Assembly (NCBI GenBank): GCA_963169635.1
Contig: CAUJDL010000052.1
Location: forward strand, 1 to 64,000
Direction: 5' to 3'
Source: Bacteroidota bacterium
Lineage (GTDB): Bacteria; Bacteroidota; Bacteroidia; Chitinophagales; Chitinophagaceae
DNA: 64,000 nt
Part shown: in pieces, positions 1-64,000 of the stretch
How positions within the stretch are numbered: the stretch's first letter is position 1
Layout of the letters: the number at the start of each line of letters is the position of its first letter
Notes under the pieces: model-generated
The model's input: the letters and a program-made list of their open reading frames with translations, nothing else
The model's database searches: none
What the model was told of the DNA's origin: nothing
Position numbers and translations under genes: made by a program

Positions 1-1085
1 TATTTATAAGCTTCTTTAATATTTCCCTTAACATCGTTGTATTGCCACATTAATTTTAACCAAAAAACATCGCCTCTTGGAAAATTTATTTTACTTAACC
101 AAGTTTCTGCATTTTGTAAAACAAGCTTCATACTATCTAGCTTATTTTGCATTAAGTATAAGTTAGCTATTTTAAGATAACTTAATAAACCATCTTGTAC
201 TTCGTAATTATCTTTTAAATTAATAGCTACATTTTTTTGATAATAAAATTTTGCAGAGTCGTATTGTTTTCTGTCGTTAAATACATCGCCAATATTGCCA
301 TAAATAACTCCTTTAGCTTCTTGGTGTTTATTTTCTCTTTGTATAAATTTATTTTTATTTTCATCTATAAAATCAAGGGCAAATTTGTAATAATATAAAG
401 CACTATCATTGTTGGCTAATTTATTGTAGCATAAACCAATATTGTTCATTATTTCCTGTATTCTATAGTATCTTCCAAAATCCATAGTACAGGCTTTCCA
501 TCTTGGTAGTGCTTCTAAAAAATTATTTTTAGAGCTTTTATATCTTTCTTGAGTATATAATACACGAGCAATTCTATAACTATATTCTCCCAATGCACAA
601 GAGTCGAGATAAACACTACCTAATCTTTTTGCTTGATAATAATAAGGATATACTTCGCCAAATTTATTTTGACGAAATAAAATATCGCCTTTTGTATAAT
701 AGGCAGATATAAACTCTGGTAAATAATCTTGTTGATTTTTATCTATCAATAAAGTATGCATACTATCTGCATATATGATAGACATTTCAGTATTGTTTAA
801 ATACTTATCGTACAAAAAAGATTTAAAACTTAATATCCTAATTTTATCTTGTAGGGTAAGATTTTTATTAGTAGTTGCAGAATCGATATAACTTATTGCA
901 AGCTCAGCATTTTGAGTAGTTAATAAATTGGCAGCTAATAAAATGTTATCTATAAACTGTTTGTTTTTACTAATAATATTTTTGTTATTAGTATTATTAC
1001 ATGAGGTAAATAATATAAATATTGCAAAAAAAGCAATTGCAATTTTTTCAATAATAGTACAATATGTTTTTTTAGGTAAAAACAT
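1..1085 (-). CDS. TPR-repeat lipoprotein, 3' end outside window (partial)
   Basis: This minus-strand frame is open from an ATG at 1085 to the left edge, so about 361 N-terminal residues are visible. The start MFLPKKTYCTIIEKIAIAF is followed by a hydrophobic stretch and a lipobox (LFTSC, Cys about residue 29), so it should be a lipid-anchored exported protein. The rest is helical with TPR-like spacing, for example NNIGLCYNKLANNDSALYYY and YGNIGDVFNDRKQYDSAKFY. In Bacteroidota such TPR N-termini often belong to sensor histidine kinases or LuxR-type regulators, but the C-terminal part that would decide this lies outside the window. It is 96 bp downstream of asd on the same strand and could be co-transcribed. 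Confidence 0.8.
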   Translation of the reverse strand, partial: MFLPKKTYCTIIEKIAIAFFAIFILFTSCNNTNNKNIISKNKQFIDNILLAANLLTTQNAELAISYIDSATTNKNLTLQDKIRILSFKSFLYDKYLNNTEMSIIYADSMHTLLIDKNQQDYLPEFISAYYTKGDILFRQNKFGEVYPYYYQAKRLGSVYLDSCALGEYSYRIARVLYTQERYKSSKNNFLEALPRWKACTMDFGRYYRIQEIMNNIGLCYNKLANNDSALYYYKFALDFIDENKNKFIQRENKHQEAKGVIYGNIGDVFNDRKQYDSAKFYYQKNVAINLKDNYEVQDGLLSYLKIANLYLMQNKLDSMKLVLQNAETWLSKINFPRGDVFWLKLMWQYNDVKGNIKEAYK

Positions 1086-1181
1086 TTATTTGGTTAGCTA
1101 ATAATACTTGAGCAATATAAATAATTTAAGCTAAAAAATTTGAAATTATTTGAATAATAAAACTAACAGCTTATTTTTTTA

Positions 1182-2174
1182 TTAAAATAGTAAATGATTA
1201 TTAACCAAATATTCTGCAATTTGTATAGCATTGGTTGCTGCACCTTTTCTTAAGTTATCACTAACAATCCACATGTTTAAAGTTTTTGATTGAGATTCAT
1301 CTCTTCTAATTCTACCAACAAAAACCTCATCTTTTTCATGTGCATTTAATGGCATAGGATAAAGTTGTGTTGCATCGTTTTGTTGTACTACTATACCTTT
1401 AGTATTAGCTAAAATATCTATCACTTCTGCTAAATTATATTCATTTGCAAATTCAATATTTACACTTTCGCTATGACCACCAACTACAGGAATACGTACA
1501 GTTGTAGCTGTAACTTTTATGCTATTATCTTGTAAAATTTTACAAGTTTCATTAACCATTTTCATTTCTTCTTTGGTATAGCCATTCTCTAAAAAAACAT
1601 CTATTTGTGGTATCACATTCAAATCTATTTTATATTTATAAGCCATTTCTCCATCAATACCTTTTCTTTCATTAAAAAGTTGGTCAACTGCATTTTTACC
1701 AGTACCTGTAACACTTTGATAAGTTGATACAACCACTCTTTTAATAGTATATTTTTTGTGTAAAGGATATAATGCCATTACCATTTGTATTGTTGAGCAA
1801 TTTGGATTAGCAATAATTTTATCTTCTTTAGTTAATATTGAAGCATTAATTTCTGGAACAATTAATTTTTTTGTTGCATCCATTCTCCAAGCACTACTAT
1901 TATCAATAACAACAGTACCATTAGCAGCAAATTTTGGTGCCCATGCTAAACTTATATTGCCACCTGCACTAAAAATGGCTATATGTGGCTTAGCAGCTAC
2001 ACCATCTTCAATACTTATCACTTGATATTTTTTTTGTTTAAAATAAATTTCTTTGCCCACACTTTTACTACTTGCAATAGGCAAAAATTCTGTTACAGGA
2101 AAATTTCTTGCTGCTAATAATTGTATCATTTTAGAGCCAACTAAACCTGTAGCTCCTACAACTGCTACTTTCAT
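1182..2174 (-). CDS. asd: Aspartate-semialdehyde dehydrogenase
   Basis: Reduces aspartyl-4-phosphate to aspartate semialdehyde with NADPH, the branch point to lysine/diaminopimelate, threonine and methionine. The 330-aa length is normal for the bacterial family. The N-terminus carries the nucleotide-binding motif VGATGLVG (residues 6-13). The catalytic cysteine is Cys126 in NPNCSTIQ, and the substrate-binding histidine lies in VVGGHSES. The ATG at 2174 places the Rossmann strand at residue 2, as in homologues. No related pathway gene is adjacent; the upstream 315 bp is non-coding. Confidence 0.97.
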   Translation of the reverse strand: MKVAVVGATGLVGSKMIQLLAARNFPVTEFLPIASSKSVGKEIYFKQKKYQVISIEDGVAAKPHIAIFSAGGNISLAWAPKFAANGTVVIDNSSAWRMDATKKLIVPEINASILTKEDKIIANPNCSTIQMVMALYPLHKKYTIKRVVVSTYQSVTGTGKNAVDQLFNERKGIDGEMAYKYKIDLNVIPQIDVFLENGYTKEEMKMVNETCKILQDNSIKVTATTVRIPVVGGHSESVNIEFANEYNLAEVIDILANTKGIVVQQNDATQLYPMPLNAHEKDEVFVGRIRRDESQSKTLNMWIVSDNLRKGAATNAIQIAEYLVNNHLLF

Positions 2175-2489
2175 AATTATAAATTTATTTTAATTTAAAG
2201 AGATGATTATTTAATAAAGTGCTTTGCTGCTTTAGATGTGATGGAATTATAAGTACTTATTTTTATATTAGAGCTAATAATCAATTGAAACCAGAATACT
2301 TAATTAAGTAATGAGCCCATCATTTTGCTAAATTGCAATTATACCATAGTACTTTTCTCCCTAGTTTATTTAGTTAATGTTATATTTTGTTTGCTTTTTT
2401 CATTTCATTTGCTGTAGTTTTGCACCAGCTCAGTAACCAAGTAGCAATACTATAAGTGTTAAAGGAGTATCAGAAACCGTTTAGTTACG
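2175..2489. other. 315-bp intergenic region without a protein gene
   Basis: No convincing coding frame is present. The region holds a 14-bp perfect AT palindrome (TACTTAATTAAGTA, 2297-2310) of unknown meaning. It also holds a plus-strand promoter-like site and a terminator hairpin that together delimit a possible short RNA, listed separately. It separates asd from the accessory-looking gene pair. Confidence 0.6.
2386..2423 (+). promoter_or_regulatory. Bacteroidota-type promoter for candidate small RNA
   Basis: TTTG occurs at 2386-2389 and again at 2390-2393. TAGTTTTGC, which matches TAnnTTTG, lies at 2415-2423. The spacing from the second TTTG is 21 bp, within the range of this promoter class. 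No open reading frame follows on this strand, only a structured stretch ending in a terminator. Confidence 0.5.
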
Positions 2490-2510
2490 CTAAGCGGTTT
2501 TGGCTTTTTT
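2428..2510 (+). ncRNA. Candidate small non-coding RNA (about 80 nt)
   Basis: The expected transcript starts a few bases after the TAGTTTTGC box and ends in the U-run of a hairpin terminator. Internal pairing is possible between ATACT (2447-2451) and AGTAT (2466-2470). GTAAC (2433-2437) is also complementary to GTTAC (2484-2488) at the terminator apex, so a pseudoknot is conceivable. I find no ATG-started peptide and do not recognise 6S, SRP RNA or tmRNA signatures. The 3' end overlaps the end of the convergent gene at 2490-2987, so it may also act in antisense. Existence of the RNA is inferred from signals only. Confidence 0.35.
2474..2510 (+). terminator. Intrinsic terminator
   Basis: AAACCGTTTAG (2474-2484) pairs with CTAAGCGGTTT (2490-2500) as 11 bp with one G-U pair and a 5-nt loop (TTACG). 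It is followed by TTGGC and a run of six T at 2505-2510, so it is oriented for plus-strand transcripts. The right arm includes the stop codon of the minus-strand gene ending at 2490. No good T-run follows in the minus direction. Confidence 0.6.
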
Positions 2511-2987
2511 ATAGGTTTCATACTCTTTTAGCAAACTTCTTTTTCTATGTTCTGTTTCTACAAGATAAGCTGTTATAAATATATAATAGTTTTTACGACC
2601 TGTTAGTATTACTATATAACTTTCAACTTTGTTAAATAACACTATTCGTTCGTCTTTGCCTCTTTTATTTTTCCAAATTAGTATTTCAATGTGGGTATAA
2701 TTGTCAATCACAAACTTTGGAAAACAGATACGTTCCATTCTTCTAATATCTGGTTGGCGATTATTTTCATCCTCCCCCTTGTGGGTTATGTGGTAAAAAG
2801 TGCGATGCAGTCCTTCTACTTCTGGATATTTGCGAACTGCCACTTTCAATCCATCATATCTTGGCTGAGTTTTTATAAAATCATTTTCAAAAATGGTGTA
2901 AACAGCTTTGAAGTAATTTTTAAAATCGCCATCATAATTACTCAGCTCTATTAAATCTGGAAAAACCAAGCCTTTTTCATCTATCAT
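2490..2987 (-). CDS. Uncharacterised 165-aa protein, possible BECR-fold (RelE/PBECR-like) nuclease
   Basis: I cannot name this family with certainty. The C-terminal half has the pattern IRRMERICFPKFVIDN (residues 81-96), a basic strand ILIWKNKRGKDERIVLF, then SYIVIL and FITAYLVE (Thr139-Ala140-Tyr141), then an Arg/Lys-rich tail. This order of strands ending in a T-A-Y motif resembles the barnase/EndoU/ColicinE5/RelE (BECR) nuclease group, and His61, His66 and His69 are possible catalytic residues. A TTG start at 3014 is open, but I chose the ATG at 2987 because it overlaps the stop of the upstream DUF3800 gene as ATGA, a classic sign of translational coupling. Function is inference. Confidence 0.8.
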   Translation of the reverse strand: MIDEKGLVFPDLIELSNYDGDFKNYFKAVYTIFENDFIKTQPRYDGLKVAVRKYPEVEGLHRTFYHITHKGEDENNRQPDIRRMERICFPKFVIDNYTHIEILIWKNKRGKDERIVLFNKVESYIVILTGRKNYYIFITAYLVETEHRKRSLLKEYETYKKAKTA

Positions 2988-3736
2988 AAAAAGTATGGTT
3001 TTTGAGGGTTCCAAATGAAAATATTAAACTTACTTTCTCGCAAAAGTGTAGATTTAATTAATGAATATTTTGAACGATGTTTTATCAATTCTATCAATTC
3101 ACTTTTAGAGCTACTATCGTTTTTTCCTCTATTTATATAAGCTAAAGCACCAACGAGCAAATCTGCTAATTGTATTAATTCTACTTCGTGAGAACGTACT
3201 TGTTGAACTTGTTTAATGATTTCTTTAGCATAATCGTATTTATCACTGCGAAGCACTTGCTCTAATTTATGCACTTTTTCTTTGCTTCTGGTATCTTTTA
3301 TATCAATATAAATGTAGTGTGCTAAATCAGGATTAAGTATTGCTTTCAACATTCCAAAATACATTTTATAATAAAACGTATCGTGGGTGTGATTAAATTT
3401 TTCGTATTCAATTTTAGCTTTATTTGCTACTATTAATGTTCTAAAGTGCAAGTCATCGTCATCAAAAAAATAATTAATTACATCTTTATAATATTCCAGC
3501 TTAGATTTTGAAACTTTATTCCATTTCAATTCATAGTAAGCTCTATTGTCTTTTAAATTTTTTTTATACTTTGGAATCAAATTGTGTTTTTGTTTAAACT
3601 CAAATAATCGTTCAAAAATTTCTTTCTTTTTTGATGCAGGGCAATACACAGCACCAATAGCCATTACAGCTTCTCCATCATTTTGTAAATGACAACTTTC
3701 GTCACAATATATATTTACTGTTTCTCTTGTTACCAT
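2984..3736 (-). CDS. DUF3800 domain-containing protein
   Basis: The 250-aa protein shows DUF3800 hallmarks: an N-terminal strand with YCDES (Asp12-Glu13), acidic residues in YIYIDIKDTRSK (Asp145, Asp148), and the C-terminal SHEVELIQLADLLVGA (182-197). The family is thought to have an RNase H-like fold with clustered acidic residues and is common in accessory and mobile regions; its activity is poorly defined. It is the first gene of a two-gene unit, its stop overlapping the next ATG by 4 bp. The start at 3736 is ATG with no Shine-Dalgarno site. A TAACTTTG box lies about 107 nt upstream. The pair is flanked by unrelated housekeeping genes, which suggests insertion as a cassette. Confidence 0.92.
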   Translation of the reverse strand: MVTRETVNIYCDESCHLQNDGEAVMAIGAVYCPASKKKEIFERLFEFKQKHNLIPKYKKNLKDNRAYYELKWNKVSKSKLEYYKDVINYFFDDDDLHFRTLIVANKAKIEYEKFNHTHDTFYYKMYFGMLKAILNPDLAHYIYIDIKDTRSKEKVHKLEQVLRSDKYDYAKEIIKQVQQVRSHEVELIQLADLLVGALAYINRGKNDSSSKSELIELIKHRSKYSLIKSTLLRESKFNIFIWNPQKPYFL

Positions 3737-3842
3737 ATTTCAATCACAATTTTAGAAATGGTTAGTTTTATGGCTTTTCCAACACTATGACATTTGGTAT
3801 TGTTGGTTATTGTACTTTAAACTATTCTTTATTTATACCTTA

Positions 3843-3850
3843 CAAAGTTA
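3843..3850 (-). promoter_or_regulatory. Putative -7 box for the DUF3800 operon
   Basis: On the minus strand 3850-3843 reads TAACTTTG, a full TAnnTTTG match. It would give a leader of about 100 nt before the ATG at 3736. I see no clear TTTG at the usual upstream distance. The rest of the 292-bp gap 3737-4028 is AT-rich; near its right end CATCTTTG (3999-4006) may serve the phosphate genes. Confidence 0.35.
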
Positions 3851-4028
3851 TATCACTTTAATATTAGTAGTTAATTGATGAGATAAATATATAAGAATAG
3901 AAGTTCTTTTATTAGTTATATAATTTAATTGCAGTTATTTTCAATGTTAAGTAATTATTATCAATTTATTTATGGGGCAAATACTTTAAATAATTTTACA
4001 TCTTTGCAGTTCAATAAAATTTTACCAA

Positions 4029-4673
4029 ATGCTAAATAATATTGGAAAAATATTTATGCCTAAAAATAAAATTTTTTATGCATTGTTTGAAGATGTTGCA
4101 GACAGAGTAAGTGAAATGGCTATAAAATTAAAAGAGTTGGTAAAAGAGCCTGATATTGATAAAAGAGCCAGCATATTATCTGTAATAGAAGATTTAGAGC
4201 ATAAAAATGATGATGGCACACACCAAATATTTACAGAATTAGGACGAAATTTTATTACCCCTTTTGATAGAGAAGATATACATTATTTAGCTACTTCTTT
4301 AGATGATATTGCAGACTATATTTATGCTTCTGCTAAAAAAATTAATTTTTATAAAGTAAATCCTAACGATACAGGTATTCAAAAACTGGTAGAATTAATT
4401 TATCAAGGCTCTATTGAAATTAGTAAAGCTGTAAAAGGCTTAAGAGATATGAAGAATTTGAGAGAGATGACAGAGGCTTTAATAAAAGTAAACAGTATAG
4501 AAAATCAGGCAGATGATATTTTTGATTTAAGTATTGAAATGTTGTTTGAGCATGAAAATAATTTTAAAGAAGTAATTAAGAAAAGAGAAATTTATCAATC
4601 ATTAGAAACAGCAACAGATAAATGCGAAGATGCTGCTAATGTAATTGAAAGTATTATTATTAAATACTCTTAA
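4029..4673 (+). CDS. DUF47 family PhoU-like phosphate transport regulator
   Basis: All-helical 214-aa protein of the DUF47/PhoU-like family. Supporting stretches are FYALFEDVADRVSEMA at the start, the acidic metal-binding-like motif FDREDIHYLATSLDDIADYI near residue 80, and a second copy of the pattern near the C-terminus (ETATDKCEDAANVIE). Members accompany PiT transporters and are thought to modulate them. Here it is 47 bp upstream of the PiT gene on the same strand, so an operon is likely. No Shine-Dalgarno site is visible; the TACATCTTTG sequence ending at 4006 is the probable promoter box. Confidence 0.93.
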   Translation: MLNNIGKIFMPKNKIFYALFEDVADRVSEMAIKLKELVKEPDIDKRASILSVIEDLEHKNDDGTHQIFTELGRNFITPFDREDIHYLATSLDDIADYIYASAKKINFYKVNPNDTGIQKLVELIYQGSIEISKAVKGLRDMKNLREMTEALIKVNSIENQADDIFDLSIEMLFEHENNFKEVIKKREIYQSLETATDKCEDAANVIESIIIKYS

Positions 4674-4720
4674 TGAGGTTGTAAAAGGCTCTTTAATTTT
4701 TTCTTTTTAAACTACTAAAT

Positions 4721-5770
4721 ATGATGAGTTTTCCTACACTGCTTATTATCATTATTGCATTAGCTTTAATTTTTGATTATATTAATGGTTTTCATGATGC
4801 AGCAAACTCAATAGCTACAGTAGTTTCTACAAAAGTACTTACGCCATTTCAAGCAGTATTATGGGCAGCCGTTTTTAATTTTGGTGCATTTTTTATTTCT
4901 AAATATATTATTGGAGAGTTTAAAATTGGTAATACAATAGCCAAAAGTGTTAATGAAAACTTTATTACATTAGAAGTAATTTTTGCAGGGTTAATGGCTG
5001 CTATTTCTTGGAATTTAATTACATGGTGGTTTGGTATTCCTTCATCATCATCTCATGCATTATTAGGTGGTTTTGTTGGTGCAGCTTTAGCTCATGCAGG
5101 TGCTTTTCATAAAGAAGGATTAGATGTAATTAATTATGTAAAAGTAGTTCCTATTATTTTATTCATTTTTGCAGCACCTTTAATAGGTATGTTTATTGCA
5201 TTTGTAATTACTATTTTAATAGTCCATATTTTTAAACGAAGTAATCCACACAGAGCAGAAAAATGGTTTAAAAAATTACAACTTTTATCTTGTGCATTAT
5301 TTAGTTTAGGACATGGTGGCAACGATGCACAAAAAGTAATGGGTATTATTGGTGCTGCCATTATTTATTATGAAGCATCTATTGGTAAAACACTCACTTT
5401 TAATGAGTTTGTAGCAGAGTATAGTTGGGTGCCATTTTGTAGTTTTTTAGCCATAGGTTTAGGTACATTAAGTGGTGGATGGAAGATTGTAAAAACAATG
5501 GGTACACGTATTACTAAAGTAACTCCTTTAGAAGGCGTAAGTGCCGAAACTGCTGGTGCTGTAACACTATATTTAACAGAGCATTTGGGTATTCCTGTTT
5601 CTACTACACATACTATTTCAGGTGCTATTATAGGTGTTGGTGCTACAAAAAGATTAAGTGCTGTACGTTGGGGTGTTACTGTAAATTTATTATGGGCTTG
5701 GATTTTAACTATTCCAATTTCTGCATTATTAGCAGCAGGGTTTTACTTTTTAGTAAAACTATTTATTTAA
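4721..5770 (+). CDS. pit: PiT family inorganic phosphate transporter
   Basis: A 349-aa membrane permease that takes up inorganic phosphate with a cation. The two PiT signature repeats are present: DYINGFHDAANSIAT near residue 19 with GIPSSSSHALLGG near residue 110, and LGHGGNDAQKVMG near residue 197 with GIPVSTTHTISGA near residue 292. About ten hydrophobic segments are visible. It follows the DUF47 partner directly. The frame starts ATGATG; either Met gives the same first membrane helix. Confidence 0.95.
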   Translation: MMSFPTLLIIIIALALIFDYINGFHDAANSIATVVSTKVLTPFQAVLWAAVFNFGAFFISKYIIGEFKIGNTIAKSVNENFITLEVIFAGLMAAISWNLITWWFGIPSSSSHALLGGFVGAALAHAGAFHKEGLDVINYVKVVPIILFIFAAPLIGMFIAFVITILIVHIFKRSNPHRAEKWFKKLQLLSCALFSLGHGGNDAQKVMGIIGAAIIYYEASIGKTLTFNEFVAEYSWVPFCSFLAIGLGTLSGGWKIVKTMGTRITKVTPLEGVSAETAGAVTLYLTEHLGIPVSTTHTISGAIIGVGATKRLSAVRWGVTVNLLWAWILTIPISALLAAGFYFLVKLFI

Positions 5771-5844
5771 TGCGTTGCTAATTTTTTAATTTTTATTGCC
5801 GCTAGTAAGAAAATGGTTTAAGCATTTTCACTATTTTTATTCAT

Positions 5845-5852
5845 TACATTTG
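5845..5852 (+). promoter_or_regulatory. Putative -7 box upstream of rbfA
   Basis: TACATTTG matches TAnnTTTG and ends 17 nt before the rbfA ATG. No clear TTTG upstream element is seen. It suggests rbfA has its own promoter rather than depending on the phosphate operon. Confidence 0.4.
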
Positions 5853-5869
5853 TAATAAATCAGTTAGTT

Positions 5870-6232
5870 ATGGAAGAAGGAAAAAGACAAAAGCAAATAG
5901 CTGCTGTTTTGCAAGAAGAATTAAATACCGTATTTAGAAAATTAAACTTAAATATGATTGATGGTGGTTTGGTTTCTATATCATCGGTAAAAGTTACTCC
6001 AGATTTATTAGAGGCAAGAATTTATTTAAGTCTTTTTAAAGTTGCAGATACCAAAGAAGCCATGAATAAAATAGAAAAGAAAGCATGGGATATTAAACAC
6101 GAATTGGTAAATAAAATAAAACATCAGGTACGTAGAATACCTGTGTTACATTTTTATTTAGATGATACTTTAGATTATGTTTTTAAAATGGAAGAGGTTT
6201 TTAAAAAAATTGATGAAGAAAAAAAACCATAA
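5870..6232 (+). CDS. rbfA: 30S ribosome-binding factor A
   Basis: A 120-aa KH-like protein that assists late maturation of the 30S subunit and 16S rRNA 5' end. It begins MEEGKRQKQIAAVLQEEL, as RbfA proteins do, and contains ISSVKVTPDLLEARIYLSLF and the RRIPVLHFYLDDTLDY motif near the C-terminus. Length is typical. It is not linked to infB or truB here, unlike in many bacteria. Confidence 0.95.
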   Translation: MEEGKRQKQIAAVLQEELNTVFRKLNLNMIDGGLVSISSVKVTPDLLEARIYLSLFKVADTKEAMNKIEKKAWDIKHELVNKIKHQVRRIPVLHFYLDDTLDYVFKMEEVFKKIDEEKKP

Positions 6233-6258
6233 ACTAAAAATTAATTTGATAAAATATA

Positions 6259-6306
6259 GATAAAAGCGTTGAAGTGTGCGACGCAACAGGTGTTTCATTA
6301 TTTATC
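6259..6306 (+). other. Hairpin element in the rbfA to permease gap
   Basis: Within an AT-rich gap, GCGTTG (6266-6271) pairs with CGACGC (6279-6284) around a 7-nt loop. An outer GATAAA (6259-6264) could pair with TTTATC (6301-6306). No U-run follows, so it is not a standard terminator. The local GC content stands out against its surroundings. Role unknown. Confidence 0.3.
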
Positions 6307-6355
6307 TGCAGCTTAGTACATACTTATATTTTTTGTAACAACTAATTTATATTTT

Positions 6356-7582
6356 TTGAACTTTTTATTTGCATGGCGATATTTTAAAAGTAAAAAAAGC
6401 ACTAATGCTGTAAATATTATTGCTTATATAAGTGTAATTGCCATAATGGTTGGTACTGCTGCATTAATTTTAGTGTTAAGTGTTTTTAATGGCTTTGAAA
6501 GTTTAGTAAAAAATTTATACAGCGATTTTTATGCTGATGCAAAAATTATTCCTGCAAAAGGAAAAATATTACAACTAAATAATACTGCACTACAAACTTT
6601 ACAAACAAATAAACAAGTAGCTTACTACTCTTTTGTGGTAGAAGAAAAAGCTTTATTAAAAAATGATACTTATCAATCTACAGTTGTTGTAAAAGGTGTA
6701 GATGATAACTATGCAAGTGTAACTAATATTGCCAAACATATTGTAAGAGGAAATTTTTTTACAGGTAATGTACACGAACCTTCTATAGTAGTTGGTGGTG
6801 GTATAGAAAATGCTGTAAATATTTATTTAGGCGAAGATGCTTATACATTACCAACACTTTATTTGCCTAATAAAAATGCTTTGAGCTTTACTAATTTAAA
6901 CGATGCGTTTTTATCTTATAATGTATTGCCAACAGGTGTTTTTAATATTCAACAAGAGTTTGATAATAAATATGTATTTACCAACTTGCGTTTTATGCAG
7001 TTTATGTTAGATATGGATAGTACACAATACTCTTATGCTGAACTAAAACTACATGCTAATAACGATAAGGAAGCAAAAAAAATAACTACACAATTACAAA
7101 ATGATTTAGGCAAAAACTTTATAGTACAAACAAGGTACGAACAAAATAAAAGTTTGTATAGTATTATGCAAATGGAAAAATGGATTATTTATGGCATACT
7201 TAGTTTAATATTAGTTGTAGCTGCATTTAATATTATTGGCTCTTTAACAATGTTGGTATTAGAAAAGCAAAAAGATATTGCAATATTAAAAGCAATGGGT
7301 GCTAATGATAATACAATAAAAAATATTTTTATTAATAATGGTTTTATACTTGCTATAATTGGTGGTGGTATAGGAATGATTTTAGCTAGCTTAATTTGTT
7401 GGTTACAAATTAAATTTAAGCTATTAAAATTAGGTGGCAGTTTTGTGGTAGATTATTATCCTGTAGAAATGCGTTGGCAAGATTTTGTATTAGTAATAGC
7501 TACTGTTTTTGTAGTAGCTTTAATAGCATCTTACATACCTGCAAGTAAAGCAGCTAAAGAAAAATTATCTTTAAAAAGCTGA
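6356..7582 (+). CDS. ABC transporter permease, LolC/LolE (FtsX) type
   Basis: A 408-aa inner-membrane permease of the lipoprotein-releasing (LolCE) type. Domain order: membrane helix at about 17-45 (VNIIAYISVIAIMVGTAALI), a large periplasmic domain, then an FtsX domain with three helices (about 275-300, 325-355 and 378-400) containing QKDIAILKAMGA. It would work with an ATPase that is not in this window. Start is TTG (MNFLFAWRYF), which matches the family N-terminus. The 3' end overlaps murI by 12 bp tail-to-tail. Confidence 0.9.
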   Translation: MNFLFAWRYFKSKKSTNAVNIIAYISVIAIMVGTAALILVLSVFNGFESLVKNLYSDFYADAKIIPAKGKILQLNNTALQTLQTNKQVAYYSFVVEEKALLKNDTYQSTVVVKGVDDNYASVTNIAKHIVRGNFFTGNVHEPSIVVGGGIENAVNIYLGEDAYTLPTLYLPNKNALSFTNLNDAFLSYNVLPTGVFNIQQEFDNKYVFTNLRFMQFMLDMDSTQYSYAELKLHANNDKEAKKITTQLQNDLGKNFIVQTRYEQNKSLYSIMQMEKWIIYGILSLILVVAAFNIIGSLTMLVLEKQKDIAILKAMGANDNTIKNIFINNGFILAIIGGGIGMILASLICWLQIKFKLLKLGGSFVVDYYPVEMRWQDFVLVIATVFVVALIASYIPASKAAKEKLSLKS

Positions 7583-8407
7583 TAAATTTATTTGTTTACT
7601 TTCTATTTTATTATTCCAAAAAATGGCTGCTTGTGTATTAAATAATGCAGCATTATCTGTAGTATAAAATTGAATAGTTTGGTTTTTAATACACAATTCT
7701 TCTATTGCAGGATGACGTTGTAAATAATCTTTTAAACTTAGGGCTACAATATTTCCTTGCGTAATAATTTTAATATCGGCAGGTGTATGATTACTTATTT
7801 TATCTAATAATAAAGGATAGTGAGTACAAGCTAATAAAAGAGTGTCAATATTTGCAGATTGCTCCATGAGTTGGTCTATATATTTTTTTACAAAATAATC
7901 TGCACCCTTTGTAAGGTGTTCATTATTTTCTATTAAAGGAACCCATAAAGGACAAGCTTGTTGATAAACATTAACTGAAGGAAAAAACTTTTCAATTTCT
8001 AAAAGGTAAGAGTTAGATTGAATAGTACCTGTAGTACCTAAAATACCAATATGCTTACTGTTGGTATAATTGCCAATTACTTCTGCTGTAGGCCTAATAA
8101 CGCCTAAAACTCTTTTATGTTTATCGTTTAATAAGGGTAAATTATTTTGCTGAATAGTTCTTAATGCTTTGGCAGATGCTGTATTACATGCAAGAATTAC
8201 TAAGGTGCAGCCTTGCTCAAAAAACCATTGTACAGCCTCCCAAGTATAGCGATAAACTGTATCAAAACTTCTAGAGCCATAAGGTGCACGTGCATTATCG
8301 CCAAGATATATATAATTATACTCAGGCAAAATTTGTACTATTTCTTTTAAAATAGTTAGTCCGCCATAGCCACTATCAAATATACCAATAGCCCCTTTTT
8401 TTTGCAT
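7571..8407 (-). CDS. murI: Glutamate racemase
   Basis: Interconverts L- and D-glutamate for peptidoglycan. The 278-aa protein has the expected motifs: GIFDSGYGG with Asp11-Ser12, ACNTAS with catalytic Cys74, and LLACTHYPLL with catalytic Cys194 and His196. It is the last gene of the minus-strand block uppS-bamA-ompH-ompH-murI. A hairpin terminator (8430-8464) sits just before its start, so its expression may depend on read-through or on an unseen promoter. Confidence 0.97.
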   Translation of the reverse strand: MQKKGAIGIFDSGYGGLTILKEIVQILPEYNYIYLGDNARAPYGSRSFDTVYRYTWEAVQWFFEQGCTLVILACNTASAKALRTIQQNNLPLLNDKHKRVLGVIRPTAEVIGNYTNSKHIGILGTTGTIQSNSYLLEIEKFFPSVNVYQQACPLWVPLIENNEHLTKGADYFVKKYIDQLMEQSANIDTLLLACTHYPLLLDKISNHTPADIKIITQGNIVALSLKDYLQRHPAIEELCIKNQTIQFYTTDNAALFNTQAAIFWNNKIESKQINLSAF

Positions 8408-8429
8408 ACAATAAAGTTAAGGGAAACCA

Positions 8430-8464
8430 TAAAAAAAGCTGCTCTTTAAATTAAAGAACAGCTT
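8430..8464 (-). terminator. Intrinsic terminator after the ompH genes
   Basis: Read on the minus strand, AAGCTGTTCTTT and AAAGAGCAGCTT form a 12-bp stem with one mismatch-type pair and a 5-nt loop, followed by a run of seven T. It lies between the second ompH (ends 8486) and murI (starts 8407). Confidence 0.75.
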
Positions 8465-8485
8465 AAAAATTTTATCGTATAAAAA

Positions 8486-9091
8486 TTAATTTTTCTTGTT
8501 AGGTGTTGTTGCAGGTTTAGTTGCAGCAGGTTTTACACCAAGTCCATAAGCTTTATACTGATCTTCTATTTCTTTAGGAACAGGAACATTTAATCTGTGT
8601 AATACACGAAGCATTAGTTCTTCTCCTTTATCAATATGTAAGAAAACATCTTTCTTAAATACGTGAGTATATTTTTGCTCTACAATAATTGCTTGTAATG
8701 CACCATAAATTTTTTCTAAAAATGGTCTTAACAATTCTTGTTGTTTCATTTGCAATCTTTGTTGCTGATATTGTTGCCAGTTTTGAATTTTATATAAGTG
8801 TTGTGCAATTTCTGTTTTAATTGTTTGTCTTAATGAATTGCTCATTTTAGCAGAATCTGCTCTAAGCGTACTGTCTTTAGATTGAAGTAAATACATTTCA
8901 TCATCATACTCATGTTTTAAAGAGTCGTCCATAAATTGTTTTAATAAAGAATCTACTTTATTAATACCTGGCATAAATTGAAGCATATCTTCTTCATCAA
9001 ACATACCAATTTTAATTTGTTGAGCATTTGCTTTTGTAGTAGTAGCAATTGTAAAAATGATTGCTGCACAAGCCAATAAAATTTTCTTCAT
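8486..9091 (-). CDS. OmpH/Skp family periplasmic chaperone (second copy)
   Basis: A 201-aa exported protein with signal peptide MKKILLACAAIIFTIATTT ending near ANAQQ. The body is helical and Gln/Lys-rich (IQNWQQYQQQRLQMKQQELL), as in the tentacle-like arms of Skp. It is more divergent than the neighbouring copy and has a Pro/Ala/Thr-rich tail. Skp-type proteins hold unfolded outer-membrane proteins for BamA, which fits its place two genes after bamA. Confidence 0.88.
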   Translation of the reverse strand: MKKILLACAAIIFTIATTTKANAQQIKIGMFDEEDMLQFMPGINKVDSLLKQFMDDSLKHEYDDEMYLLQSKDSTLRADSAKMSNSLRQTIKTEIAQHLYKIQNWQQYQQQRLQMKQQELLRPFLEKIYGALQAIIVEQKYTHVFKKDVFLHIDKGEELMLRVLHRLNVPVPKEIEDQYKAYGLGVKPAATKPATTPNKKN

Positions 9092-9160
9092 TCCTTTTAT
9101 TTTTTTTGTGATAGTTTACCAGTTATACTAATTTTTTAAACTGGTTGTTATTTTAAAAAT

Positions 9161-9673
9161 TTATTTTATACCCAAATCTTTTAAAATATCATCGCTTTTA
9201 TCAATTTTTGGGTCGGCAAATATAATAGTAATTCCTTCACTCTTATCTAATATAAAATCGTAACCTCTATTAACAGCCATTTTTTGAACAGCTGTATAAA
9301 CTCTGTCTTGTATTGGCTTTACTAATTTTTGGCGTTCTTTAAATAAATCGCCTTCGTAGCCAAAACGTTTTTTTTGTAGTTCTCTAATTTCTTTTTCTTT
9401 ATTAAATAATTCGTCTTCTCTTTTTTTCTTTAGTTCATCGCTCAGCATAAATTGTTCTGCTTCGTAATCTTTATACATTTTATCTAACTGAGCTTGTTTA
9501 TTATCAATTTCTTTTTGCCATTGTTCGGCAATAGTTTGTAGTTTTTGATCTGCAGTTTTATATTCTGGTATTTTATCTAAAATATATTTAGTATCAATAA
9601 CAGCATAGCGTTGTGCAAAAGCTATTGTAGTAAAAGTGATTATACTAAGAAGTACTAAAAAAATTTTTTTCAT
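9161..9673 (-). CDS. OmpH/Skp family periplasmic chaperone (first copy)
   Basis: A 170-aa exported protein with signal peptide MKKIFLVLLSIITFTTIAFA. After it comes QRYAVIDTKYILDKIPEY, the strand-helix start typical of OmpH/Skp. A long charged coiled coil follows (about 40-120), and the C-terminus returns to the core with MAVNRGYDFILDKS. It lies 33 bp downstream of bamA on the same strand, so an operon is likely. Confidence 0.92.
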   Translation of the reverse strand: MKKIFLVLLSIITFTTIAFAQRYAVIDTKYILDKIPEYKTADQKLQTIAEQWQKEIDNKQAQLDKMYKDYEAEQFMLSDELKKKREDELFNKEKEIRELQKKRFGYEGDLFKERQKLVKPIQDRVYTAVQKMAVNRGYDFILDKSEGITIIFADPKIDKSDDILKDLGIK

Positions 9674-9706
9674 ACAATCAGGGTTTTATAATTAAGAATG
9701 TATTTG

Positions 9707-12475
9707 CTATTCTGGTTCAAAGCCTAACATAAATGTAAACCTTGCAGCATCTTTTAATTTTCCGTCTGGTGTTATTCTATCCAATCCTATGCCATAATCA
9801 AAACCTAATAAACCAAACATAGGTAAAAAGAACCTCATACCAATACCAACAGACCTACGTAATTGAAAAGGATTATAATCTTTCATACTAAACCAACCGT
9901 TAGCAGCTTCAAAAAAGCCTAATGCATAAATGGTACTGCTTGGGTTAAGGCTTAAAGGATAACGTAACTCTAAAGTATATTTATTAAATATTGTAAAGTA
10001 TTCAGATGCTCCTTGTTGGTCAGGATTTATTTTAGGATTTGATGTTTGATAAACAGGATAACCTCTATGAGCAATAATGTCATAACCTAATAATGCAAAT
10101 TGATTGGTTAAGCCTGCATCGCCTAATTGAAAACGCTCAAATGGCGATACTTTTAATTGGCTATTATATTTACCTATAAAACCAAATTTTGCAGCGGCTC
10201 TTAATACAAATTGTTTATTTTTTTCTGGACCAGCAGGTTTGCCAAGTGGTACAAACCATTCTGTATTTAAACGCCATTTATGATACTCTACCCATTGATA
10301 AGGATTAGCAACTTTAACAATAGATTTATCTATTAAAGAATATGGAGGAGTAATTTGTAAACTTGCTAAAAAGTTAGAACCTTGTCTAGGGAATAAAGGA
10401 TTATCTATTGAAGATCTTTGTAAAGCAATTTTTACACTTAAGTTATTAGAATATCCATTATTAAAGCCTGGTAAATTTACCTGATCTATATAATAATTTT
10501 TAAGTGTATAACGTGAGTAGCTAAGACCAACACTTAAAGAAAAATAATCATCAGGCCATTTTAATTGCTTTGCTAAACTTACAGAAACACCAGATGTTTT
10601 AATATAAGATTTATCTGCAGCAGAGCTTGTATAAGTACCTGTTAATGGGTCGTAAGCATTGGCAAATTTTGTATCAAATAAAGATATTGTAAGAGCATTT
10701 CTTTTTTTACCACCAAGCCAAGGCTCAGTAAATGAAAAGTTATAAGATCTAAATGCTCTACCATTACTTTGTACACGAAGACTTAATTTTTGTCCATCTC
10801 CCATTGGTAAAGGTGCCCATGCTTCTTTCTTAAAAATATTTTTAATAGAAAAGTTATTAAAGCTTACACCAACAGTACCAGTTAAACCAATACCACCACC
10901 CCAGCCTGCACTAAGCTCTAATTGGTCGCTACTTTTTTCTTCTACAGAGTAATCAATATCTACAGTACCATCTTCTGGGTTTGGACGAGGATTAATGCCT
11001 ATTTTTTCCTGATTAAAAAAGTTAAGCTGAGCAATTTCTCTTTGAGAACGAATAAGGTCGCTACGTCTAAATTTTTCGCCTGGCAAAGTTCTTAACTCTC
11101 TTCTTATTACATGCTCTTTAGTTCTTTCGTTGCCTGTAATATTAATATGTTTAATGGTAGCTTCTGGTCCTTCAATAATACGAATTTCAAAATCAATAGT
11201 ATCGTTGTAAACAGCAGTTTCTACAGCTTCTGTTCTAAAGAATAAATAACCATCATCCATATATAAACCACTGATATCGCCACCTTCTGGAGAAAGTTGT
11301 TTGCCTAAACCTTTATTTAAAGTTTCTAAATTATAAACATCGCCTTTTTTAATTCCTAATATTGAAGTAAGTACAGAGTCAGAATATTTGGTATTTCCTT
11401 TCCAAACAATATTTCCAAAATGATATTTTTTACCTTCTGTTACTTTAATGCTAATATTTAAATTACCTTTTGTATTTGGTGTTATTTTAATATTTTCTTT
11501 ATCAATTACAGCATCTCTGTAACCATTTGCATTGTAATATTCTAAAAGCTTTTCAATATCATCGTCAAATTTTTTGTTATTAAATTTTGCTGAGTTAAAA
11601 AATTTAATTCTGATATAGGGGTCTAATAGTTTTTTTGTTTTGCTAAAAGTTAAGTATCCATTTTCTTTTATATAATCTTTAAAAGTATAAGATAAAGCAC
11701 CAGAATAGGCACTTTTATCATCAGATTTTTTGAGCGTAAAACGGCTCATTTCTTTGGTATCTTTAAACTGTTTCTTCAGTTTAATAGGGTCTAAAGATGT
11801 ACCAACAAAATCTATATTATTTACTTTTACTTTATTGCCTTTATCTATATAAAATAATAAAACAATAGCATCGTCAAAAGCGGAATCTCTTTTTTCTTCT
11901 ATACGTACAGTTACATTTTTATAAGATTTTTCTGCATAAAACTTTTTAATTGCTTCTTCGGCACTTCTTTTCATATTTTCTGTAACAATACGATTAGGAA
12001 CTAATCCAGATTTGCCAATTAAATCTTCTTTCTCACTTTTTTTAACACCCAAAAAATCGAAACGTGCAAGTCTTGGTCTTTCTGTTACATTTATTTCTAT
12101 CCAAATTTTCTTACCTTCTAATTTGGTAATGTAAATAGCTACATCGCTAAAATAGTTTTGACCCCAAAGTTTTTGAATAGCTTTTGTAAAATTATCACCA
12201 CCCGGAATAATAATTTCATCGCCAACATTTATATTGGCAATAGAAATTAAAAGAGTTTCATCAAAAAATTTATTGCCAGTAACTACTATACCTGCAACAG
12301 TATATTTTTGAGGTTTTTTTTGTTTAAATAAATTAATTAAATCTGCATCTACAGAAGTTATGGTAGTATCATTTTCTGTTTCTTGAGCAGATGTGTTGGT
12401 ATAAACTGTACTAAGGGCAGTAATAATAAATAATAGTAAAAGTTTATTCAAAGTGCGTTTATGCATATAAAACAT
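9707..12475 (-). CDS. bamA: Outer membrane protein assembly factor BamA
   Basis: A 922-aa Omp85 protein that inserts beta-barrel proteins into the outer membrane. A signal peptide (residues about 5-30) precedes several POTRA domains (about 60-480, e.g. YTVAGIVVTGNKFFDETLL and GPEATIKHINITGNERTKE) and a C-terminal barrel (about 520-922) beginning QLELSAGWGGGIGLTGTVG. A second ATG at 12466 gives MHKRTLNKLLLLF, an equally good signal peptide. uppS is upstream and two OmpH/Skp chaperones are downstream. Many relatives have an extra outer-membrane gene between uppS and bamA; here that gap is only 174 bp of non-coding DNA. Confidence 0.97.
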   Translation of the reverse strand: MFYMHKRTLNKLLLLFIITALSTVYTNTSAQETENDTTITSVDADLINLFKQKKPQKYTVAGIVVTGNKFFDETLLISIANINVGDEIIIPGGDNFTKAIQKLWGQNYFSDVAIYITKLEGKKIWIEINVTERPRLARFDFLGVKKSEKEDLIGKSGLVPNRIVTENMKRSAEEAIKKFYAEKSYKNVTVRIEEKRDSAFDDAIVLLFYIDKGNKVKVNNIDFVGTSLDPIKLKKQFKDTKEMSRFTLKKSDDKSAYSGALSYTFKDYIKENGYLTFSKTKKLLDPYIRIKFFNSAKFNNKKFDDDIEKLLEYYNANGYRDAVIDKENIKITPNTKGNLNISIKVTEGKKYHFGNIVWKGNTKYSDSVLTSILGIKKGDVYNLETLNKGLGKQLSPEGGDISGLYMDDGYLFFRTEAVETAVYNDTIDFEIRIIEGPEATIKHINITGNERTKEHVIRRELRTLPGEKFRRSDLIRSQREIAQLNFFNQEKIGINPRPNPEDGTVDIDYSVEEKSSDQLELSAGWGGGIGLTGTVGVSFNNFSIKNIFKKEAWAPLPMGDGQKLSLRVQSNGRAFRSYNFSFTEPWLGGKKRNALTISLFDTKFANAYDPLTGTYTSSAADKSYIKTSGVSVSLAKQLKWPDDYFSLSVGLSYSRYTLKNYYIDQVNLPGFNNGYSNNLSVKIALQRSSIDNPLFPRQGSNFLASLQITPPYSLIDKSIVKVANPYQWVEYHKWRLNTEWFVPLGKPAGPEKNKQFVLRAAAKFGFIGKYNSQLKVSPFERFQLGDAGLTNQFALLGYDIIAHRGYPVYQTSNPKINPDQQGASEYFTIFNKYTLELRYPLSLNPSSTIYALGFFEAANGWFSMKDYNPFQLRRSVGIGMRFFLPMFGLLGFDYGIGLDRITPDGKLKDAARFTFMLGFEPE

Positions 12476-12649
12476 ATAATATTAACCCCATTTAGTTATT
12501 GCAAAATAACAATGCTAATAGGTTTTGGGTGGGCAAATTAAAGGGATTTCTTAAAAGTGTTTGTTAAATAAGATAAGTTTTTTAATTATATAGGTGTTTT
12601 TGGCTAAATAAATATTGTTTTAATGGAAAAAAGGGAGATTTGGGATAGA

Positions 12650-13420
12650 TTAATAATTATTGGCTGTAATACTTTTATCAATTATTTGTTTACCGGTTTT
12701 ACCAAATCTTCTTTCTCTGTTTTGATAGTCAACTATGGCTTCTAAAAGATTATTTTTTCTAAAATCTGGCCAACAAGTATTGGTAAAATATAATTCGGCA
12801 TAAGCTAATTGATATAATAAAAAATTGCTGATTCTATATTCACCACTTGTTCTAATCATTAATTCTGGGTCAGGAAAGTTTTTGGTAGAAAGATATTGTT
12901 GAAAGTTAGCAGAATTAATATCTTCTGGATTTAGGTTGCCTTCTTTAATAGCTACACCTATATTTTTTACAGCATTTAGCAGCTCCCATCTAGAGCTATA
13001 ACTTAATGCCATAATTAAATTAAGGCCTGTATTATTTTGAGTAGATGCTATGGCTTCTTGTAATTCTTTTTGAGCAAATGCAGGCATCATATCTATATCG
13101 CCAATTATATGCAGTTTAATATTATTTTTATTTAAGTCTGCAATTTCTTTATGAATAGTATCCACCAATAAAGTCATTAAGCCATCAACTTCTTGTTGTG
13201 GTCTATCCCAATTTTCTGTACTAAAAGCATAGAGAGTAAGATATTGAATACCTAATTCTGCACTGGCTTCTACAATATTACGAACACTTTCAACACCATG
13301 AAAGTGCCCAAAAAGTCTATCTTCTCCTTTTTCTTCTGCCCATCTGCCATTGCCATCCATTATTATAGCAATATGTTTTGGTAGTTTTTGTTTATTTATT
13401 TTACTCAACAAATCTTCCAT
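12650..13420 (-). CDS. uppS: Undecaprenyl diphosphate synthase (isoprenyl transferase)
   Basis: A cis-prenyltransferase making the C55 lipid carrier for peptidoglycan and surface glycans. The 256-aa protein has the signature HIAIIMDGNGRWAEEKG (catalytic Asp22), then YLTLYAFSTENWDRP, and the C-terminal PDPELMIRTSGEYRISNFLL and YFTNTCWPDF. Length is typical. TAATTTTG (minus strand 13448-13441) is a likely -7 promoter box 20 nt upstream of the ATG. First gene of the envelope block. Confidence 0.97.
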   Translation of the reverse strand: MEDLLSKINKQKLPKHIAIIMDGNGRWAEEKGEDRLFGHFHGVESVRNIVEASAELGIQYLTLYAFSTENWDRPQQEVDGLMTLLVDTIHKEIADLNKNNIKLHIIGDIDMMPAFAQKELQEAIASTQNNTGLNLIMALSYSSRWELLNAVKNIGVAIKEGNLNPEDINSANFQQYLSTKNFPDPELMIRTSGEYRISNFLLYQLAYAELYFTNTCWPDFRKNNLLEAIVDYQNRERRFGKTGKQIIDKSITANNY

Positions 13421-13570
13421 GCAATAGTTGTTTGAAAAAACAAAATTAATAAAATGCAGCTTATATTATACATTGCCCAAGTATTTAAGCAGCCTTTTAG
13501 ATTTTTATTTACTCTTAAATTAGATTTTTAAGGTTTTAAAACTAAATTTTACAGATTTAATCCTTAGTAA

Positions 13571-13604
13571 TTTGAAATCATTTATATTAGCAACCTTATA
13601 TTTT
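13571..13604 (+). promoter_or_regulatory. Putative promoter of the type B cargo gene
   Basis: TTTG at 13571-13574 and TATATTTT at 13597-13604 are 22 bp apart, one base off the TTTG/TAnnTTTG pattern. The site overlaps the TTG at 13572 that could otherwise be read as a start. It therefore supports initiation downstream, at the GTG at 13629. Confidence 0.4.
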
Positions 13605-13628
13605 ATCGCCCAATTTAACTTTTTAAAA

Positions 13629-16355
13629 GTGAGAACTATTTTCACCTTATTAATTGTGTTATTATGTTTTAATGTACATGCACAATTTACAGTGCAAACT
13701 ACTACCAATCCAACACAATTAGCTCAAAAAATTGTTGGTAATGGAGTTACCATTTCAAATGTTCAGTTTAGTGGTGGTGCAGTATCTGCAGGTTTTTTTA
13801 AAGATAATACAGGAACATTAGGTATAGATTCTGGGATTGTTTTAACTTCAGGTACAGCAAGTACTGTAGCTGGTCCTGCAAGTAGTTTTATGGGTGTTAA
13901 TAATGGTACGCCAGGAGATAATGATTTAAACTTTCTTGCTGGTGGTACTGGATTTAATGCTTGTATTTTAGAGTTTGATTTTGTGCCTCAAGGCGACTCT
14001 ATTAATATTAAATATGTATTTGCATCTGAAGAATATCCAAATTATACATGTACTGAATTTAATGACGTGTTTGGTTTTTTAGTTACAGGGCCCGGCATTT
14101 TTCCTCCTAAAAAAAATATAGCTTTAGTACCAGGAACCAATATTCCTGTAAAAATAAATAGTGTAAATGATGGTATTCCAGGGCCTGGAGGAAATATTAC
14201 TAATTGTACTTTTATGGTTGGTGCTGGTTCGCCATTTACACAATATTATGTAAATAATGCATCAAGTGCACATGTTGCATTTAATGGAATGACAAAAGTA
14301 TTAGTTGCCAGATTAAAAGTAGTACCCTGCCAAACTTATCACATAAAACTAGGAGTACAAGATATTTCTGATGGTACTTTTGATTCTGGTGTATTTATAG
14401 AAGCTTCAAGCTTTAAATCAAATCCTGTAACAATTATTAACCAAGGGGGTTTTATAGATAATCAAAATAAACCATTTGTAGTAGAAGGATGTAAAAATAC
14501 ACAGGTAAAAATTTCTTTATCAGAACCAGCAACAGCAGCAAGAACAATTCCTTTATCTTATGCAGGTACAGCCACAAAAGGAGTAGATTATCAGCCAATG
14601 CCAGCATCTATCAACTTTGCTATTGGCGACCAACATAAATATTTAGATGTAATACCTATTGTAGATAATATTACAGAACCTCTTGAAACTATTATTATTA
14701 CAGCTGGTAGTACTACTTGTGCTTCTAATGAAAGTAAAGTAACAATTTATATTAAAGATTCTGTATCATTCCACAATCCTACAAAAGATACAATTGTTTG
14801 CTCTGCAATACCAACTGTATTAACAGCACCTCAAAACGATACAAGCAATATCAATAAATATGTTTGGAGCACATCGCCTACAGACACTTCAAGAAATCTT
14901 ACAGTTACACAACCAGGTACATATTATGTAGCACATAATTTTTCTTACTCTTGTTTTAATATAGATACTTTTATTGTAGTAAGTGGAGACCCACAAGTTT
15001 CTTTAGTAGGTAATAATATAAATATTTGTGCTAATGATAGTGCTACTATTACAGCAATTACTTCTCCATCTGGTGGTACATTAGTTTGGAGTAATAATAT
15101 TACAGATACTTTTCAAGTAGTAAAAACGGCAGGAGATTATTGGATAAAATATACTTTACCAAATGGATGTTATTTATCAGATACTATCAATGTAGCTACT
15201 AAGCCAATGCCTTATCCTAATTTTGGTGCAGATACTGCAATTTGTTCAGATGCAAATATTACCTTACATGCAAATACTTATGCTGGTGCTACCTATTTAT
15301 GGAATACAGGAGATGCAACAAGCAATATTACCATTACCAATGCTGGTACATATTCTATTGTAAGTACATTAAATGGTTGCGAAGCAAAAGATACCATTGT
15401 AGTTACAAAATCTGCTTTACCAACTCCTAAATTAGGTGCAGATACTGCCTATTGTGGTAATAATGGAGGAATTGTTTTAAATGCTACTTACCCAGGAGCT
15501 ACAACCTATTTATGGAATACAGGAGCTATTACACCTACAATTACAATTACTAATAGTGGTATTTACACTGTATTAAATACATTAAATGGATGTAAAGCAA
15601 AAGACACAATAATTATATTAATTAAACCATTGCCTTTACCACAATTAGGTGCAGATACTGCAATTTGCTCTTACGAATCTGTTACATTAACATCTGCAAA
15701 TTATCCATTTACAACTTATTTATGGAACACAGGGGCAGTTACAAAATCTATCAATGTTACAACACCAGGCACTTATATTGTTACAAATACTTTAAATGGC
15801 TGTTCTGTAAAAGATACAACCATTGTACTAGCAAAAAAAGCAGCAGTTGCTTATGCTGGTACAGATTTATTAATGTACACAGGAGGTTCTGTAATAATTA
15901 CTGCATCGCAAGATGCTAATAATAAAACTTATCAGTGGACACCAACCACTGGCTTGTCATCGCCTAATAGTTATACAACACAAGCTGCACCTACAGGCAC
16001 TTCAAATGTTTACTATTATTTAAAAGTTACATCAATAGATGGTTGTGTAGCTTATGATACTATGATGATAAAAATACAAAATGTAAACTTTGATATACCT
16101 AATGCCTTTTCGCCAAATGGAGATGGTATAAATGATAAATGGGAAGTACCACTTTTAAATGCATTTCCTTTAGCAAGAATACAAGTATTTAACAGATATG
16201 GACAAATTGTGTTTAGCGGAAATGGAGGCTCTAATTTTATTGCTTGGGATGGTACACATAAAGGAAAACCTGTACCTGTAGGTGTTTATTATTATGTAAT
16301 AGATATTGGTCAGGGCTTTTCTCGCAAACAAGGCTGGGTAACTATTCTTAGATAA
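13629..16355 (+). CDS. Exported choice-of-anchor L protein with T9SS type B sorting domain
   Basis: A large secreted protein, 908 aa from the GTG at 13629 (927 aa if the TTG at 13572 were used). The GTG start gives a clean signal peptide, MRTIFTLLIVLLCFNVHAQ. Domains in order (numbering from the TTG): choice-of-anchor L (about 40-270, with YVFASEEYPNYTC), a Calx-beta-like stretch (about 310-395, AGTATKGVDYQP), three tandem 70-aa Ig-like repeats (about 550-758), and a C-terminal gliding-motility/CHU_C domain (NAFSPNGDGINDKWEVP, then FNRYGQIVF and WDGTHKGKPVPVGVYYY). That C-terminus marks type B T9SS cargo. Probably an adhesin-like cell-surface protein; ligand unknown. Confidence 0.92.
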   Translation: MRTIFTLLIVLLCFNVHAQFTVQTTTNPTQLAQKIVGNGVTISNVQFSGGAVSAGFFKDNTGTLGIDSGIVLTSGTASTVAGPASSFMGVNNGTPGDNDLNFLAGGTGFNACILEFDFVPQGDSINIKYVFASEEYPNYTCTEFNDVFGFLVTGPGIFPPKKNIALVPGTNIPVKINSVNDGIPGPGGNITNCTFMVGAGSPFTQYYVNNASSAHVAFNGMTKVLVARLKVVPCQTYHIKLGVQDISDGTFDSGVFIEASSFKSNPVTIINQGGFIDNQNKPFVVEGCKNTQVKISLSEPATAARTIPLSYAGTATKGVDYQPMPASINFAIGDQHKYLDVIPIVDNITEPLETIIITAGSTTCASNESKVTIYIKDSVSFHNPTKDTIVCSAIPTVLTAPQNDTSNINKYVWSTSPTDTSRNLTVTQPGTYYVAHNFSYSCFNIDTFIVVSGDPQVSLVGNNINICANDSATITAITSPSGGTLVWSNNITDTFQVVKTAGDYWIKYTLPNGCYLSDTINVATKPMPYPNFGADTAICSDANITLHANTYAGATYLWNTGDATSNITITNAGTYSIVSTLNGCEAKDTIVVTKSALPTPKLGADTAYCGNNGGIVLNATYPGATTYLWNTGAITPTITITNSGIYTVLNTLNGCKAKDTIIILIKPLPLPQLGADTAICSYESVTLTSANYPFTTYLWNTGAVTKSINVTTPGTYIVTNTLNGCSVKDTTIVLAKKAAVAYAGTDLLMYTGGSVIITASQDANNKTYQWTPTTGLSSPNSYTTQAAPTGTSNVYYYLKVTSIDGCVAYDTMMIKIQNVNFDIPNAFSPNGDGINDKWEVPLLNAFPLARIQVFNRYGQIVFSGNGGSNFIAWDGTHKGKPVPVGVYYYVIDIGQGFSRKQGWVTILR
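15222..15848 (+). repeat. Three tandem coding repeats of about 210 bp
   Basis: Units begin at 15222, 15432 and 15645, each at a codon for Phe/Leu followed by GADTA. Each unit carries YLWNTG, a Thr/Ile/Asn-rich strand, and TLNGC followed by KDT. Periods are 210 and 213 bp, i.e. 70 and 71 residues, so the frame is kept. Two conserved cysteines per unit could form a disulphide. Copies share similar DNA words (GGTGCAGATACTG), consistent with internal duplication. Confidence 0.85.
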
Positions 16356-16358
16356 TTT

Positions 16359-17126
16359 ATGAATAGCCAATTATCTGTATCGGTTGTTATCATTACTTTA
16401 AATGCTGCTAGTACCATTCATTTATGTATTAATGCAGCTTTAAAAATAACTGATGATATTATTGTTGTAGATAGTGGAAGTACAGATAATACACAACAAA
16501 TAGCAACCCAACTTGGAGCTAAATTAATACAAGAAAAGTGGTATGGTTATGGAAAAAATAAAACCATAGGCAATAATGCTGCTAAATATGATTGGATTTT
16601 AAGTTTAGATGCAGATGAAGTTTTATCTGATAACTTAATACAATCAATAAAAAATATACACTTTATAACTATAGCTGCTTATACATTTAAACGATTAAAT
16701 TTTATTGGCAATAAACCAATTCGTTTTGGTGCATTTAAAAACGATTTTGTAGTAAGACTTTTTAATAAAAATTATTCTACCTGGAATAATGCTGAAGTAC
16801 ACGAAAAAGTAGAACACAATATAACACTACCAACAATAAAATTTAAAGGATATTTAAACCACTTTACTTGCAACAGTTTTGAAAATTTTGAAAAGAAAAA
16901 TGAACAATATGCACAACTAATGGCAGATAAATATTTTGCAAAAGGTAAGAAAGCAAACTTTATCAAACTTTATTTATCGCCCATTTTTAACTTCATGAAA
17001 AATTATTTTTTTCAGTTAGGTTTTTTAGATGGACAAGCAGGATTTAGATTAGCAATTATTTATGCAAAATATACTTTTAATAAGTATCGATTATTAAAAA
17101 TAAAATGGCAACAAAAAAGAAGTTAA
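16359..17126 (+). CDS. Glycosyltransferase family 2
   Basis: A 255-aa GT-A glycosyltransferase. It begins SVVIITLNAASTIHLCI, followed by IIVVDSGSTDNTQQIA (nucleotide-sugar binding) and the metal-binding LSLDADE near residue 84. The overall form resembles WaaE/KdtX-type lipopolysaccharide core glucosyltransferases, with a C-terminal amphipathic tail (IYAKYTFNKYRLLKIKW). It starts 3 bp after the preceding cargo gene stops, so the two are probably co-transcribed. T9SS cargo is often attached to A-type LPS, but a direct link here is speculation. Its TAA shares TTAA with the convergent gene. Confidence 0.9.
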   Translation: MNSQLSVSVVIITLNAASTIHLCINAALKITDDIIVVDSGSTDNTQQIATQLGAKLIQEKWYGYGKNKTIGNNAAKYDWILSLDADEVLSDNLIQSIKNIHFITIAAYTFKRLNFIGNKPIRFGAFKNDFVVRLFNKNYSTWNNAEVHEKVEHNITLPTIKFKGYLNHFTCNSFENFEKKNEQYAQLMADKYFAKGKKANFIKLYLSPIFNFMKNYFFQLGFLDGQAGFRLAIIYAKYTFNKYRLLKIKWQQKRS

Positions 17127-17740
17127 CTATTATTAGCTTTGGTTGCTAATAAATTACAAGGTGTATAACGACTATCTTGCTTACTCAGTTTTTGTAAAAG
17201 CAAATAAATATTTTTTAAGCCAATTTTTTCACTCCATTCAAAAGGACCATAAGGATAATTAGTACCTAACTTCATAGCTGTATCAATTTCTGTTGGTGTA
17301 CTTACCTTATCTTCTAAAGCAAAATATGCTTCATTAACAATCATTGCAATAATTCTTGGTGCAATCATACCAACTTCATCAGCAACAAATTGAAATTTCC
17401 AGCCCAAAGCATCCATTGTTTTTTGTACAAAAGATTGATGTTTATTAGTAGCAATTTCTACAATTTCTCTTTGTAAAAAACCATTCCAACTATTTATTCT
17501 TATACAATTTTCTGGTATTTCATTACAAGTATTTATTACAGCATTTATAAAAACCAGCGAATCTTTTTTTATGTTATCTAAATTATGTTCATCAGCAATT
17601 AAATCAAAAAATACATCACCATCTGTTGTATTAAACATATTAATATCATTACCTGTAAATATTAATGATACTTGCGGCAAAGTTTCTTTAGATAAAATTT
17701 CTGCTTGTTGATTGTTAGTGCAGCGAATAATTATTTTCAT
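17123..17740 (-). CDS. 3-hydroxyacyl-CoA dehydrogenase C-terminal-domain protein
   Basis: From the ATG at 17740 this is 205 aa (an in-frame TTG lies at 17758). The second half matches the C-terminal substrate/dimer domain of 3-hydroxybutyryl-CoA dehydrogenases: ADEVGMIAPRIIAMIVNEAY, then TPTEIDTAMKLGTNYPYGPFEW. The first half starts with a beta strand (MKIIIRCTN) but has no GxGxxG dinucleotide motif, so NAD binding is doubtful. Full-length enzymes are about 280 aa or more. It may be a degenerate or regulatory paralogue. It is a single gene between convergent and divergent neighbours. Confidence 0.85.
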   Translation of the reverse strand: MKIIIRCTNNQQAEILSKETLPQVSLIFTGNDINMFNTTDGDVFFDLIADEHNLDNIKKDSLVFINAVINTCNEIPENCIRINSWNGFLQREIVEIATNKHQSFVQKTMDALGWKFQFVADEVGMIAPRIIAMIVNEAYFALEDKVSTPTEIDTAMKLGTNYPYGPFEWSEKIGLKNIYLLLQKLSKQDSRYTPCNLLATKANNS

Positions 17741-17883
17741 AGTCTTTATATACAACAAATGTAAAATAAGAATATTTAGTTTTTAATTTTTATTAAACAC
17801 TCCATTTTTTATTTACAAATAAAGAGAAATATTTTTTCAATAATTAAATGTATTTTAGAATACTAAAGCATCTTGATACTTGA

Positions 17884-19077
17884 ATGATTAAAAAATTCTT
17901 CATATCAATTTTATTATTGTGTTGTATAAATATTCATGCACAAGAAGAGTTTATTGCACCACAAGCAAAGTTTATTTCAAAACTTCCTTTTACACAATTA
18001 ATTGGAGGGTTAATTGTAGTACAAGCTTCTGTAGATACTTTTAGTACACCTTTTAATTTTTTATTAGATACAGGTAGTGGTGGTATATCATTAGACTCTG
18101 CTACAGTACAACGTTTAGGCTTTAAAACACATAATACAGAAAGACAAATAAGAGGAATTGCAGGTATAAGAAAAGTACCTTTTACCTATGGACATTATTT
18201 AAGGTTCGAAGATTTTACAACAGATACTTTTAGTTTTCATATTAATAACTATGAGCTATTATCTAGTGTTTATGGAATGGAAATAAGTGGAATTATTGGG
18301 TTTAGTTTTTTAAAAAAATATATTGTAAAGATTGATTATGATAATCAGTTTTTAGAAATATATACACCAGGAACTATTAAATATCCTCGTGGTGGTTTTT
18401 TAATGAAACCAACTTTTAGTACGTTACCATTAGCTTATTTTTCATTAAACAATAACAAGAAAAAAAATATTAGTCGTTTTATTTTTGATACAGGTGCAGG
18501 ACTTTGTTTTTTATTAAATAAAGAATATACAGAAGATAAAGTATTGTTTGATTCTTCTACAAAAATATTTAAAACACAAGCAGAGGGTTTGGGTGGTAAA
18601 AAAGCAATGGAACTTTCTGTAGTAAAACAAGTATTTGTAGGTCCGTATAAATTTAAAGATGTACCAGTTTATATTTTTGATGATGAGTTTAATGCTACAT
18701 CTTATCCTCACAATGCAGGTATTATTGGCAACGATTTATTAAGAAGATTTAATGTAATATTAAATTATGCAGATCAAGAAATACATTTAAAACCCAATAG
18801 TAAATTTTCTGATGCTTTTGATTATTCTTATACAGGTTTAAATATTTATTTTATAGATAATAAAGTTGTAGTTGGCGATGTAATTAAAAACTCACCTGCA
18901 GATAAAGCAGGCTTTAAAGAAGATGATATTATTTTAGCAGTTGATAATAATTTTTCTAATAATATTCTTTTTGTAAAAGCAGCATTACAAAATGTAAATA
19001 CAAAAGTAAATGTGGTAATTTCTAGAGATAATAAATTACAAATACTAATGCTTGATGTAGTTAATATATTACATTAA
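17884..19077 (+). CDS. Exported retropepsin-like aspartic protease with PDZ domain
   Basis: A 397-aa protein with signal peptide MIKKFFISILLLCCINIHAQ. Two pepsin-like catalytic motifs lie in one chain: FLLDTGSGG (Asp62) and FIFDTGAGL (Asp202), so a complete active site could form within one polypeptide. A PDZ domain follows at about 318-395 (VVVGDVIKNSPADKAGFKEDDIILAV). This architecture is widespread in Bacteroidota and probably acts in the periplasm; its substrate is unknown. The gene appears monocistronic, with 61 bp before the next gene. Confidence 0.9.
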   Translation: MIKKFFISILLLCCINIHAQEEFIAPQAKFISKLPFTQLIGGLIVVQASVDTFSTPFNFLLDTGSGGISLDSATVQRLGFKTHNTERQIRGIAGIRKVPFTYGHYLRFEDFTTDTFSFHINNYELLSSVYGMEISGIIGFSFLKKYIVKIDYDNQFLEIYTPGTIKYPRGGFLMKPTFSTLPLAYFSLNNNKKKNISRFIFDTGAGLCFLLNKEYTEDKVLFDSSTKIFKTQAEGLGGKKAMELSVVKQVFVGPYKFKDVPVYIFDDEFNATSYPHNAGIIGNDLLRRFNVILNYADQEIHLKPNSKFSDAFDYSYTGLNIYFIDNKVVVGDVIKNSPADKAGFKEDDIILAVDNNFSNNILFVKAALQNVNTKVNVVISRDNKLQILMLDVVNILH

Positions 19078-19138
19078 ATATTATCAATAACCCAAATAGA
19101 CAGATTTTAAAGTTTTTAATTTTTAATGTTTATAATAT

Positions 19139-19549
19139 ATGAGTGAGGTTGAAATAAAACACCCTGTAGTGTTATTTGATGGTGTTTGTAATTATTGTAA
19201 TAGCATGATAAACTTTACTATTAAATGGAATAAGAAAAAAAATTTACGCTATGCTACTTTACAAAGTAATATTGGAAAATCTCTTATAAGTCGCTACAAC
19301 ATTGACTCTTCAATAGATTCTGTTATATTAATAGAGCAAGATAAAGTATATATTTATTCGTCTGCTGCATTAAAGATTGCCATGCATTTACAGTTTCCTA
19401 TGAACCTTTTTGTTGTATTTTATATTATTCCATCATTTATAAGAAACCCAATTTATAAATGGTTTGCGGCTAATAGATATCGTTGGTTTGGTAAAAAAGA
19501 AAGCTGCATGATACCCTCAAAAGAGATAAAACAGCTATTTTTAGAGTAA
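19139..19549 (+). CDS. DCC family thiol-disulphide oxidoreductase (DUF393)
   Basis: A 136-aa protein with the N-terminal DCC signature VVLFDGVCNYCNSMINFTI, in which the CxxC (CNYC) is the presumed redox site. It continues with LRYATLQSNIGKSLI, the usual thioredoxin-like second strand, and a conserved NRYRWFGKKESC near the end. Physiological partner unknown. It lies 61 bp after the protease on the same strand. Confidence 0.9.
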   Translation: MSEVEIKHPVVLFDGVCNYCNSMINFTIKWNKKKNLRYATLQSNIGKSLISRYNIDSSIDSVILIEQDKVYIYSSAALKIAMHLQFPMNLFVVFYIIPSFIRNPIYKWFAANRYRWFGKKESCMIPSKEIKQLFLE

Positions 19550-19684
19550 TGCCTAATGTAGAAGCAACCATTTTAAATTATATTTGCTCTTAGGAAAGAT
19601 ATCTGTACCACTATTCTTATAGAAATTCCATTCTAATTTATCCGTGAAAAACGAATTGTTTAATTTAAAAATAAACTTTCGTTT

Positions 19685-22117
19685 ATGAAACAACTTATAC
19701 ATGTAAAAGCATTATGCTTTTTCATTTTATTTAGTGTATTTGCATTAAATAGTAATGCTCAAGGCCTTCAAGGAGGCTCAATTCAAGCAACATCTGTTTG
19801 CTTAGAATATAATGTTGCAGCACAAGATATAAATAATGTAACAGCTGCAACTGGTGGTGTACAACCTTATACTTATCAATGGGAGGCTAAAATAGATTTA
19901 TCTGGTTGGGCACCTGTTGTTAGTGGAGGAAATGGTTTAAACTACAGCCCAGGTATTTTATCTTTTAATACAAATTTTAGAAGAAAAGTTACTGATGCTA
20001 ATGGTGATATTTCTTACTCTAATGAAGTAAGATTATATATCATGAGCGATTTTTTTCCTGGTAAATTAACCATTGATACATCATTACAATACTCTTTCTA
20101 TTTACCTGGTAGTATAATTCCAATGTTAAAATCTACCACTGCAATTAATGGTACAGATTCTTACGAATATGCTTGGGAAACTGCAACTTCACTATTAGGT
20201 CCTTGGAGTATAATTGGTGGAGAAACTGGTTTAACTTATCGTCCTGCACCAATTAATACAGTTGGTACTTATTATTTTAGAAGAAAAGCAGCTGATTTAA
20301 TTTGTACAAGTACTAGTGGTTATACAGATATTGTTGCAATACATATTGTACCAACACTACCTTTTAATCAAGGATATTGGACTTATAATTATCCTTGTGT
20401 TTTCCCTAATAATTTACCAAGCAGATTAGATGGTGTAGTACCAATGGGTGGTACAGCTCCTTATACATATCAGTGGGAGAAAAAAGGAGAATCAGAATCT
20501 AATTGGTCTCCAATTTTAGGTGCTACAGGTGTTACTTATCAACCACCAATTATTAACGAATCAACTCAATACAGACGTTTAACTACAGATGCAAATGGCC
20601 AATCTGCTTATACAAATGAAGATGTTGTACATTATGTAAATACTATTCCAAACCCTGGTATTATTGCATCTAACGAAACAGCTATTGCACCAAATGCACC
20701 TTACTATGCTGCAGTAGATATTCAATCTGCTTCTAATTTCTATAATGGTCAGTATGTATGGCAATATAGCCTAGATAATGGAAATACTTGGACCGAAGAT
20801 CAAAATTATAATTATAGTACTTATTTTCCTGAGTCATATACATCTCCTAGTACAATTTGTTATCGTCGTTCTATCAGAGAATTTTGTGCTGCTGATGTAA
20901 GAGATACTTGGACTAATACAGTTTGTATTCAACCAAGTGTTCCTTTAACAGATGGTACTATTAGTGTAAATGGAGGTAATAGTGCTTGTAATACACCAGG
21001 TAATACTCCTGTAGATATTATTGGTACACCTGCTACTGGTGGTTCTACACCTTACACTTATAAATGGCAAATATTTGATGGTACAAATTGGATAGATATT
21101 CCAAATACAAACAGTGAAAGCTATACACCACAAATTTTAAATTATAGTGCTAAATATAGAAGAATAGTTACTGATGCAAATAATACATCTTTAACAAGTA
21201 ATGAAGTATTAATTTCTATTCAAAGCAGTAGCCCATTAAGAGGTGGTTTAATTGATGGTCCAATTGTAACATGTAGCAATACAGCTCCTGGTATTATAAA
21301 TAATATTATAGATGCTTGTGGTGGTGGTGGAGTATTTACTTACTCTTGGGAAGCAAGTACAAATGGTGGTCCATGGACAGTAATTGCTGGTGCAGACCAA
21401 CCAACATATAATGCTACTACCATAAATGATAATACTACTTATAGAAGAAAAATTGGTGATGGCTGTGGTAATGCAGTTTATAGTAACGAAGTAGAAGTAT
21501 TTGTATATCCTGCAATTGAAGGTGGTACAATAGCTCCTGCTGCACAAAATGTATGTGTTGGCGAAGTACCAGAGTTATTAGGATTAACACAAAACTGTCA
21601 TTATACTAATGGTAATGTTACTTATCAATGGCAAAGATCTGCAACACCAAATGGTCCTTGGGTAAATTTAAATGGTGCTACACAACCAGTATTATTACCT
21701 AAAGCATCTAATACATCTGCTTATTACAGATTAAAGGTTAAATCTTCTGTATGTAATGCAGAAGCAGTAAGTACTGTATCTGCTGTATTAGTAAGTAATT
21801 GTAATAATAAAAATCAAGGGTTAGAAGAAGCTACATTACCATCATCTACATTATCTGTTAGAGCAGGAATGAAAGTTTATCCTAATCCTGTAGCTAAAGG
21901 ACAAACAGTAGTTATTTCTTTAGATGGTAAATCTTCTAATACAAATTATAGAGCTACACTTCGTAGTATAGATGGCAGAACATACTCAGTAAATGTAGAA
22001 GCTGCATCTGGTAAAGGACTGCAAGTGAAACTACCTGCTAATATTGTACAAGGAACTTACTTAATTCAAGTTACCAATGGTACTAACCAATGGGTAGAAA
22101 GATTAGTTGTTCTTTAG
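19685..22117 (+). CDS. Large exported repeat protein with T9SS type A sorting domain
   Basis: An 810-aa protein with signal peptide MKQLIHVKALCFFILFSVFA ending near SNAQG. Several modules of roughly 90-110 residues follow, each with PYTYQWE or a similar Trp-containing strand, a YxP motif and RRxxxDANG (e.g. near residues 57, 260 and 475), suggesting a chain of Ig-like domains. The C-terminus is a type A T9SS domain: KVYPNPVAKGQTVVISL followed by strands ending QGTYLIQVTNGTNQWVERL. It is followed by a strong terminator. Likely a surface or secreted structural protein; no enzymatic domain is visible. Confidence 0.9.
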   Translation: MKQLIHVKALCFFILFSVFALNSNAQGLQGGSIQATSVCLEYNVAAQDINNVTAATGGVQPYTYQWEAKIDLSGWAPVVSGGNGLNYSPGILSFNTNFRRKVTDANGDISYSNEVRLYIMSDFFPGKLTIDTSLQYSFYLPGSIIPMLKSTTAINGTDSYEYAWETATSLLGPWSIIGGETGLTYRPAPINTVGTYYFRRKAADLICTSTSGYTDIVAIHIVPTLPFNQGYWTYNYPCVFPNNLPSRLDGVVPMGGTAPYTYQWEKKGESESNWSPILGATGVTYQPPIINESTQYRRLTTDANGQSAYTNEDVVHYVNTIPNPGIIASNETAIAPNAPYYAAVDIQSASNFYNGQYVWQYSLDNGNTWTEDQNYNYSTYFPESYTSPSTICYRRSIREFCAADVRDTWTNTVCIQPSVPLTDGTISVNGGNSACNTPGNTPVDIIGTPATGGSTPYTYKWQIFDGTNWIDIPNTNSESYTPQILNYSAKYRRIVTDANNTSLTSNEVLISIQSSSPLRGGLIDGPIVTCSNTAPGIINNIIDACGGGGVFTYSWEASTNGGPWTVIAGADQPTYNATTINDNTTYRRKIGDGCGNAVYSNEVEVFVYPAIEGGTIAPAAQNVCVGEVPELLGLTQNCHYTNGNVTYQWQRSATPNGPWVNLNGATQPVLLPKASNTSAYYRLKVKSSVCNAEAVSTVSAVLVSNCNNKNQGLEEATLPSSTLSVRAGMKVYPNPVAKGQTVVISLDGKSSNTNYRATLRSIDGRTYSVNVEAASGKGLQVKLPANIVQGTYLIQVTNGTNQWVERLVVL

Positions 22118-22138
22118 TAAAATTGTTTTAATTAGTAT

Positions 22139-22174
22139 AAAACCTATGTTATTAATTTAGCATAGGTTTTTTTT
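22139..22174 (+). terminator. Intrinsic terminator
   Basis: AAAACCTATG (22139-22148) pairs with CATAGGTTTT (22161-22170) across a 12-nt loop, followed by four more T. It lies 22 bp after the stop of the type A cargo gene. Confidence 0.8.
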
Positions 22175-22220
22175 ATACAATTGTGGATAAAACAAAACAA
22201 CATACCCTGTTTAGTTTGGT

Positions 22221-22228
22221 TATTTTTG
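22221..22228 (+). promoter_or_regulatory. Putative -7 box for the 90-aa gene
   Basis: TATTTTTG matches TAnnTTTG and lies 27 nt before the ATG at 22256, after the terminator of the previous gene. No clear upstream TTTG at normal spacing. Confidence 0.35.
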
Positions 22229-22255
22229 ATGCAATCTAAAAGCGATAAATTTTAA

Positions 22256-22528
22256 ATGAAGTATAATCAAACCACATTAAGTAAGTTAGAAAGTATATTA
22301 AACGAAAGTGAATATCGTGTAAGATATGAAAGAGGTACTTTTCAAAGTGGTTGGTGTATTCTTGAATTAAAAAAAGTAGTGGTACTTAATAAATTTCTTG
22401 ATACAGAAGGAAGAATTAATACTTTATTAGAACTAATTCCACAACTTAATATTCAATTTGATAAGCTTACTTTAGAAAGCCAAAAATTATACGAGCAGGT
22501 AGTGTCTAATGCTTTAGTTACTGTTTAA
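22256..22528 (+). CDS. Small conserved-looking hypothetical protein (90 aa)
   Basis: I do not know a function. The protein has a regular alpha/beta pattern: helix TLSKLESILNES, strand YRVRYERGTF, strand GWCILELKKVVVLNKFLD, then two helices. There is no signal peptide or membrane segment, so it should be cytosolic. It has its own promoter-like box and sits between a terminator and convergent gyrB, so it looks like a real independent gene. I have the impression that similar small proteins recur in Bacteroidota, but could not check this. Confidence 0.8.
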   Translation: MKYNQTTLSKLESILNESEYRVRYERGTFQSGWCILELKKVVVLNKFLDTEGRINTLLELIPQLNIQFDKLTLESQKLYEQVVSNALVTV

Positions 22529-22666
22529 TTTTTACAGCATTAATTCAATAAAATACTTTTAAAGAAAAGCATCAGCCTTACATTTTATTATAATGCTTAT
22601 TAGAGATATTAATCTTTAAGTAAAATAAGTTTATTATTAGAATAATAAAGTAATAGTATAGCTTAA

Positions 22667-24646
<1,980 letters not shown>

Positions 24647-24791
24647 TTATTGATTTTTGCGTATCGGCGAAAGTAATGATTAATCATGGTTTTTTTAGTT
24701 TATTTTACATTTATTTTTAAGCACATTTTTTAAATAGTTTTATAGAAGATTAATCATTTAATTAGTTAATAATAATATTGCAGTTTATAAT

Positions 24792-25307
24792 ATGCACCAA
24801 TATACTCTTATAGGAAAAATTGTAGCCACTTTTGGTACACAAGGCGAAGTAATTTTAAAACATTCTCTTGGTAAAAAAGCTGTTTTTAAAGATGTTGAAG
24901 CCATTTTTATTGAATTAACCAAAGCCAACTATATACCTTTTTTTATTACAAAAGCTAAAGCTAAAAATGAAGAAGAATCTTGGCTAACATTTGATGGAAT
25001 TACCAGCAAAGAAGCTGCTCATAAATTAATTGGCAAACAAGTGTGGCTTACTGAAGAAGTTTTTAGAAAACAGGTAGCCAAACAAGCTCCTATAAAATTA
25101 TTAGGTTATACCATTATTAATGATAAAACGATTATTGGTCAAGTACAAAAAGTAATTGAACAACCGCATCAAATTTTATTAAGCACTATTTATCATCAGC
25201 AAGAAGCCTTAATTCCTTTGCACGAAGCCACTTTAATCAGTATTAATCATACTAAAAAAGAAATTCATGTACAATTGCCAGATGGATTATTAGAAATTTA
25301 CAGCTAA
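24792..25307 (+). CDS. rimM: Ribosome maturation factor RimM
   Basis: A 171-aa protein needed for 30S assembly and 16S processing, binding S19. The N-terminal RimM domain starts YTLIGKIVATFGTQGEVILK. A PRC-barrel domain follows (LLGYTIINDKTIIGQVQKVI), ending in LPDGLLEIY. In many bacteria it is in an rpsP-rimM-trmD-rplS operon; here it stands alone, with trmD 3.1 kb away on the other strand. Confidence 0.95.
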   Translation: MHQYTLIGKIVATFGTQGEVILKHSLGKKAVFKDVEAIFIELTKANYIPFFITKAKAKNEEESWLTFDGITSKEAAHKLIGKQVWLTEEVFRKQVAKQAPIKLLGYTIINDKTIIGQVQKVIEQPHQILLSTIYHQQEALIPLHEATLISINHTKKEIHVQLPDGLLEIYS

Positions 25308-25413
25308 GCATAATTTCATTAGTTGAAGTATCTATAAAACTAAATAGATATCTATTAGAATTGAGTTTGCTAAAATTCTAAATATTATCTTCGCTGCTTG
25401 AATAAGCATTGAT

Positions 25414-27837
25414 ATGACTATAAGTTACCATTGGCTAAATGAGTATTTGCCAGAAATTATTGAACCAGAAAAACTTTCTAAAATACTTACATCTGTAGGA
25501 TTAGAAGTAGAAAGTATGGAACAATATGAAAGTATTAAAGGAGGATTAAAAGGGTTAGTAATTGGCGAAGTTTTAAGTTGCGAAAAACATCCTAATGCCG
25601 ATAAATTAAAAATTACACAAGTTAATATTGGTAAAGATGCTCCATTACAAATTGTTTGTGGTGCAAGTAATGTAGCTGTAGGACAAAAAGTAGTTGTTGC
25701 TACTGTTGGTACAACCATTTATCCTTTACATGGCGAATCTTTAACAATGAAGGTTGCTAAAATAAGAAGTGTAGAAAGCTTTGGAATGATATGTGCTGAA
25801 GATGAATTAGGCATTGCAGATAATCATGAAGGAATTATTATATTACCTAATGATGTAGTTGTAGGCACACCAGCAGCAGATTATTTTAAACCTTATAACG
25901 ATATTATTTTTGAAATAGGACTTACACCTAATCGTATGGATGCAATGAGCCATTATGGTGTAGCCAAAGATATTTGTGCATACTTAACACATCATTACAA
26001 CAAATCCTATAAACCTAAAAATATTTTTACTAATGGGTTTAAATCAGCAAATCAACAATTACCTATACAAGTAGTTGTAGAAAATACAGATGCTTGTACA
26101 AGATATGCAGGTGTTAGTATTAGTGGTATTCAAGTAAAAGAAAGCCCTGATTGGTTAAAGCAAAAACTTACAGCAATTGGTGTTAAAACCATTAATAATA
26201 TTGTAGATATTACCAATTTTATTTTACACGAAACTGGACAACCTTTGCATGCTTTTGATGCAGATATTATTACACATCAAAAAGTAATTGTAAAAAAATT
26301 ACCACAAAATACATTGTTTACAACATTAGATGAAAAAGAAAGAAAACTTTCTGCTGATGATTTAATGATTTGTGATGGCAATGAAAAACCTATGTGTATT
26401 GCTGGTGTTTTTGGTGGTTTAAATAGTGGCATAAAACCACAAACTGTTAATCTATTTTTAGAGAGTGCATGTTTTAATGCTACCACAATTCGTAAAACTT
26501 CTTTATTGCACGATTTAAGAACAGATGCTGCAACAAGATTTGAAAAAGGTGTAGATATAGGTAATACTGTACAAGTATTACAACGAGCAGCATTATTAAT
26601 TTTAGAAATTGCAGGAGGTACAATATCAAGTGATGTAGTAGATATTTATCCTGTAAAAAAAGAAAAAAATGAAGTATCGCTAAAACTACAATACTTAAAA
26701 AAACTGAGTGGTAAAAATTATCATCCAGATACAGTAAAAAGAATTTTAACAGCATTATGTTTTGAAGTTTTAAAAGAAAGTATTGATGAAATTTGGCTTG
26801 CAGTACCATATAGCAAACCAGATATTACTTTACCAGCTGATATTGTAGAAGAAATTATACGTATAGATGGGTTAGATAATATTGCAATTCCATCATCTAT
26901 TACTATAACACCTCAAACTAATCAATTAGGTATTAAAGAAAATTTAAAAGAAAAAATTGCCAATTATCTTACTGGCTTAGGCTTTCATGAAATATTAACC
27001 AACTCTATTACAAATAGTAAATATTATTCAGAAGATGTATTACAACACACAGTAAAAATGCTGAATAATTTAAGTGCCGATTTAAATGTTTTAAAACCAT
27101 CTATGTTAGCAACAGGGTTAGAAGTTTTAGCCTATAACCTTAACAGAAAAAATAACCATTTACAATTATTTGAATTTGGTAAAACCTATACTACCACTGC
27201 TATTGGTAATTATACAGAAGAAGAACACTTAACACTTTACTTAACAGGTTTAGAGCATGAAGACTCTTGGAATATTAAAGGAAGAAAAATAGATTTTTAT
27301 TCAGCAAAAGGTATTGCCAAAGCTATTATTGAACTTGCTGGTTTAAATAATATTTATTTTAAAACCAATGAGCAAAATGCTACTGCATTAGATATATATC
27401 ATCAACAATTAAAATTAGCTACCATAGAAGAAGTAGCTAAAAATACAACTCAACAATTTGATATTAAACAAACTGTTTTTTATATAGATATTTATTACAA
27501 CAATTTGGTAAATGCTGTTTCTGATACAAAAATTGTTTATAAAGAAATAAGTAAATTTCCTGCTGTACAAAGAGATTTAGCATTGGTAGTACAATCTAAT
27601 ATTCAATATGCACAAATAGAATCAGCAACACATCAGCTAAAACTTAACAAATTGCAACAAGTAAGATTATTTGATGTTTTTGAAAGTGATAAATTAGGAA
27701 AAGATAAAAAATCTATGGCTGTAAATTTTACTTTTATAGACGAAGAAAAAACACTTACAGATAATGAAATAGATGCCATGATGCAAAAACTAATTAAACA
27801 ATTTGAAAAAGAGTTAGCAGCAGAAATAAGAAAATAA
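25414..27837 (+). CDS. pheT: Phenylalanyl-tRNA synthetase beta subunit
   Basis: An 807-aa beta chain of the alpha2-beta2 enzyme charging tRNA-Phe. Domains in order: N-terminal start MTISYHWLNEYLPEI, EMAP-like tRNA-binding domain (about 40-150, with CEKHPNADKLKITQV), B3/B4 editing domain, B5, catalytic-like core, and a C-terminal anticodon-binding FDX-ACB domain (from about 710, ISKFPAVQRDLALVV). pheS is not in the window. It is followed closely by the zapB-like and zapA genes. Confidence 0.97.
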   Translation: MTISYHWLNEYLPEIIEPEKLSKILTSVGLEVESMEQYESIKGGLKGLVIGEVLSCEKHPNADKLKITQVNIGKDAPLQIVCGASNVAVGQKVVVATVGTTIYPLHGESLTMKVAKIRSVESFGMICAEDELGIADNHEGIIILPNDVVVGTPAADYFKPYNDIIFEIGLTPNRMDAMSHYGVAKDICAYLTHHYNKSYKPKNIFTNGFKSANQQLPIQVVVENTDACTRYAGVSISGIQVKESPDWLKQKLTAIGVKTINNIVDITNFILHETGQPLHAFDADIITHQKVIVKKLPQNTLFTTLDEKERKLSADDLMICDGNEKPMCIAGVFGGLNSGIKPQTVNLFLESACFNATTIRKTSLLHDLRTDAATRFEKGVDIGNTVQVLQRAALLILEIAGGTISSDVVDIYPVKKEKNEVSLKLQYLKKLSGKNYHPDTVKRILTALCFEVLKESIDEIWLAVPYSKPDITLPADIVEEIIRIDGLDNIAIPSSITITPQTNQLGIKENLKEKIANYLTGLGFHEILTNSITNSKYYSEDVLQHTVKMLNNLSADLNVLKPSMLATGLEVLAYNLNRKNNHLQLFEFGKTYTTTAIGNYTEEEHLTLYLTGLEHEDSWNIKGRKIDFYSAKGIAKAIIELAGLNNIYFKTNEQNATALDIYHQQLKLATIEEVAKNTTQQFDIKQTVFYIDIYYNNLVNAVSDTKIVYKEISKFPAVQRDLALVVQSNIQYAQIESATHQLKLNKLQQVRLFDVFESDKLGKDKKSMAVNFTFIDEEKTLTDNEIDAMMQKLIKQFEKELAAEIRK

Positions 27838-27848
27838 TTAGCTTTAAT

Positions 27849-27856
27849 TACATTTG
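27849..27856 (+). promoter_or_regulatory. Putative -7 box immediately before the zapB-like gene
   Basis: TACATTTG matches TAnnTTTG and ends 6 nt before the ATG at 27863. Transcription from it would start within a few bases of the ATG. It also argues against the in-frame TTG at 27854, which lies inside the box. Confidence 0.45.
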
Positions 27857-27862
27857 TATAGC

Positions 27863-28117
27863 ATGAATACAACAATAGATACTCAATTAACAACTTTGCA
27901 AAATAAATTACAACAGTTATTAAAGCAGTATCGTGCCTTACAAGCAGAGAATGAACAATTAAAAAAAGAGATAGAAAAAAATAAACAAATTAGTACAGCT
28001 TCTATCAACTCATTACAAAAAATTAAAGCAACCAATACATCTGAGTTAGAAATAAAAATTGATAAATACATAGCAGAAATTGATAGGTGTTTACTCTTAC
28101 TCAATGCTGCTGTTTAA
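27863..28117 (+). CDS. Small coiled-coil protein, ZapB-like
   Basis: An 84-aa protein that is almost entirely coiled coil in its first half (LTTLQNKLQQLLKQYRALQA, then ENEQLKKEIEKNK). Its C-terminal part ends YIAEIDRCLLLLNAAV. Size, heptad pattern and position directly before zapA suggest a cell-division-associated ZapB-like protein, but coiled coils are a weak signature. Start is ATG 27863. The next ATG is 10 bp after its stop. Confidence 0.8.
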   Translation: MNTTIDTQLTTLQNKLQQLLKQYRALQAENEQLKKEIEKNKQISTASINSLQKIKATNTSELEIKIDKYIAEIDRCLLLLNAAV

Positions 28118-28127
28118 TGCTATAAAT

Positions 28128-28430
28128 ATGTCTGACCTTATTATTGCCAATATTGTTATTGCAGATAGAACTTATCGTTTAAAAATAGAAGCTCATGAAG
28201 AAGAGCTTATAAGAAAAACAGTAAAAATTATTAACGATAAAATTTTAGAGTTTAAAGAAAACTTTGCAGGAAAAGATATGCAAGATTATGTAAGTATGGC
28301 ATTACTGTGGTTTGCAACAGAGCAAAATAAAACTGGCGAAGCAATGATTTCTATACAAGAAACAGAACAAAAATTAGCATCGTTTGAAAAGCATTTAGAT
28401 AAAATGCTAAAAGATATTACTACTACTTAA
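28128..28430 (+). CDS. zapA: Cell division protein ZapA
   Basis: A 100-aa FtsZ-ring-associated protein. The start MSDLIIANIVIADRTYRLKI gives the ZapA N-terminal strands, followed by the helix EEELIRKTVKIINDKILEFK, then DMQDYVSMALLWFATEQ and a C-terminal coiled coil. I chose the ATG at 28128; a longer frame from TTG 28080 would overlap the preceding gene and adds residues atypical of ZapA. Likely co-transcribed with the coiled-coil gene. Confidence 0.9.
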   Translation: MSDLIIANIVIADRTYRLKIEAHEEELIRKTVKIINDKILEFKENFAGKDMQDYVSMALLWFATEQNKTGEAMISIQETEQKLASFEKHLDKMLKDITTT

Positions 28431-28434
28431 AAAA

Positions 28435-29109
28435 TTATTGTAATAAATCTGGCCTTCTTTCTTGGGTTCTTTTTAATGATTGTTCGTGTCGCCAATCTTC
28501 TACAATTTTAGGGTCGCCTTGTAGCAAAACATCTGGCACTTGCCAATCTCTAAAATTTGCAGGTCTTGTATATACTGGTGGTGCTAATAAATTATCTTGA
28601 AAAGAATCGGTTAATGCCGATGTTTCATCATTTAAAACACCAGGTATTAAACGTCCAATTGCATCTACCACTACAGCAGCAGCTAATTCTCCACCACTTA
28701 ATACAAAATCTCCTATAGAAATTTCCATAGTTACATAATGCTCTCTAATTCTTTCATCAATACCTTTATAATGCCCACAAATAATTAAAATATTTTCTTT
28801 TAAAGAAATACGATTAGCCATTTGTTGATGAAAAGTTTTACCATCGGGAGTCATAAAAATAATTTCATCAAACTTTTTATTGGCTTGTAATTCATCAATT
28901 GCATTTGCCAAAGGCTCACACATTAAAACCATACCTGCACCACCACCATATTGATAGTCATCTACCTGTCCATGTTTATTAATAGCCCATTTTCTAAGAT
29001 TATGTACATGTATTTGTAACAATCCTTTTTCTTTAGCACGTTTTATAATGCTGTGAGCAAAAGGACTATCCATTAACTCTGGAGATACTGATAAAATATG
29101 TATTTGCAT
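28435..29109 (-). CDS. trmD: tRNA (guanine-N1-)-methyltransferase
   Basis: Makes m1G37 in tRNAs that read CNN codons, preventing +1 frameshifting. The 224-aa SPOUT enzyme begins MQIHILSVSPELM and has YGGGAGMVLMCEPL, then ICGHYKGIDERI, and the knot SIGDFVLSGGELAAAVVVDA. The family-typical tail is PPVYTRPANFRDWQVPDVLL. ATG 29109 is the homologue-like start; an upstream in-frame TTG at 29133 is less likely. It follows the S4 protein gene by 27 bp. Confidence 0.96.
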   Translation of the reverse strand: MQIHILSVSPELMDSPFAHSIIKRAKEKGLLQIHVHNLRKWAINKHGQVDDYQYGGGAGMVLMCEPLANAIDELQANKKFDEIIFMTPDGKTFHQQMANRISLKENILIICGHYKGIDERIREHYVTMEISIGDFVLSGGELAAAVVVDAIGRLIPGVLNDETSALTDSFQDNLLAPPVYTRPANFRDWQVPDVLLQGDPKIVEDWRHEQSLKRTQERRPDLLQ

Positions 29110-29136
29110 AACGATTAATGTAAAATTAAGCAAGAT

Positions 29137-29529
29137 TTATTCTTCATCATTTTTAAAATATTTGTCTATATCTCTTCTTTCTTTTTTTGTTGGTCGGCCA
29201 ATTTTACTCAAAATTTTTCCTGTATGAAAAGATGAAGGCATATATTCTATAGCAGCTTTTTCTTCTGGAGGTGTAATATCTGTATAATGTTTTATTGCTT
29301 CGGTATAAGCAACTCTTTTTTCTAATAAAGCAGTAACTTTTATTAACCATTTTCTTGCTTCAGTTTTTATATCATATTCATCGCCTACATGTACAGTTTT
29401 AGCAGGTTTTACGCTATTGCCATTAAACTTTACTTTTCCTTTTTCACAAGCTTCTGCTGCCAATGCTCTTGTTTTAAATAGCCTGATAGCCCATAAATAT
29501 TTATCTATTCTAAGCTTTTCTGTACTCAT
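29137..29529 (-). CDS. RNA-binding S4 domain protein (Hsp15/RqcP-like)
   Basis: A 130-aa basic protein with an N-terminal S4 domain, RIDKYLWAIRLFKTRALAAE followed by CEKGKVKFNG and VHVGDEYDI. The order and length match Hsp15 (HslR)-like proteins, which bind stalled 50S subunits carrying peptidyl-tRNA. The C-terminal half is family-specific and ends with a KKERRDIDKYF motif. It is upstream of trmD in the same direction. Confidence 0.92.
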   Translation of the reverse strand: MSTEKLRIDKYLWAIRLFKTRALAAEACEKGKVKFNGNSVKPAKTVHVGDEYDIKTEARKWLIKVTALLEKRVAYTEAIKHYTDITPPEEKAAIEYMPSSFHTGKILSKIGRPTKKERRDIDKYFKNDEE

Positions 29530-29618
29530 GATATTAGCTAATTGATAAAAAATGAATTATTAAGAACGAAGATATTAATAAATTAAAAACTCCATTTATG
29601 ATAACACTTTCACTGCCT

Positions 29619-29626
29619 TATCTTTG
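29619..29626 (+). promoter_or_regulatory. -7 promoter box of alaS
   Basis: TATCTTTG is a full TAnnTTTG match, 27 nt before the ATG at 29654. The in-frame TTG at 29624 lies inside this box, so translation from it is unlikely. Confidence 0.5.
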
Positions 29627-29656
29627 CAAACCTTTAATTATTGTATTTTTTGTATG

Positions 29657-32278
29657 ATGACATCTGCCGAAATAAGACAACATTTTTTAGATTTTTTTAA
29701 AAGCAAAGAACATGCAATTGTTCCATCTGCTCCTATTGTTGTAAAAAATGATCCTACACTTTTATTTACCAATGCTGGAATGAATCAGTTTAAAGATTAT
29801 TTTTTAGGAAATAAACAACCCGAAAATCCACGTATTGCTGATACACAAAAATGCTTACGTGTAAGTGGTAAGCATAATGATTTAGAAGAAGTAGGTGTAG
29901 ATACTTATCATCATACCATGTTTGAAATGTTGGGCAACTGGAGCTTTGGTAATTATTTTAAAACAGAAGCTATTGCATGGAGCTGGGAATTGCTAACTGA
30001 AGTGTATAAATTAGATAAAAGCAGATTGTATGTAACCATTTTTGAAGGAGATGAAAAAGAAGGCTTACCAAAAGATACAGAAGCTTTTAATGAGTGGAAA
30101 AAAGTAATTGCAGAAGACAAAATTTTATTGGGCAATAAAAAAGATAATTTTTGGGAAATGGGCGACACTGGTCCTTGTGGCCCTTGTACAGAAATACATG
30201 TAGATTGTAGAACTGATGAAGAAAGAAAATTAGTAGATGGAAAAACATTAGTAAATAACGACCATCCACAAGTAATAGAAATTTGGAATAATGTATTTAT
30301 ACAGTTTAACAGAAAAAAAGATGGTTCGCTTGAATTATTACCTGCCAAACATGTAGATACAGGAATGGGCTTTGAAAGATTGGTTCGTGTAATACAAGGC
30401 AAAACATCTAACTACGATACAGATGTATTTACCAATACAATTAAAGCAACAGAAAAAATTACCCATCAAACTTATGAGTTTAGCGATACCAAAAAAGATA
30501 TTGCTTTTCGTGTAATGGCAGACCATATTAGAGCTATTGCATTTACCATTGCAGATGGACAATTACCAAGCAACACAGGTGCTGGCTATGTTATAAGAAG
30601 AATTTTAAGAAGAGCAGTACGTTATTATTTTACTTACTTAAATTATAAGCAACCATTATTATTTCAATTATTGCCTGTAATTGCAAAGCAATTTGAATTT
30701 GTATTCCCTGAACTTAATGCACAATTAGATTTTGTAACAAAAGTTATTAAAGAAGAGGAAGAAGCATTTTTAAGAACATTAGATAAAGGACTAAAATTAA
30801 TAGATGAAATTATTACAACAGCACAAGCATCTACAACAAAAGAAATTAACGGAAAAATTGCTTTTGAATTATTTGATACTTATGGTTTTCCTATAGACCT
30901 TACAAGATTAATTGCTAACGAAAATAATTTATCTATAGATGAAAAAGGTTTTGAACAAGCATTAAAAGAACAAAAAGATAGAAGCCGTGCTGCTACAGCA
31001 ATTGATACAGAAGATTGGATAAATGTAAATGATGGAGATACTAGTTTTATAGGTTATCATACATTATCTACAACAACAAAAATTATTAAATACAGAAAAA
31101 TAAAAGCAAAAGGAAAAGAAGCTTTTCAAATTGTATTAGCAGCTACACCTTTTTATGCAGAAAGTGGTGGACAAGTAGGTGATAAAGGAAAATTAATAAT
31201 AGATAACCATGAACTAATAATTACTGATACTAAAAAAGAAAATAATTTAATTATTCATTTTACAGAAGCAATACCAGAAAATATAAATTGGCAAAAAGAA
31301 GTAGTAGCAACTGTAAATACAAACCTAAGAAATGCTACTGCTGCTAACCATAGTGCTACACATTTATTACATGCAGCTTTAAGAAAAGTATTAGGTACAC
31401 ATGTTGCACAAAAAGGTAGTTTAGTAAATGAGGATTATTTAAGATTCGATTTTTCTCATTTTGCAAAAGTTACTGATGATGAAATTGCACAAATAGAAAA
31501 AATTGTCAACGAAAAAATAAGAGCTAATATTCCTGTTGTAATTAAAGAAATGAATAAAGACGAAGCATTAACATTAGGTGCAATGGCTTTATTTGGAGAA
31601 AAATATGGCGATGTTGTTCGTGTAGTAATTATAGACCCTAATTATTCTGTAGAACTTTGTGGAGGTACACATGTAAGCAATACAGGAGAACTTGGCTTCT
31701 TAAAAATAAAACATGAAACAGCTGTTGCTGCTGGTGTTAGAAGAATAGAAGCTTTAAGTGGTAAAGCAGCAGAAGAATTTATTAACGAACAACTACATCA
31801 ACTACATGCAGTAAAAACAATTTTTAATAACCCTAAAGAAATTTTAAAAGTTATTGAAAATACTATTGCAGAAAATAAAGAATTAAAAAAACAAGTAGAA
31901 AGTTTAACAGCTAAACAATTAGCTGTAGTTAAGCAATCTTTATTGAGTAATATTATTACTATTAATCATCAAAAATTTATTGGTGCAGTAATAGATGCTA
32001 ATAATGCAGATAGTGTAAAAAAATTAGCTTTAGATTTAAAAGATAATACAGATATAGCTGTAATAGCTGCCAATATTGATGGCAAAGCAAGTGTTGCTAT
32101 TATGCTAAGTGATAATTTTATTAATGTTACAAAATTAGAAGCACCAAAAATTATTAAAGAACATATTGCACCAATTATTAAAGGTGGTGGTGGTGGACAA
32201 AAAACTTTAGCAACAGCTGGCGGTCAAGATGCTAATAATTTACAAAAAGTAATAGAAGTAGTAAAAGGATTATTATAA
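29657..32278 (+). CDS. alaS: Alanyl-tRNA synthetase
   Basis: Charges tRNA-Ala. From the ATG at 29657 the protein is 873 aa and begins MTSAEIRQHFLDFF as homologues do; an ATG at 29654 directly precedes it. Class II core motifs include FTNAGMNQFKDYFLG and EMGDTGPCGPCTEIH. The editing domain has HSATHLLHAALR and CGGTHVSNTGE, supplying zinc-binding His and Cys residues. The C-Ala domain ends with IKGGGGGQKTLATAGGQD. The stop overlaps the convergent aminotransferase by 6 bp. Confidence 0.97.
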   Translation: MTSAEIRQHFLDFFKSKEHAIVPSAPIVVKNDPTLLFTNAGMNQFKDYFLGNKQPENPRIADTQKCLRVSGKHNDLEEVGVDTYHHTMFEMLGNWSFGNYFKTEAIAWSWELLTEVYKLDKSRLYVTIFEGDEKEGLPKDTEAFNEWKKVIAEDKILLGNKKDNFWEMGDTGPCGPCTEIHVDCRTDEERKLVDGKTLVNNDHPQVIEIWNNVFIQFNRKKDGSLELLPAKHVDTGMGFERLVRVIQGKTSNYDTDVFTNTIKATEKITHQTYEFSDTKKDIAFRVMADHIRAIAFTIADGQLPSNTGAGYVIRRILRRAVRYYFTYLNYKQPLLFQLLPVIAKQFEFVFPELNAQLDFVTKVIKEEEEAFLRTLDKGLKLIDEIITTAQASTTKEINGKIAFELFDTYGFPIDLTRLIANENNLSIDEKGFEQALKEQKDRSRAATAIDTEDWINVNDGDTSFIGYHTLSTTTKIIKYRKIKAKGKEAFQIVLAATPFYAESGGQVGDKGKLIIDNHELIITDTKKENNLIIHFTEAIPENINWQKEVVATVNTNLRNATAANHSATHLLHAALRKVLGTHVAQKGSLVNEDYLRFDFSHFAKVTDDEIAQIEKIVNEKIRANIPVVIKEMNKDEALTLGAMALFGEKYGDVVRVVIIDPNYSVELCGGTHVSNTGELGFLKIKHETAVAAGVRRIEALSGKAAEEFINEQLHQLHAVKTIFNNPKEILKVIENTIAENKELKKQVESLTAKQLAVVKQSLLSNIITINHQKFIGAVIDANNADSVKKLALDLKDNTDIAVIAANIDGKASVAIMLSDNFINVTKLEAPKIIKEHIAPIIKGGGGGQKTLATAGGQDANNLQKVIEVVKGLL

Positions 32279-33427
32279 ATCTTTTTTAAACAATGCAAGT
32301 TTTTCTACTGCTTTTTCTAAAGTACTTTCTTTTTTAGCAAAGCAAAAACGTATTGCTTTATTATCTTCTCCATTTTTATAAAATGCAGATACAGGTATTG
32401 TAGCAACACCATAATTTTTTGTTAGATAAATAGCAAAATCTTTATCGTTTAAATTACTTAATCCTTCATAACTATAACACTCAAAATAGCTACCATGAGA
32501 AGGAATAATTTTAAAAGGCGTTTGTTGCATTAGTGTTCTAAAATAATCTCTTTTTTGTTGCATGGTTTTACCAAGTGTAAGATAAGCTTCTTCATTTTGT
32601 ATGTATTCTGCTAATGCAAATTGCTTAGGACTATCTATACTAAAGCTATTAAATTGATGTACTTTTCTAAACTCATTCATTAAAGTTGGACTGCTAATAC
32701 AATAACCAATTTTCCAGCCTGTACAGTGATAAGTTTTTCCAAATGAAAAACATACAAAACTTCTTTCTAACAAATCTGGATAGCGTAAAATACTTTGGTG
32801 TTGTAAGTCATCAAAAATTAAATGCTCATACACTTCATCGCTTAAAATAAAAATATTGGTATTTGCTACAATATTTCTTAACTCAATAATATCTTGCTTT
32901 GTTAATACAGCACCAGTTGGGTTATGTGGGCTGTTAATAATTATCATTTTTGTTTTAGCCGTTATTTTATTTTTTACCTCTTGCCAAGGAATAGAATAAT
33001 TAGGATAAGCTAATGATATTAAAACAGGCTTTGCACCATTAATAACTATATTGGGTATATAACTATCATAAGCAGGTTCAAAAACTATTACTTCGTCATT
33101 TGGTTGTAATACAGTTGTAAGTGCTGTATAAATTGCATAAGTGCCACCTGGTGTTATTGTAATTTGTTTTTCTGCATCAATATTTGATTGATAAAGTTTA
33201 GCATACTTTGCAGCAATTTGTTCTCTTAAAACAGGCAATCCATTTGAATGAACATATTGATTATTGCCATTTTGCATAGCTTTATTTACCAATGCTATCA
33301 ATTCATTATTCATAGCAAAATCAGGAAAACCTTGTCCTAGATTTACAGCATTATGTTGTACTGCTAAAGAACTCATTACTGTAAAAATAGTAGTACCAAC
33401 ATCGGGTAATTTAGATTGTAATTGCAT
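32273..33427 (-). CDS. PLP-dependent aminotransferase (methionine/YbdL type)
   Basis: A 384-aa fold-type I aminotransferase. The N-terminus SSLAVQHNAVNLGQGFPDF is characteristic of the YbdL/kynurenine-oxoglutarate group. SPHNPTGAVLT is the conserved Asn-Pro loop, and the PLP-binding lysine lies in FSFGKTYHCTGWKIGY. YbdL-like enzymes use methionine as amino donor, which would fit methionine salvage, but specificity is inferred. Single gene. Confidence 0.92.
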   Translation of the reverse strand: MQLQSKLPDVGTTIFTVMSSLAVQHNAVNLGQGFPDFAMNNELIALVNKAMQNGNNQYVHSNGLPVLREQIAAKYAKLYQSNIDAEKQITITPGGTYAIYTALTTVLQPNDEVIVFEPAYDSYIPNIVINGAKPVLISLAYPNYSIPWQEVKNKITAKTKMIIINSPHNPTGAVLTKQDIIELRNIVANTNIFILSDEVYEHLIFDDLQHQSILRYPDLLERSFVCFSFGKTYHCTGWKIGYCISSPTLMNEFRKVHQFNSFSIDSPKQFALAEYIQNEEAYLTLGKTMQQKRDYFRTLMQQTPFKIIPSHGSYFECYSYEGLSNLNDKDFAIYLTKNYGVATIPVSAFYKNGEDNKAIRFCFAKKESTLEKAVEKLALFKKDL

Positions 33428-33536
33428 GTAACGAAGTTAAAAGAGTTTACTAATTAATTAAACACTCAAAAAATATTTAATGCAATTGTTGATGAAAATA
33501 AAAAACAATAAAAATTGTATTTTCTACAATATCAAT

Positions 33537-36500
33537 TTATTGATTGATAGTAGCAGTAGCTGTTTTATTAAATGTGTGCATTTGTTGTAAAAAGTTAAGC
33601 ATAGCTTGCATGCCTTTAATATCATCTACAACTAATAAAAAGTTTTTAGCTACTTGTTTTAATCTGCCTTTATTAGTGGCAGTTTGTAAAAATGTTACTA
33701 TGTTTTTAAAAGTATCACTATCAAAATATGGACTATTATTTTTATTGATAAAATAACATCGTAACACATTTTCTTTTAAGCTCATTTTTTCGAAACCTAA
33801 ATCTATTGCTAACCATCTGCAACGTACAGTAGTAAATAAATCTTCTACTTCACTAGTTATTGGACCAAATCTGTCTTGCATTTCTGCATGAAAAAGTTGC
33901 AAATCATTTTCGTTTTCACAATCATTTAATCTGGTGTAAAGAGAAAGTCTTTCTGAAATACTTTCTACATAATTATCAGGAATTAAAATTTCTATATCAG
34001 TATCAATAGTACAATCATTTACATAATCATCTTGCAAACTAATTTCTTCTTTAAATAATTCTTTAAAAGAAGTTCTTTTCAATTCTCTAATAGCTTCGTT
34101 CAAAATTTTTTGATACATTTCAAAACCAATATCAGCCATAAAACCACTTTGTTCGCCACCAAGAATATCTCCTGCACCACGTATATCTAAATCTCTCATA
34201 GCTATTTGAAAGCCACTACCTAAATCGCTAAACTGTTCTAATGTTTGTAATCTTTTTCTGCTATTCAAAGGTAATGTACTCATTGGTGGTGCAAGTAAAT
34301 AGCAAAATGCTTTTTTATTACTTCGTCCAACTCTGCCTCTTAATTGATGCAAATCGCTTAAACCAAAATGATGTGCATTATTAATAATAATTGTATTTAC
34401 ATTAGGAATATCTACACCACTTTCTACAATATTGGTACAAATTAATACATCATATTTTCTATCAATAAAATCTAAAATTCTTTCTTCTAACTGAGAGCCT
34501 TCCATTTGTCCATGTGCATAAGCAATAGAAAGATCAGGACATTGAGCTTGTATTAAAGCAGCCATTTCTGCTAAGCCCAATATTTTATTTTGAATAAAAA
34601 ATACTTGTCCACCTCTTGATGTTTCATAATAAATAGTATCTCTTATAAACTCATCATTAAAAACATGTACTTCTGTTTGTATAGGTTGTCTGTTAGGTGG
34701 TGGAGTATTAATAATGCTTAAATCTCTTGCACCCATTAAGCTAAATTGTAAAGTACGAGGTATAGGTGTTGCTGTAAGTGTTAAGCAATCTACAGTTGTT
34801 TTTAAAAGTTTTAATTTTTCTTTATGTGCTACACCAAATTTTTGTTCTTCGTCTATTACCATTAAACCTAAATCTTTAAACTTAACATCTTTGCCTAAAA
34901 TACCATGTGTACCTATGATAATATCTATTTTTCCTTCGCTTAATTTTTTTAGTGTTTCTTTTTTTTCTTTAGCATTTTTAAAGCGATTAATATAATCTAT
35001 CGTTACAGGAAAATCTTTAAGCCTTTCTTTAAAAGTATTATAATGCTGAAAAGCTAAAATAGTTGTAGGTACTAATACAGCAGCTTGTTTGCCATCTACA
35101 ACAGTTTTAAAAGCAGCACGTATAGCAATTTCTGTTTTACCAAAACCCACATCACCACAAATTAATCTATCCATTGGTGCAGCATTTTCCATATCTTTTT
35201 TTACATCTAATGTTGCTTTACTTTGGTCTGGCGTATCTTCATAAATAAAACTTGCTTCTAATTCTGTTTGTAAATAATTATCTGGTGTGTGTGCAAAGCC
35301 TTGCTGTGCCTTGCGTTGAGCATATAGTTTAATTAAATCAAAAGCAATTTCTTTTACTTTATTTTTTGTTTTCTCTTTTAATTTATTCCAGGTATCTGTA
35401 CCTAATTTATTTATTTTAGGTGTTGTGCCATCTTTACCTGTGTATTTAGATATTTTATGTAGTGAGTTAATATTTACATATAAAACATCATTATCTCTAT
35501 AAATAATTCTTACAGCTTCTTGTATAATACCATTTACGTCTAATTTTTGTAAGCCACTATATCTGCCAATACCATGATCTATATGAGTTACAAAATCGCC
35601 AGGTTGTAAGTCTCGTAAAGTTTTTAAAGTAAGAGCTTTGTTTTTACTGAATGCTTGTTTTACACGATACTTATGATAGCGTTGAAATATTTGATGATCG
35701 GTATAACAAACAGCTTTTAAATCGTTATCAATAAAACCTTCATGTATAGAAATAGGTACAGGAATAAAATTTATTTCTGTATTAAGGTCTTTAAAAATAG
35801 AGTATAATCTTTCTAACTGTTTTACTTGCTCTGCAAAAATGTAAATAGAAAATTGATTGGCTTCATGTTGTTTTAAATCTTGAATAAGCAAATCAAAATT
35901 TCTGTTAAATGAAGGTTGTGCTTTGGTGTTAAATACTATTTCATCTATTGATAAATGTGGCTTGTAGCCAAATTCAATAATATGTTTTTGTTGTATTTGT
36001 CTTTCAATAGTTGCTGTAGGTACAAAATCTTCTAAACTAACTTCTTTTAAAATTTTAGTTTCATCTTCATCAGTTGTATCTTCTGCTAATTGTAAACTAT
36101 TTGTTTTAAACCATTCTAAAAATAAGCCTGCATCTTCTTCTTGAGTGGTAATTTTTTCTTTAATAATATCCCAATCTTTTAACCAAACAATGGTATTGTC
36201 TGGCAAAAATTCAAATAGCGTAACTTTTTCTTTTGTTTCAAATTGTGTTTCTACATTTGGTATAATATTTACTTGCAATAATTTTCTTTCACTCAGTTGT
36301 GTTTCTGCATCAAAAATTCTAATGCTATCAACTTCGTTGCCAAACAATTCTATTCTATATGGTTTTTCGTTGCCAAAAGAATAAATGTCTAAAATGCCAC
36401 CACGTAAAGCAAATTGTCCTGGTTCGTAAACAAAATCTGTTCTGTTAAAACCATACATCACAAACAATTCTATTAATCCATCTAAATTAATTGTATCATT

Positions 36501-36953
36501 TGCTTTAATGCTAATAATATTACTGCTTAATGTTTTTGGTAATACTACTTTTTCAAATAATGCTTCAGGGTAGGTAATCATTATTTTTTTATTACCACCA
36601 ACAGAAAGTTTTGTAAGCATTTCTGTTCTAAGCATTACATGCGATGTATTTAAAAGCCTATAATTTTTTTTATTTTTAAATGATGATGGAAAATAAAATA
36701 AATCTAAAGCAGCAGTTAAATTTTCTATATTGTTATGAAAATATGCAGCTTCTTCGGCATCGTTTAATATTACTAAATGATTAAAACTTTGTGTGTGAGG
36801 ATGAGAGAAAATACTGCTAACAATAAACTCTGCACTACTACCTTGTAAATTTTTAAGATAAATTTTTTGTGTATTGGGCAATAGAATTTTGCTCACCAAT
36901 TGTAAAAGCTGAGAATTTTTTTTATAACCATCCAACAATACACTCAAATTCAT
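33537..36953 (-). CDS. mfd: Transcription-repair coupling factor Mfd
   Basis: Removes RNA polymerase stalled at DNA lesions and recruits UvrA. From the ATG at 36953 (MNLSVLLDGYKKN) it is 1138 aa. A longer frame to 37040 is open but would start upstream of the promoter box at 36966. Domains: UvrB-homology region, RNA polymerase interaction domain (GDFVTHIDHGIGRYSGLQKL), DEAD helicase core with Walker A ICGDVGFGKTEIA and Walker B MVIDEEQKFGV, helicase C-terminal domain (TNIVESGVDIPNVNTI), and the TRCF domain. Confidence 0.96.
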   Translation of the reverse strand: MNLSVLLDGYKKNSQLLQLVSKILLPNTQKIYLKNLQGSSAEFIVSSIFSHPHTQSFNHLVILNDAEEAAYFHNNIENLTAALDLFYFPSSFKNKKNYRLLNTSHVMLRTEMLTKLSVGGNKKIMITYPEALFEKVVLPKTLSSNIISIKANDTINLDGLIELFVMYGFNRTDFVYEPGQFALRGGILDIYSFGNEKPYRIELFGNEVDSIRIFDAETQLSERKLLQVNIIPNVETQFETKEKVTLFEFLPDNTIVWLKDWDIIKEKITTQEEDAGLFLEWFKTNSLQLAEDTTDEDETKILKEVSLEDFVPTATIERQIQQKHIIEFGYKPHLSIDEIVFNTKAQPSFNRNFDLLIQDLKQHEANQFSIYIFAEQVKQLERLYSIFKDLNTEINFIPVPISIHEGFIDNDLKAVCYTDHQIFQRYHKYRVKQAFSKNKALTLKTLRDLQPGDFVTHIDHGIGRYSGLQKLDVNGIIQEAVRIIYRDNDVLYVNINSLHKISKYTGKDGTTPKINKLGTDTWNKLKEKTKNKVKEIAFDLIKLYAQRKAQQGFAHTPDNYLQTELEASFIYEDTPDQSKATLDVKKDMENAAPMDRLICGDVGFGKTEIAIRAAFKTVVDGKQAAVLVPTTILAFQHYNTFKERLKDFPVTIDYINRFKNAKEKKETLKKLSEGKIDIIIGTHGILGKDVKFKDLGLMVIDEEQKFGVAHKEKLKLLKTTVDCLTLTATPIPRTLQFSLMGARDLSIINTPPPNRQPIQTEVHVFNDEFIRDTIYYETSRGGQVFFIQNKILGLAEMAALIQAQCPDLSIAYAHGQMEGSQLEERILDFIDRKYDVLICTNIVESGVDIPNVNTIIINNAHHFGLSDLHQLRGRVGRSNKKAFCYLLAPPMSTLPLNSRKRLQTLEQFSDLGSGFQIAMRDLDIRGAGDILGGEQSGFMADIGFEMYQKILNEAIRELKRTSFKELFKEEISLQDDYVNDCTIDTDIEILIPDNYVESISERLSLYTRLNDCENENDLQLFHAEMQDRFGPITSEVEDLFTTVRCRWLAIDLGFEKMSLKENVLRCYFINKNNSPYFDSDTFKNIVTFLQTATNKGRLKQVAKNFLLVVDDIKGMQAMLNFLQQMHTFNKTATATINQ

Positions 36954-36965
36954 AAATACAGAGGG

Positions 36966-36973
36966 CAAATATA
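36966..36973 (-). promoter_or_regulatory. -7 promoter box of mfd
   Basis: On the minus strand the site reads TATATTTG, followed by C, and ends 12 nt before the ATG at 36953. It supports that start over upstream alternatives. Confidence 0.5.
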
Positions 36974-37128
36974 AACATAGTTTTTTGTAGCAGTAAATTA
37001 TTGTTTTAAAATAAGGGCTAAAGGGTATTGTATAAAACAATATTTTATAAAATATTTGTTACAGGTTTTATGTGAATAATAATAACTTTATACACCATGA
37101 TAAGTTGTGTAAGGAATAAATATTTTGT

Positions 37129-40100
37129 ATGAAAAAATTAATTACTTTATTCATTATTCTATTGCTTTGTTTTAAAGGCTTTGCACAAAAGAAAAAAACA
37201 GATGATAGTTTTTATAAAGCATTTGATAAAGCCACTAATTTATTATTAGCTAAAAAATACGATTCGGCAATAAGCTTTTTTACAATAGCTATCAATATTG
37301 CAGAAAAGCAACATAAAACTACTGAAGAAAAATATACATCATCACTTACCAATTTAGGGGTATGTTATATTTATTTAGCACAACCACAATTAGCACATGA
37401 GTATATTTATAAAGGCTTATTAAATGCAAGAACAAACAAACATTTATTGCCAGAAAATAATGCTTTATATTTCTTAAATTTTTTACACGATAAAATTGTA
37501 GAAAATAATTGGCGTTTTAATTATCCTACACTTAATGCTACTTATGGTAGCTATGTTTATTTTCCTATTTTAAAAGTAGAGCCATTAAAAAATACAGATA
37601 GTTTAAAAGTAATTATAGCAGCAGGTAGCTATGATGGTATTAATGATAGTAGTTATAGTAGCAAAGTTTATAAAAGATACGACTCTGTTTATAAAGAGCA
37701 TGAAGATGTAAAAAATAATTATGCAATTGGTTATGGAAGAATAGTAACTATTGAAAACAACAGAACTATATTGCATGTAAAATCATCATCAACATTAAAT
37801 ATAGAAGCCAGAGATGTAGCAAGTATTTATTGCCAAACACCTGTAAAAGTTAAGAAAAGTTATTTTATTAATTTATTAGATAATGGTATAAGCTTATACG
37901 ATAATTTTAAAACAGATAATTTAATAAGCAGAAGATTTTTACTTTATTATTTTGATGATAAAATAAATTTTGAGTTTATAAAAATTTTAAAGCAAGAGCT
38001 TTTTAATATTCAACAAAATTTTGCAGAAGATACTTTAGATGCAAATAATTTATTAAGTACAAAAGCTACTGCAGGTATTTTTAAAGGCATTAATATTATT
38101 AAAGCTTTAGATAGCACCAACACTAAGCATATACAAGCTTTTATCAATTTTGTAAAAGCTTATCCAGGTAAATATTTTGGTAATAAATTTTCTTTTTCAG
38201 AAGTTTATGCTACATGGGTTTTAAACGAAACACCTTTAGTAGATAATGATATTTTATATTATTTAGTAGGTATTGATGCATCTAAAAGATCCTTTGTTGC
38301 TAAAGCATTAAGCAAAGAAATTAGCAGAAATAATATAATTGAAAAATGGGTAACACAAGCTTTAGATGCTTTTGATAAAAATGATTTATTAAATGTTAGA
38401 ATTATTTTATTAGGATTAGGTGCAGTATATGAAAGCAATAAAACAAATGAAGTAGGTGGATGGTTAAAATTTATTAATGGCATGTATCAATACAAAACAG
38501 GAGATATTGCCTTTGCTAAAACAGAGTTTAATAAAGCAAAAATATTTTTTACTAATGATAAAAATAAAGAAGGCTTAACATTAACTGAACAAGCTATTGT
38601 AAAAATTAATACTAATAACAAAATAGTATTAGAAGTACAAAGTGGTGAGTTTGCAGGTTATGTTACAGTAATGCACCCTTCAGGAGAGTATTATGCAACA
38701 AGAGATTTTAATAATACTGTTAGAATATGGAATTTATCTTTAGGCAAAATTGTTAAAACATTTCAACCACATAATAAGGCTGTAAATGCTTTTGCTTATA
38801 GCCCTAATGGCAGATATTTTGCAACAAGCAGCAAAGATAGTACCATTAAAATATGGAGTACTTTTAACTACTCTATTATTACAACTATTAAAACAAATAG
38901 CGAAGAATATTGTTTAGCTTTTTCTCCTAACAATAAAGAATTAGCAAGTGGTGGCAACGATTCGTTAATTAAAATTTGGAATATACATGATGGCACTGCT
39001 TTATACACTTTAAAAAAGCATAAAGGCTCTGTAACTCAACTTTGTTATGTAGCTAAGAACGAAGATTTTTTGTATAGTGCAGGAACAGATAGTATGGTGT
39101 ATCGTTGGTATTTGCCTGATAGAAAAGATACACATTGGTATAATAAAAAAGCAACTTTATTAAGTATGAAAGTTAGTAGCAATGGCAATTATTTATTTTA
39201 TACTGCTAATGATAGTACAGTAAATGTTTGGGATGTTTATAAAGGCAAGTTTTATTTTAAGCAAAAAATTGCTGTAGCAGAATATGGTAGCAATAAATAT
39301 TTTTCAAAACCAGATTTTTCGCCAGATGGTGCATTACTAGCTTTTGCTAATGAAAGAAATAGTATTGTTTTAGTAGATCTTAATGCTGCTTATTTAAAAA
39401 CTATTTCTAAAGAATCATCTATTTATGCATATCTAAACTCTGTACATTTTACTACAGACCAAAAAGGAATTTTTGCTACTTATCCTTACAATTTTCAAAC
39501 AAAAATATTTGATATAAGTGAGTATAAAAATATTCAAGACTTTGATGTAAATGTAGAAGTAAAAACAAATAAACAATTTACCAATCCTAATATGTGTATT
39601 CAGTTTAGTAAAGATGGAAAATCTTTTTTTACTGCTTCAGACAGAATTAATCAATTTAATTTTACTAATAACACTACATCATTTTTATTTTATGCACCAC
39701 AATATATTTTTTACGACAACTTTATGCTAAACGATTCTATTTCGTTTGTTAGTAATAGTTATCATGAAGTTGGTTTGCTAAATCATGCAACAAAAAAAAT
39801 AATTACATCAATTAAATTAAGTAATGAAGATAGTATTAGACAGTATATTTATAACGAAGCAAATCAAACACTTTATTTAGTAAGTAATCATGGAAAAATA
39901 GAAGCTTTTAAACTATATAATTTTAATATAGATTCAACTATTATTTTTTCTGCTCAAATAAATTTACACAACCAAAAGAAAGTAGATATTGTAAAGTTAG
40001 ATAGTGTTAATAACAATTTAATTATATCTACAAAAGGCAATATGGCAGATATGTATGTTGTAAGTTTAACTACAGGAAAAGTAACTTCATTGCCAGCTAT

Positions 40101-41895
40101 CAAAAAATTTGGCGATTTTGTTGTAGCAAAAAATTATTTATACATTAATCAACATAATGGTACAATTACTAAAAATAATATTAAGAATTTAAAAGTAGAA
40201 AAGGTATTTAAAATTAGTAACGATATTGATGTTGCAGGATTTATTAAAGCTTCTCCTAATTTACAATTTATTGCAGCATATTATAACGATACCAGTTTTG
40301 TAGTGATAGATATTGAAAATGATATAATAAAATATACTCATAAAGCACATGATGTTTTTGCAATGGGTTTAGCATTTAGTCCCAATAGTCAATACATTAT
40401 TACAGGTGGGTTCGATTCTAAAATAAATTTATTTAAAACAACAACTGGCGAAAAATTACTGAACATTTTTACTCCACAAAGTTTAGATTATGTAGTGTCT
40501 GATACATTAGGAAATTATATGGCAAGTAAAAATTCGTTAGATGGTTTAAGCTTTAAATTAAACGAAAATATTTATCCCTTCGATCAGTTTGATATGCAGT
40601 TTAATCGTCCTGATATTGTTTTAGCACAATCTGGTATGGGTGATAGTATTTTAATAGAAGCTTATAAAAAAGCAGTAGAAAAAAGATTACAAAAAAATAA
40701 AGCTGCTTTTATTGCAGTAGATAAGTTAGAGCAATTGCCAACATTAACTATTACAGATAATACAGATGTAAGTTATTTTACTAATCTAAATTATACTGAG
40801 CTAACCATTAATTGTTTTCATGCAAAGCAGCCAATAAAATCTTTACATATTACCGTTAATAACAATCCTATTTATGGTATTGCAGGAAAAAATTTAGGTA
40901 ATAATAATAACGATACTACACTAACTATTAAAATACCTTTAGCCAGTGGTAAAAATGAAATAAAAATTTATTGTACCAATGCTTTAGCTCAAAACTCTTT
41001 ACAAAAATCTTTTGAAATTAATTGTAATAGTAAAGAAGATACTGCTGCTAAAATTTGGTTTGTTGGTATTGGCGTATCTAATTATAAAGACAAAGAAATG
41101 AATTTGCATTATGCAGCAAAAGATATTAGAGACCTTGTACAAACATTTACAAAAGGTAAAAAAAATATAATGATAGATACTTTAATTGATAGTAAAGCAA
41201 CTTTAGAAAATATTGTACAACTACGCAAAAAATTATTAAAAGCTAATCCTAATGATAAAGTTATTGTAGCTGTAACAGGACATGGATTATTAGATAAAAA
41301 CTTAGACTTTTATTATGCTACTTATGATATAGATTTTAACAACCCAACTAATAAAGGTTTAAAGTATGATATGTTAGAATATATTTTAGATAGTGTACCT
41401 GCACAAAAAAAATTATTATTGATAGATGCTTGTCATAGTGGTGCATTAGATAAAGAAGCACTACAAGAAAGTAAAGGAAAATTATTTACAGCAAATAATG
41501 ATACAACTAATAATAATGGTGGCACTGTAACAGCAACATCAAGAAGTACTATTAAAAATAAAAAAGCTAAAAAAGTAACACTGAATAATACTTTTGAATT
41601 AATGAGAAATATGTTTTCTGATTTTTCTAATAGTAATGGTAGTATGGTAATATCTGCTGCTGGTGGTTTAGAATATGCTTTTGAAAGCCCTACTTGGAAT
41701 AATGGTGTATTTACATATTCTATTAGAAATGGAATAGAAAATGTAGAAGCAGATGATGAAGGAAATTTTAATTTAAAAGTTTCTGTAAATGAGTTGTTGC
41801 GTTATGTAAGTAAAAAAGTTATTGAATTAACTAATGGACAACAAAAACCTACTTCTAGAAGAGAGCTTTTAAGCTTTGATTGGGAATTAAATTAA
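37129..41895 (+). CDS. Exported TPR / WD40 / caspase-like (peptidase C14) protein
   Basis: A 1588-aa protein with signal peptide MKKLITLFIILLLCFKGFAQ. An N-terminal TPR-like region (about 30-115) is followed by a long middle region with WD40 repeats (about 505-665, e.g. STIKIWSTF and DSLIKIWNI, and again near 1073-1110). The C-terminal caspase-like domain starts at WFVGIGVSNYKDKEMNL (about 1310), with the catalytic pair His1385 (VTGHG) and Cys1435 (LLLIDACHSGAL). After it come SAAGGLEYAFESPTWNNGVF and a helical end. The dyad is intact, so activity is plausible. Most WD40-caspase proteins are cytosolic; the signal peptide puts this one outside the cytoplasm. No T9SS domain is visible. Confidence 0.92.
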   Translation: MKKLITLFIILLLCFKGFAQKKKTDDSFYKAFDKATNLLLAKKYDSAISFFTIAINIAEKQHKTTEEKYTSSLTNLGVCYIYLAQPQLAHEYIYKGLLNARTNKHLLPENNALYFLNFLHDKIVENNWRFNYPTLNATYGSYVYFPILKVEPLKNTDSLKVIIAAGSYDGINDSSYSSKVYKRYDSVYKEHEDVKNNYAIGYGRIVTIENNRTILHVKSSSTLNIEARDVASIYCQTPVKVKKSYFINLLDNGISLYDNFKTDNLISRRFLLYYFDDKINFEFIKILKQELFNIQQNFAEDTLDANNLLSTKATAGIFKGINIIKALDSTNTKHIQAFINFVKAYPGKYFGNKFSFSEVYATWVLNETPLVDNDILYYLVGIDASKRSFVAKALSKEISRNNIIEKWVTQALDAFDKNDLLNVRIILLGLGAVYESNKTNEVGGWLKFINGMYQYKTGDIAFAKTEFNKAKIFFTNDKNKEGLTLTEQAIVKINTNNKIVLEVQSGEFAGYVTVMHPSGEYYATRDFNNTVRIWNLSLGKIVKTFQPHNKAVNAFAYSPNGRYFATSSKDSTIKIWSTFNYSIITTIKTNSEEYCLAFSPNNKELASGGNDSLIKIWNIHDGTALYTLKKHKGSVTQLCYVAKNEDFLYSAGTDSMVYRWYLPDRKDTHWYNKKATLLSMKVSSNGNYLFYTANDSTVNVWDVYKGKFYFKQKIAVAEYGSNKYFSKPDFSPDGALLAFANERNSIVLVDLNAAYLKTISKESSIYAYLNSVHFTTDQKGIFATYPYNFQTKIFDISEYKNIQDFDVNVEVKTNKQFTNPNMCIQFSKDGKSFFTASDRINQFNFTNNTTSFLFYAPQYIFYDNFMLNDSISFVSNSYHEVGLLNHATKKIITSIKLSNEDSIRQYIYNEANQTLYLVSNHGKIEAFKLYNFNIDSTIIFSAQINLHNQKKVDIVKLDSVNNNLIISTKGNMADMYVVSLTTGKVTSLPAIKKFGDFVVAKNYLYINQHNGTITKNNIKNLKVEKVFKISNDIDVAGFIKASPNLQFIAAYYNDTSFVVIDIENDIIKYTHKAHDVFAMGLAFSPNSQYIITGGFDSKINLFKTTTGEKLLNIFTPQSLDYVVSDTLGNYMASKNSLDGLSFKLNENIYPFDQFDMQFNRPDIVLAQSGMGDSILIEAYKKAVEKRLQKNKAAFIAVDKLEQLPTLTITDNTDVSYFTNLNYTELTINCFHAKQPIKSLHITVNNNPIYGIAGKNLGNNNNDTTLTIKIPLASGKNEIKIYCTNALAQNSLQKSFEINCNSKEDTAAKIWFVGIGVSNYKDKEMNLHYAAKDIRDLVQTFTKGKKNIMIDTLIDSKATLENIVQLRKKLLKANPNDKVIVAVTGHGLLDKNLDFYYATYDIDFNNPTNKGLKYDMLEYILDSVPAQKKLLLIDACHSGALDKEALQESKGKLFTANNDTTNNNGGTVTATSRSTIKNKKAKKVTLNNTFELMRNMFSDFSNSNGSMVISAAGGLEYAFESPTWNNGVFTYSIRNGIENVEADDEGNFNLKVSVNELLRYVSKKVIELTNGQQKPTSRRELLSFDWELN

Positions 41896-41955
41896 ACAAT
41901 GATTATTTACTTACCACTGAAGTATTTAATTTAGCCTATAAATTATTAAGATTAG

Positions 41956-42459
41956 ATGAGTAATATTTCTTTAAGAGTATGGAAAAAAGAAGATGCACAA
42001 ACATTAGCTGCATTAGCCAACAATAAAAATATTTGGAATAATTTATTAGATATGTTTCCTAGCCCATACACTGTTATGGATGCATTGCAATGGATTAATA
42101 AAGAAGCAACTGCAAAACCTATTACTAAGTTTGCAATAGAATATCAACATCAATTAGTAGGTGGTGTAGGATTTACAATGCAAGATGATGTTTATAGAAA
42201 TGCTGTAGAATTAGGCTATTTTGTTGGTGAACCTTATTGGAGAAAAGGTATTGCTACAGAAGCTATTAAAATTATTACTATACAAATTAAGCAAACACTA
42301 CCACAAGTAAACAGAATATTTGCAAGAGTTTTTCACTTTAATAAAGCAAGTATGAAAGCTTTACAAAAAGCAGGTTTTTATTTAGAAGGTATTCAAAAAA
42401 ATGCTGCAATAAAAAATAATGAAATTTATGATGTATATGTTTGGGTAAAATTGGTTTAA
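41956..42459 (+). CDS. GNAT family N-acetyltransferase
   Basis: A 167-aa acetyltransferase of the RimJ/RimL type. It starts ISLRVWKKEDAQTLAALANN. The acetyl-CoA-binding region is GYFVGEPYWRKGIATEAIKI, and the C-terminal RVFHFNKASMKALQKAGF is the usual helix of these enzymes. Substrate unknown. It ends in a TTAA shared with the convergent rel gene. Confidence 0.92.
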   Translation: MSNISLRVWKKEDAQTLAALANNKNIWNNLLDMFPSPYTVMDALQWINKEATAKPITKFAIEYQHQLVGGVGFTMQDDVYRNAVELGYFVGEPYWRKGIATEAIKIITIQIKQTLPQVNRIFARVFHFNKASMKALQKAGFYLEGIQKNAAIKNNEIYDVYVWVKLV

Positions 42460-44726
42460 TTTTTTATTTCTTCTACATCAAATCTATCAACTCTTTGTAC
42501 ACCATCTAATTGTTTTAATCTTTCTGTTAGTTCTTCTAACTCTTCTTTATCGTGTACAAATATTTTTATTGTTCCTTCAAAAAGTCCTTCTTTACTTTCA
42601 ATAGTTAAGCCTGCAATATTTATTTTTAAATCGCCACTGATAATATTGGTTATTTTATGAATTACACCAACATCATCCATACCAATAATTTTTAATCCTG
42701 TTAAGAAAGATATTTCTTTATTCTTAGCCCACTTTGTTTTTACAACTCTATGACCATAGTTAGAGAGTAATTGTGTAGCATTAGGGCAATTAGTACGATG
42801 TATAATTAAACCTTTACCAGAGCTTACAAAACCAAAAACATCATCACCAGGAATTGGGTTGCAACATTTTGCTAATGAGTAATGAATTTTATCGCTGCTT
42901 TCGCCAAAAATGATTAGTTCGCTATCTTTCTTATTAGTTTTTTTAGAAGATGATTTTTCATCTACATTTTCTTTAACTATATTTTTTGGTTTAGGAATTT
43001 CTAATTTATCGCCTATGGTTTGAAAATCTTTTAACTCTTTTAGGTCAATACTTTTAGTAGCTATTTTATAAAACAATTCTAATTGAGAAGGCAATTTATA
43101 AAACTGTACAAGCTCATCAATATTAAACTGATTAAAAGCAGCTTTTAAACCCTCTAATTTTTTTTGTAGTACATATTTTCCATCTTCAGCAATTACTCTT
43201 TTTTCTTCTCTTAGTGCATCTTTAATTTTTGCTTTTGCTCTGGTAGTTACAGCAATATTTAACCAATCTTCTGTAGGTTTTTGTTTAGTGCTAGTAATAA
43301 TTTCTACTTGGTCGCCACTGCGTAATTTATAAGATATAGGTACTAATTTATGATGCACTTTTGCACCAATACATTGTCCACCAATAGCAGTATGTATAGA
43401 AAAAGCAAAGTCTAATGCTGTACTACCTTTAGGCAACATTCTTACTTCGCCTTTAGGTGTATAAACATAAATTTCTTCTGCAAGAAAAGATGTTTTAAAA
43501 TCTTGTAAAAAGTTAATACTATCAGTATCATCTTGTGCAAGAGCTTCTCTAATTTGTCCTAACCATTTATCAAATCTGCTTTCATTATTATTGCTGCTAC
43601 CTTCTTTGTATTTATAATGTGCAGCTAAACCTTTTTCTGCAATTTCATTCATACGTTTTGTACGTATTTGAATTTCTACCCATTTACCTTGTGGACCAAT
43701 TACAGTTGTATGCAAAGCTTCGTAACCATTGCTTTTAGGATTACTTAGCCAATCTCTTAATCTGCCAGGGTTGGGTGTATATTCATCTGTAACAATACTA
43801 TACACTTTCCAACATTCTTCTTTTTCTTTTTCTGGTGTAGAGTTTAAAATTACTCTAATAGCAAAAAGGTCATAAACTTCATCAAAACTTACACCCTTTT
43901 TTTTCATCTTATTCCAGATAGAGTGTATGCTTTTTGGTCTGCCATAAATTTCATAATTAAAATTTGCAGCAGATAATTTTTCTTTTAAAGGTTTTATAAA
44001 TTCATTAATATATCTTGTTCTTTCTCTTTTTGTTTCTGCTAATTTTCTGGCAATTTCTCTATATTCTTCAGGCTCCATGTATTTCATGGCAAGATCTTCT
44101 AGCTCTGTTTTAATATTATATAAACCCATTCTATGAGCTAAAGGAGCATACACCCAAACAGATTCACTAGCAATTTTTAATTGCTTTTCTCTTTTTAATG
44201 AATCTAGTGTACGCATGTTATGAAGCCTATCTGCCAGCTTAATTAATATTACACGAGGATCGTCTGTTAGTGTAAGTAATATTTTTTTAAAATTCTCTGC
44301 TTGTTGCGATGTGTTAGTATCTATTACTGTAGAAATTTTTGTAAGTCCATCTACAATTTTTGCTATTTCGCTGCCAAATTCTCTTTCAATATCTTCTAAT
44401 GTAATATCAGTATCTTCTACAGTATCATGTAGCAATGCACAAATACTGCTTCTTATACCTAAACCAATTTCTTCTGCACAAATAGTAGCTACTGCAATTG
44501 GGTGTAATATATAAGGTTCGCCACTTTTTCTACGCATGGTTTTATGTGCATCTGCACTCATTTCAAAAGCTGTTCTTATTAGCTCTTTACCATGTTTAGT
44601 AAGCTTTGGGCGTAATGCTTTTAATAATCCACGATAGTGTCGTAAAATTTCTTTTTTCTCCTGTTCTTCATTTAAAGTATAGGTAGCTGCTTGTGATGAT
44701 ATTGATGATTTTGCTCGTTGCGACAT
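42456..44726 (-). CDS. relA: Bifunctional (p)ppGpp synthetase/hydrolase (Rel/SpoT)
   Basis: A 756-aa long RSH protein controlling the stringent response. The hydrolase domain keeps its metal site (His75, His100-Asp101 in LLHDTVEDT). The synthetase domain includes VYDLFAIRVIL, NPKSNGYEALHTTV and WVEIQIRT. TGS (VRMLPKGSTALDFAFSIHT), helical, zinc-finger (KCCNPIPGDDVFGF) and ACT domains follow. An intact HD site suggests both synthesis and hydrolysis. The gene appears monocistronic, 67 bp downstream of the HAD gene. Confidence 0.96.
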   Translation of the reverse strand: MSQRAKSSISSQAATYTLNEEQEKKEILRHYRGLLKALRPKLTKHGKELIRTAFEMSADAHKTMRRKSGEPYILHPIAVATICAEEIGLGIRSSICALLHDTVEDTDITLEDIEREFGSEIAKIVDGLTKISTVIDTNTSQQAENFKKILLTLTDDPRVILIKLADRLHNMRTLDSLKREKQLKIASESVWVYAPLAHRMGLYNIKTELEDLAMKYMEPEEYREIARKLAETKRERTRYINEFIKPLKEKLSAANFNYEIYGRPKSIHSIWNKMKKKGVSFDEVYDLFAIRVILNSTPEKEKEECWKVYSIVTDEYTPNPGRLRDWLSNPKSNGYEALHTTVIGPQGKWVEIQIRTKRMNEIAEKGLAAHYKYKEGSSNNNESRFDKWLGQIREALAQDDTDSINFLQDFKTSFLAEEIYVYTPKGEVRMLPKGSTALDFAFSIHTAIGGQCIGAKVHHKLVPISYKLRSGDQVEIITSTKQKPTEDWLNIAVTTRAKAKIKDALREEKRVIAEDGKYVLQKKLEGLKAAFNQFNIDELVQFYKLPSQLELFYKIATKSIDLKELKDFQTIGDKLEIPKPKNIVKENVDEKSSSKKTNKKDSELIIFGESSDKIHYSLAKCCNPIPGDDVFGFVSSGKGLIIHRTNCPNATQLLSNYGHRVVKTKWAKNKEISFLTGLKIIGMDDVGVIHKITNIISGDLKINIAGLTIESKEGLFEGTIKIFVHDKEELEELTERLKQLDGVQRVDRFDVEEIKN

Positions 44727-44793
44727 AGTAAAACGAATATAAGAAATTAGTTATTCTATATTAAATTTTTCTTATGCTGCAAGCAATATTTTT

Positions 44794-45408
44794 TTATAAT
44801 CCAATATCTACAATTGTTTGAGGTGTTTGTAAATGCAAAACTTGCAATCCAGCTTCTTTAGCACCTACAATATTACTCAGTGTATCATCTATAAAAAGTG
44901 TTTCGTTGGGGTTTAATTGTTGCTCTTGTAAAATATTGGTATAACTATTTGCATAAGGTTTTCTAAAACCACAAATATGAGAGTAATAAGTTTTAATAAA
45001 TAAGCTATTAAAATCTTTATTGCTACATGCTTTATTAGCTGTATGTATAAAGCAATCGTAATGTATTTTATTGGTGTTTGAGTAAAGAAAAACTTTGTAT
45101 TGTTTATTTATTTTTTGTAGCCACTCAATTCTTTCTGTTGGTAAGTTTAATAACATTGCATTCCATGCAGTTTGTATTTGTACATTGCTTAATGCAATAC
45201 CTGCAATATTTCTAAAAGCATCATAAAATTCTTGAGGAGTTAATTTGCCTGTTTCTAACTGTTCAAACAAATCAGATGCTTTATGCTGATTGTATAATGC
45301 AGCAAAATTTTTAACGCCTAAAGCTAAAAATGCTTTTTCTGTTAAAGCATAATCTATATTTAGAAAAACACCACCAAAATCGAAGAGAATATTTTTAATA
45401 TTAGTCAT
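44794..45408 (-). CDS. HAD superfamily hydrolase (YihX-like)
   Basis: A 204-aa HAD phosphatase. Motif I is ILFDFGGVFLNID, where the second acidic position is Gly, as in the YihX/epoxide-hydrolase N-terminal subgroup. Motif II is VFLYSNTNKIH, the motif III lysine region is GFRKPYANSY, and motif IV is TLFIDDTLSNIVGA. YihX dephosphorylates alpha-glucose-1-phosphate, but substrate assignment here is weak. It follows the M28 peptidase gene by 16 bp, suggesting co-transcription. Confidence 0.9.
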   Translation of the reverse strand: MTNIKNILFDFGGVFLNIDYALTEKAFLALGVKNFAALYNQHKASDLFEQLETGKLTPQEFYDAFRNIAGIALSNVQIQTAWNAMLLNLPTERIEWLQKINKQYKVFLYSNTNKIHYDCFIHTANKACSNKDFNSLFIKTYYSHICGFRKPYANSYTNILQEQQLNPNETLFIDDTLSNIVGAKEAGLQVLHLQTPQTIVDIGL

Positions 45409-45424
45409 GAAGTTTTTTAAGCAA

Positions 45425-46948
45425 TTATCTTGGAGGAATATTTAAAGGAATATCTCTTTTAAGCATATTATCTCTGTTGGCCATTACCCAAGCTGTAGTA
45501 AAAATAAATCTTGCTCTTCTTTCCATTACATCAAAATTAATTTTTTCTACAGTGTCAGATGGTTTGTGATAATCTTTGTGTACACCATTAAAATAAAAAA
45601 TTACAGGAACACCATTTTTAGCAAAATTAAAATGATCGCTTCTGTAATAAAAACGATTAGGATCTTTAGGGTCGTTATATCTTCTATCTAATTCTATTTT
45701 AAAATGTTGATTAATACTATCGCTGATAGGTAATAAATCGCTACTTAATTTATCTTCTCCAATTACAAAAACATAATTTAAACTATCGCCTTTATAAGAA
45801 GGATCAATTCTACCAATCATATCTGTATTAAGGTTTACAGAAGTTTTTGCTAAAGGAAAAATAGGATTTTGTGTATAATAATTACTACCCCATAAACCTT
45901 TTTCTTCTCCACTAACAGCCATAAAAATAATGGTGCGTCTTGGTCCTTTACCTTTTTTCTTTGCTAATGCAAAAGCTTCTGCCATTTCTATAATAGTAGA
46001 AGTGCCACTACCATTATCATCTGCACCATTATAAATGTTATTACCTCTTATACCTAAGTGATCATAATGAGCAGTAAGTATTACATATTCATCTTTTTTA
46101 TCAGTGCCTTCAATAATACCTACAACATTAGAGCTGTGTAATGTTTGGGTATTTTTATTAATAGTAAGATGTATGTTAGTAGCATAATTACCAACAGCAA
46201 TATTTTTTAAATCGGCATAAGCAGCTAAATTTTTGGTAAGTATAGAAGCTGCTGCTTGATAAGAAACATAAATGATAGGTGTAGGTTTATTTTTTTCTGA
46301 AGGTTTGTTCATATACATAAATCCACTTGTAGGTGTAGTAGTAATTTCTTTATCAATAAAAGATTTAGAAACAACCATAATTCCAGCTACTTCTTTTTGC
46401 ATAGCAGTTCTTGTTTTTGAAAAGCTATTACTTCTATCGGCTGCTGCATAAGCTTTTTCAATATTATCTTCATTGCTTTCTATTATTATTACCCATTTAC
46501 CTTTAACATCAAGGTTTTTATAATCGTTAGTTGTTTTATTATCGTTGCCAAAACCTGCAAATACTATATCATTAATTTGCCAATTACCTTGTGCAGTATT
46601 ATTTGATGGAATGGAAAAATGTTTTTCAAATTGAAAAGAGGCATTGTATAATTTTAGTGATGCAGTAGCAAGCTCATCTTTATATACATTAAATATTTGT
46701 TGATAGCTATTATTATTACCTGGTTTTAAGCCTATACGTTTAAACTCATCTTCAATATAAGCTGCTGCTTTTCTTTGTCCTTCAGTAGCAGTTTCTCTGC
46801 CTTGCATTGCATCACTTGCAATAATATAAAGTTGTTTTTTTAAATCTTGTTGTGTAATAGTAGCAGCATATTTAGTAGCATCAGTATTTTTTTGTGCAAT
46901 TACTTGCATAGTTATTATGCAGCAAAAAGCTAAAGTCCATTTTTTCAT
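45425..46948 (-). CDS. Exported M28 family zinc aminopeptidase
   Basis: A 507-aa metallopeptidase with signal peptide MKKWTLAFCCIITMQVIAQ. It has a protease-associated (PA) insert region (about 125-240) and the M28 core: TAHYDHLGI (His ligand), YNGADDNGSGTSTI (bridging Asp), AVSGEEKGLWGS (Glu general base and ligand), NTDMIGRID and a final His near GVHKDYHKPSDTVEKI. All expected metal ligands are present. Likely periplasmic or secreted peptide degradation. Confidence 0.93.
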   Translation of the reverse strand: MKKWTLAFCCIITMQVIAQKNTDATKYAATITQQDLKKQLYIIASDAMQGRETATEGQRKAAAYIEDEFKRIGLKPGNNNSYQQIFNVYKDELATASLKLYNASFQFEKHFSIPSNNTAQGNWQINDIVFAGFGNDNKTTNDYKNLDVKGKWVIIIESNEDNIEKAYAAADRSNSFSKTRTAMQKEVAGIMVVSKSFIDKEITTTPTSGFMYMNKPSEKNKPTPIIYVSYQAAASILTKNLAAYADLKNIAVGNYATNIHLTINKNTQTLHSSNVVGIIEGTDKKDEYVILTAHYDHLGIRGNNIYNGADDNGSGTSTIIEMAEAFALAKKKGKGPRRTIIFMAVSGEEKGLWGSNYYTQNPIFPLAKTSVNLNTDMIGRIDPSYKGDSLNYVFVIGEDKLSSDLLPISDSINQHFKIELDRRYNDPKDPNRFYYRSDHFNFAKNGVPVIFYFNGVHKDYHKPSDTVEKINFDVMERRARFIFTTAWVMANRDNMLKRDIPLNIPPR

Positions 46949-47077
46949 GGTAAATATTTTTTTACAAGAAAACTTATTGTTGGGGCAATATAGTTTTTTA
47001 CTATTGTTTTACAAACAAATTAGTATAAAAGGCTTTTATAAAGGAGGAGTAAAAGAGAAAGTAAATTTTAAAAAATA

Positions 47078-47476
47078 TTAAGCAGCATTTTCTACTTGTT
47101 CTATTGCCTTAACTAAGGTATTATATAAAACATCTGAAGTAAATGGTTTAGATAAATAACCATTCATACCAAGGGCTAAACATTTTTCTTCTTCGCCTTT
47201 AAGGGCTAAAGCTGTCATAGCAATAATAGGAATATCTAAATGCATTTCGTTACGAATAATTTCTGTGGTTTGATAACCATCTAACTCAGGCATAAAAATA
47301 TCCATAAGTATTATATCGTAGTTTTTATTTTTCATTAAAGCCAATGCTTGTGTACCAGTTTCTGCAATATCTGCATTTGCATCAAATTTAGCAATAGCAT
47401 GCTTTACCAACATTTGGTTAATAGTATTGTCTTCTACAATTAAAATGGACTTATTATTTAACAAAGAAAAATTCAT
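47078..47476 (-). CDS. Single-domain response regulator (CheY-like receiver)
   Basis: A 132-aa receiver domain without an output domain. The acidic pocket is in ILIVEDNTINQML, the phosphoacceptor is Asp59 in IILMDIFMPELDG, the switch threonine is in MTALA, and the lysine is in YLSKPF. The NTINQ pattern is typical of receivers attached to or partnering hybrid kinases. No kinase is adjacent, so its partner is elsewhere. Confidence 0.94.
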   Translation of the reverse strand: MNFSLLNNKSILIVEDNTINQMLVKHAIAKFDANADIAETGTQALALMKNKNYDIILMDIFMPELDGYQTTEIIRNEMHLDIPIIAMTALALKGEEEKCLALGMNGYLSKPFTSDVLYNTLVKAIEQVENAA

Positions 47477-47663
47477 AATTAAAAACTAGGTATATTGAAC
47501 TTGTAAAGAAATTGTAATCTCTTAACTATAGAACGATAAAATGGGTTAAACATTGCCTATAAAGGTTAAAATATTTTGTTTTTTGCTAATTTTTAACCCT
47601 AAGAGTGTATTCATTTCTATTATTTTTGCTGCTAGTGCATAAAAAGTACTACACTTATTTAAT

Positions 47664-48407
47664 ATGAAGAAAATATATTTTTTGCTTTTAGCTACCATTG
47701 GTTTAATAAGCTCATTAACTGCTCAAGAAAATAAAACAGCACCTGTTAAAAAAACTTTTGATTTAAGTAATAGAACAGCCGACCACTTTATGATTCAATA
47801 TGGATTAGATAAATGGGCTGGTGCTCCAGATAGTTTTCATGTAAAAGGAAATAGTCGTCATTTTAATTTTTATTTTATGATGGATAAACCTTTTAAAAAT
47901 AATCCTAAATTTAGTGTTGCTTATGGCTTAGGTATAGGTAGCAGTAATATATTTTTTGATAAAACTTATGTAGATGTAAAATCTACTAGTGCATTATTGC
48001 CATTTAAAGTAAGTTATCCTGGTACAGACTCTTCTTATTTTAATAAATTTAAACTAACAACTATTTTTTTAGAAGCACCTGTTGAGTTAAGATTTTTCTC
48101 TAATCCAGAAAATACCAATAAATCTTTCAAGTTTGCTGTAGGTGCTAAAGTAGGTACTATTCTTAAAGCATATACTAAAGGAAAAGATTTAAAAAATAAA
48201 ACAGGAGCTACTATTTATGGTAATAAGTTTATAGAAAAACAAACTGATCGTAAATATTTTAATGGTACCAGATTATCATTAACTGCACGTGCAGGATATG
48301 GCATTTTTGGTGTACACTTTACATATCAAGTAACACAATTTATGAAAGAAGGTTTTGGTGCAGAAATAAAACCTTACTCAATTGGCCTTACCATAAGTGG
48401 CTTATAA
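47664..48407 (+). CDS. Outer membrane beta-barrel protein
   Basis: A 247-aa protein with signal peptide MKKIYFLLLATIGLISSLTA. The rest is a series of short alternating hydrophobic strands (FSVAYGLGIGSSNIFF, TIFLEAPVELRFF, FKFAVGAKVGTIL, LSLTARAGYGIFGVHFTYQ), as in the small OMP barrels of Bacteroidota, loosely PorT-like. I would not call it PorT itself. It directly abuts the 3' end of the convergent endonuclease gene. Confidence 0.85.
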   Translation: MKKIYFLLLATIGLISSLTAQENKTAPVKKTFDLSNRTADHFMIQYGLDKWAGAPDSFHVKGNSRHFNFYFMMDKPFKNNPKFSVAYGLGIGSSNIFFDKTYVDVKSTSALLPFKVSYPGTDSSYFNKFKLTTIFLEAPVELRFFSNPENTNKSFKFAVGAKVGTILKAYTKGKDLKNKTGATIYGNKFIEKQTDRKYFNGTRLSLTARAGYGIFGVHFTYQVTQFMKEGFGAEIKPYSIGLTISGL

Positions 48408-49799
48408 TTATAAGCCTTTAATAATTCGGTGAATAAATGTTTCGTTGTTTGATGTAATTCTTACAATATAAGTTCCTTGTGGTAATTGATGTATTGGAAC
48501 TAATATTTGATGTTGATTATTTTCATATTTATTATTCAATAAAACTCTACCAGCTAAATCTGTAATTTGTACTTGTTGAGTAGTACTTCTATCGTTACTA
48601 TTTTTCTCTATAATTACATAATTAGTTGCAGGGTTTGGATAAATACTGTATTTATTATTTAAAGGAATATGAATAGTAAATACATCGCTATAAGTATAGC
48701 TACCATCATTATCTATTTGTTTTAATCTATAATAAACTCTTCTGCCTCTAATATTATTTGCATTATCTGTAAAGTAATATTTTTTAGTACCAGTAGCTTT
48801 AATTGTACCTATTTGATGAAAGTTTTCTCCATTAAAACTTCTTTCAACATCAAAGCTGTTGAAGTTAATTTCATTTTCAGTTTCCCATGTTAAAAAAATA
48901 TTTCCTTCATTTAATTTGCCAGAAAAATATACAATACTTACAGGCAATGCAGCTAATCCAGAGCAATTGCTATTCCATACTTTAGTTACATATTGTGGAC
49001 TATCTATATAAGGGTTTCTATTATTTTGAAAACTATAAGCTCCATTATTTCTTTTTCTTTCTCTTTCATTTACGGGGTCTTGATTATGCCATTTTAGCAT
49101 TAGTTTTAAATAATTAATTTCTACACTAGGAAAAGTATTGTTAGCTAAAGTTAATGCACCATCTGTATTATAGCCATCCCATGTAGTAATTCTGTTTTGA
49201 TATCTTGTAACCATATATAAATATGCTCTGGCAAAATCTCCTTTAAATTCATCAATAGGTTCAAACACAGTACCTGAAATACCTGCAGTTGCAGAAGAAC
49301 CTAATTTGCTACCATTACTACTAGTATAAGTAGGAGAAGCTACTTCGCCAAAACGATAATTACTTCTTTTGTTATTTACCCAACCATCTGTAGGATAAAT
49401 GTGTAAATAATCTGCCTCAGCAGGAGACTCATCATTAAACCAACTTTTAGGAAAACTATGTTCTCTGTTATAGCAACTTCCTTCAGCATTATAACTACCA
49501 CATTGGTCATTAGTTGGTGTATAATAATAATTGGCTGTACCACTTGCATTAAAAGAGTACATATCCATTATTACATAATTACTAAATCCAGGTTTTTTAA
49601 TGGTATCTGTTAAAGTAAACTGCCCCCACAATGCATTATAAGATTGAGGATTATGACTACCTGAAATAATACTGTATAAAGCAGTTTTTAAATTGGCACA
49701 TTCTTTATTTGCAGCAGTGTTGTAATAACCACTAGGAGGTTGTGCATATACAAAAGTACTTATAGCAAAAGCTATACTTAATAATAATTTTCTTTTCAT
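48408..49799 (-). CDS. Secreted endonuclease I family nuclease with T9SS type A sorting domain
   Basis: From the ATG at 49799 (MKRKLLLSIAFAISTFVYAQ, a clean signal peptide) the protein is 463 aa. The upstream frame to 49868 would overlap porX and bury the signal peptide, so it is rejected. The EndA/NucM-type domain spans about 20-290, with the core NREHSFPKSWF and DYLHIYPTDGWVNNKRSN. A linker with Ig-like strands follows, then a type A sorting domain, KYSIYPNPATNYVIIEK to LPQGTYIVRIT. It probably degrades extracellular DNA or RNA for nutrients. It lies next to porX, a T9SS regulator. Confidence 0.92.
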   Translation of the reverse strand: MKRKLLLSIAFAISTFVYAQPPSGYYNTAANKECANLKTALYSIISGSHNPQSYNALWGQFTLTDTIKKPGFSNYVIMDMYSFNASGTANYYYTPTNDQCGSYNAEGSCYNREHSFPKSWFNDESPAEADYLHIYPTDGWVNNKRSNYRFGEVASPTYTSSNGSKLGSSATAGISGTVFEPIDEFKGDFARAYLYMVTRYQNRITTWDGYNTDGALTLANNTFPSVEINYLKLMLKWHNQDPVNERERKRNNGAYSFQNNRNPYIDSPQYVTKVWNSNCSGLAALPVSIVYFSGKLNEGNIFLTWETENEINFNSFDVERSFNGENFHQIGTIKATGTKKYYFTDNANNIRGRRVYYRLKQIDNDGSYTYSDVFTIHIPLNNKYSIYPNPATNYVIIEKNSNDRSTTQQVQITDLAGRVLLNNKYENNQHQILVPIHQLPQGTYIVRITSNNETFIHRIIKGL

Positions 49800-49836
49800 A
49801 AGCTTTTCAAACGGTAAAGATAAATAAACAAAATAA

Positions 49837-51393
49837 TTATTTACTAACCATTTTAATGATAGGTACAATCATTTCTTCTAAACTTACACCACCATGCTGA
49901 AAAGTATTTTTATAATAATTTGCAAAATAGTTATAGTTGTTTGGATAGCATAAATAACCATCGCCTTTAGCAAAAATAAAAGATGAGTTGAGTGTTGGTA
50001 CAGGCAATCCTGCTTCTCTTGGGTCTTTAAAAACTAAAACATCTTTAGCATCGTACTGTAAATTTCTGCCATGTTTATATCTGAGGTTTGCAGTAGTTTG
50101 TTTATCTCCTAAAACTTTGCATGGTGTTTTTACTCTTACAGTTCCATGATCTGTAGCTACAATAATTTTTATTTTTTTATCACTAATTTTTTTTAATGCC
50201 TGATGTAATGCACTATGCTCAAACCAGCTTTTAGTAATGCTTCTATAACTTTTTTCATCGCCAGCCAATTCTTTTAAAACTTCCATTTCTGTACGTGCAT
50301 GGCTTAACATATCTACAAAATTGTACACAATAATATTTAGGTCGTTATTTAATAGGTTATGAATATTATTTTGTAGTTGTTGCCCATCATGATGATGTAA
50401 CACTTTTGTATAAGATACTTTTAAATCATTTTGTTTTAGTCTTTTAATTTGCTCTCTTAAAAATTTTTCTTCAAATAAATTTTTACCTCCTTCTTCATCA
50501 TCATTTTTCCATTCTATAGGAAAATGTTTTTCAATATCAATAGGTAATAAACCACTGAAAATAGCATTACGACTGTATTGTGTAGCTGTAGGTAATATTG
50601 AGTAAAAAGTTTCTTCTTCTAATATTCTAAAACTTTCTGCAAAAATGGGTTGTATAGCTTTCCATTGATCGTAACGTAAATTATCTATTAAAATAAAAAA
50701 TGTAGGTGTACCTTTTTCTACATGTGGCATTACTTTAAACTGAAATAAGTTATGACTCATAATTGGTGTATCTGTTGATTTAGGATGCACCCATTTAGCA
50801 TAATTTTTACTAATGAATTTAAAAAACTCAATATTAGCTTCTTGCTTTTGAGTATAATATACATCTTGCATTTCGGGGCTATCACTTTTTTCTATTTCTA
50901 ACTCCCAATACACTAATTTTTTATAAATCTCCATCCACTCATTATAATCAGGATTATTGTTTAATGCCATAAACAATTCTCTAAACTGTTGTTGATAATT
51001 AGTAGTAGTTTTTTCTGCTACTAATCTTTTATTATCTATTATTTTTTTAAGACTTAATAATACTTGATTAGGATTTACAGGCTTTAATAAATAATCTGCA
51101 ATTTGGCTGCCAATGGCTTCATCCATTAAAGTTTCTGTTTCGTTTTTAGTAATCATTACAATGGGTAATTGCTGATTAATTTCTTTTATTTTAGATAAAG
51201 TTTCTAAACCAGAAATACCGGGCATGGTTTCATCTAATAAAACTACATCTACAATATTTTCTTTTACATAATCAATAGCATCGTAACCATTACTAAAAGT
51301 TTGTACTTCGTAACCTTTATTTTCTAAAAATAATTTTTGACTTTGCAGACTTTCCATTTCATCATCTACCCAAATAATTTTTGCTAAAGACAT
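49837..51393 (-). CDS. porX: PorX: response regulator with PglZ-type phosphatase domain
   Basis: A 518-aa protein with an N-terminal receiver (IIWVDDEMESLQSQK, phosphoacceptor Asp54 in VVLLDETMPGISG) joined by helices to a PglZ/alkaline-phosphatase-superfamily domain (about 190-515; ILIDNLRYDQWKAI, then IVYNFVDMLSHAR and IIVATDHGTVRV). This architecture is PorX, the regulator paired with PorY that controls T9SS genes; the output domain hydrolyses cyclic oligonucleotides and other phosphoesters in studied homologues. porY and the core T9SS genes are not in the window. Confidence 0.95.
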   Translation of the reverse strand: MSLAKIIWVDDEMESLQSQKLFLENKGYEVQTFSNGYDAIDYVKENIVDVVLLDETMPGISGLETLSKIKEINQQLPIVMITKNETETLMDEAIGSQIADYLLKPVNPNQVLLSLKKIIDNKRLVAEKTTTNYQQQFRELFMALNNNPDYNEWMEIYKKLVYWELEIEKSDSPEMQDVYYTQKQEANIEFFKFISKNYAKWVHPKSTDTPIMSHNLFQFKVMPHVEKGTPTFFILIDNLRYDQWKAIQPIFAESFRILEEETFYSILPTATQYSRNAIFSGLLPIDIEKHFPIEWKNDDEEGGKNLFEEKFLREQIKRLKQNDLKVSYTKVLHHHDGQQLQNNIHNLLNNDLNIIVYNFVDMLSHARTEMEVLKELAGDEKSYRSITKSWFEHSALHQALKKISDKKIKIIVATDHGTVRVKTPCKVLGDKQTTANLRYKHGRNLQYDAKDVLVFKDPREAGLPVPTLNSSFIFAKGDGYLCYPNNYNYFANYYKNTFQHGGVSLEEMIVPIIKMVSK

Positions 51394-51482
51394 AATGTAA
51401 AATTTTAATGAACGTTAAAAGTACTTAATAACAGAGTTGCTAAAAAAACTGATTTCTTAAAATGTTCCTAATAAATAATGAA

Positions 51483-52121
51483 TTACTTATTTATTGCTGA
51501 CGATAATTTTCTAAAACTACAAAATAAAAAGTTTTGTTGTGTATTAAATGGCGTTAAATGGTTAGTAGTAAAACTTTGTATTGTTGTAAATGAATGAGAA
51601 AATAATGCAGATAAAGATTGTGCAGAATATTGCTGAATATTAATACCACTACATTTTAAAGGACCATCGTTAGAAAAAGTGCCAATAACCATTATGCCAT
51701 TTGGGTTAATACTTTCTTGTGCAATTTGTATATAAGCATTAATATCATTTGCTGAAGTTAAAAAATGAAATGCAGCTCTATCGTGCCAAAAATCATATTT
51801 TTCGGTAGGCTTAAAATTGATAATATCTGTTTCTATCCATTTTACTTTTGCAGCTAATGAGCCTAATCTTTTTTTAGCTCTTTCAATAGCATGTATAGCA
51901 ATATCTAACACAGTAATATTTTGATAGCCTTGTTGTAATAAATTATCAACTAAAAAACTATCGCCACCACCAATATCAATAATGTTAGCAGTTTTATCAA
52001 TAGTTAATTCTTTAAAAAAGTTAAGTGATGTTTGTGGTGTTGGTTGATACCAACTAACTTCATTGAGTTGTTTTGTTTGATAAATATTTTCCCAATGATT
52101 TTTTCTTTCAACATCATTCAT
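51483..52121 (-). CDS. Class I SAM-dependent methyltransferase
   Basis: A 212-aa methyltransferase. The start MNDVERKNHWENIYQTKQL and VSWYQPTPQTSL are typical of a group of small thiol- or metabolite-methyltransferase-like proteins. Motif I is IIDIGGGDSFLVDNLL, followed by ITVLDIAIHAIERAKKRL and WIETDIINF. Substrate unknown. It lies 9 bp downstream of acs, suggesting co-transcription. Confidence 0.9.
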   Translation of the reverse strand: MNDVERKNHWENIYQTKQLNEVSWYQPTPQTSLNFFKELTIDKTANIIDIGGGDSFLVDNLLQQGYQNITVLDIAIHAIERAKKRLGSLAAKVKWIETDIINFKPTEKYDFWHDRAAFHFLTSANDINAYIQIAQESINPNGIMVIGTFSNDGPLKCSGINIQQYSAQSLSALFSHSFTTIQSFTTNHLTPFNTQQNFLFCSFRKLSSAINK

Positions 52122-52130
52122 ACAACAGAT

Positions 52131-54065
52131 TTATAATTTTCCGTTTTTAATTTCATCAACAACAGATGGGTCTAATAATGCAGAAGTATCACCAAGATTT
52201 TCTAATTCTCCTTCTGCTATTTTTCTTAAAATTCTACGCATTATTTTACCACTTCTTGTTTTAGGTAAGCCCCTTACAAATTGTATTTTGTCTGGCTTAG
52301 CAATTGCACCAATTATTTTACTTACAGTTTCTAAAATATCTTTTCTTGTAAGGTCTTCATTAATATGTTGTTTGCCTAAAATTACATAAGCATAAATACC
52401 TTGACCTTTAATATTATGAGGATAACCCACAATTGCACTTTCTACAACATCTGAGTGCATATTAATAGCATTTTCTACTTCTGCAGTACCTATTCTATGG
52501 CCACTTACATTTAATACATCATCTACTCTGCCTGTAATTCTGTAATTACCATCACTATCTTTTAATGCACCATCACCAGTAAAATATAATTCATCATAAG
52601 TAGCAAAATAATTTGTTCTGCATCTTTCATGATCGCCATAAGTTGTTCTAATAATTCCTGGCCAAGGAGCTTTAATACAAAGATTTCCTGCAATAGTTTC
52701 GTTGCCATTTGCTAATACTTCTTTTCCATTTTCATCTACTAAAATAGGTTGTACACCAGGCATAGGCAATGTAGCCCAAGAAGGTTTAGCAGGTGTAATA
52801 CCAGCAAGATTAGAAATTAAAATACCACCTGTTTCTGTTTGCCACCAAGTATCTACAATAGGACATTTATTTTTACCAATATGTTCATTATACCAATGCC
52901 ATGCTTCTTCATTAATAGGTTCGCCAACAGAGCCTAATATTTGTAAAGAAGATAAATTTTTTCCTTCTAAAGGTTTAGTGCCAAAGCCCATTAAACTTCT
53001 TATTGCAGTAGGTGCAGTATACAAAATATTTACTTGATGTTTATCTACAATATCCCAAAATCTTCCTGCATCTGGATAAGTAGGAATACCTTCGAACATA
53101 AGGCTAGTTGCTCCAGCACTTAAAGGTGCATAAACAATATAACTATGACCTGTAACCCAACCTATATCTGCTGTACAAAAATGTATTTGCCCTTGCTGAT
53201 AATTAAATACATTAATAAAAGTGTAGTGTGTAAATAACATATATCCTGCACAAGAATGTACTACACCTTTTGGTTTGCCTGTACTACCACTTGTATATAA
53301 AATAAATAATGGGTCTTCTGCATCCATTTCTTCAGCATCAAAAACTACTTTACCATTTTTTTCTACTTGTTGTTCTGCAAATTCCATTTCATCTTCCCAC
53401 CAAATATCTCTTCCTTTAATCATAGATACTGGTGTTCTTGTTCTGGTATAAACAATTACACGTTTTACTGTTTTATTACCAATTAAAGCATCATCAATTA
53501 CTGATTTTAGTGGAATTACTTTTTCTCCTCTATATGCTCCATCGCAAGTAATAATAAATGCTGCATTAGCATCTTCTAATCTGTCTGCAATACTTTGTGC
53601 ACTAAAGCCACCAAAAATTACACTATGTATAGCACCTATTCTTGCACAACCTAAAACTGCATAAGCCAATTCAGGTATCATACCCATATAAATACACACT
53701 CTATCGCCTTTTTTTACACCATTATTTTTAAGCATTTGTGCTACCTGACAAACTCTTTTATGCAAACGATGATAGGTAACAACTCTTACCCTTTCTTCTG
53801 GATTATTTGGCTCCCAAATAAATGCAGGTGTTTCGCCTAATTTATCTAAATGCCTATCTATACAGTTTTCTGTAATATTTAATTTGCCACCTTTAAACCA
53901 TTCTACTTTTGGTTCTTTAAAATTCCAGTTTAAAACTTTATCCCATTTTTTTCTCCAAGTAAAATGCTCTGCAATTGAAGCCCAAAATGCTTCTGGTTGT
54001 TCTACACTTTTTTTATATGCCTCTTGATATTGTGCTAAAGATTTAATTTGATATGGATATGACAT
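52131..54065 (-). CDS. acs: Acetyl-CoA synthetase (AMP-forming)
   Basis: Activates acetate to acetyl-CoA via acetyl-AMP. The 644-aa protein has the full Acs architecture: N-terminal ACAS_N region, P-loop YTSGSTGKPKGVVHS, WWQTETGG, the hinge YRITGRVDDVLNVSGHRIG, and the C-terminal KTRSGKIMRRIL, whose lysine is the known acetylation control site in homologues. Length is typical. It is downstream of adk but separated by a terminator. Confidence 0.97.
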   Translation of the reverse strand: MSYPYQIKSLAQYQEAYKKSVEQPEAFWASIAEHFTWRKKWDKVLNWNFKEPKVEWFKGGKLNITENCIDRHLDKLGETPAFIWEPNNPEERVRVVTYHRLHKRVCQVAQMLKNNGVKKGDRVCIYMGMIPELAYAVLGCARIGAIHSVIFGGFSAQSIADRLEDANAAFIITCDGAYRGEKVIPLKSVIDDALIGNKTVKRVIVYTRTRTPVSMIKGRDIWWEDEMEFAEQQVEKNGKVVFDAEEMDAEDPLFILYTSGSTGKPKGVVHSCAGYMLFTHYTFINVFNYQQGQIHFCTADIGWVTGHSYIVYAPLSAGATSLMFEGIPTYPDAGRFWDIVDKHQVNILYTAPTAIRSLMGFGTKPLEGKNLSSLQILGSVGEPINEEAWHWYNEHIGKNKCPIVDTWWQTETGGILISNLAGITPAKPSWATLPMPGVQPILVDENGKEVLANGNETIAGNLCIKAPWPGIIRTTYGDHERCRTNYFATYDELYFTGDGALKDSDGNYRITGRVDDVLNVSGHRIGTAEVENAINMHSDVVESAIVGYPHNIKGQGIYAYVILGKQHINEDLTRKDILETVSKIIGAIAKPDKIQFVRGLPKTRSGKIMRRILRKIAEGELENLGDTSALLDPSVVDEIKNGKL

Positions 54066-54156
54066 AGCATTATATTTTTAAAAAATGAAACAATAAAATT
54101 AAGGATTTAAAAATTTATGTAATGACAACTTATCATAAATACTTGTATAAATACAA

Positions 54157-54189
54157 TTAAAAAACCCTGAAGAAAAAAATTCAACAGGG
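54157..54189 (-). terminator. Intrinsic terminator after adk
   Basis: Read on the minus strand, CCCTG (54189-54185) pairs with CAGGG (54169-54165) across a loop of about 15 nt containing TTGAA, with extra AT pairing possible. It is followed by a run of six T. It lies 35 bp after the adk stop. Confidence 0.65.
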
Positions 54190-54223
54190 CTTGCAGTTGG
54201 TATTGGTTGCCAAAATTTTTATG

Positions 54224-54799
54224 TTATAATTTATTATCTATTTCTTTACAAAGTAAATTAAATATATCATTTACACTACCTTCTCCTTTTATAGCAATTA
54301 CTTTATTAAATTGTTTATAATAATCTGCTACTGCCATTGTTTTATTTTCGTATTCAATAATTCTTGCTCTAATAATTTCTTCGTTTACATCATCGCTTCT
54401 ACCACTTGTTAAACCTCTGTTTAATAATCTTTTTACCAACTCATCTTCACTAACTGTCAATGCTAAAACTAAACTTATTTCAGTATGTTTTTCGTGTAAA
54501 AGTTTATCTAGTGCTTCGCTTTGTGCTTTAGTTCTCGGAAAGCCATCAAACAAAAAACCTTTGGCTTGTGGGTTTGCTTCTAATACATGACTTATCATAC
54601 CAATTACTACTTCATCTGGTACTAATTGACCTTTATCCATAAAGTTTTTAGCCTCTATGCCTAGCGATGTTTTAGCAGCAATTTCGCTTCTTAATAAATC
54701 TCCAGTACTAATGTGTTTAAACTTGTATTTTTCTATTAGCTTTTCACTTTGTGTACCTTTACCACTTCCTGGAGGTCCAAATAGTATAATATTTATCAT
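54224..54799 (-). CDS. adk: Adenylate kinase
   Basis: Interconverts ATP+AMP and 2 ADP. P-loop GPPGSGKGTQ is at residues 7-16, the AMP-binding region is STGDLLRSEIA, and GFLFDGFPRT is present. The LID is the short form (RLLNRGLTSGRSDDVNEEII) without zinc cysteines, which explains the 191-aa length. TATATTTG (minus strand 54833-54826) is a likely -7 box 26 nt upstream of the ATG. Confidence 0.97.
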   Translation of the reverse strand: MINIILFGPPGSGKGTQSEKLIEKYKFKHISTGDLLRSEIAAKTSLGIEAKNFMDKGQLVPDEVVIGMISHVLEANPQAKGFLFDGFPRTKAQSEALDKLLHEKHTEISLVLALTVSEDELVKRLLNRGLTSGRSDDVNEEIIRARIIEYENKTMAVADYYKQFNKVIAIKGEGSVNDIFNLLCKEIDNKL

Positions 54800-54825
54800 G
54801 TAACCCTATCCTTACTTGTGAACAA

Positions 54826-54833
54826 CAAATATA
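54826..54833 (-). promoter_or_regulatory. -7 promoter box of adk
   Basis: Reads TATATTTG on the minus strand, a full TAnnTTTG match, 26 nt before the adk ATG. No clear upstream TTTG at normal spacing. Confidence 0.45.
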
Positions 54834-54893
54834 GGGTATGAGTATTAATTTTGTAAATAATTAAACCATCAATTATTGAAATTTTTTAAATTA

Positions 54894-55430
54894 ATGAAAC
54901 ATTGCTATAAATATTTTTTGATGATGAGTTTAATAACTGCTTTATCTGGATGTAAAGCACAGAATAATCAAAATATAAAAATAATGGATACAACAAATAA
55001 AAGTCATCACACTAATTACTCAAGAACAGATACTAATAAAGTAATATTGAAAGATGATGAATGGAAAAGTTTTTTAACTCCTGAACAATATTTTATTGCC
55101 AGAGAAAAAGGCACAGAAAGACCTTTTAGTAGCAAGTACGAAAAATTTAATGAAGTAGGAACTTATTATTGTGCTGCTTGTGGCAATGCTTTATTTAAAA
55201 GCAATACAAAGTTTGAAAGTAGTTGTGGCTGGCCAAGTTTTTTTGAACCCTTTAAAAAAGGAGCAATTATTTATACACCAGATTACTCTCATGGAATGAA
55301 TAGAACAGAAGTACAATGTGGACGATGTAAAGCACATTTAGGTCATGTGTTTGAAGATGGTCCACCACCAACAGGTTTAAGATATTGTATTAATGGTGCT
55401 ATTTTAGATTTTGAAAAAAATAAACATTAA
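54894..55430 (+). CDS. msrB: Peptide-methionine (R)-S-oxide reductase, lipoprotein form
   Basis: Repairs methionine-R-sulphoxide in proteins. The start at ATG 54894 (178 aa) gives a lipoprotein signal with lipobox LSGC, so the enzyme should be lipid-anchored outside the cytoplasm. The MsrB domain has zinc motifs [11 protein letters not shown] and [12 protein letters not shown], substrate motif SSCGWPSFF, and catalytic Cys in GLRYCINGA. An in-frame TTG at 54876 would only lengthen the signal peptide. The stop shares TTAA with convergent hemW. Confidence 0.94.
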
Positions 55431-56548
55431 TCTGCAAATAAATCTGCAGCAATACCATCTGCTAAAAATTTAGCTTGTGGTGTAAGTAATAAAAAATTAT
55501 TTTTTATCATAAGCATGTTTTGTTGTAATGGTTGATTAGCTCTTGCTAATAAATTTTCTTTTGTAACTGTGCCAAATTTTTCTGCTATCAATTGTAATGA
55601 TATACCTTCTATTGTTCTTAATGCTGTCATAATATATTCATTCAATTGTTGTGTGGCAGTTAATATTTCTTCTTCGTAAGGAATTATATTGTTGGCTAAA
55701 CTTTTTAAATACAAAGCATTGTTACTAATATTCCATTGCCTTGATACACCATTAAATGAATGTGCAGATGGACCTAAACCTAAATAACTTTTTCCTTGCC
55801 AATAACTGCTATTATGTTTGCTTCTAAAACCTTGCTTTGCAAAGTTGCTAATTTCGTAATGCTCATAATTTGCAAGAGATAAAGTATTTACTAAAATTTC
55901 AAACTGTGCTGCTTGTTTATCTGTATCTATTTTTGGCGATTTATTTTTTGCCATTAAATTATGTAATGCTGTTTTAGGCTCTACAGTTAAAGCATAACAA
56001 GAAATATGAGGAATATTAAATTGTACAATAGTTTCAATATTTTTTTGCCATTGCTCATTAGTTAAAAATGGACTGCCATAAATTAAATCTGCTGTAATAT
56101 TTTTAAAATATTTAGTAGCTAAATGCAAACATTGAATAGCATCTAAATTATTATGTGCCCTATTCATCCAAATTAAATCTTGTGCTAAAAAACTTTGTAT
56201 GCCAATACTTATTCTGTTAATACCTGCTTGTTGCCATGCTTGTAATTTTTCTTCAGTAATATCATCTGGATTAGCTTCTAAAGTAATTTCTGCATTAGGC
56301 AATACTGTAAATACTTGTTGTAAATGTGTAATTAAATTTTGTATATCATTAGCACTGTATAAACTTGGTGTGCCACCACCAAAATAAATAGTTTCTACAG
56401 GGTTGGTTAAATAATTTTTTTGTAATACAGCTTCTTGCTTAATGGCATTTAGCATTTCTTGCATATTAGTATGGTTAGTACTAAAATGAAAATTGCAATA
56501 ATAACAGGCTTGCTTGCAAAAAGGAATATGTATATAAATACCAGCCAA
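55427..56548 (-). CDS. hemW: HemW-like radical SAM heme chaperone
   Basis: A 373-aa radical SAM protein formerly annotated as oxygen-independent coproporphyrinogen oxidase. The start is TTG ([20 protein letters not shown]), where the Cx3Cx2C cluster motif (Cys11, 15, 18) binds 4Fe-4[14 protein letters not shown] and RISIGIQSF follow. The short length and lack of an N-terminal extension match HemW rather than HemN, so a role in heme delivery is more likely than heme synthesis. Confidence 0.92.
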
Positions 56549-56639
56549 TTTATTTTTATTTAAAACAAAGATGCAAGAATAAAATTTTGTTTCATTAGCA
56601 AGTTATTATTTTATCCTGATTAAGATATAACCCAAATAC

Positions 56640-56647
56640 TATCTTTG
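56640..56647 (+). promoter_or_regulatory. -7 promoter box of gpsA
   Basis: TATCTTTG, a full TAnnTTTG match, 24 nt before the gpsA ATG. No clear TTTG at the usual upstream distance. Confidence 0.45.
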
Positions 56648-56671
56648 TAAATAATCAATAAAGCTTATACT

Positions 56672-57682
56672 ATGAATTTTGGTGTAATAGGTAGTGGAAG
56701 CTGGGCAACTGCTTTAGCAAAAATCTTAACAGATAATGGTAATACCATTCATTGGTGGATTAGAAATACAGACACTATCTCTTACATGAAAACAAGAAGG
56801 CATAATCCTAAATATGCAAGTAGTGCTTATTTTAATGTAGCACAATTACATTTGAATGATGATATACAAAAAGTAGTAGCTAATAGCGATGTGCTTGTAA
56901 TAGCTATTCCATCTGCATTTGCAGAAGATGTTTTAAAACAATTGCCTAAAGATGCTTTTGAAAATAAAAAAATTATTTCTGCTATAAAAGGAATTTTACC
57001 TACCGAAAATTTATTACTTAATGAATATTTACATAAATATTTTAATGTAGCAATTGAAAATTATTTTACAGTTTTGGGTCCATGCCATGCAGAAGAAGTA
57101 GCTGCTGAAAAATTAAGCTACTTAACTTTTACAGGTGTAGATGAAGCCACAACAAAAAAAATTGCTCAACACTTTAATACAGATTATTTAAAAACAATTA
57201 CCAACCACGATATTTTAGGGGTACAATATGCTGCTATCTTAAAAAATATTTATGCGTTAGGTGCAGGCATTGCTCATGGTTTAGATTATGGCGATAATTT
57301 TTTAAGTGTTTATATTGCTAATGCAGCAGATGAAATGGTAACTTTTTTAAGAAAATTAGTTTGGAATAATGAACCAACAGATGAACAAAGAAAAATTAAT
57401 TATGCAGCATCTGTTTATTTAGGAGATTTATTAGTTACCTGTTATTCTTTATACAGCAGAAACAGAACTTTTGGTAATATGATAGGTAAAGGGTACAGTG
57501 TAAAAGCTGCACAGCTAGAACTTAATATGATTGCAGAAGGTTATTTTGCCAGTAAATGTATTCATAAAGCAAATAGTACTGTAAATGCACAAATACCTAT
57601 TGCATCAATAATTTATCAAATATTATGGGAGCATTTACCTGCTGAAGAAGGTTTTATAAAAATAGAAAAGCTTCTGATTTAA
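56672..57682 (+). CDS. gpsA: Glycerol-3-phosphate dehydrogenase [NAD(P)+]
   Basis: Reduces dihydroxyacetone phosphate to sn-glycerol-3-phosphate for phospholipid synthesis. The 336-aa protein begins NFGVIGSGSWATALAKIL (dinucleotide-binding GxGxxG-like motif). It contains ISAIKGI with the conserved lysine, VLGPCHAEEVA, and the catalytic-domain motif AAILKNIYALGAGIAHGLDY. Single gene, tail-to-tail with the YceI fusion gene. Confidence 0.96.
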   Translation: MNFGVIGSGSWATALAKILTDNGNTIHWWIRNTDTISYMKTRRHNPKYASSAYFNVAQLHLNDDIQKVVANSDVLVIAIPSAFAEDVLKQLPKDAFENKKIISAIKGILPTENLLLNEYLHKYFNVAIENYFTVLGPCHAEEVAAEKLSYLTFTGVDEATTKKIAQHFNTDYLKTITNHDILGVQYAAILKNIYALGAGIAHGLDYGDNFLSVYIANAADEMVTFLRKLVWNNEPTDEQRKINYAASVYLGDLLVTCYSLYSRNRTFGNMIGKGYSVKAAQLELNMIAEGYFASKCIHKANSTVNAQIPIASIIYQILWEHLPAEEGFIKIEKLLI

Positions 57683-57700
57683 TCAAGAGCTTTTTAAAAT

Positions 57701-58867
57701 TTATTGATAAGTACATTGTACAATAATTTCTATATTTTCTGCAACATCGCTATCATCTACTTCAAATTTTTTAATTTTTATTTTAAATGTACTGTTTAGT
57801 GTAAGAACACCATCATTTACTTTTATACTACCTGTTGCTTTTATTTTTTTAGTAATACCATGTAAGGTTAAATTGCCTTCTGCAGTTACTTGATAAGTAT
57901 CATTTTTAGCAAAGGTTACAGCAGCTATATTAATAATATTTCCAACAAATTCACTTTTAGTAAATTTGTCGCTGTGCATATATTTATCGCTATTAAAAGT
58001 TTTTTGCATTAGCTCATTTTCAAAATGAAAACCTTTAATTAATGCAGCAAACTGTACTTTGCCATTTTCTGCAATACTACTTATTACTTGTGTGTTTGTA
58101 GCTTCAATAGTTTCGGCAGAGGTTACAGATAAAAATTTTATTTGTCCCTTAGTGCTTTTAAAAGTTTTTTCTGTTTTTGCTATAGGCTTACTACTATCTT
58201 TTTTAATAGTTGTTTGTAAAGTTGTGGTAGTATCTTTTTGTTCTAAAGGTGCTGCATCTGTAGCTCCTTTTGTTATTACAGCTTCGTTAAGTTGTATTTG
58301 TCCAAGAATATAACCAGTTAAAATTCCTTTCATGGTTATTGATGTGTTTTCTGTAACTGTTTGTTGTTGTTTTAATCTGCCAGAAACAGAAGTGCCTTCT
58401 ATACCTGTGTGTAAATACACAACAGTGCTCATTTCATCTGTTACAATTTTTTCTATAGTACCACTAATTTCTACTACTTTATTAGTGTATTTGTTATTAG
58501 CTGCTGTTTCGTTTGTTTGAAATTCATTAATAAGCATAGCAGCTGTAATACCAATACTTTTTTCTTTATTTACATCTCTTCTTGCAACTGTAGGCTGATA
58601 AAAAATAAAATACCAAATAGTAAAACCTGTAATTATTGTTGCTAAAAGTGTAAGCCAAACTATTGCTTTTTTATTTTTATAATTTACTAAACCATAAATA
58701 AGTAATCCTGCAACAGGTATTAAACCTATTATAAGCCAAAGAATTTTTGTAGCTATTGTAAAATCTTTTCTTTTAAATAAATGTAATAAAGTAAGTACAA
58801 TTACAGGCAGCCATGCAATACCAATAATAGCAAAAACCCAAGGCGTTTCTTTTAATACATTAAACAT
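57701..58867 (-). CDS. Membrane protein with OB-fold-like and YceI-like domains
   Basis: A 388-aa three-part protein. The N-terminal 92 residues hold three hydrophobic helices (around 10-27, 40-60 and 72-92), resembling small PLDc_N-type membrane modules. Residues about 112-200 resemble the tRNA_anti-like OB-fold family (KVVEISGTIEKIV, then TVVYLHT and VSGRLKQQQ). A Thr/Lys-rich linker precedes a C-terminal YceI-like domain (about 230-388; GQIKFLSVT, GNLTLHGITKKIKATGSI). YceI proteins are lipocalin-like and bind hydrophobic ligands. It lies just downstream of the MerC gene and is probably co-transcribed. Confidence 0.85.
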   Translation of the reverse strand: MFNVLKETPWVFAIIGIAWLPVIVLTLLHLFKRKDFTIATKILWLIIGLIPVAGLLIYGLVNYKNKKAIVWLTLLATIITGFTIWYFIFYQPTVARRDVNKEKSIGITAAMLINEFQTNETAANNKYTNKVVEISGTIEKIVTDEMSTVVYLHTGIEGTSVSGRLKQQQTVTENTSITMKGILTGYILGQIQLNEAVITKGATDAAPLEQKDTTTTLQTTIKKDSSKPIAKTEKTFKSTKGQIKFLSVTSAETIEATNTQVISSIAENGKVQFAALIKGFHFENELMQKTFNSDKYMHSDKFTKSEFVGNIINIAAVTFAKNDTYQVTAEGNLTLHGITKKIKATGSIKVNDGVLTLNSTFKIKIKKFEVDDSDVAENIEIIVQCTYQ

Positions 58868-58884
58868 AATATTTTAATTTTTTA

Positions 58885-59277
58885 TTAATGATTACAATCA
58901 TCGCTATGTGCATGATTATGCACTCTACAAGAACGAAAATTAATGATATGTGCTGTAACAATTAGAATAACAGCAGGAATTAAAAACCAAATATGCCACT
59001 CATGCCAAATTTGTTTTACAAATAAAAAGATAATTCCTACAGTAAAAATAATAAAAGGTAAAAAGCTGTGATGATGTTTTTTATATCCATGATACAATGA
59101 GTATGCACCAATAATAAAAGCTAAAAAAATCATGCTATACTCAAACCAATCATTTTCTATAATATTAATTCCAAACAAAGGCAAGCTAGTCATTACTAAA
59201 GGCAATACAGCACAATGTATAGCACATGCTATAGATGTGGTAATTCCTAATGCATCCCAATTTATTTTAAAATTCAT
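58885..59277 (-). CDS. MerC domain-containing membrane protein
   Basis: A 130-aa protein with four hydrophobic segments and the MerC signature GITTSIACAIHCAVLPLV, whose cysteines bind metal in mercury-resistance homologues. The C-terminus is His/Cys-rich (SCRVHNHAHSDDCNH), consistent with metal handling. Bacteroidota homologues near Fur-family regulators are thought to move zinc or another divalent metal rather than mercury. No mer genes are nearby. The promoter carries an operator-like palindrome. Confidence 0.9.
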   Translation of the reverse strand: MNFKINWDALGITTSIACAIHCAVLPLVMTSLPLFGINIIENDWFEYSMIFLAFIIGAYSLYHGYKKHHHSFLPFIIFTVGIIFLFVKQIWHEWHIWFLIPAVILIVTAHIINFRSCRVHNHAHSDDCNH

Positions 59278-59285
59278 AAAGAGTG

Positions 59286-59315
59286 CAAAGATAATAAATG
59301 CAATTATGTTGCAAA
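59286..59315 (-). promoter_or_regulatory. Promoter of the MerC operon with embedded palindrome
   Basis: On the minus strand TTTG (59315-59312) and TATCTTTG (59293-59286) are separated by 18 bp, a near-ideal Bacteroidota promoter. The perfect inverted repeat TGCAA-N5-TTGCA (59299-59313) overlaps the TTTG element and fills most of the spacer. That is where a repressor would block RNA polymerase. The -7 box ends only 8 nt from the ATG at 59277. Confidence 0.65.
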
Positions 59316-59353
59316 AATTATCTTAATTAAAAAATAAACTCAGTATGTTGATG

Positions 59354-59361
59354 TACATTTG
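59354..59361 (+). promoter_or_regulatory. -7 promoter box of the SCO gene
   Basis: TACATTTG, a full TAnnTTTG match ending 7 nt before the ATG at 59369. It lies inside the longer frame that begins at ATG 59345, which argues for the downstream start. Confidence 0.45.
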
Positions 59362-59368
59362 CAACATT

Positions 59369-59992
59369 ATGAATAAGAAAAAGTTATTGTATTATGCTGC
59401 TTCGTTTGTAGTATTTATTTTAATATTTTGGGCAGCTTTATATTTATTTACAGATACATTTAATCAAAAAAGATTAAAAGAAAGATCTATCGTTCGTGAG
59501 TTTGCTTTTTATAAAGAAGATGGCAGCATATTTACTAATGCTAATATGCAAGGAAAAGTTTGTGTAGTAGAATATTTTTTTACTACATGCCCAAATATTT
59601 GTCCTGTAATGAATAATAATATGAAAAAAGTATATGAAGCTTTTAAAAATGAACCAGACTTTTTAATTGTTTCTCATACTTGTGACCCTAAAAGAGATTC
59701 TGTAGCTAAGCTAAAAAAATATGCAGATTCATTAGGTGTAGATACAAAAAAATGGGCTTTCTTAACTGGCAGAAAAGATAGCTTATATAATATGGCAAGA
59801 GTAAGTTATGGAATAGATGACCCACATAATATTGTAAAGGATATTAAAGACGATTTTTTGCACTCTCAATTTTTTGCTTTGGTAGATAAAAATGGCTCTG
59901 TAAGAGGGCAAGTATATGATGGCTTAAAAGATAAAGACATTGAAAAACTGAAGAAAGACATTAAATTATTATTGAAAGAAAAAAACAAATAA
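59369..59992 (+). CDS. SCO1/SenC family copper chaperone-like protein
   Basis: From ATG 59369 (207 aa) the protein starts MNKKKLLYYAASFVVFILIF, a membrane anchor. The thioredoxin-like SCO domain has the copper-binding Cx3C in FTTCPNICPVM (Cys74, Cys78) and the third ligand His165 in FLHSQFFALVD. SCO proteins deliver copper to cytochrome oxidase CuA or act as thiol reductases. It overlaps the downstream Fur-family gene by 1 bp (TAATG), so the two are translationally linked. Confidence 0.92.
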   Translation: MNKKKLLYYAASFVVFILIFWAALYLFTDTFNQKRLKERSIVREFAFYKEDGSIFTNANMQGKVCVVEYFFTTCPNICPVMNNNMKKVYEAFKNEPDFLIVSHTCDPKRDSVAKLKKYADSLGVDTKKWAFLTGRKDSLYNMARVSYGIDDPHNIVKDIKDDFLHSQFFALVDKNGSVRGQVYDGLKDKDIEKLKKDIKLLLKEKNK

Positions 59993-60408
59993 TGAATACG
60001 GGTGTTTTAGATATTTTGAGAAATAATAATTTAAGTATTACAGATAGCAGAAAAAAAATACTTGAAATGTTTCAGCAGGCAGATGGTGCATTAGCTCATG
60101 CAGATATTGAAAAGAAAAGTAAAGACAAGTTTGATAGAGTAACTATTTATAGAACCTTACAAACTTTTGAACAAAAAGGAATAATACATACTATACCTAC
60201 AGCAGATAATGCAGTTTTATATGCACTGTGTAAAGAGGCTTGTACACAAGGTCATCATCAAGATAATCACTTACATTTTATTTGCGATAATTGTAATACT
60301 ACCTATTGTTTAAATCATATACCTTTTTCATCTATTAAATTACCTAAAGGGTTTACAAAAAACAGAACAGATATAATTGTTAGTGGTATTTGTAATAAAT
60401 GTAATTAA
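59992..60408 (+). CDS. Fur family transcriptional regulator (Zur-like candidate)
   Basis: A 138-aa Fur-family protein. The winged helix has DRVTIYRTLQTFEQKGIIH, the family recognition helix region. The dimerisation part has a His-rich metal site (GHHQDNHLHF) and structural zinc motifs CDNC and CNKC. Zur, Fur and PerR cannot be separated reliably by eye. The neighbouring MerC and SCO genes point to zinc or copper homeostasis. The palindrome in the MerC promoter is a candidate target. Confidence 0.92.
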   Translation: MNTGVLDILRNNNLSITDSRKKILEMFQQADGALAHADIEKKSKDKFDRVTIYRTLQTFEQKGIIHTIPTADNAVLYALCKEACTQGHHQDNHLHFICDNCNTTYCLNHIPFSSIKLPKGFTKNRTDIIVSGICNKCN

Positions 60409-60441
60409 GTTTGCTATCATTTATTGTTTAATTTATACCAA

Positions 60442-61419
60442 ATGATTTTAGTTACAGGAGCATCTGGTTTAGTTGGCTCTCATTTAATAATACAATTAAC
60501 TGCTCAACAAAAAAAAGTTAGGGCTTTATATTTTAATACACCACCTACGCAAAATATTTCTCAAGAAAATATAGAATGGTTTAAAGCAGATATTTTAGAT
60601 GTAGTAGCTTTAGAAGAAGCTATGCAAGATGTAACACAGGTTTATCATTGTGCTGCAATTGTATCTTTTAATCCTGCTAAAAAAAATCATATACATCATA
60701 TCAATATACAAGGTACAGCTAATGTAGTAAATGCTTGTTTGCAAAACAATGTACAAAAATTAGTTTATGTAAGTTCTGTAGCTGCATTAGGTAGAATAAG
60801 AGAAGGAATTGCCATAGATGAAACGATGAATTGGACAGAAGAAACCAGCAACAGCGAATATGGTAAAAGCAAATTTTTAGCAGAAATGGAAGTTTGGCGT
60901 AGCATTGGTGAAGGATTAAATGCTGTAATTGTAAACCCTGTAATTATTTTAGGTGCAGGAGATTGGCACAAAGGCTCTACAGAAATTTTTAAATCGGCTT
61001 ATGAAGAATTTCCTTGGTACACAGAAGGTACAACAGGTTTTGTAGATGTACAAGATGTTTGTAAAGCAATGATTGCATTAATGAATAGTAATATAGTAGC
61101 AGAGCGTTTTATTCTTAGTGCAGAAACAGTATCTTACCAATATATTTTTACAAAAATTGCTCAAGCATTTCATAAAAAACCACCACATAAAAAAGTAACT
61201 CCATTAATAGCTGCATTAGTTTGGCGTTGGGAGGCAATCAAAGGAAAACTTACAGGCATTGCACCTTTGCTTACAAAAGAAACAGCTAAAACTGCACAAA
61301 CAAAAGCATCTTTTAACAACGAAAAGCTATTAAAGTATTTACCAGATTTTTCTTATACACCTTTAACAACATCTATTAAAAGAATTTGTGCTGAGCTTAA
61401 AGAAATAAATCAGCTATAA
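60442..61419 (+). CDS. NAD-dependent epimerase/dehydratase family protein
   Basis: An extended short-chain dehydrogenase, 325 aa from ATG 60442 (MILVTGASGLVGSHL). An in-frame TTG at 60424 would add six atypical residues. The cofactor motif GASGLVG is at residues 6-12, YHCAAIVSF is the downstream NAD loop, and the catalytic YxxxK is in SEYGKSKFLAE. The fold resembles dihydroflavonol reductase/epimerase-type SDRs; substrate unknown. Confidence 0.92.
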   Translation: MILVTGASGLVGSHLIIQLTAQQKKVRALYFNTPPTQNISQENIEWFKADILDVVALEEAMQDVTQVYHCAAIVSFNPAKKNHIHHINIQGTANVVNACLQNNVQKLVYVSSVAALGRIREGIAIDETMNWTEETSNSEYGKSKFLAEMEVWRSIGEGLNAVIVNPVIILGAGDWHKGSTEIFKSAYEEFPWYTEGTTGFVDVQDVCKAMIALMNSNIVAERFILSAETVSYQYIFTKIAQAFHKKPPHKKVTPLIAALVWRWEAIKGKLTGIAPLLTKETAKTAQTKASFNNEKLLKYLPDFSYTPLTTSIKRICAELKEINQL

Positions 61420-61422
61420 ATT

Positions 61423-62559
61423 TTATTTAATTTTTAAATCTGCAACAACAGGGTAATGGTCAGATGCTTTAATTGTAGGAATATAGCATTGAAGTGTTTT
61501 AAATTTTTTAGATGTTAATATTACATCTATTCTAAGTGTTGGTGCTAAATCGTAATAAGTAGCACCAATACCAAAACCTTTTGCAATAAATGCATCTGTT
61601 AATCCATTTTTAATGGTATGATAAACATAGCTTGTAGGTACACTGTTTAAATCTGCACAAAAAATAATAGGGTATTTACTTTTATTCAATTGCTCTTTTA
61701 TAAATTTTGCTTGTGTAATATGCTCTTTAGCATAATGTTGTAAACGTGTAAATTTAGAAGGATTGTTAGTAAGAAATTCAATTTCTTTTTTACCTATCAA
61801 ATCAAAGTTTAATGTACTATCAAGCATATTTGCTTTAATATACATAGACCTTAAATGTGTATTAAAAACTCTTATTGTATCTTTTTCTTTTACAATATCT
61901 ACATAAGATAAAGATTCTGCTATGTTATTAATTTTATAAGCCATACTACCAGAATCTACAATTGGATAACGAGAAAAAATAACAGTACCATATTGTATAA
62001 AAGCATAATACTGTTGTAAAGATTGATCTACACAAAAGTAGTGGTAAGGATAATTATATTGTTGGCTGATATCTTTTAAACAAGATCTAAAATGTATAGA
62101 AGTATGCTCTTGAAAATCTTGCAAACAAATAACATCTGCATTTGTTTTACCAATAAACTCCATCATATTTCTTCTTATACTGCCTGGAGTATCATTAGCA
62201 ATTTGGCTATCTAAAAATTCTTGAACATTCCACGATAAAACACGTAATGAATTTTCTTTTTTTTCTTGCTCAAAAGTTTTTGGAATATTAATAGCGAAAG
62301 TGCTAAAAATATTTTCGCTGCCAAGTAAAATAATTAATAAAAAAAGCCAGCTAAATTTTCTATAAAAAATAATTACTATTAATAACCATAATAGCATACC
62401 AATAAATAAATAAGGAAATCCTAATGCTAAAAAAGTTAATACACTAAACTGTGTAGCATTAATATAAGGAGTACAGCAACTGAGTAAATACAAAAAGCTA
62501 TAAATACATCCAGCTATAAAAAATATATTACCAACTATTTTTTTTATTGGTGTAGCCAT
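61423..62559 (-). CDS. Membrane-anchored endonuclease/exonuclease/phosphatase family protein
   Basis: A 378-aa protein with three N-terminal hydrophobic helices (about 9-30, 38-62 and 68-90) and a C-terminal EEP domain. EEP motifs: LRVLSWNVQEF (metal-binding Asn), VICLQDFQEH (Gln-Asp in place of the usual Gln-Glu), FCADLNSVPTS (Asp, Asn) and KASDHYPVVADL (catalytic His with Asp). Substrate could be nucleic acid or phospholipid. It lies 3 bp after the rhomboid gene, so the three minus-strand genes form an operon. Confidence 0.9.
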   Translation of the reverse strand: MATPIKKIVGNIFFIAGCIYSFLYLLSCCTPYINATQFSVLTFLALGFPYLFIGMLLWLLIVIIFYRKFSWLFLLIILLGSENIFSTFAINIPKTFEQEKKENSLRVLSWNVQEFLDSQIANDTPGSIRRNMMEFIGKTNADVICLQDFQEHTSIHFRSCLKDISQQYNYPYHYFCVDQSLQQYYAFIQYGTVIFSRYPIVDSGSMAYKINNIAESLSYVDIVKEKDTIRVFNTHLRSMYIKANMLDSTLNFDLIGKKEIEFLTNNPSKFTRLQHYAKEHITQAKFIKEQLNKSKYPIIFCADLNSVPTSYVYHTIKNGLTDAFIAKGFGIGATYYDLAPTLRIDVILTSKKFKTLQCYIPTIKASDHYPVVADLKIK

Positions 62560-62562
62560 TGT

Positions 62563-63480
62563 TTAAATATCTTCTTTACTTGCTTTGGTTAAAAAATCTT
62601 TTTCTTCAGCAGTAAGACTTTCGTAACCTGATTTATTTATTTTGTCTAAAATAGTATCTATACGTTCTTGTGTAAGATTAGGTTTTTTAAGAAAAGGTTC
62701 TTTTTCTGTTTTATAATAATGATGCTGTTGTTGATATTTTTTTTCGGGGTTAAATAAATTATTTACCCATGATGCAAATTGGTACATCCAATTACCTAAA
62801 TCTCTTCCTCTGTTTAATTGATGTATAAATAAAAAACCTACCATAGCACCAGCTAATAAAGCAAAAACAATGCTACCACCACTTGTAGCCATTACACTAA
62901 ATTGTAATGCAGCATAAACAGCCATTAAAATCCATAAAGGAATACCACCATTAATAAAAGGAAAAATTTTATAATTAGGTGCAAGTGTTGTAGTAGCAAC
63001 AGCTACAGCCATTACAGATGCTCCACCTCCTACAATATAAAAATTAGTTGATGCAGCTTGAGCAGTAATATTTGCTGTAAGCAAAAAAGCTAATGCACCA
63101 GCAATGCCACCATATAAATAAATAGGCAACATTTTTCTATTACCTGCTAAGTCTTGTAAAATATATCCAAAACCCCAAAGCCATAATATAGTTGTAATTA
63201 AAGACCAAAAATTGTAATGAGAAAACATGTATAATAAAATAGTCCATGGTTTGCTCCACAACTTATCTATAGATGCATGTAATACAAACCAATTAAATAC
63301 CTCTTGATTAAAATGAGTTTCTGCAACACTTGCAGGATTGTAAGACATGGTATAAGCTAATCTAAAAAAACTTAGCACAACAAAAATCATTGCATTCAGA
63401 AAAATAATGATAACAAGATTATTATCTGTAGCACCCAATAATGGATGTTTAGATTTTTTGGGGAGTTCTCTAATACTCAT
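62563..63480 (-). CDS. Rhomboid-family membrane protein, probably lacking the catalytic histidine
   Basis: A 305-aa protein with about six membrane helices and rhomboid landmarks: PWTILLYMFSHYNFWSLITT (TM2-like loop), GGGASVMAVA around Ser155, and the closing GAMVGFLFIHQLNRGRD. Where active rhomboids have a conserved A-H-L-G-G, this one reads A-L-L-A-G (207-211), so the catalytic His is Leu208. The C-terminal 60 residues are a cytosolic helical tail as in Bacteroidota rhomboids. Its ATG follows the preceding gene's TAA with no gap. Confidence 0.9.
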   Translation of the reverse strand: MSIRELPKKSKHPLLGATDNNLVIIIFLNAMIFVVLSFFRLAYTMSYNPASVAETHFNQEVFNWFVLHASIDKLWSKPWTILLYMFSHYNFWSLITTILWLWGFGYILQDLAGNRKMLPIYLYGGIAGALAFLLTANITAQAASTNFYIVGGGASVMAVAVATTTLAPNYKIFPFINGGIPLWILMAVYAALQFSVMATSGGSIVFALLAGAMVGFLFIHQLNRGRDLGNWMYQFASWVNNLFNPEKKYQQQHHYYKTEKEPFLKKPNLTQERIDTILDKINKSGYESLTAEEKDFLTKASKEDI

Positions 63481-64000
63481 TTAAAAGAATGTTTTTTTAT
63501 TAGTTTTATTCCAATAGTACACTAAAATTACACCCACTAATGCACCACCTAAATGTGCAATATGAGCTACATTATCTCCAGCAGAGTTTTGTATAGCTTG
63601 CATAAACTCAAACCCTGCATAAATTAATACAAACCATTTTGCTTTTAATGGAAATAAAAAATAAATATAAATACGTGTATTAGGAAATAAATAACCAAAT
63701 GCTGCCAAGCAACCAAATACAGCACCACTTGCACCAAGTGTAGCTTCATTTAATTTAAATCTGTTGCTGTATAATAATTCTTTTTGTTGATCAAAAGGTA
63801 GCATGTGAAATGCTTCTACAATTGGTTGCATATCGTAGTATAAAACTATCATGTGGCATAATGCTGCACCTAAACCACATATCATATAAAATATAAGAAA
63901 TCTTTTTGGTCCCCAAACATTTTCAAGTATAGAACCAAACATCCATAAAGCAAACATATTACTTAGCAAGTGTCCAAAACTGCCATGCATAAACATGTGT
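63481..64000 (-). CDS. Rhomboid family intramembrane serine protease, 5' end outside window (partial)
   Basis: The minus-strand frame runs off the right edge; about 173 residues are visible. MFMHGSFGHLLSNMFALWMF is the conserved TM2 region, normally internal, so the ATG at 63996 is not the start. The catalytic serine is in LGASGAVFGC and the catalytic histidine in HIAHLGGALVG, so this copy looks active. Directly followed by the divergent rhomboid paralogue. Confidence 0.93.
   Translation of the reverse strand, partial: HMFMHGSFGHLLSNMFALWMFGSILENVWGPKRFLIFYMICGLGAALCHMIVLYYDMQPIVEAFHMLPFDQQKELLYSNRFKLNEATLGASGAVFGCLAAFGYLFPNTRIYIYFLFPLKAKWFVLIYAGFEFMQAIQNSAGDNVAHIAHLGGALVGVILVYYWNKTNKKTFF

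Follow-up and report, generated by a model that had tools for sequence, protein, structure and literature searches.

A conserved palindrome over the promoter of a MerC-family gene is a predicted operator of a neighboring, probably Zur-type regulator in the Chitinophagaceae

The palindrome within the promoter of a MerC-family gene is best interpreted as the operator of the neighboring Fur-family protein, which would be a Zur (zinc uptake regulator) repressing MerC, a probable zinc importer. We assign this reading a probability of roughly 0.86. In the proposed mechanism, a Zur dimer with zinc bound would sit on TTGCAAC-N3-GTTGCAA, which reaches across the spacer and -33 element of MerC, and would thereby exclude RNA polymerase from the promoter; under zinc shortage Zur would release the box and MerC would be made. 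MerC, a membrane protein with conserved Asp, Cys, His, and Asn residues, would then probably bring in zinc. The site, the promoter geometry, their conservation, the lack of the site in genomes without the regulator, and the presence of the box before zinc-uptake genes in relatives are read directly from sequence, and it is from these that we infer binding of the box by the regulator, zinc as the signal, repression, and zinc import by MerC. The features of the locus within the window, meaning the whole 64,000-nucleotide stretch of DNA that was analyzed, are listed in Table 1.

Table 1. Predicted features of the MerC and SCO-Fur locus, in coordinates of the window
Feature	Position	Strand	Basis
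MerC-family membrane protein (PF03203), proposed zinc-repressed target	58885..59277	-	Pfam
MerC promoter -7 element TATCTTTG	59286..59293	-	matches consensus TAnnTTTG
Predicted Zur-type operator, 17 bp, ATGCAATTATGTTGCAA; family consensus TTGCAACNNNGTTGCAA	59298..59314		conservation across relatives
Palindrome core TGCAA-N5-TTGCA	59299..59313		motif match; originally reported finding
MerC promoter -33 element TTTG	59312..59315	-	overlaps right arm of operator
Probable -7 element TACATTTG of SCO-Fur operon	59354..59361	+	promoter reading
SCO1/SenC-family protein, first gene of divergent operon	59369..59992	+	Pfam
Fur-family regulator, proposed Zur; sole PF01475 match in genome	59992..60408	+	Pfam

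The core, TGCAATTATGTTGCA, is a perfect palindrome that covers the -33 TTTG plus most of the MerC promoter spacer. On the MerC strand, TTTG is followed after 18 bp by TATCTTTG, where the Bacteroidota sigma-A promoter has TTTG and TAnnTTTG approximately 19 bp apart; TAnnTTTG is the consensus -7 element according to sections of two published studies (PMC9723704, PMC7366714). The preliminary description had reported a perfect palindrome overlapping TTTG and lying in the 18-bp spacer of the MerC promoter, with a Fur-family gene two genes away on the opposite strand, and both statements hold exactly, the Fur gene lying behind SCO and divergent from MerC. Conservation extends over 2 bp more than the palindrome itself: the box consensus TTGCAAC-N3-GTTGCAA has 14 fixed positions, 12 of which are matched in the window.

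In the window (59277-59293), 8 nt separate the MerC -7 element from the start codon, and the spacing at SCO is similar at 7 nt; the MerC 5' leader would thus be only a few nucleotides long. Among the relatives (loci L011 to L163), the distance from the MerC -7 element to the start codon was 7 or 8 nt in 32 of 72 and no more than 13 nt in 51 of 72. Leaders shorter than 10 nt make up about 3.7% of those in Bacteroides thetaiotaomicron, as given in the relevant section of one study (PMC7366714).

Using Pfam, the three genes of the locus were assigned with scores above the family cutoffs: 89 bits for MerC (cutoff, 27.6), 51.4 bits for FUR (PF01475; cutoff, 23.1), and 91 bits for SCO1-SenC. The genome (2.23 Mb in 91 contigs, 99% complete) contains one match each to PF01475 and PF03203, both at this locus, and across the loci examined SCO shares the operon of the regulator. 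No merA, merR, or merT was identified beside MerC, where the neighbors tested were SCO, Fur, a YceI/tRNA_anti-like gene, and an epimerase-like gene. The gene downstream of MerC (57701-58867) combines a tRNA_anti-like region with a YceI domain.

To place the site in its family context, 195 family genomes were considered. Matches to the regulator were found in 148, and the remaining 47 had no Fur match. The 131 genomes with a listed regulator match of at least 147 bits were taken as the orthologue set and the other 64 as the comparison set. A first set of 90 Fur loci was drawn from 89 of the 131 (G158 being represented twice); among the remaining 42, inspection covered G004 (L254, L327) and G155 (L255) only. 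The second set of 80 loci, partly overlapping the first, includes Sediminibacterium, Lacibacter, Niastella, Ilyomonas, Limnovirga, and Agriterribacter, genera of the Chitinophagaceae, and the window is therefore most probably from this family too; the closest named relative is a Chitinophagales metagenome-assembled genome whose regulator shares 80% identity with that of the window. Culturable species with the same locus include Sediminibacterium goheungense (L210), Lacibacter cauensis (L216), and Niastella vici (L248).

A box with matches at 12 or more of the 14 fixed positions was present at the MerC promoter in all 84 divergent MerC/SCO-Fur loci of the first set (14/14 in 30 loci, 13/14 in 34, and 12/14 in 20) and in all 72 divergent loci of the second, although these counts are not independent events, as the loci are related by descent. 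In each spacer the highest-scoring stretch was taken as the box, so that its fixed letters are partly selected; shuffled spacers were scored in the same way, and 24 of 7,800 reached 12/14 (50 dinucleotide shuffles per spacer, both sets pooled). Six loci were left out of the 84-locus count as a MerC match was missing beside SCO-Fur (L031, L036, L111, L113, L117, and L123). Those left out of the 72-locus count were L206, L220, four loci cut by contig ends (L183, L217, L219, and L246), and L212 and L215, which repeat L111 and L113, respectively. Box positions 3 to 5 and 11 to 16 (counted from 1) were identical in 84 of 84 loci, and GTTGCAAA, which also supplies the -33 TTTG, was found in 74. A TAnnTTTG element was located 18 to 22 bp beyond TTTG in 72 of the 84 relatives, most frequently at 19 bp, and was not found in the other 12.

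Loci at which either the regulator or MerC is missing were then compared. MerC matches were identified in six of the 47 Fur-less family genomes, five of which have a full-length MerC (L164, L165, L167, L168, and L170); no box was found in the 140 bp before these five genes, the best stretches scoring 7 to 9 of 14. SCO still adjoins MerC at L165, L167, and L170. L167 retains TTTG and TATCTTTG separated by 19 bp without the palindrome, and L165 retains TATCTTTG with TTTG 16 bp upstream; no such pair was found at L164, L168, or L170. In G143, MerC is on a separate contig and carries the box (L166), and the SCO-Fur locus of the same genome (L123) has none. Among seven SCO-Fur loci without an adjacent MerC, namely the six omitted from the first set and L327, six had no box, L111 being the only exception, and the second-set loci L206 and L220 had neither an adjacent MerC nor a box. 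From the Fur-less loci, G143, and the SCO-Fur loci without MerC, it follows that the box goes with MerC and occurs together with the regulator. The conservation of the site and its absence where the regulator is lacking strongly support the proposal of the preliminary description that the Fur-family regulator controls MerC here.

The exception, L111 (the same contig as L212), belongs to G112, a genome 69% complete in which no MerC match was found; an intact box stands upstream of its SCO-Fur. This could be an orphan operator, or MerC could have been lost or left unassembled.

Since the two promoters stand back to back, one operator might govern both, with the regulator controlling SCO and itself in addition to MerC. 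In the window a half-site, TTTGCAACAT (59357-59366), overlaps the SCO -7 region, and among L011 to L163 the distances from the end of the operator to the SCO -7 element cluster at 37 to 39 bp (17 loci) and 48 to 50 bp (32 loci), approximately one DNA turn apart, which could reflect phasing or shared descent. We nevertheless regard such dual control as unlikely. The half-site is not retained in two congeners (L012 and L013), and the place where a SCO -33 element would be expected is downstream of the operator. In the window, 39 bp separate the operator from the start of TACATTTG; among the 76 relatives that have such an element, this distance is 37 to 50 bp in 56, so that SCO-Fur is unlikely to be blocked directly. 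The self-control of SCO-Fur suggested previously is not supported, as the site is clear of the SCO-Fur promoter and most SCO-Fur loci that have no MerC beside them lack it.

The regulator, a protein of 138 residues, has the fold and domain of the Fur family, with its Pfam match to PF01475 and its predicted structure (pLDDT of 82) aligning with known Zur structures. The top rows of the structure comparison were holo XcZur (Z score, 13.9) and Escherichia coli Zur (Z score, 13.8), with 132 residues aligned in each case, but Fur and PerR rows were within 1 Z unit of these, so that Zur is not separable from Fur or PerR by this comparison. When the PDB sequences were searched with the family profile, Mycobacterium tuberculosis FurB/Zur ranked first (41.9 bits) and PerR next (38.2 bits). 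The four cysteines of a structural zinc site in two CxxC motifs (C98, C101, C134, and C137) were identical in 20 of 20 sequences; in a second alignment of 30 sequences, C98 and C101 were identical and C134 and C137 were conserved in at least 90%. H66, C80, C84, H89, D91, H93, and H95, candidate ligands for a Cys/His/acid sensor site of the Zur kind between the two domains, were identical in both alignments, with model residues 85 to 88 having a pLDDT below 50. The curated Zur equivalog PRK11639 was the best of six weak NCBIfam hits at 34 bits, and the regulator was not filed under this family as the score is below its cutoff of 167 bits.

Boxes elsewhere in relatives bear on which metal is sensed. 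Exact boxes were identified in 48 of the 195 family genomes at 54 sites, 36 at the locus of the regulator and 18 elsewhere. Among the latter, L087 and L102 precede a further MerC gene, L093 precedes a MerC gene at a contig end (its SCO-Fur probably being on another contig), and L091 precedes a further Fur-family gene; at least two (L096 and L097) are inside long open reading frames (ORFs). A scan of the class found exact boxes in 18 of 295 genomes, at 21 sites, with four hits (L310 to L313) inside ORFs and taken as chance. At L299 the box precedes a fur-znuA-ABC ATPase-znuB-type (ABC-3) permease cluster. Two boxes (14/14 and 13/14) stand between fur and cobW-MerC at L305, and a 13/14 box stands between fur and cobW at L282, where a MerC-like gene follows further on (by alignment). 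A 12/14 box at L288 precedes a ZIP gene followed by fur, and in three genomes from one genus of the same family (L315 to L317) ZIP and Fur diverge around an 11/14 box. A MerC-like gene and Fur diverge around two boxes (13/14 and 11/14) at L320 and L321. The Fur-family genes beside znu, cobW, and ZIP have diverged from the regulator in the window, to which they are related but perhaps not orthologous. Counting against a class-wide rule, only six of 25 out-of-family loci (L256 to L280) had a 13/14 or 14/14 site in the scanned stretch, and nine of 18 larger class regions had no site of at least 12/14.

The placement of COG0523 genes behind Zur sites is an established mark of zinc limitation, as stated in part of a published study (PMC2770081). 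In relatives, then, the operator precedes zinc-uptake genes, those of the znuA/ABC/znuB type and cobW, and more weakly ZIP, and in this genome it stands at the MerC promoter only. Together with the COG0523 mark, these positions lead to the regulator being best read as a Zur, with zinc rather than iron most likely the metal.

SCO proteins are a family of copper chaperones. A protein that binds the palindrome and senses iron, manganese, copper, mercury, or another signal would agree with the presence of SCO in the operon of the regulator (copper), with the naming of MerC for mercury, and with the near tie of Fur and PerR in the structure comparison. The box before znuA/znuB-type genes, cobW (COG0523), and, less strongly, ZIP in relatives argues against it, as does the lack of merA and merR among the tested neighbors, and we consider it improbable by a wide measure.

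The site is notable for its position and conservation and not for its copy number. The window contains one exact copy of the palindrome and 51 matches with up to two mismatches, versus 73 expected, and the whole genome contains nine exact copies, eight of them inside ORFs, which is about chance level for a gene-dense genome; plain motif counts were therefore dropped as evidence. A control in which TGCAAN5TTGCA was read backward (1 versus 9) was not used, since reversal swaps TGCA for ACGT and makes a poor control. All 15 genomic sites within two mismatches of the 17-mer were inspected, and only the MerC site is at a plausible promoter; L071, 47 bp ahead of a groES-like ORF (named by eye), was rejected as one arm is broken. 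The preliminary description had named a lack of further promoter copies in the genome as grounds for rejecting the idea; none was found in this genome, but relatives do have such copies. The regulon here would consequently be one unit. Across the family, the exact motif was present in 46 of the 131 genomes with a regulator orthologue versus 2 of the 64 without, one Fur-less genome (G169) having it inside an ORF. That the palindrome serves another, unlinked regulator or reflects mere promoter constraint is very hard to credit. In its favor, the right arm overlaps the -33 element and would be constrained anyway; against it, the left arm is no promoter element and yet all 84 loci share its GCA, L167 keeps both promoter elements at 19 bp but has no palindrome, and the exact motif is found so largely with the orthologue.

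With Zur as the preferred regulator, the simplest reading of MerC is that it is probably a zinc-repressed, zinc-importing protein. D8, C18, H21, C22, P26, H110, and N113 of MerC were identical in 16 of 16 sequences, including that of the window, and in a second set of 22 sequences the same residues were identical except D8 (at least 90%). Neither an ABC-3 (ZnuB-type) nor a ZIP match was found in the four genomes of the genus that were searched, and the genome of the window has an NRAMP gene. ZIP (PF02535, E value of ≤0.001) was rarer in genomes with the regulator orthologue (29 of 131) than in the others (38 of 64), in raw counts uncorrected for descent, and as a test of MerC as an importer this trend is suggestive only. 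ZnuB-type PF00950 (<1e-15) did not differ, with 10 of 131 versus 5 of 64, and neither ZIP nor ABC-3 was matched in 20 of the 47 genomes without Fur. It is conceivable, at slightly less than even odds, that the MerC proteins of these Bacteroidota are zinc importers and not mercury transporters, that MerC is a main regulated route of zinc entry in this genus, and that the Zur regulon has shrunk to a single promoter.

The system resembles known Zur proteins and their boxes in the Fur fold, the four structural cysteines, the dimer-sized palindrome over a promoter, and the zinc-uptake genes behind the box in relatives. It differs in the box itself, TTGCAAC-N3-GTTGCAA, and in having MerC as its main target, with the only promoter copy found in the genome. 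One review, in the part covered, names 7-1-7, 9-1-9, and 23-bp palindromes and does not contain the word Bacteroidetes (PMC6103462), and no account of a Bacteroidota Zur box or of a link between Zur and MerC turned up in the searches made of open-license papers. Like the MerC mercury transporter (PF03203), the protein here matches the Pfam model over the whole domain; unlike it, it has no mer operon beside it, and its partner is a Fur-family gene, with cobW or MacB-like genes as partners in some relatives. The analysis provides a concrete predicted Zur box for a family of the Bacteroidota, tied to a target that generally carries a mercury-resistance annotation. Should the reading be correct, MerC in these bacteria ought to be annotated under zinc acquisition, and metagenomic counts of mercury genes based on MerC would be inflated.

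Several further observations were made near boxes in relatives. At six of the off-locus family sites (L088, L095, and L098 to L101), the exact box immediately precedes a gene for a thioredoxin-reductase-like flavoprotein in which a CNR...HSHN stretch is conserved, assigned by Pfam at L101 (Pyr_redox_2) and by eye at the other five; this gene is a possible further member of the regulon. Two 12/14 boxes at L285 (10136-10607) precede a DUF4625 gene near Fur and a TonB-receptor-like gene (the latter by eye). Similar small lipoproteins, recognized by eye, lie near boxes at L300, L308, and L314. The gene before the regulator at L301 was dropped as a ZIP candidate, its only match being to DUF308 and below the cutoff.

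In Pseudomonas aeruginosa, PA4063 to PA4066 form a zinc-starvation ABC transporter system that has a Zur site and includes two small proteins of the periplasm, as described in part of one report (PMC8456098). The window has no such cluster; in relatives, a similar arrangement is seen where a box-bearing MerC lies beside an FtsX/MacB-type permease (L087, by Pfam), an ABC ATPase (L102, by Pfam), or both (L296, by eye). For two small proteins beside the MacB-like genes, neither Pfam nor NCBIfam gave a match, and for this reason they were not called relatives of PA4063 and PA4066. Small proteins that appear to be secreted also lie beside the box-bearing MerC at L087, L102, and L296, making these loci a candidate further zinc system.
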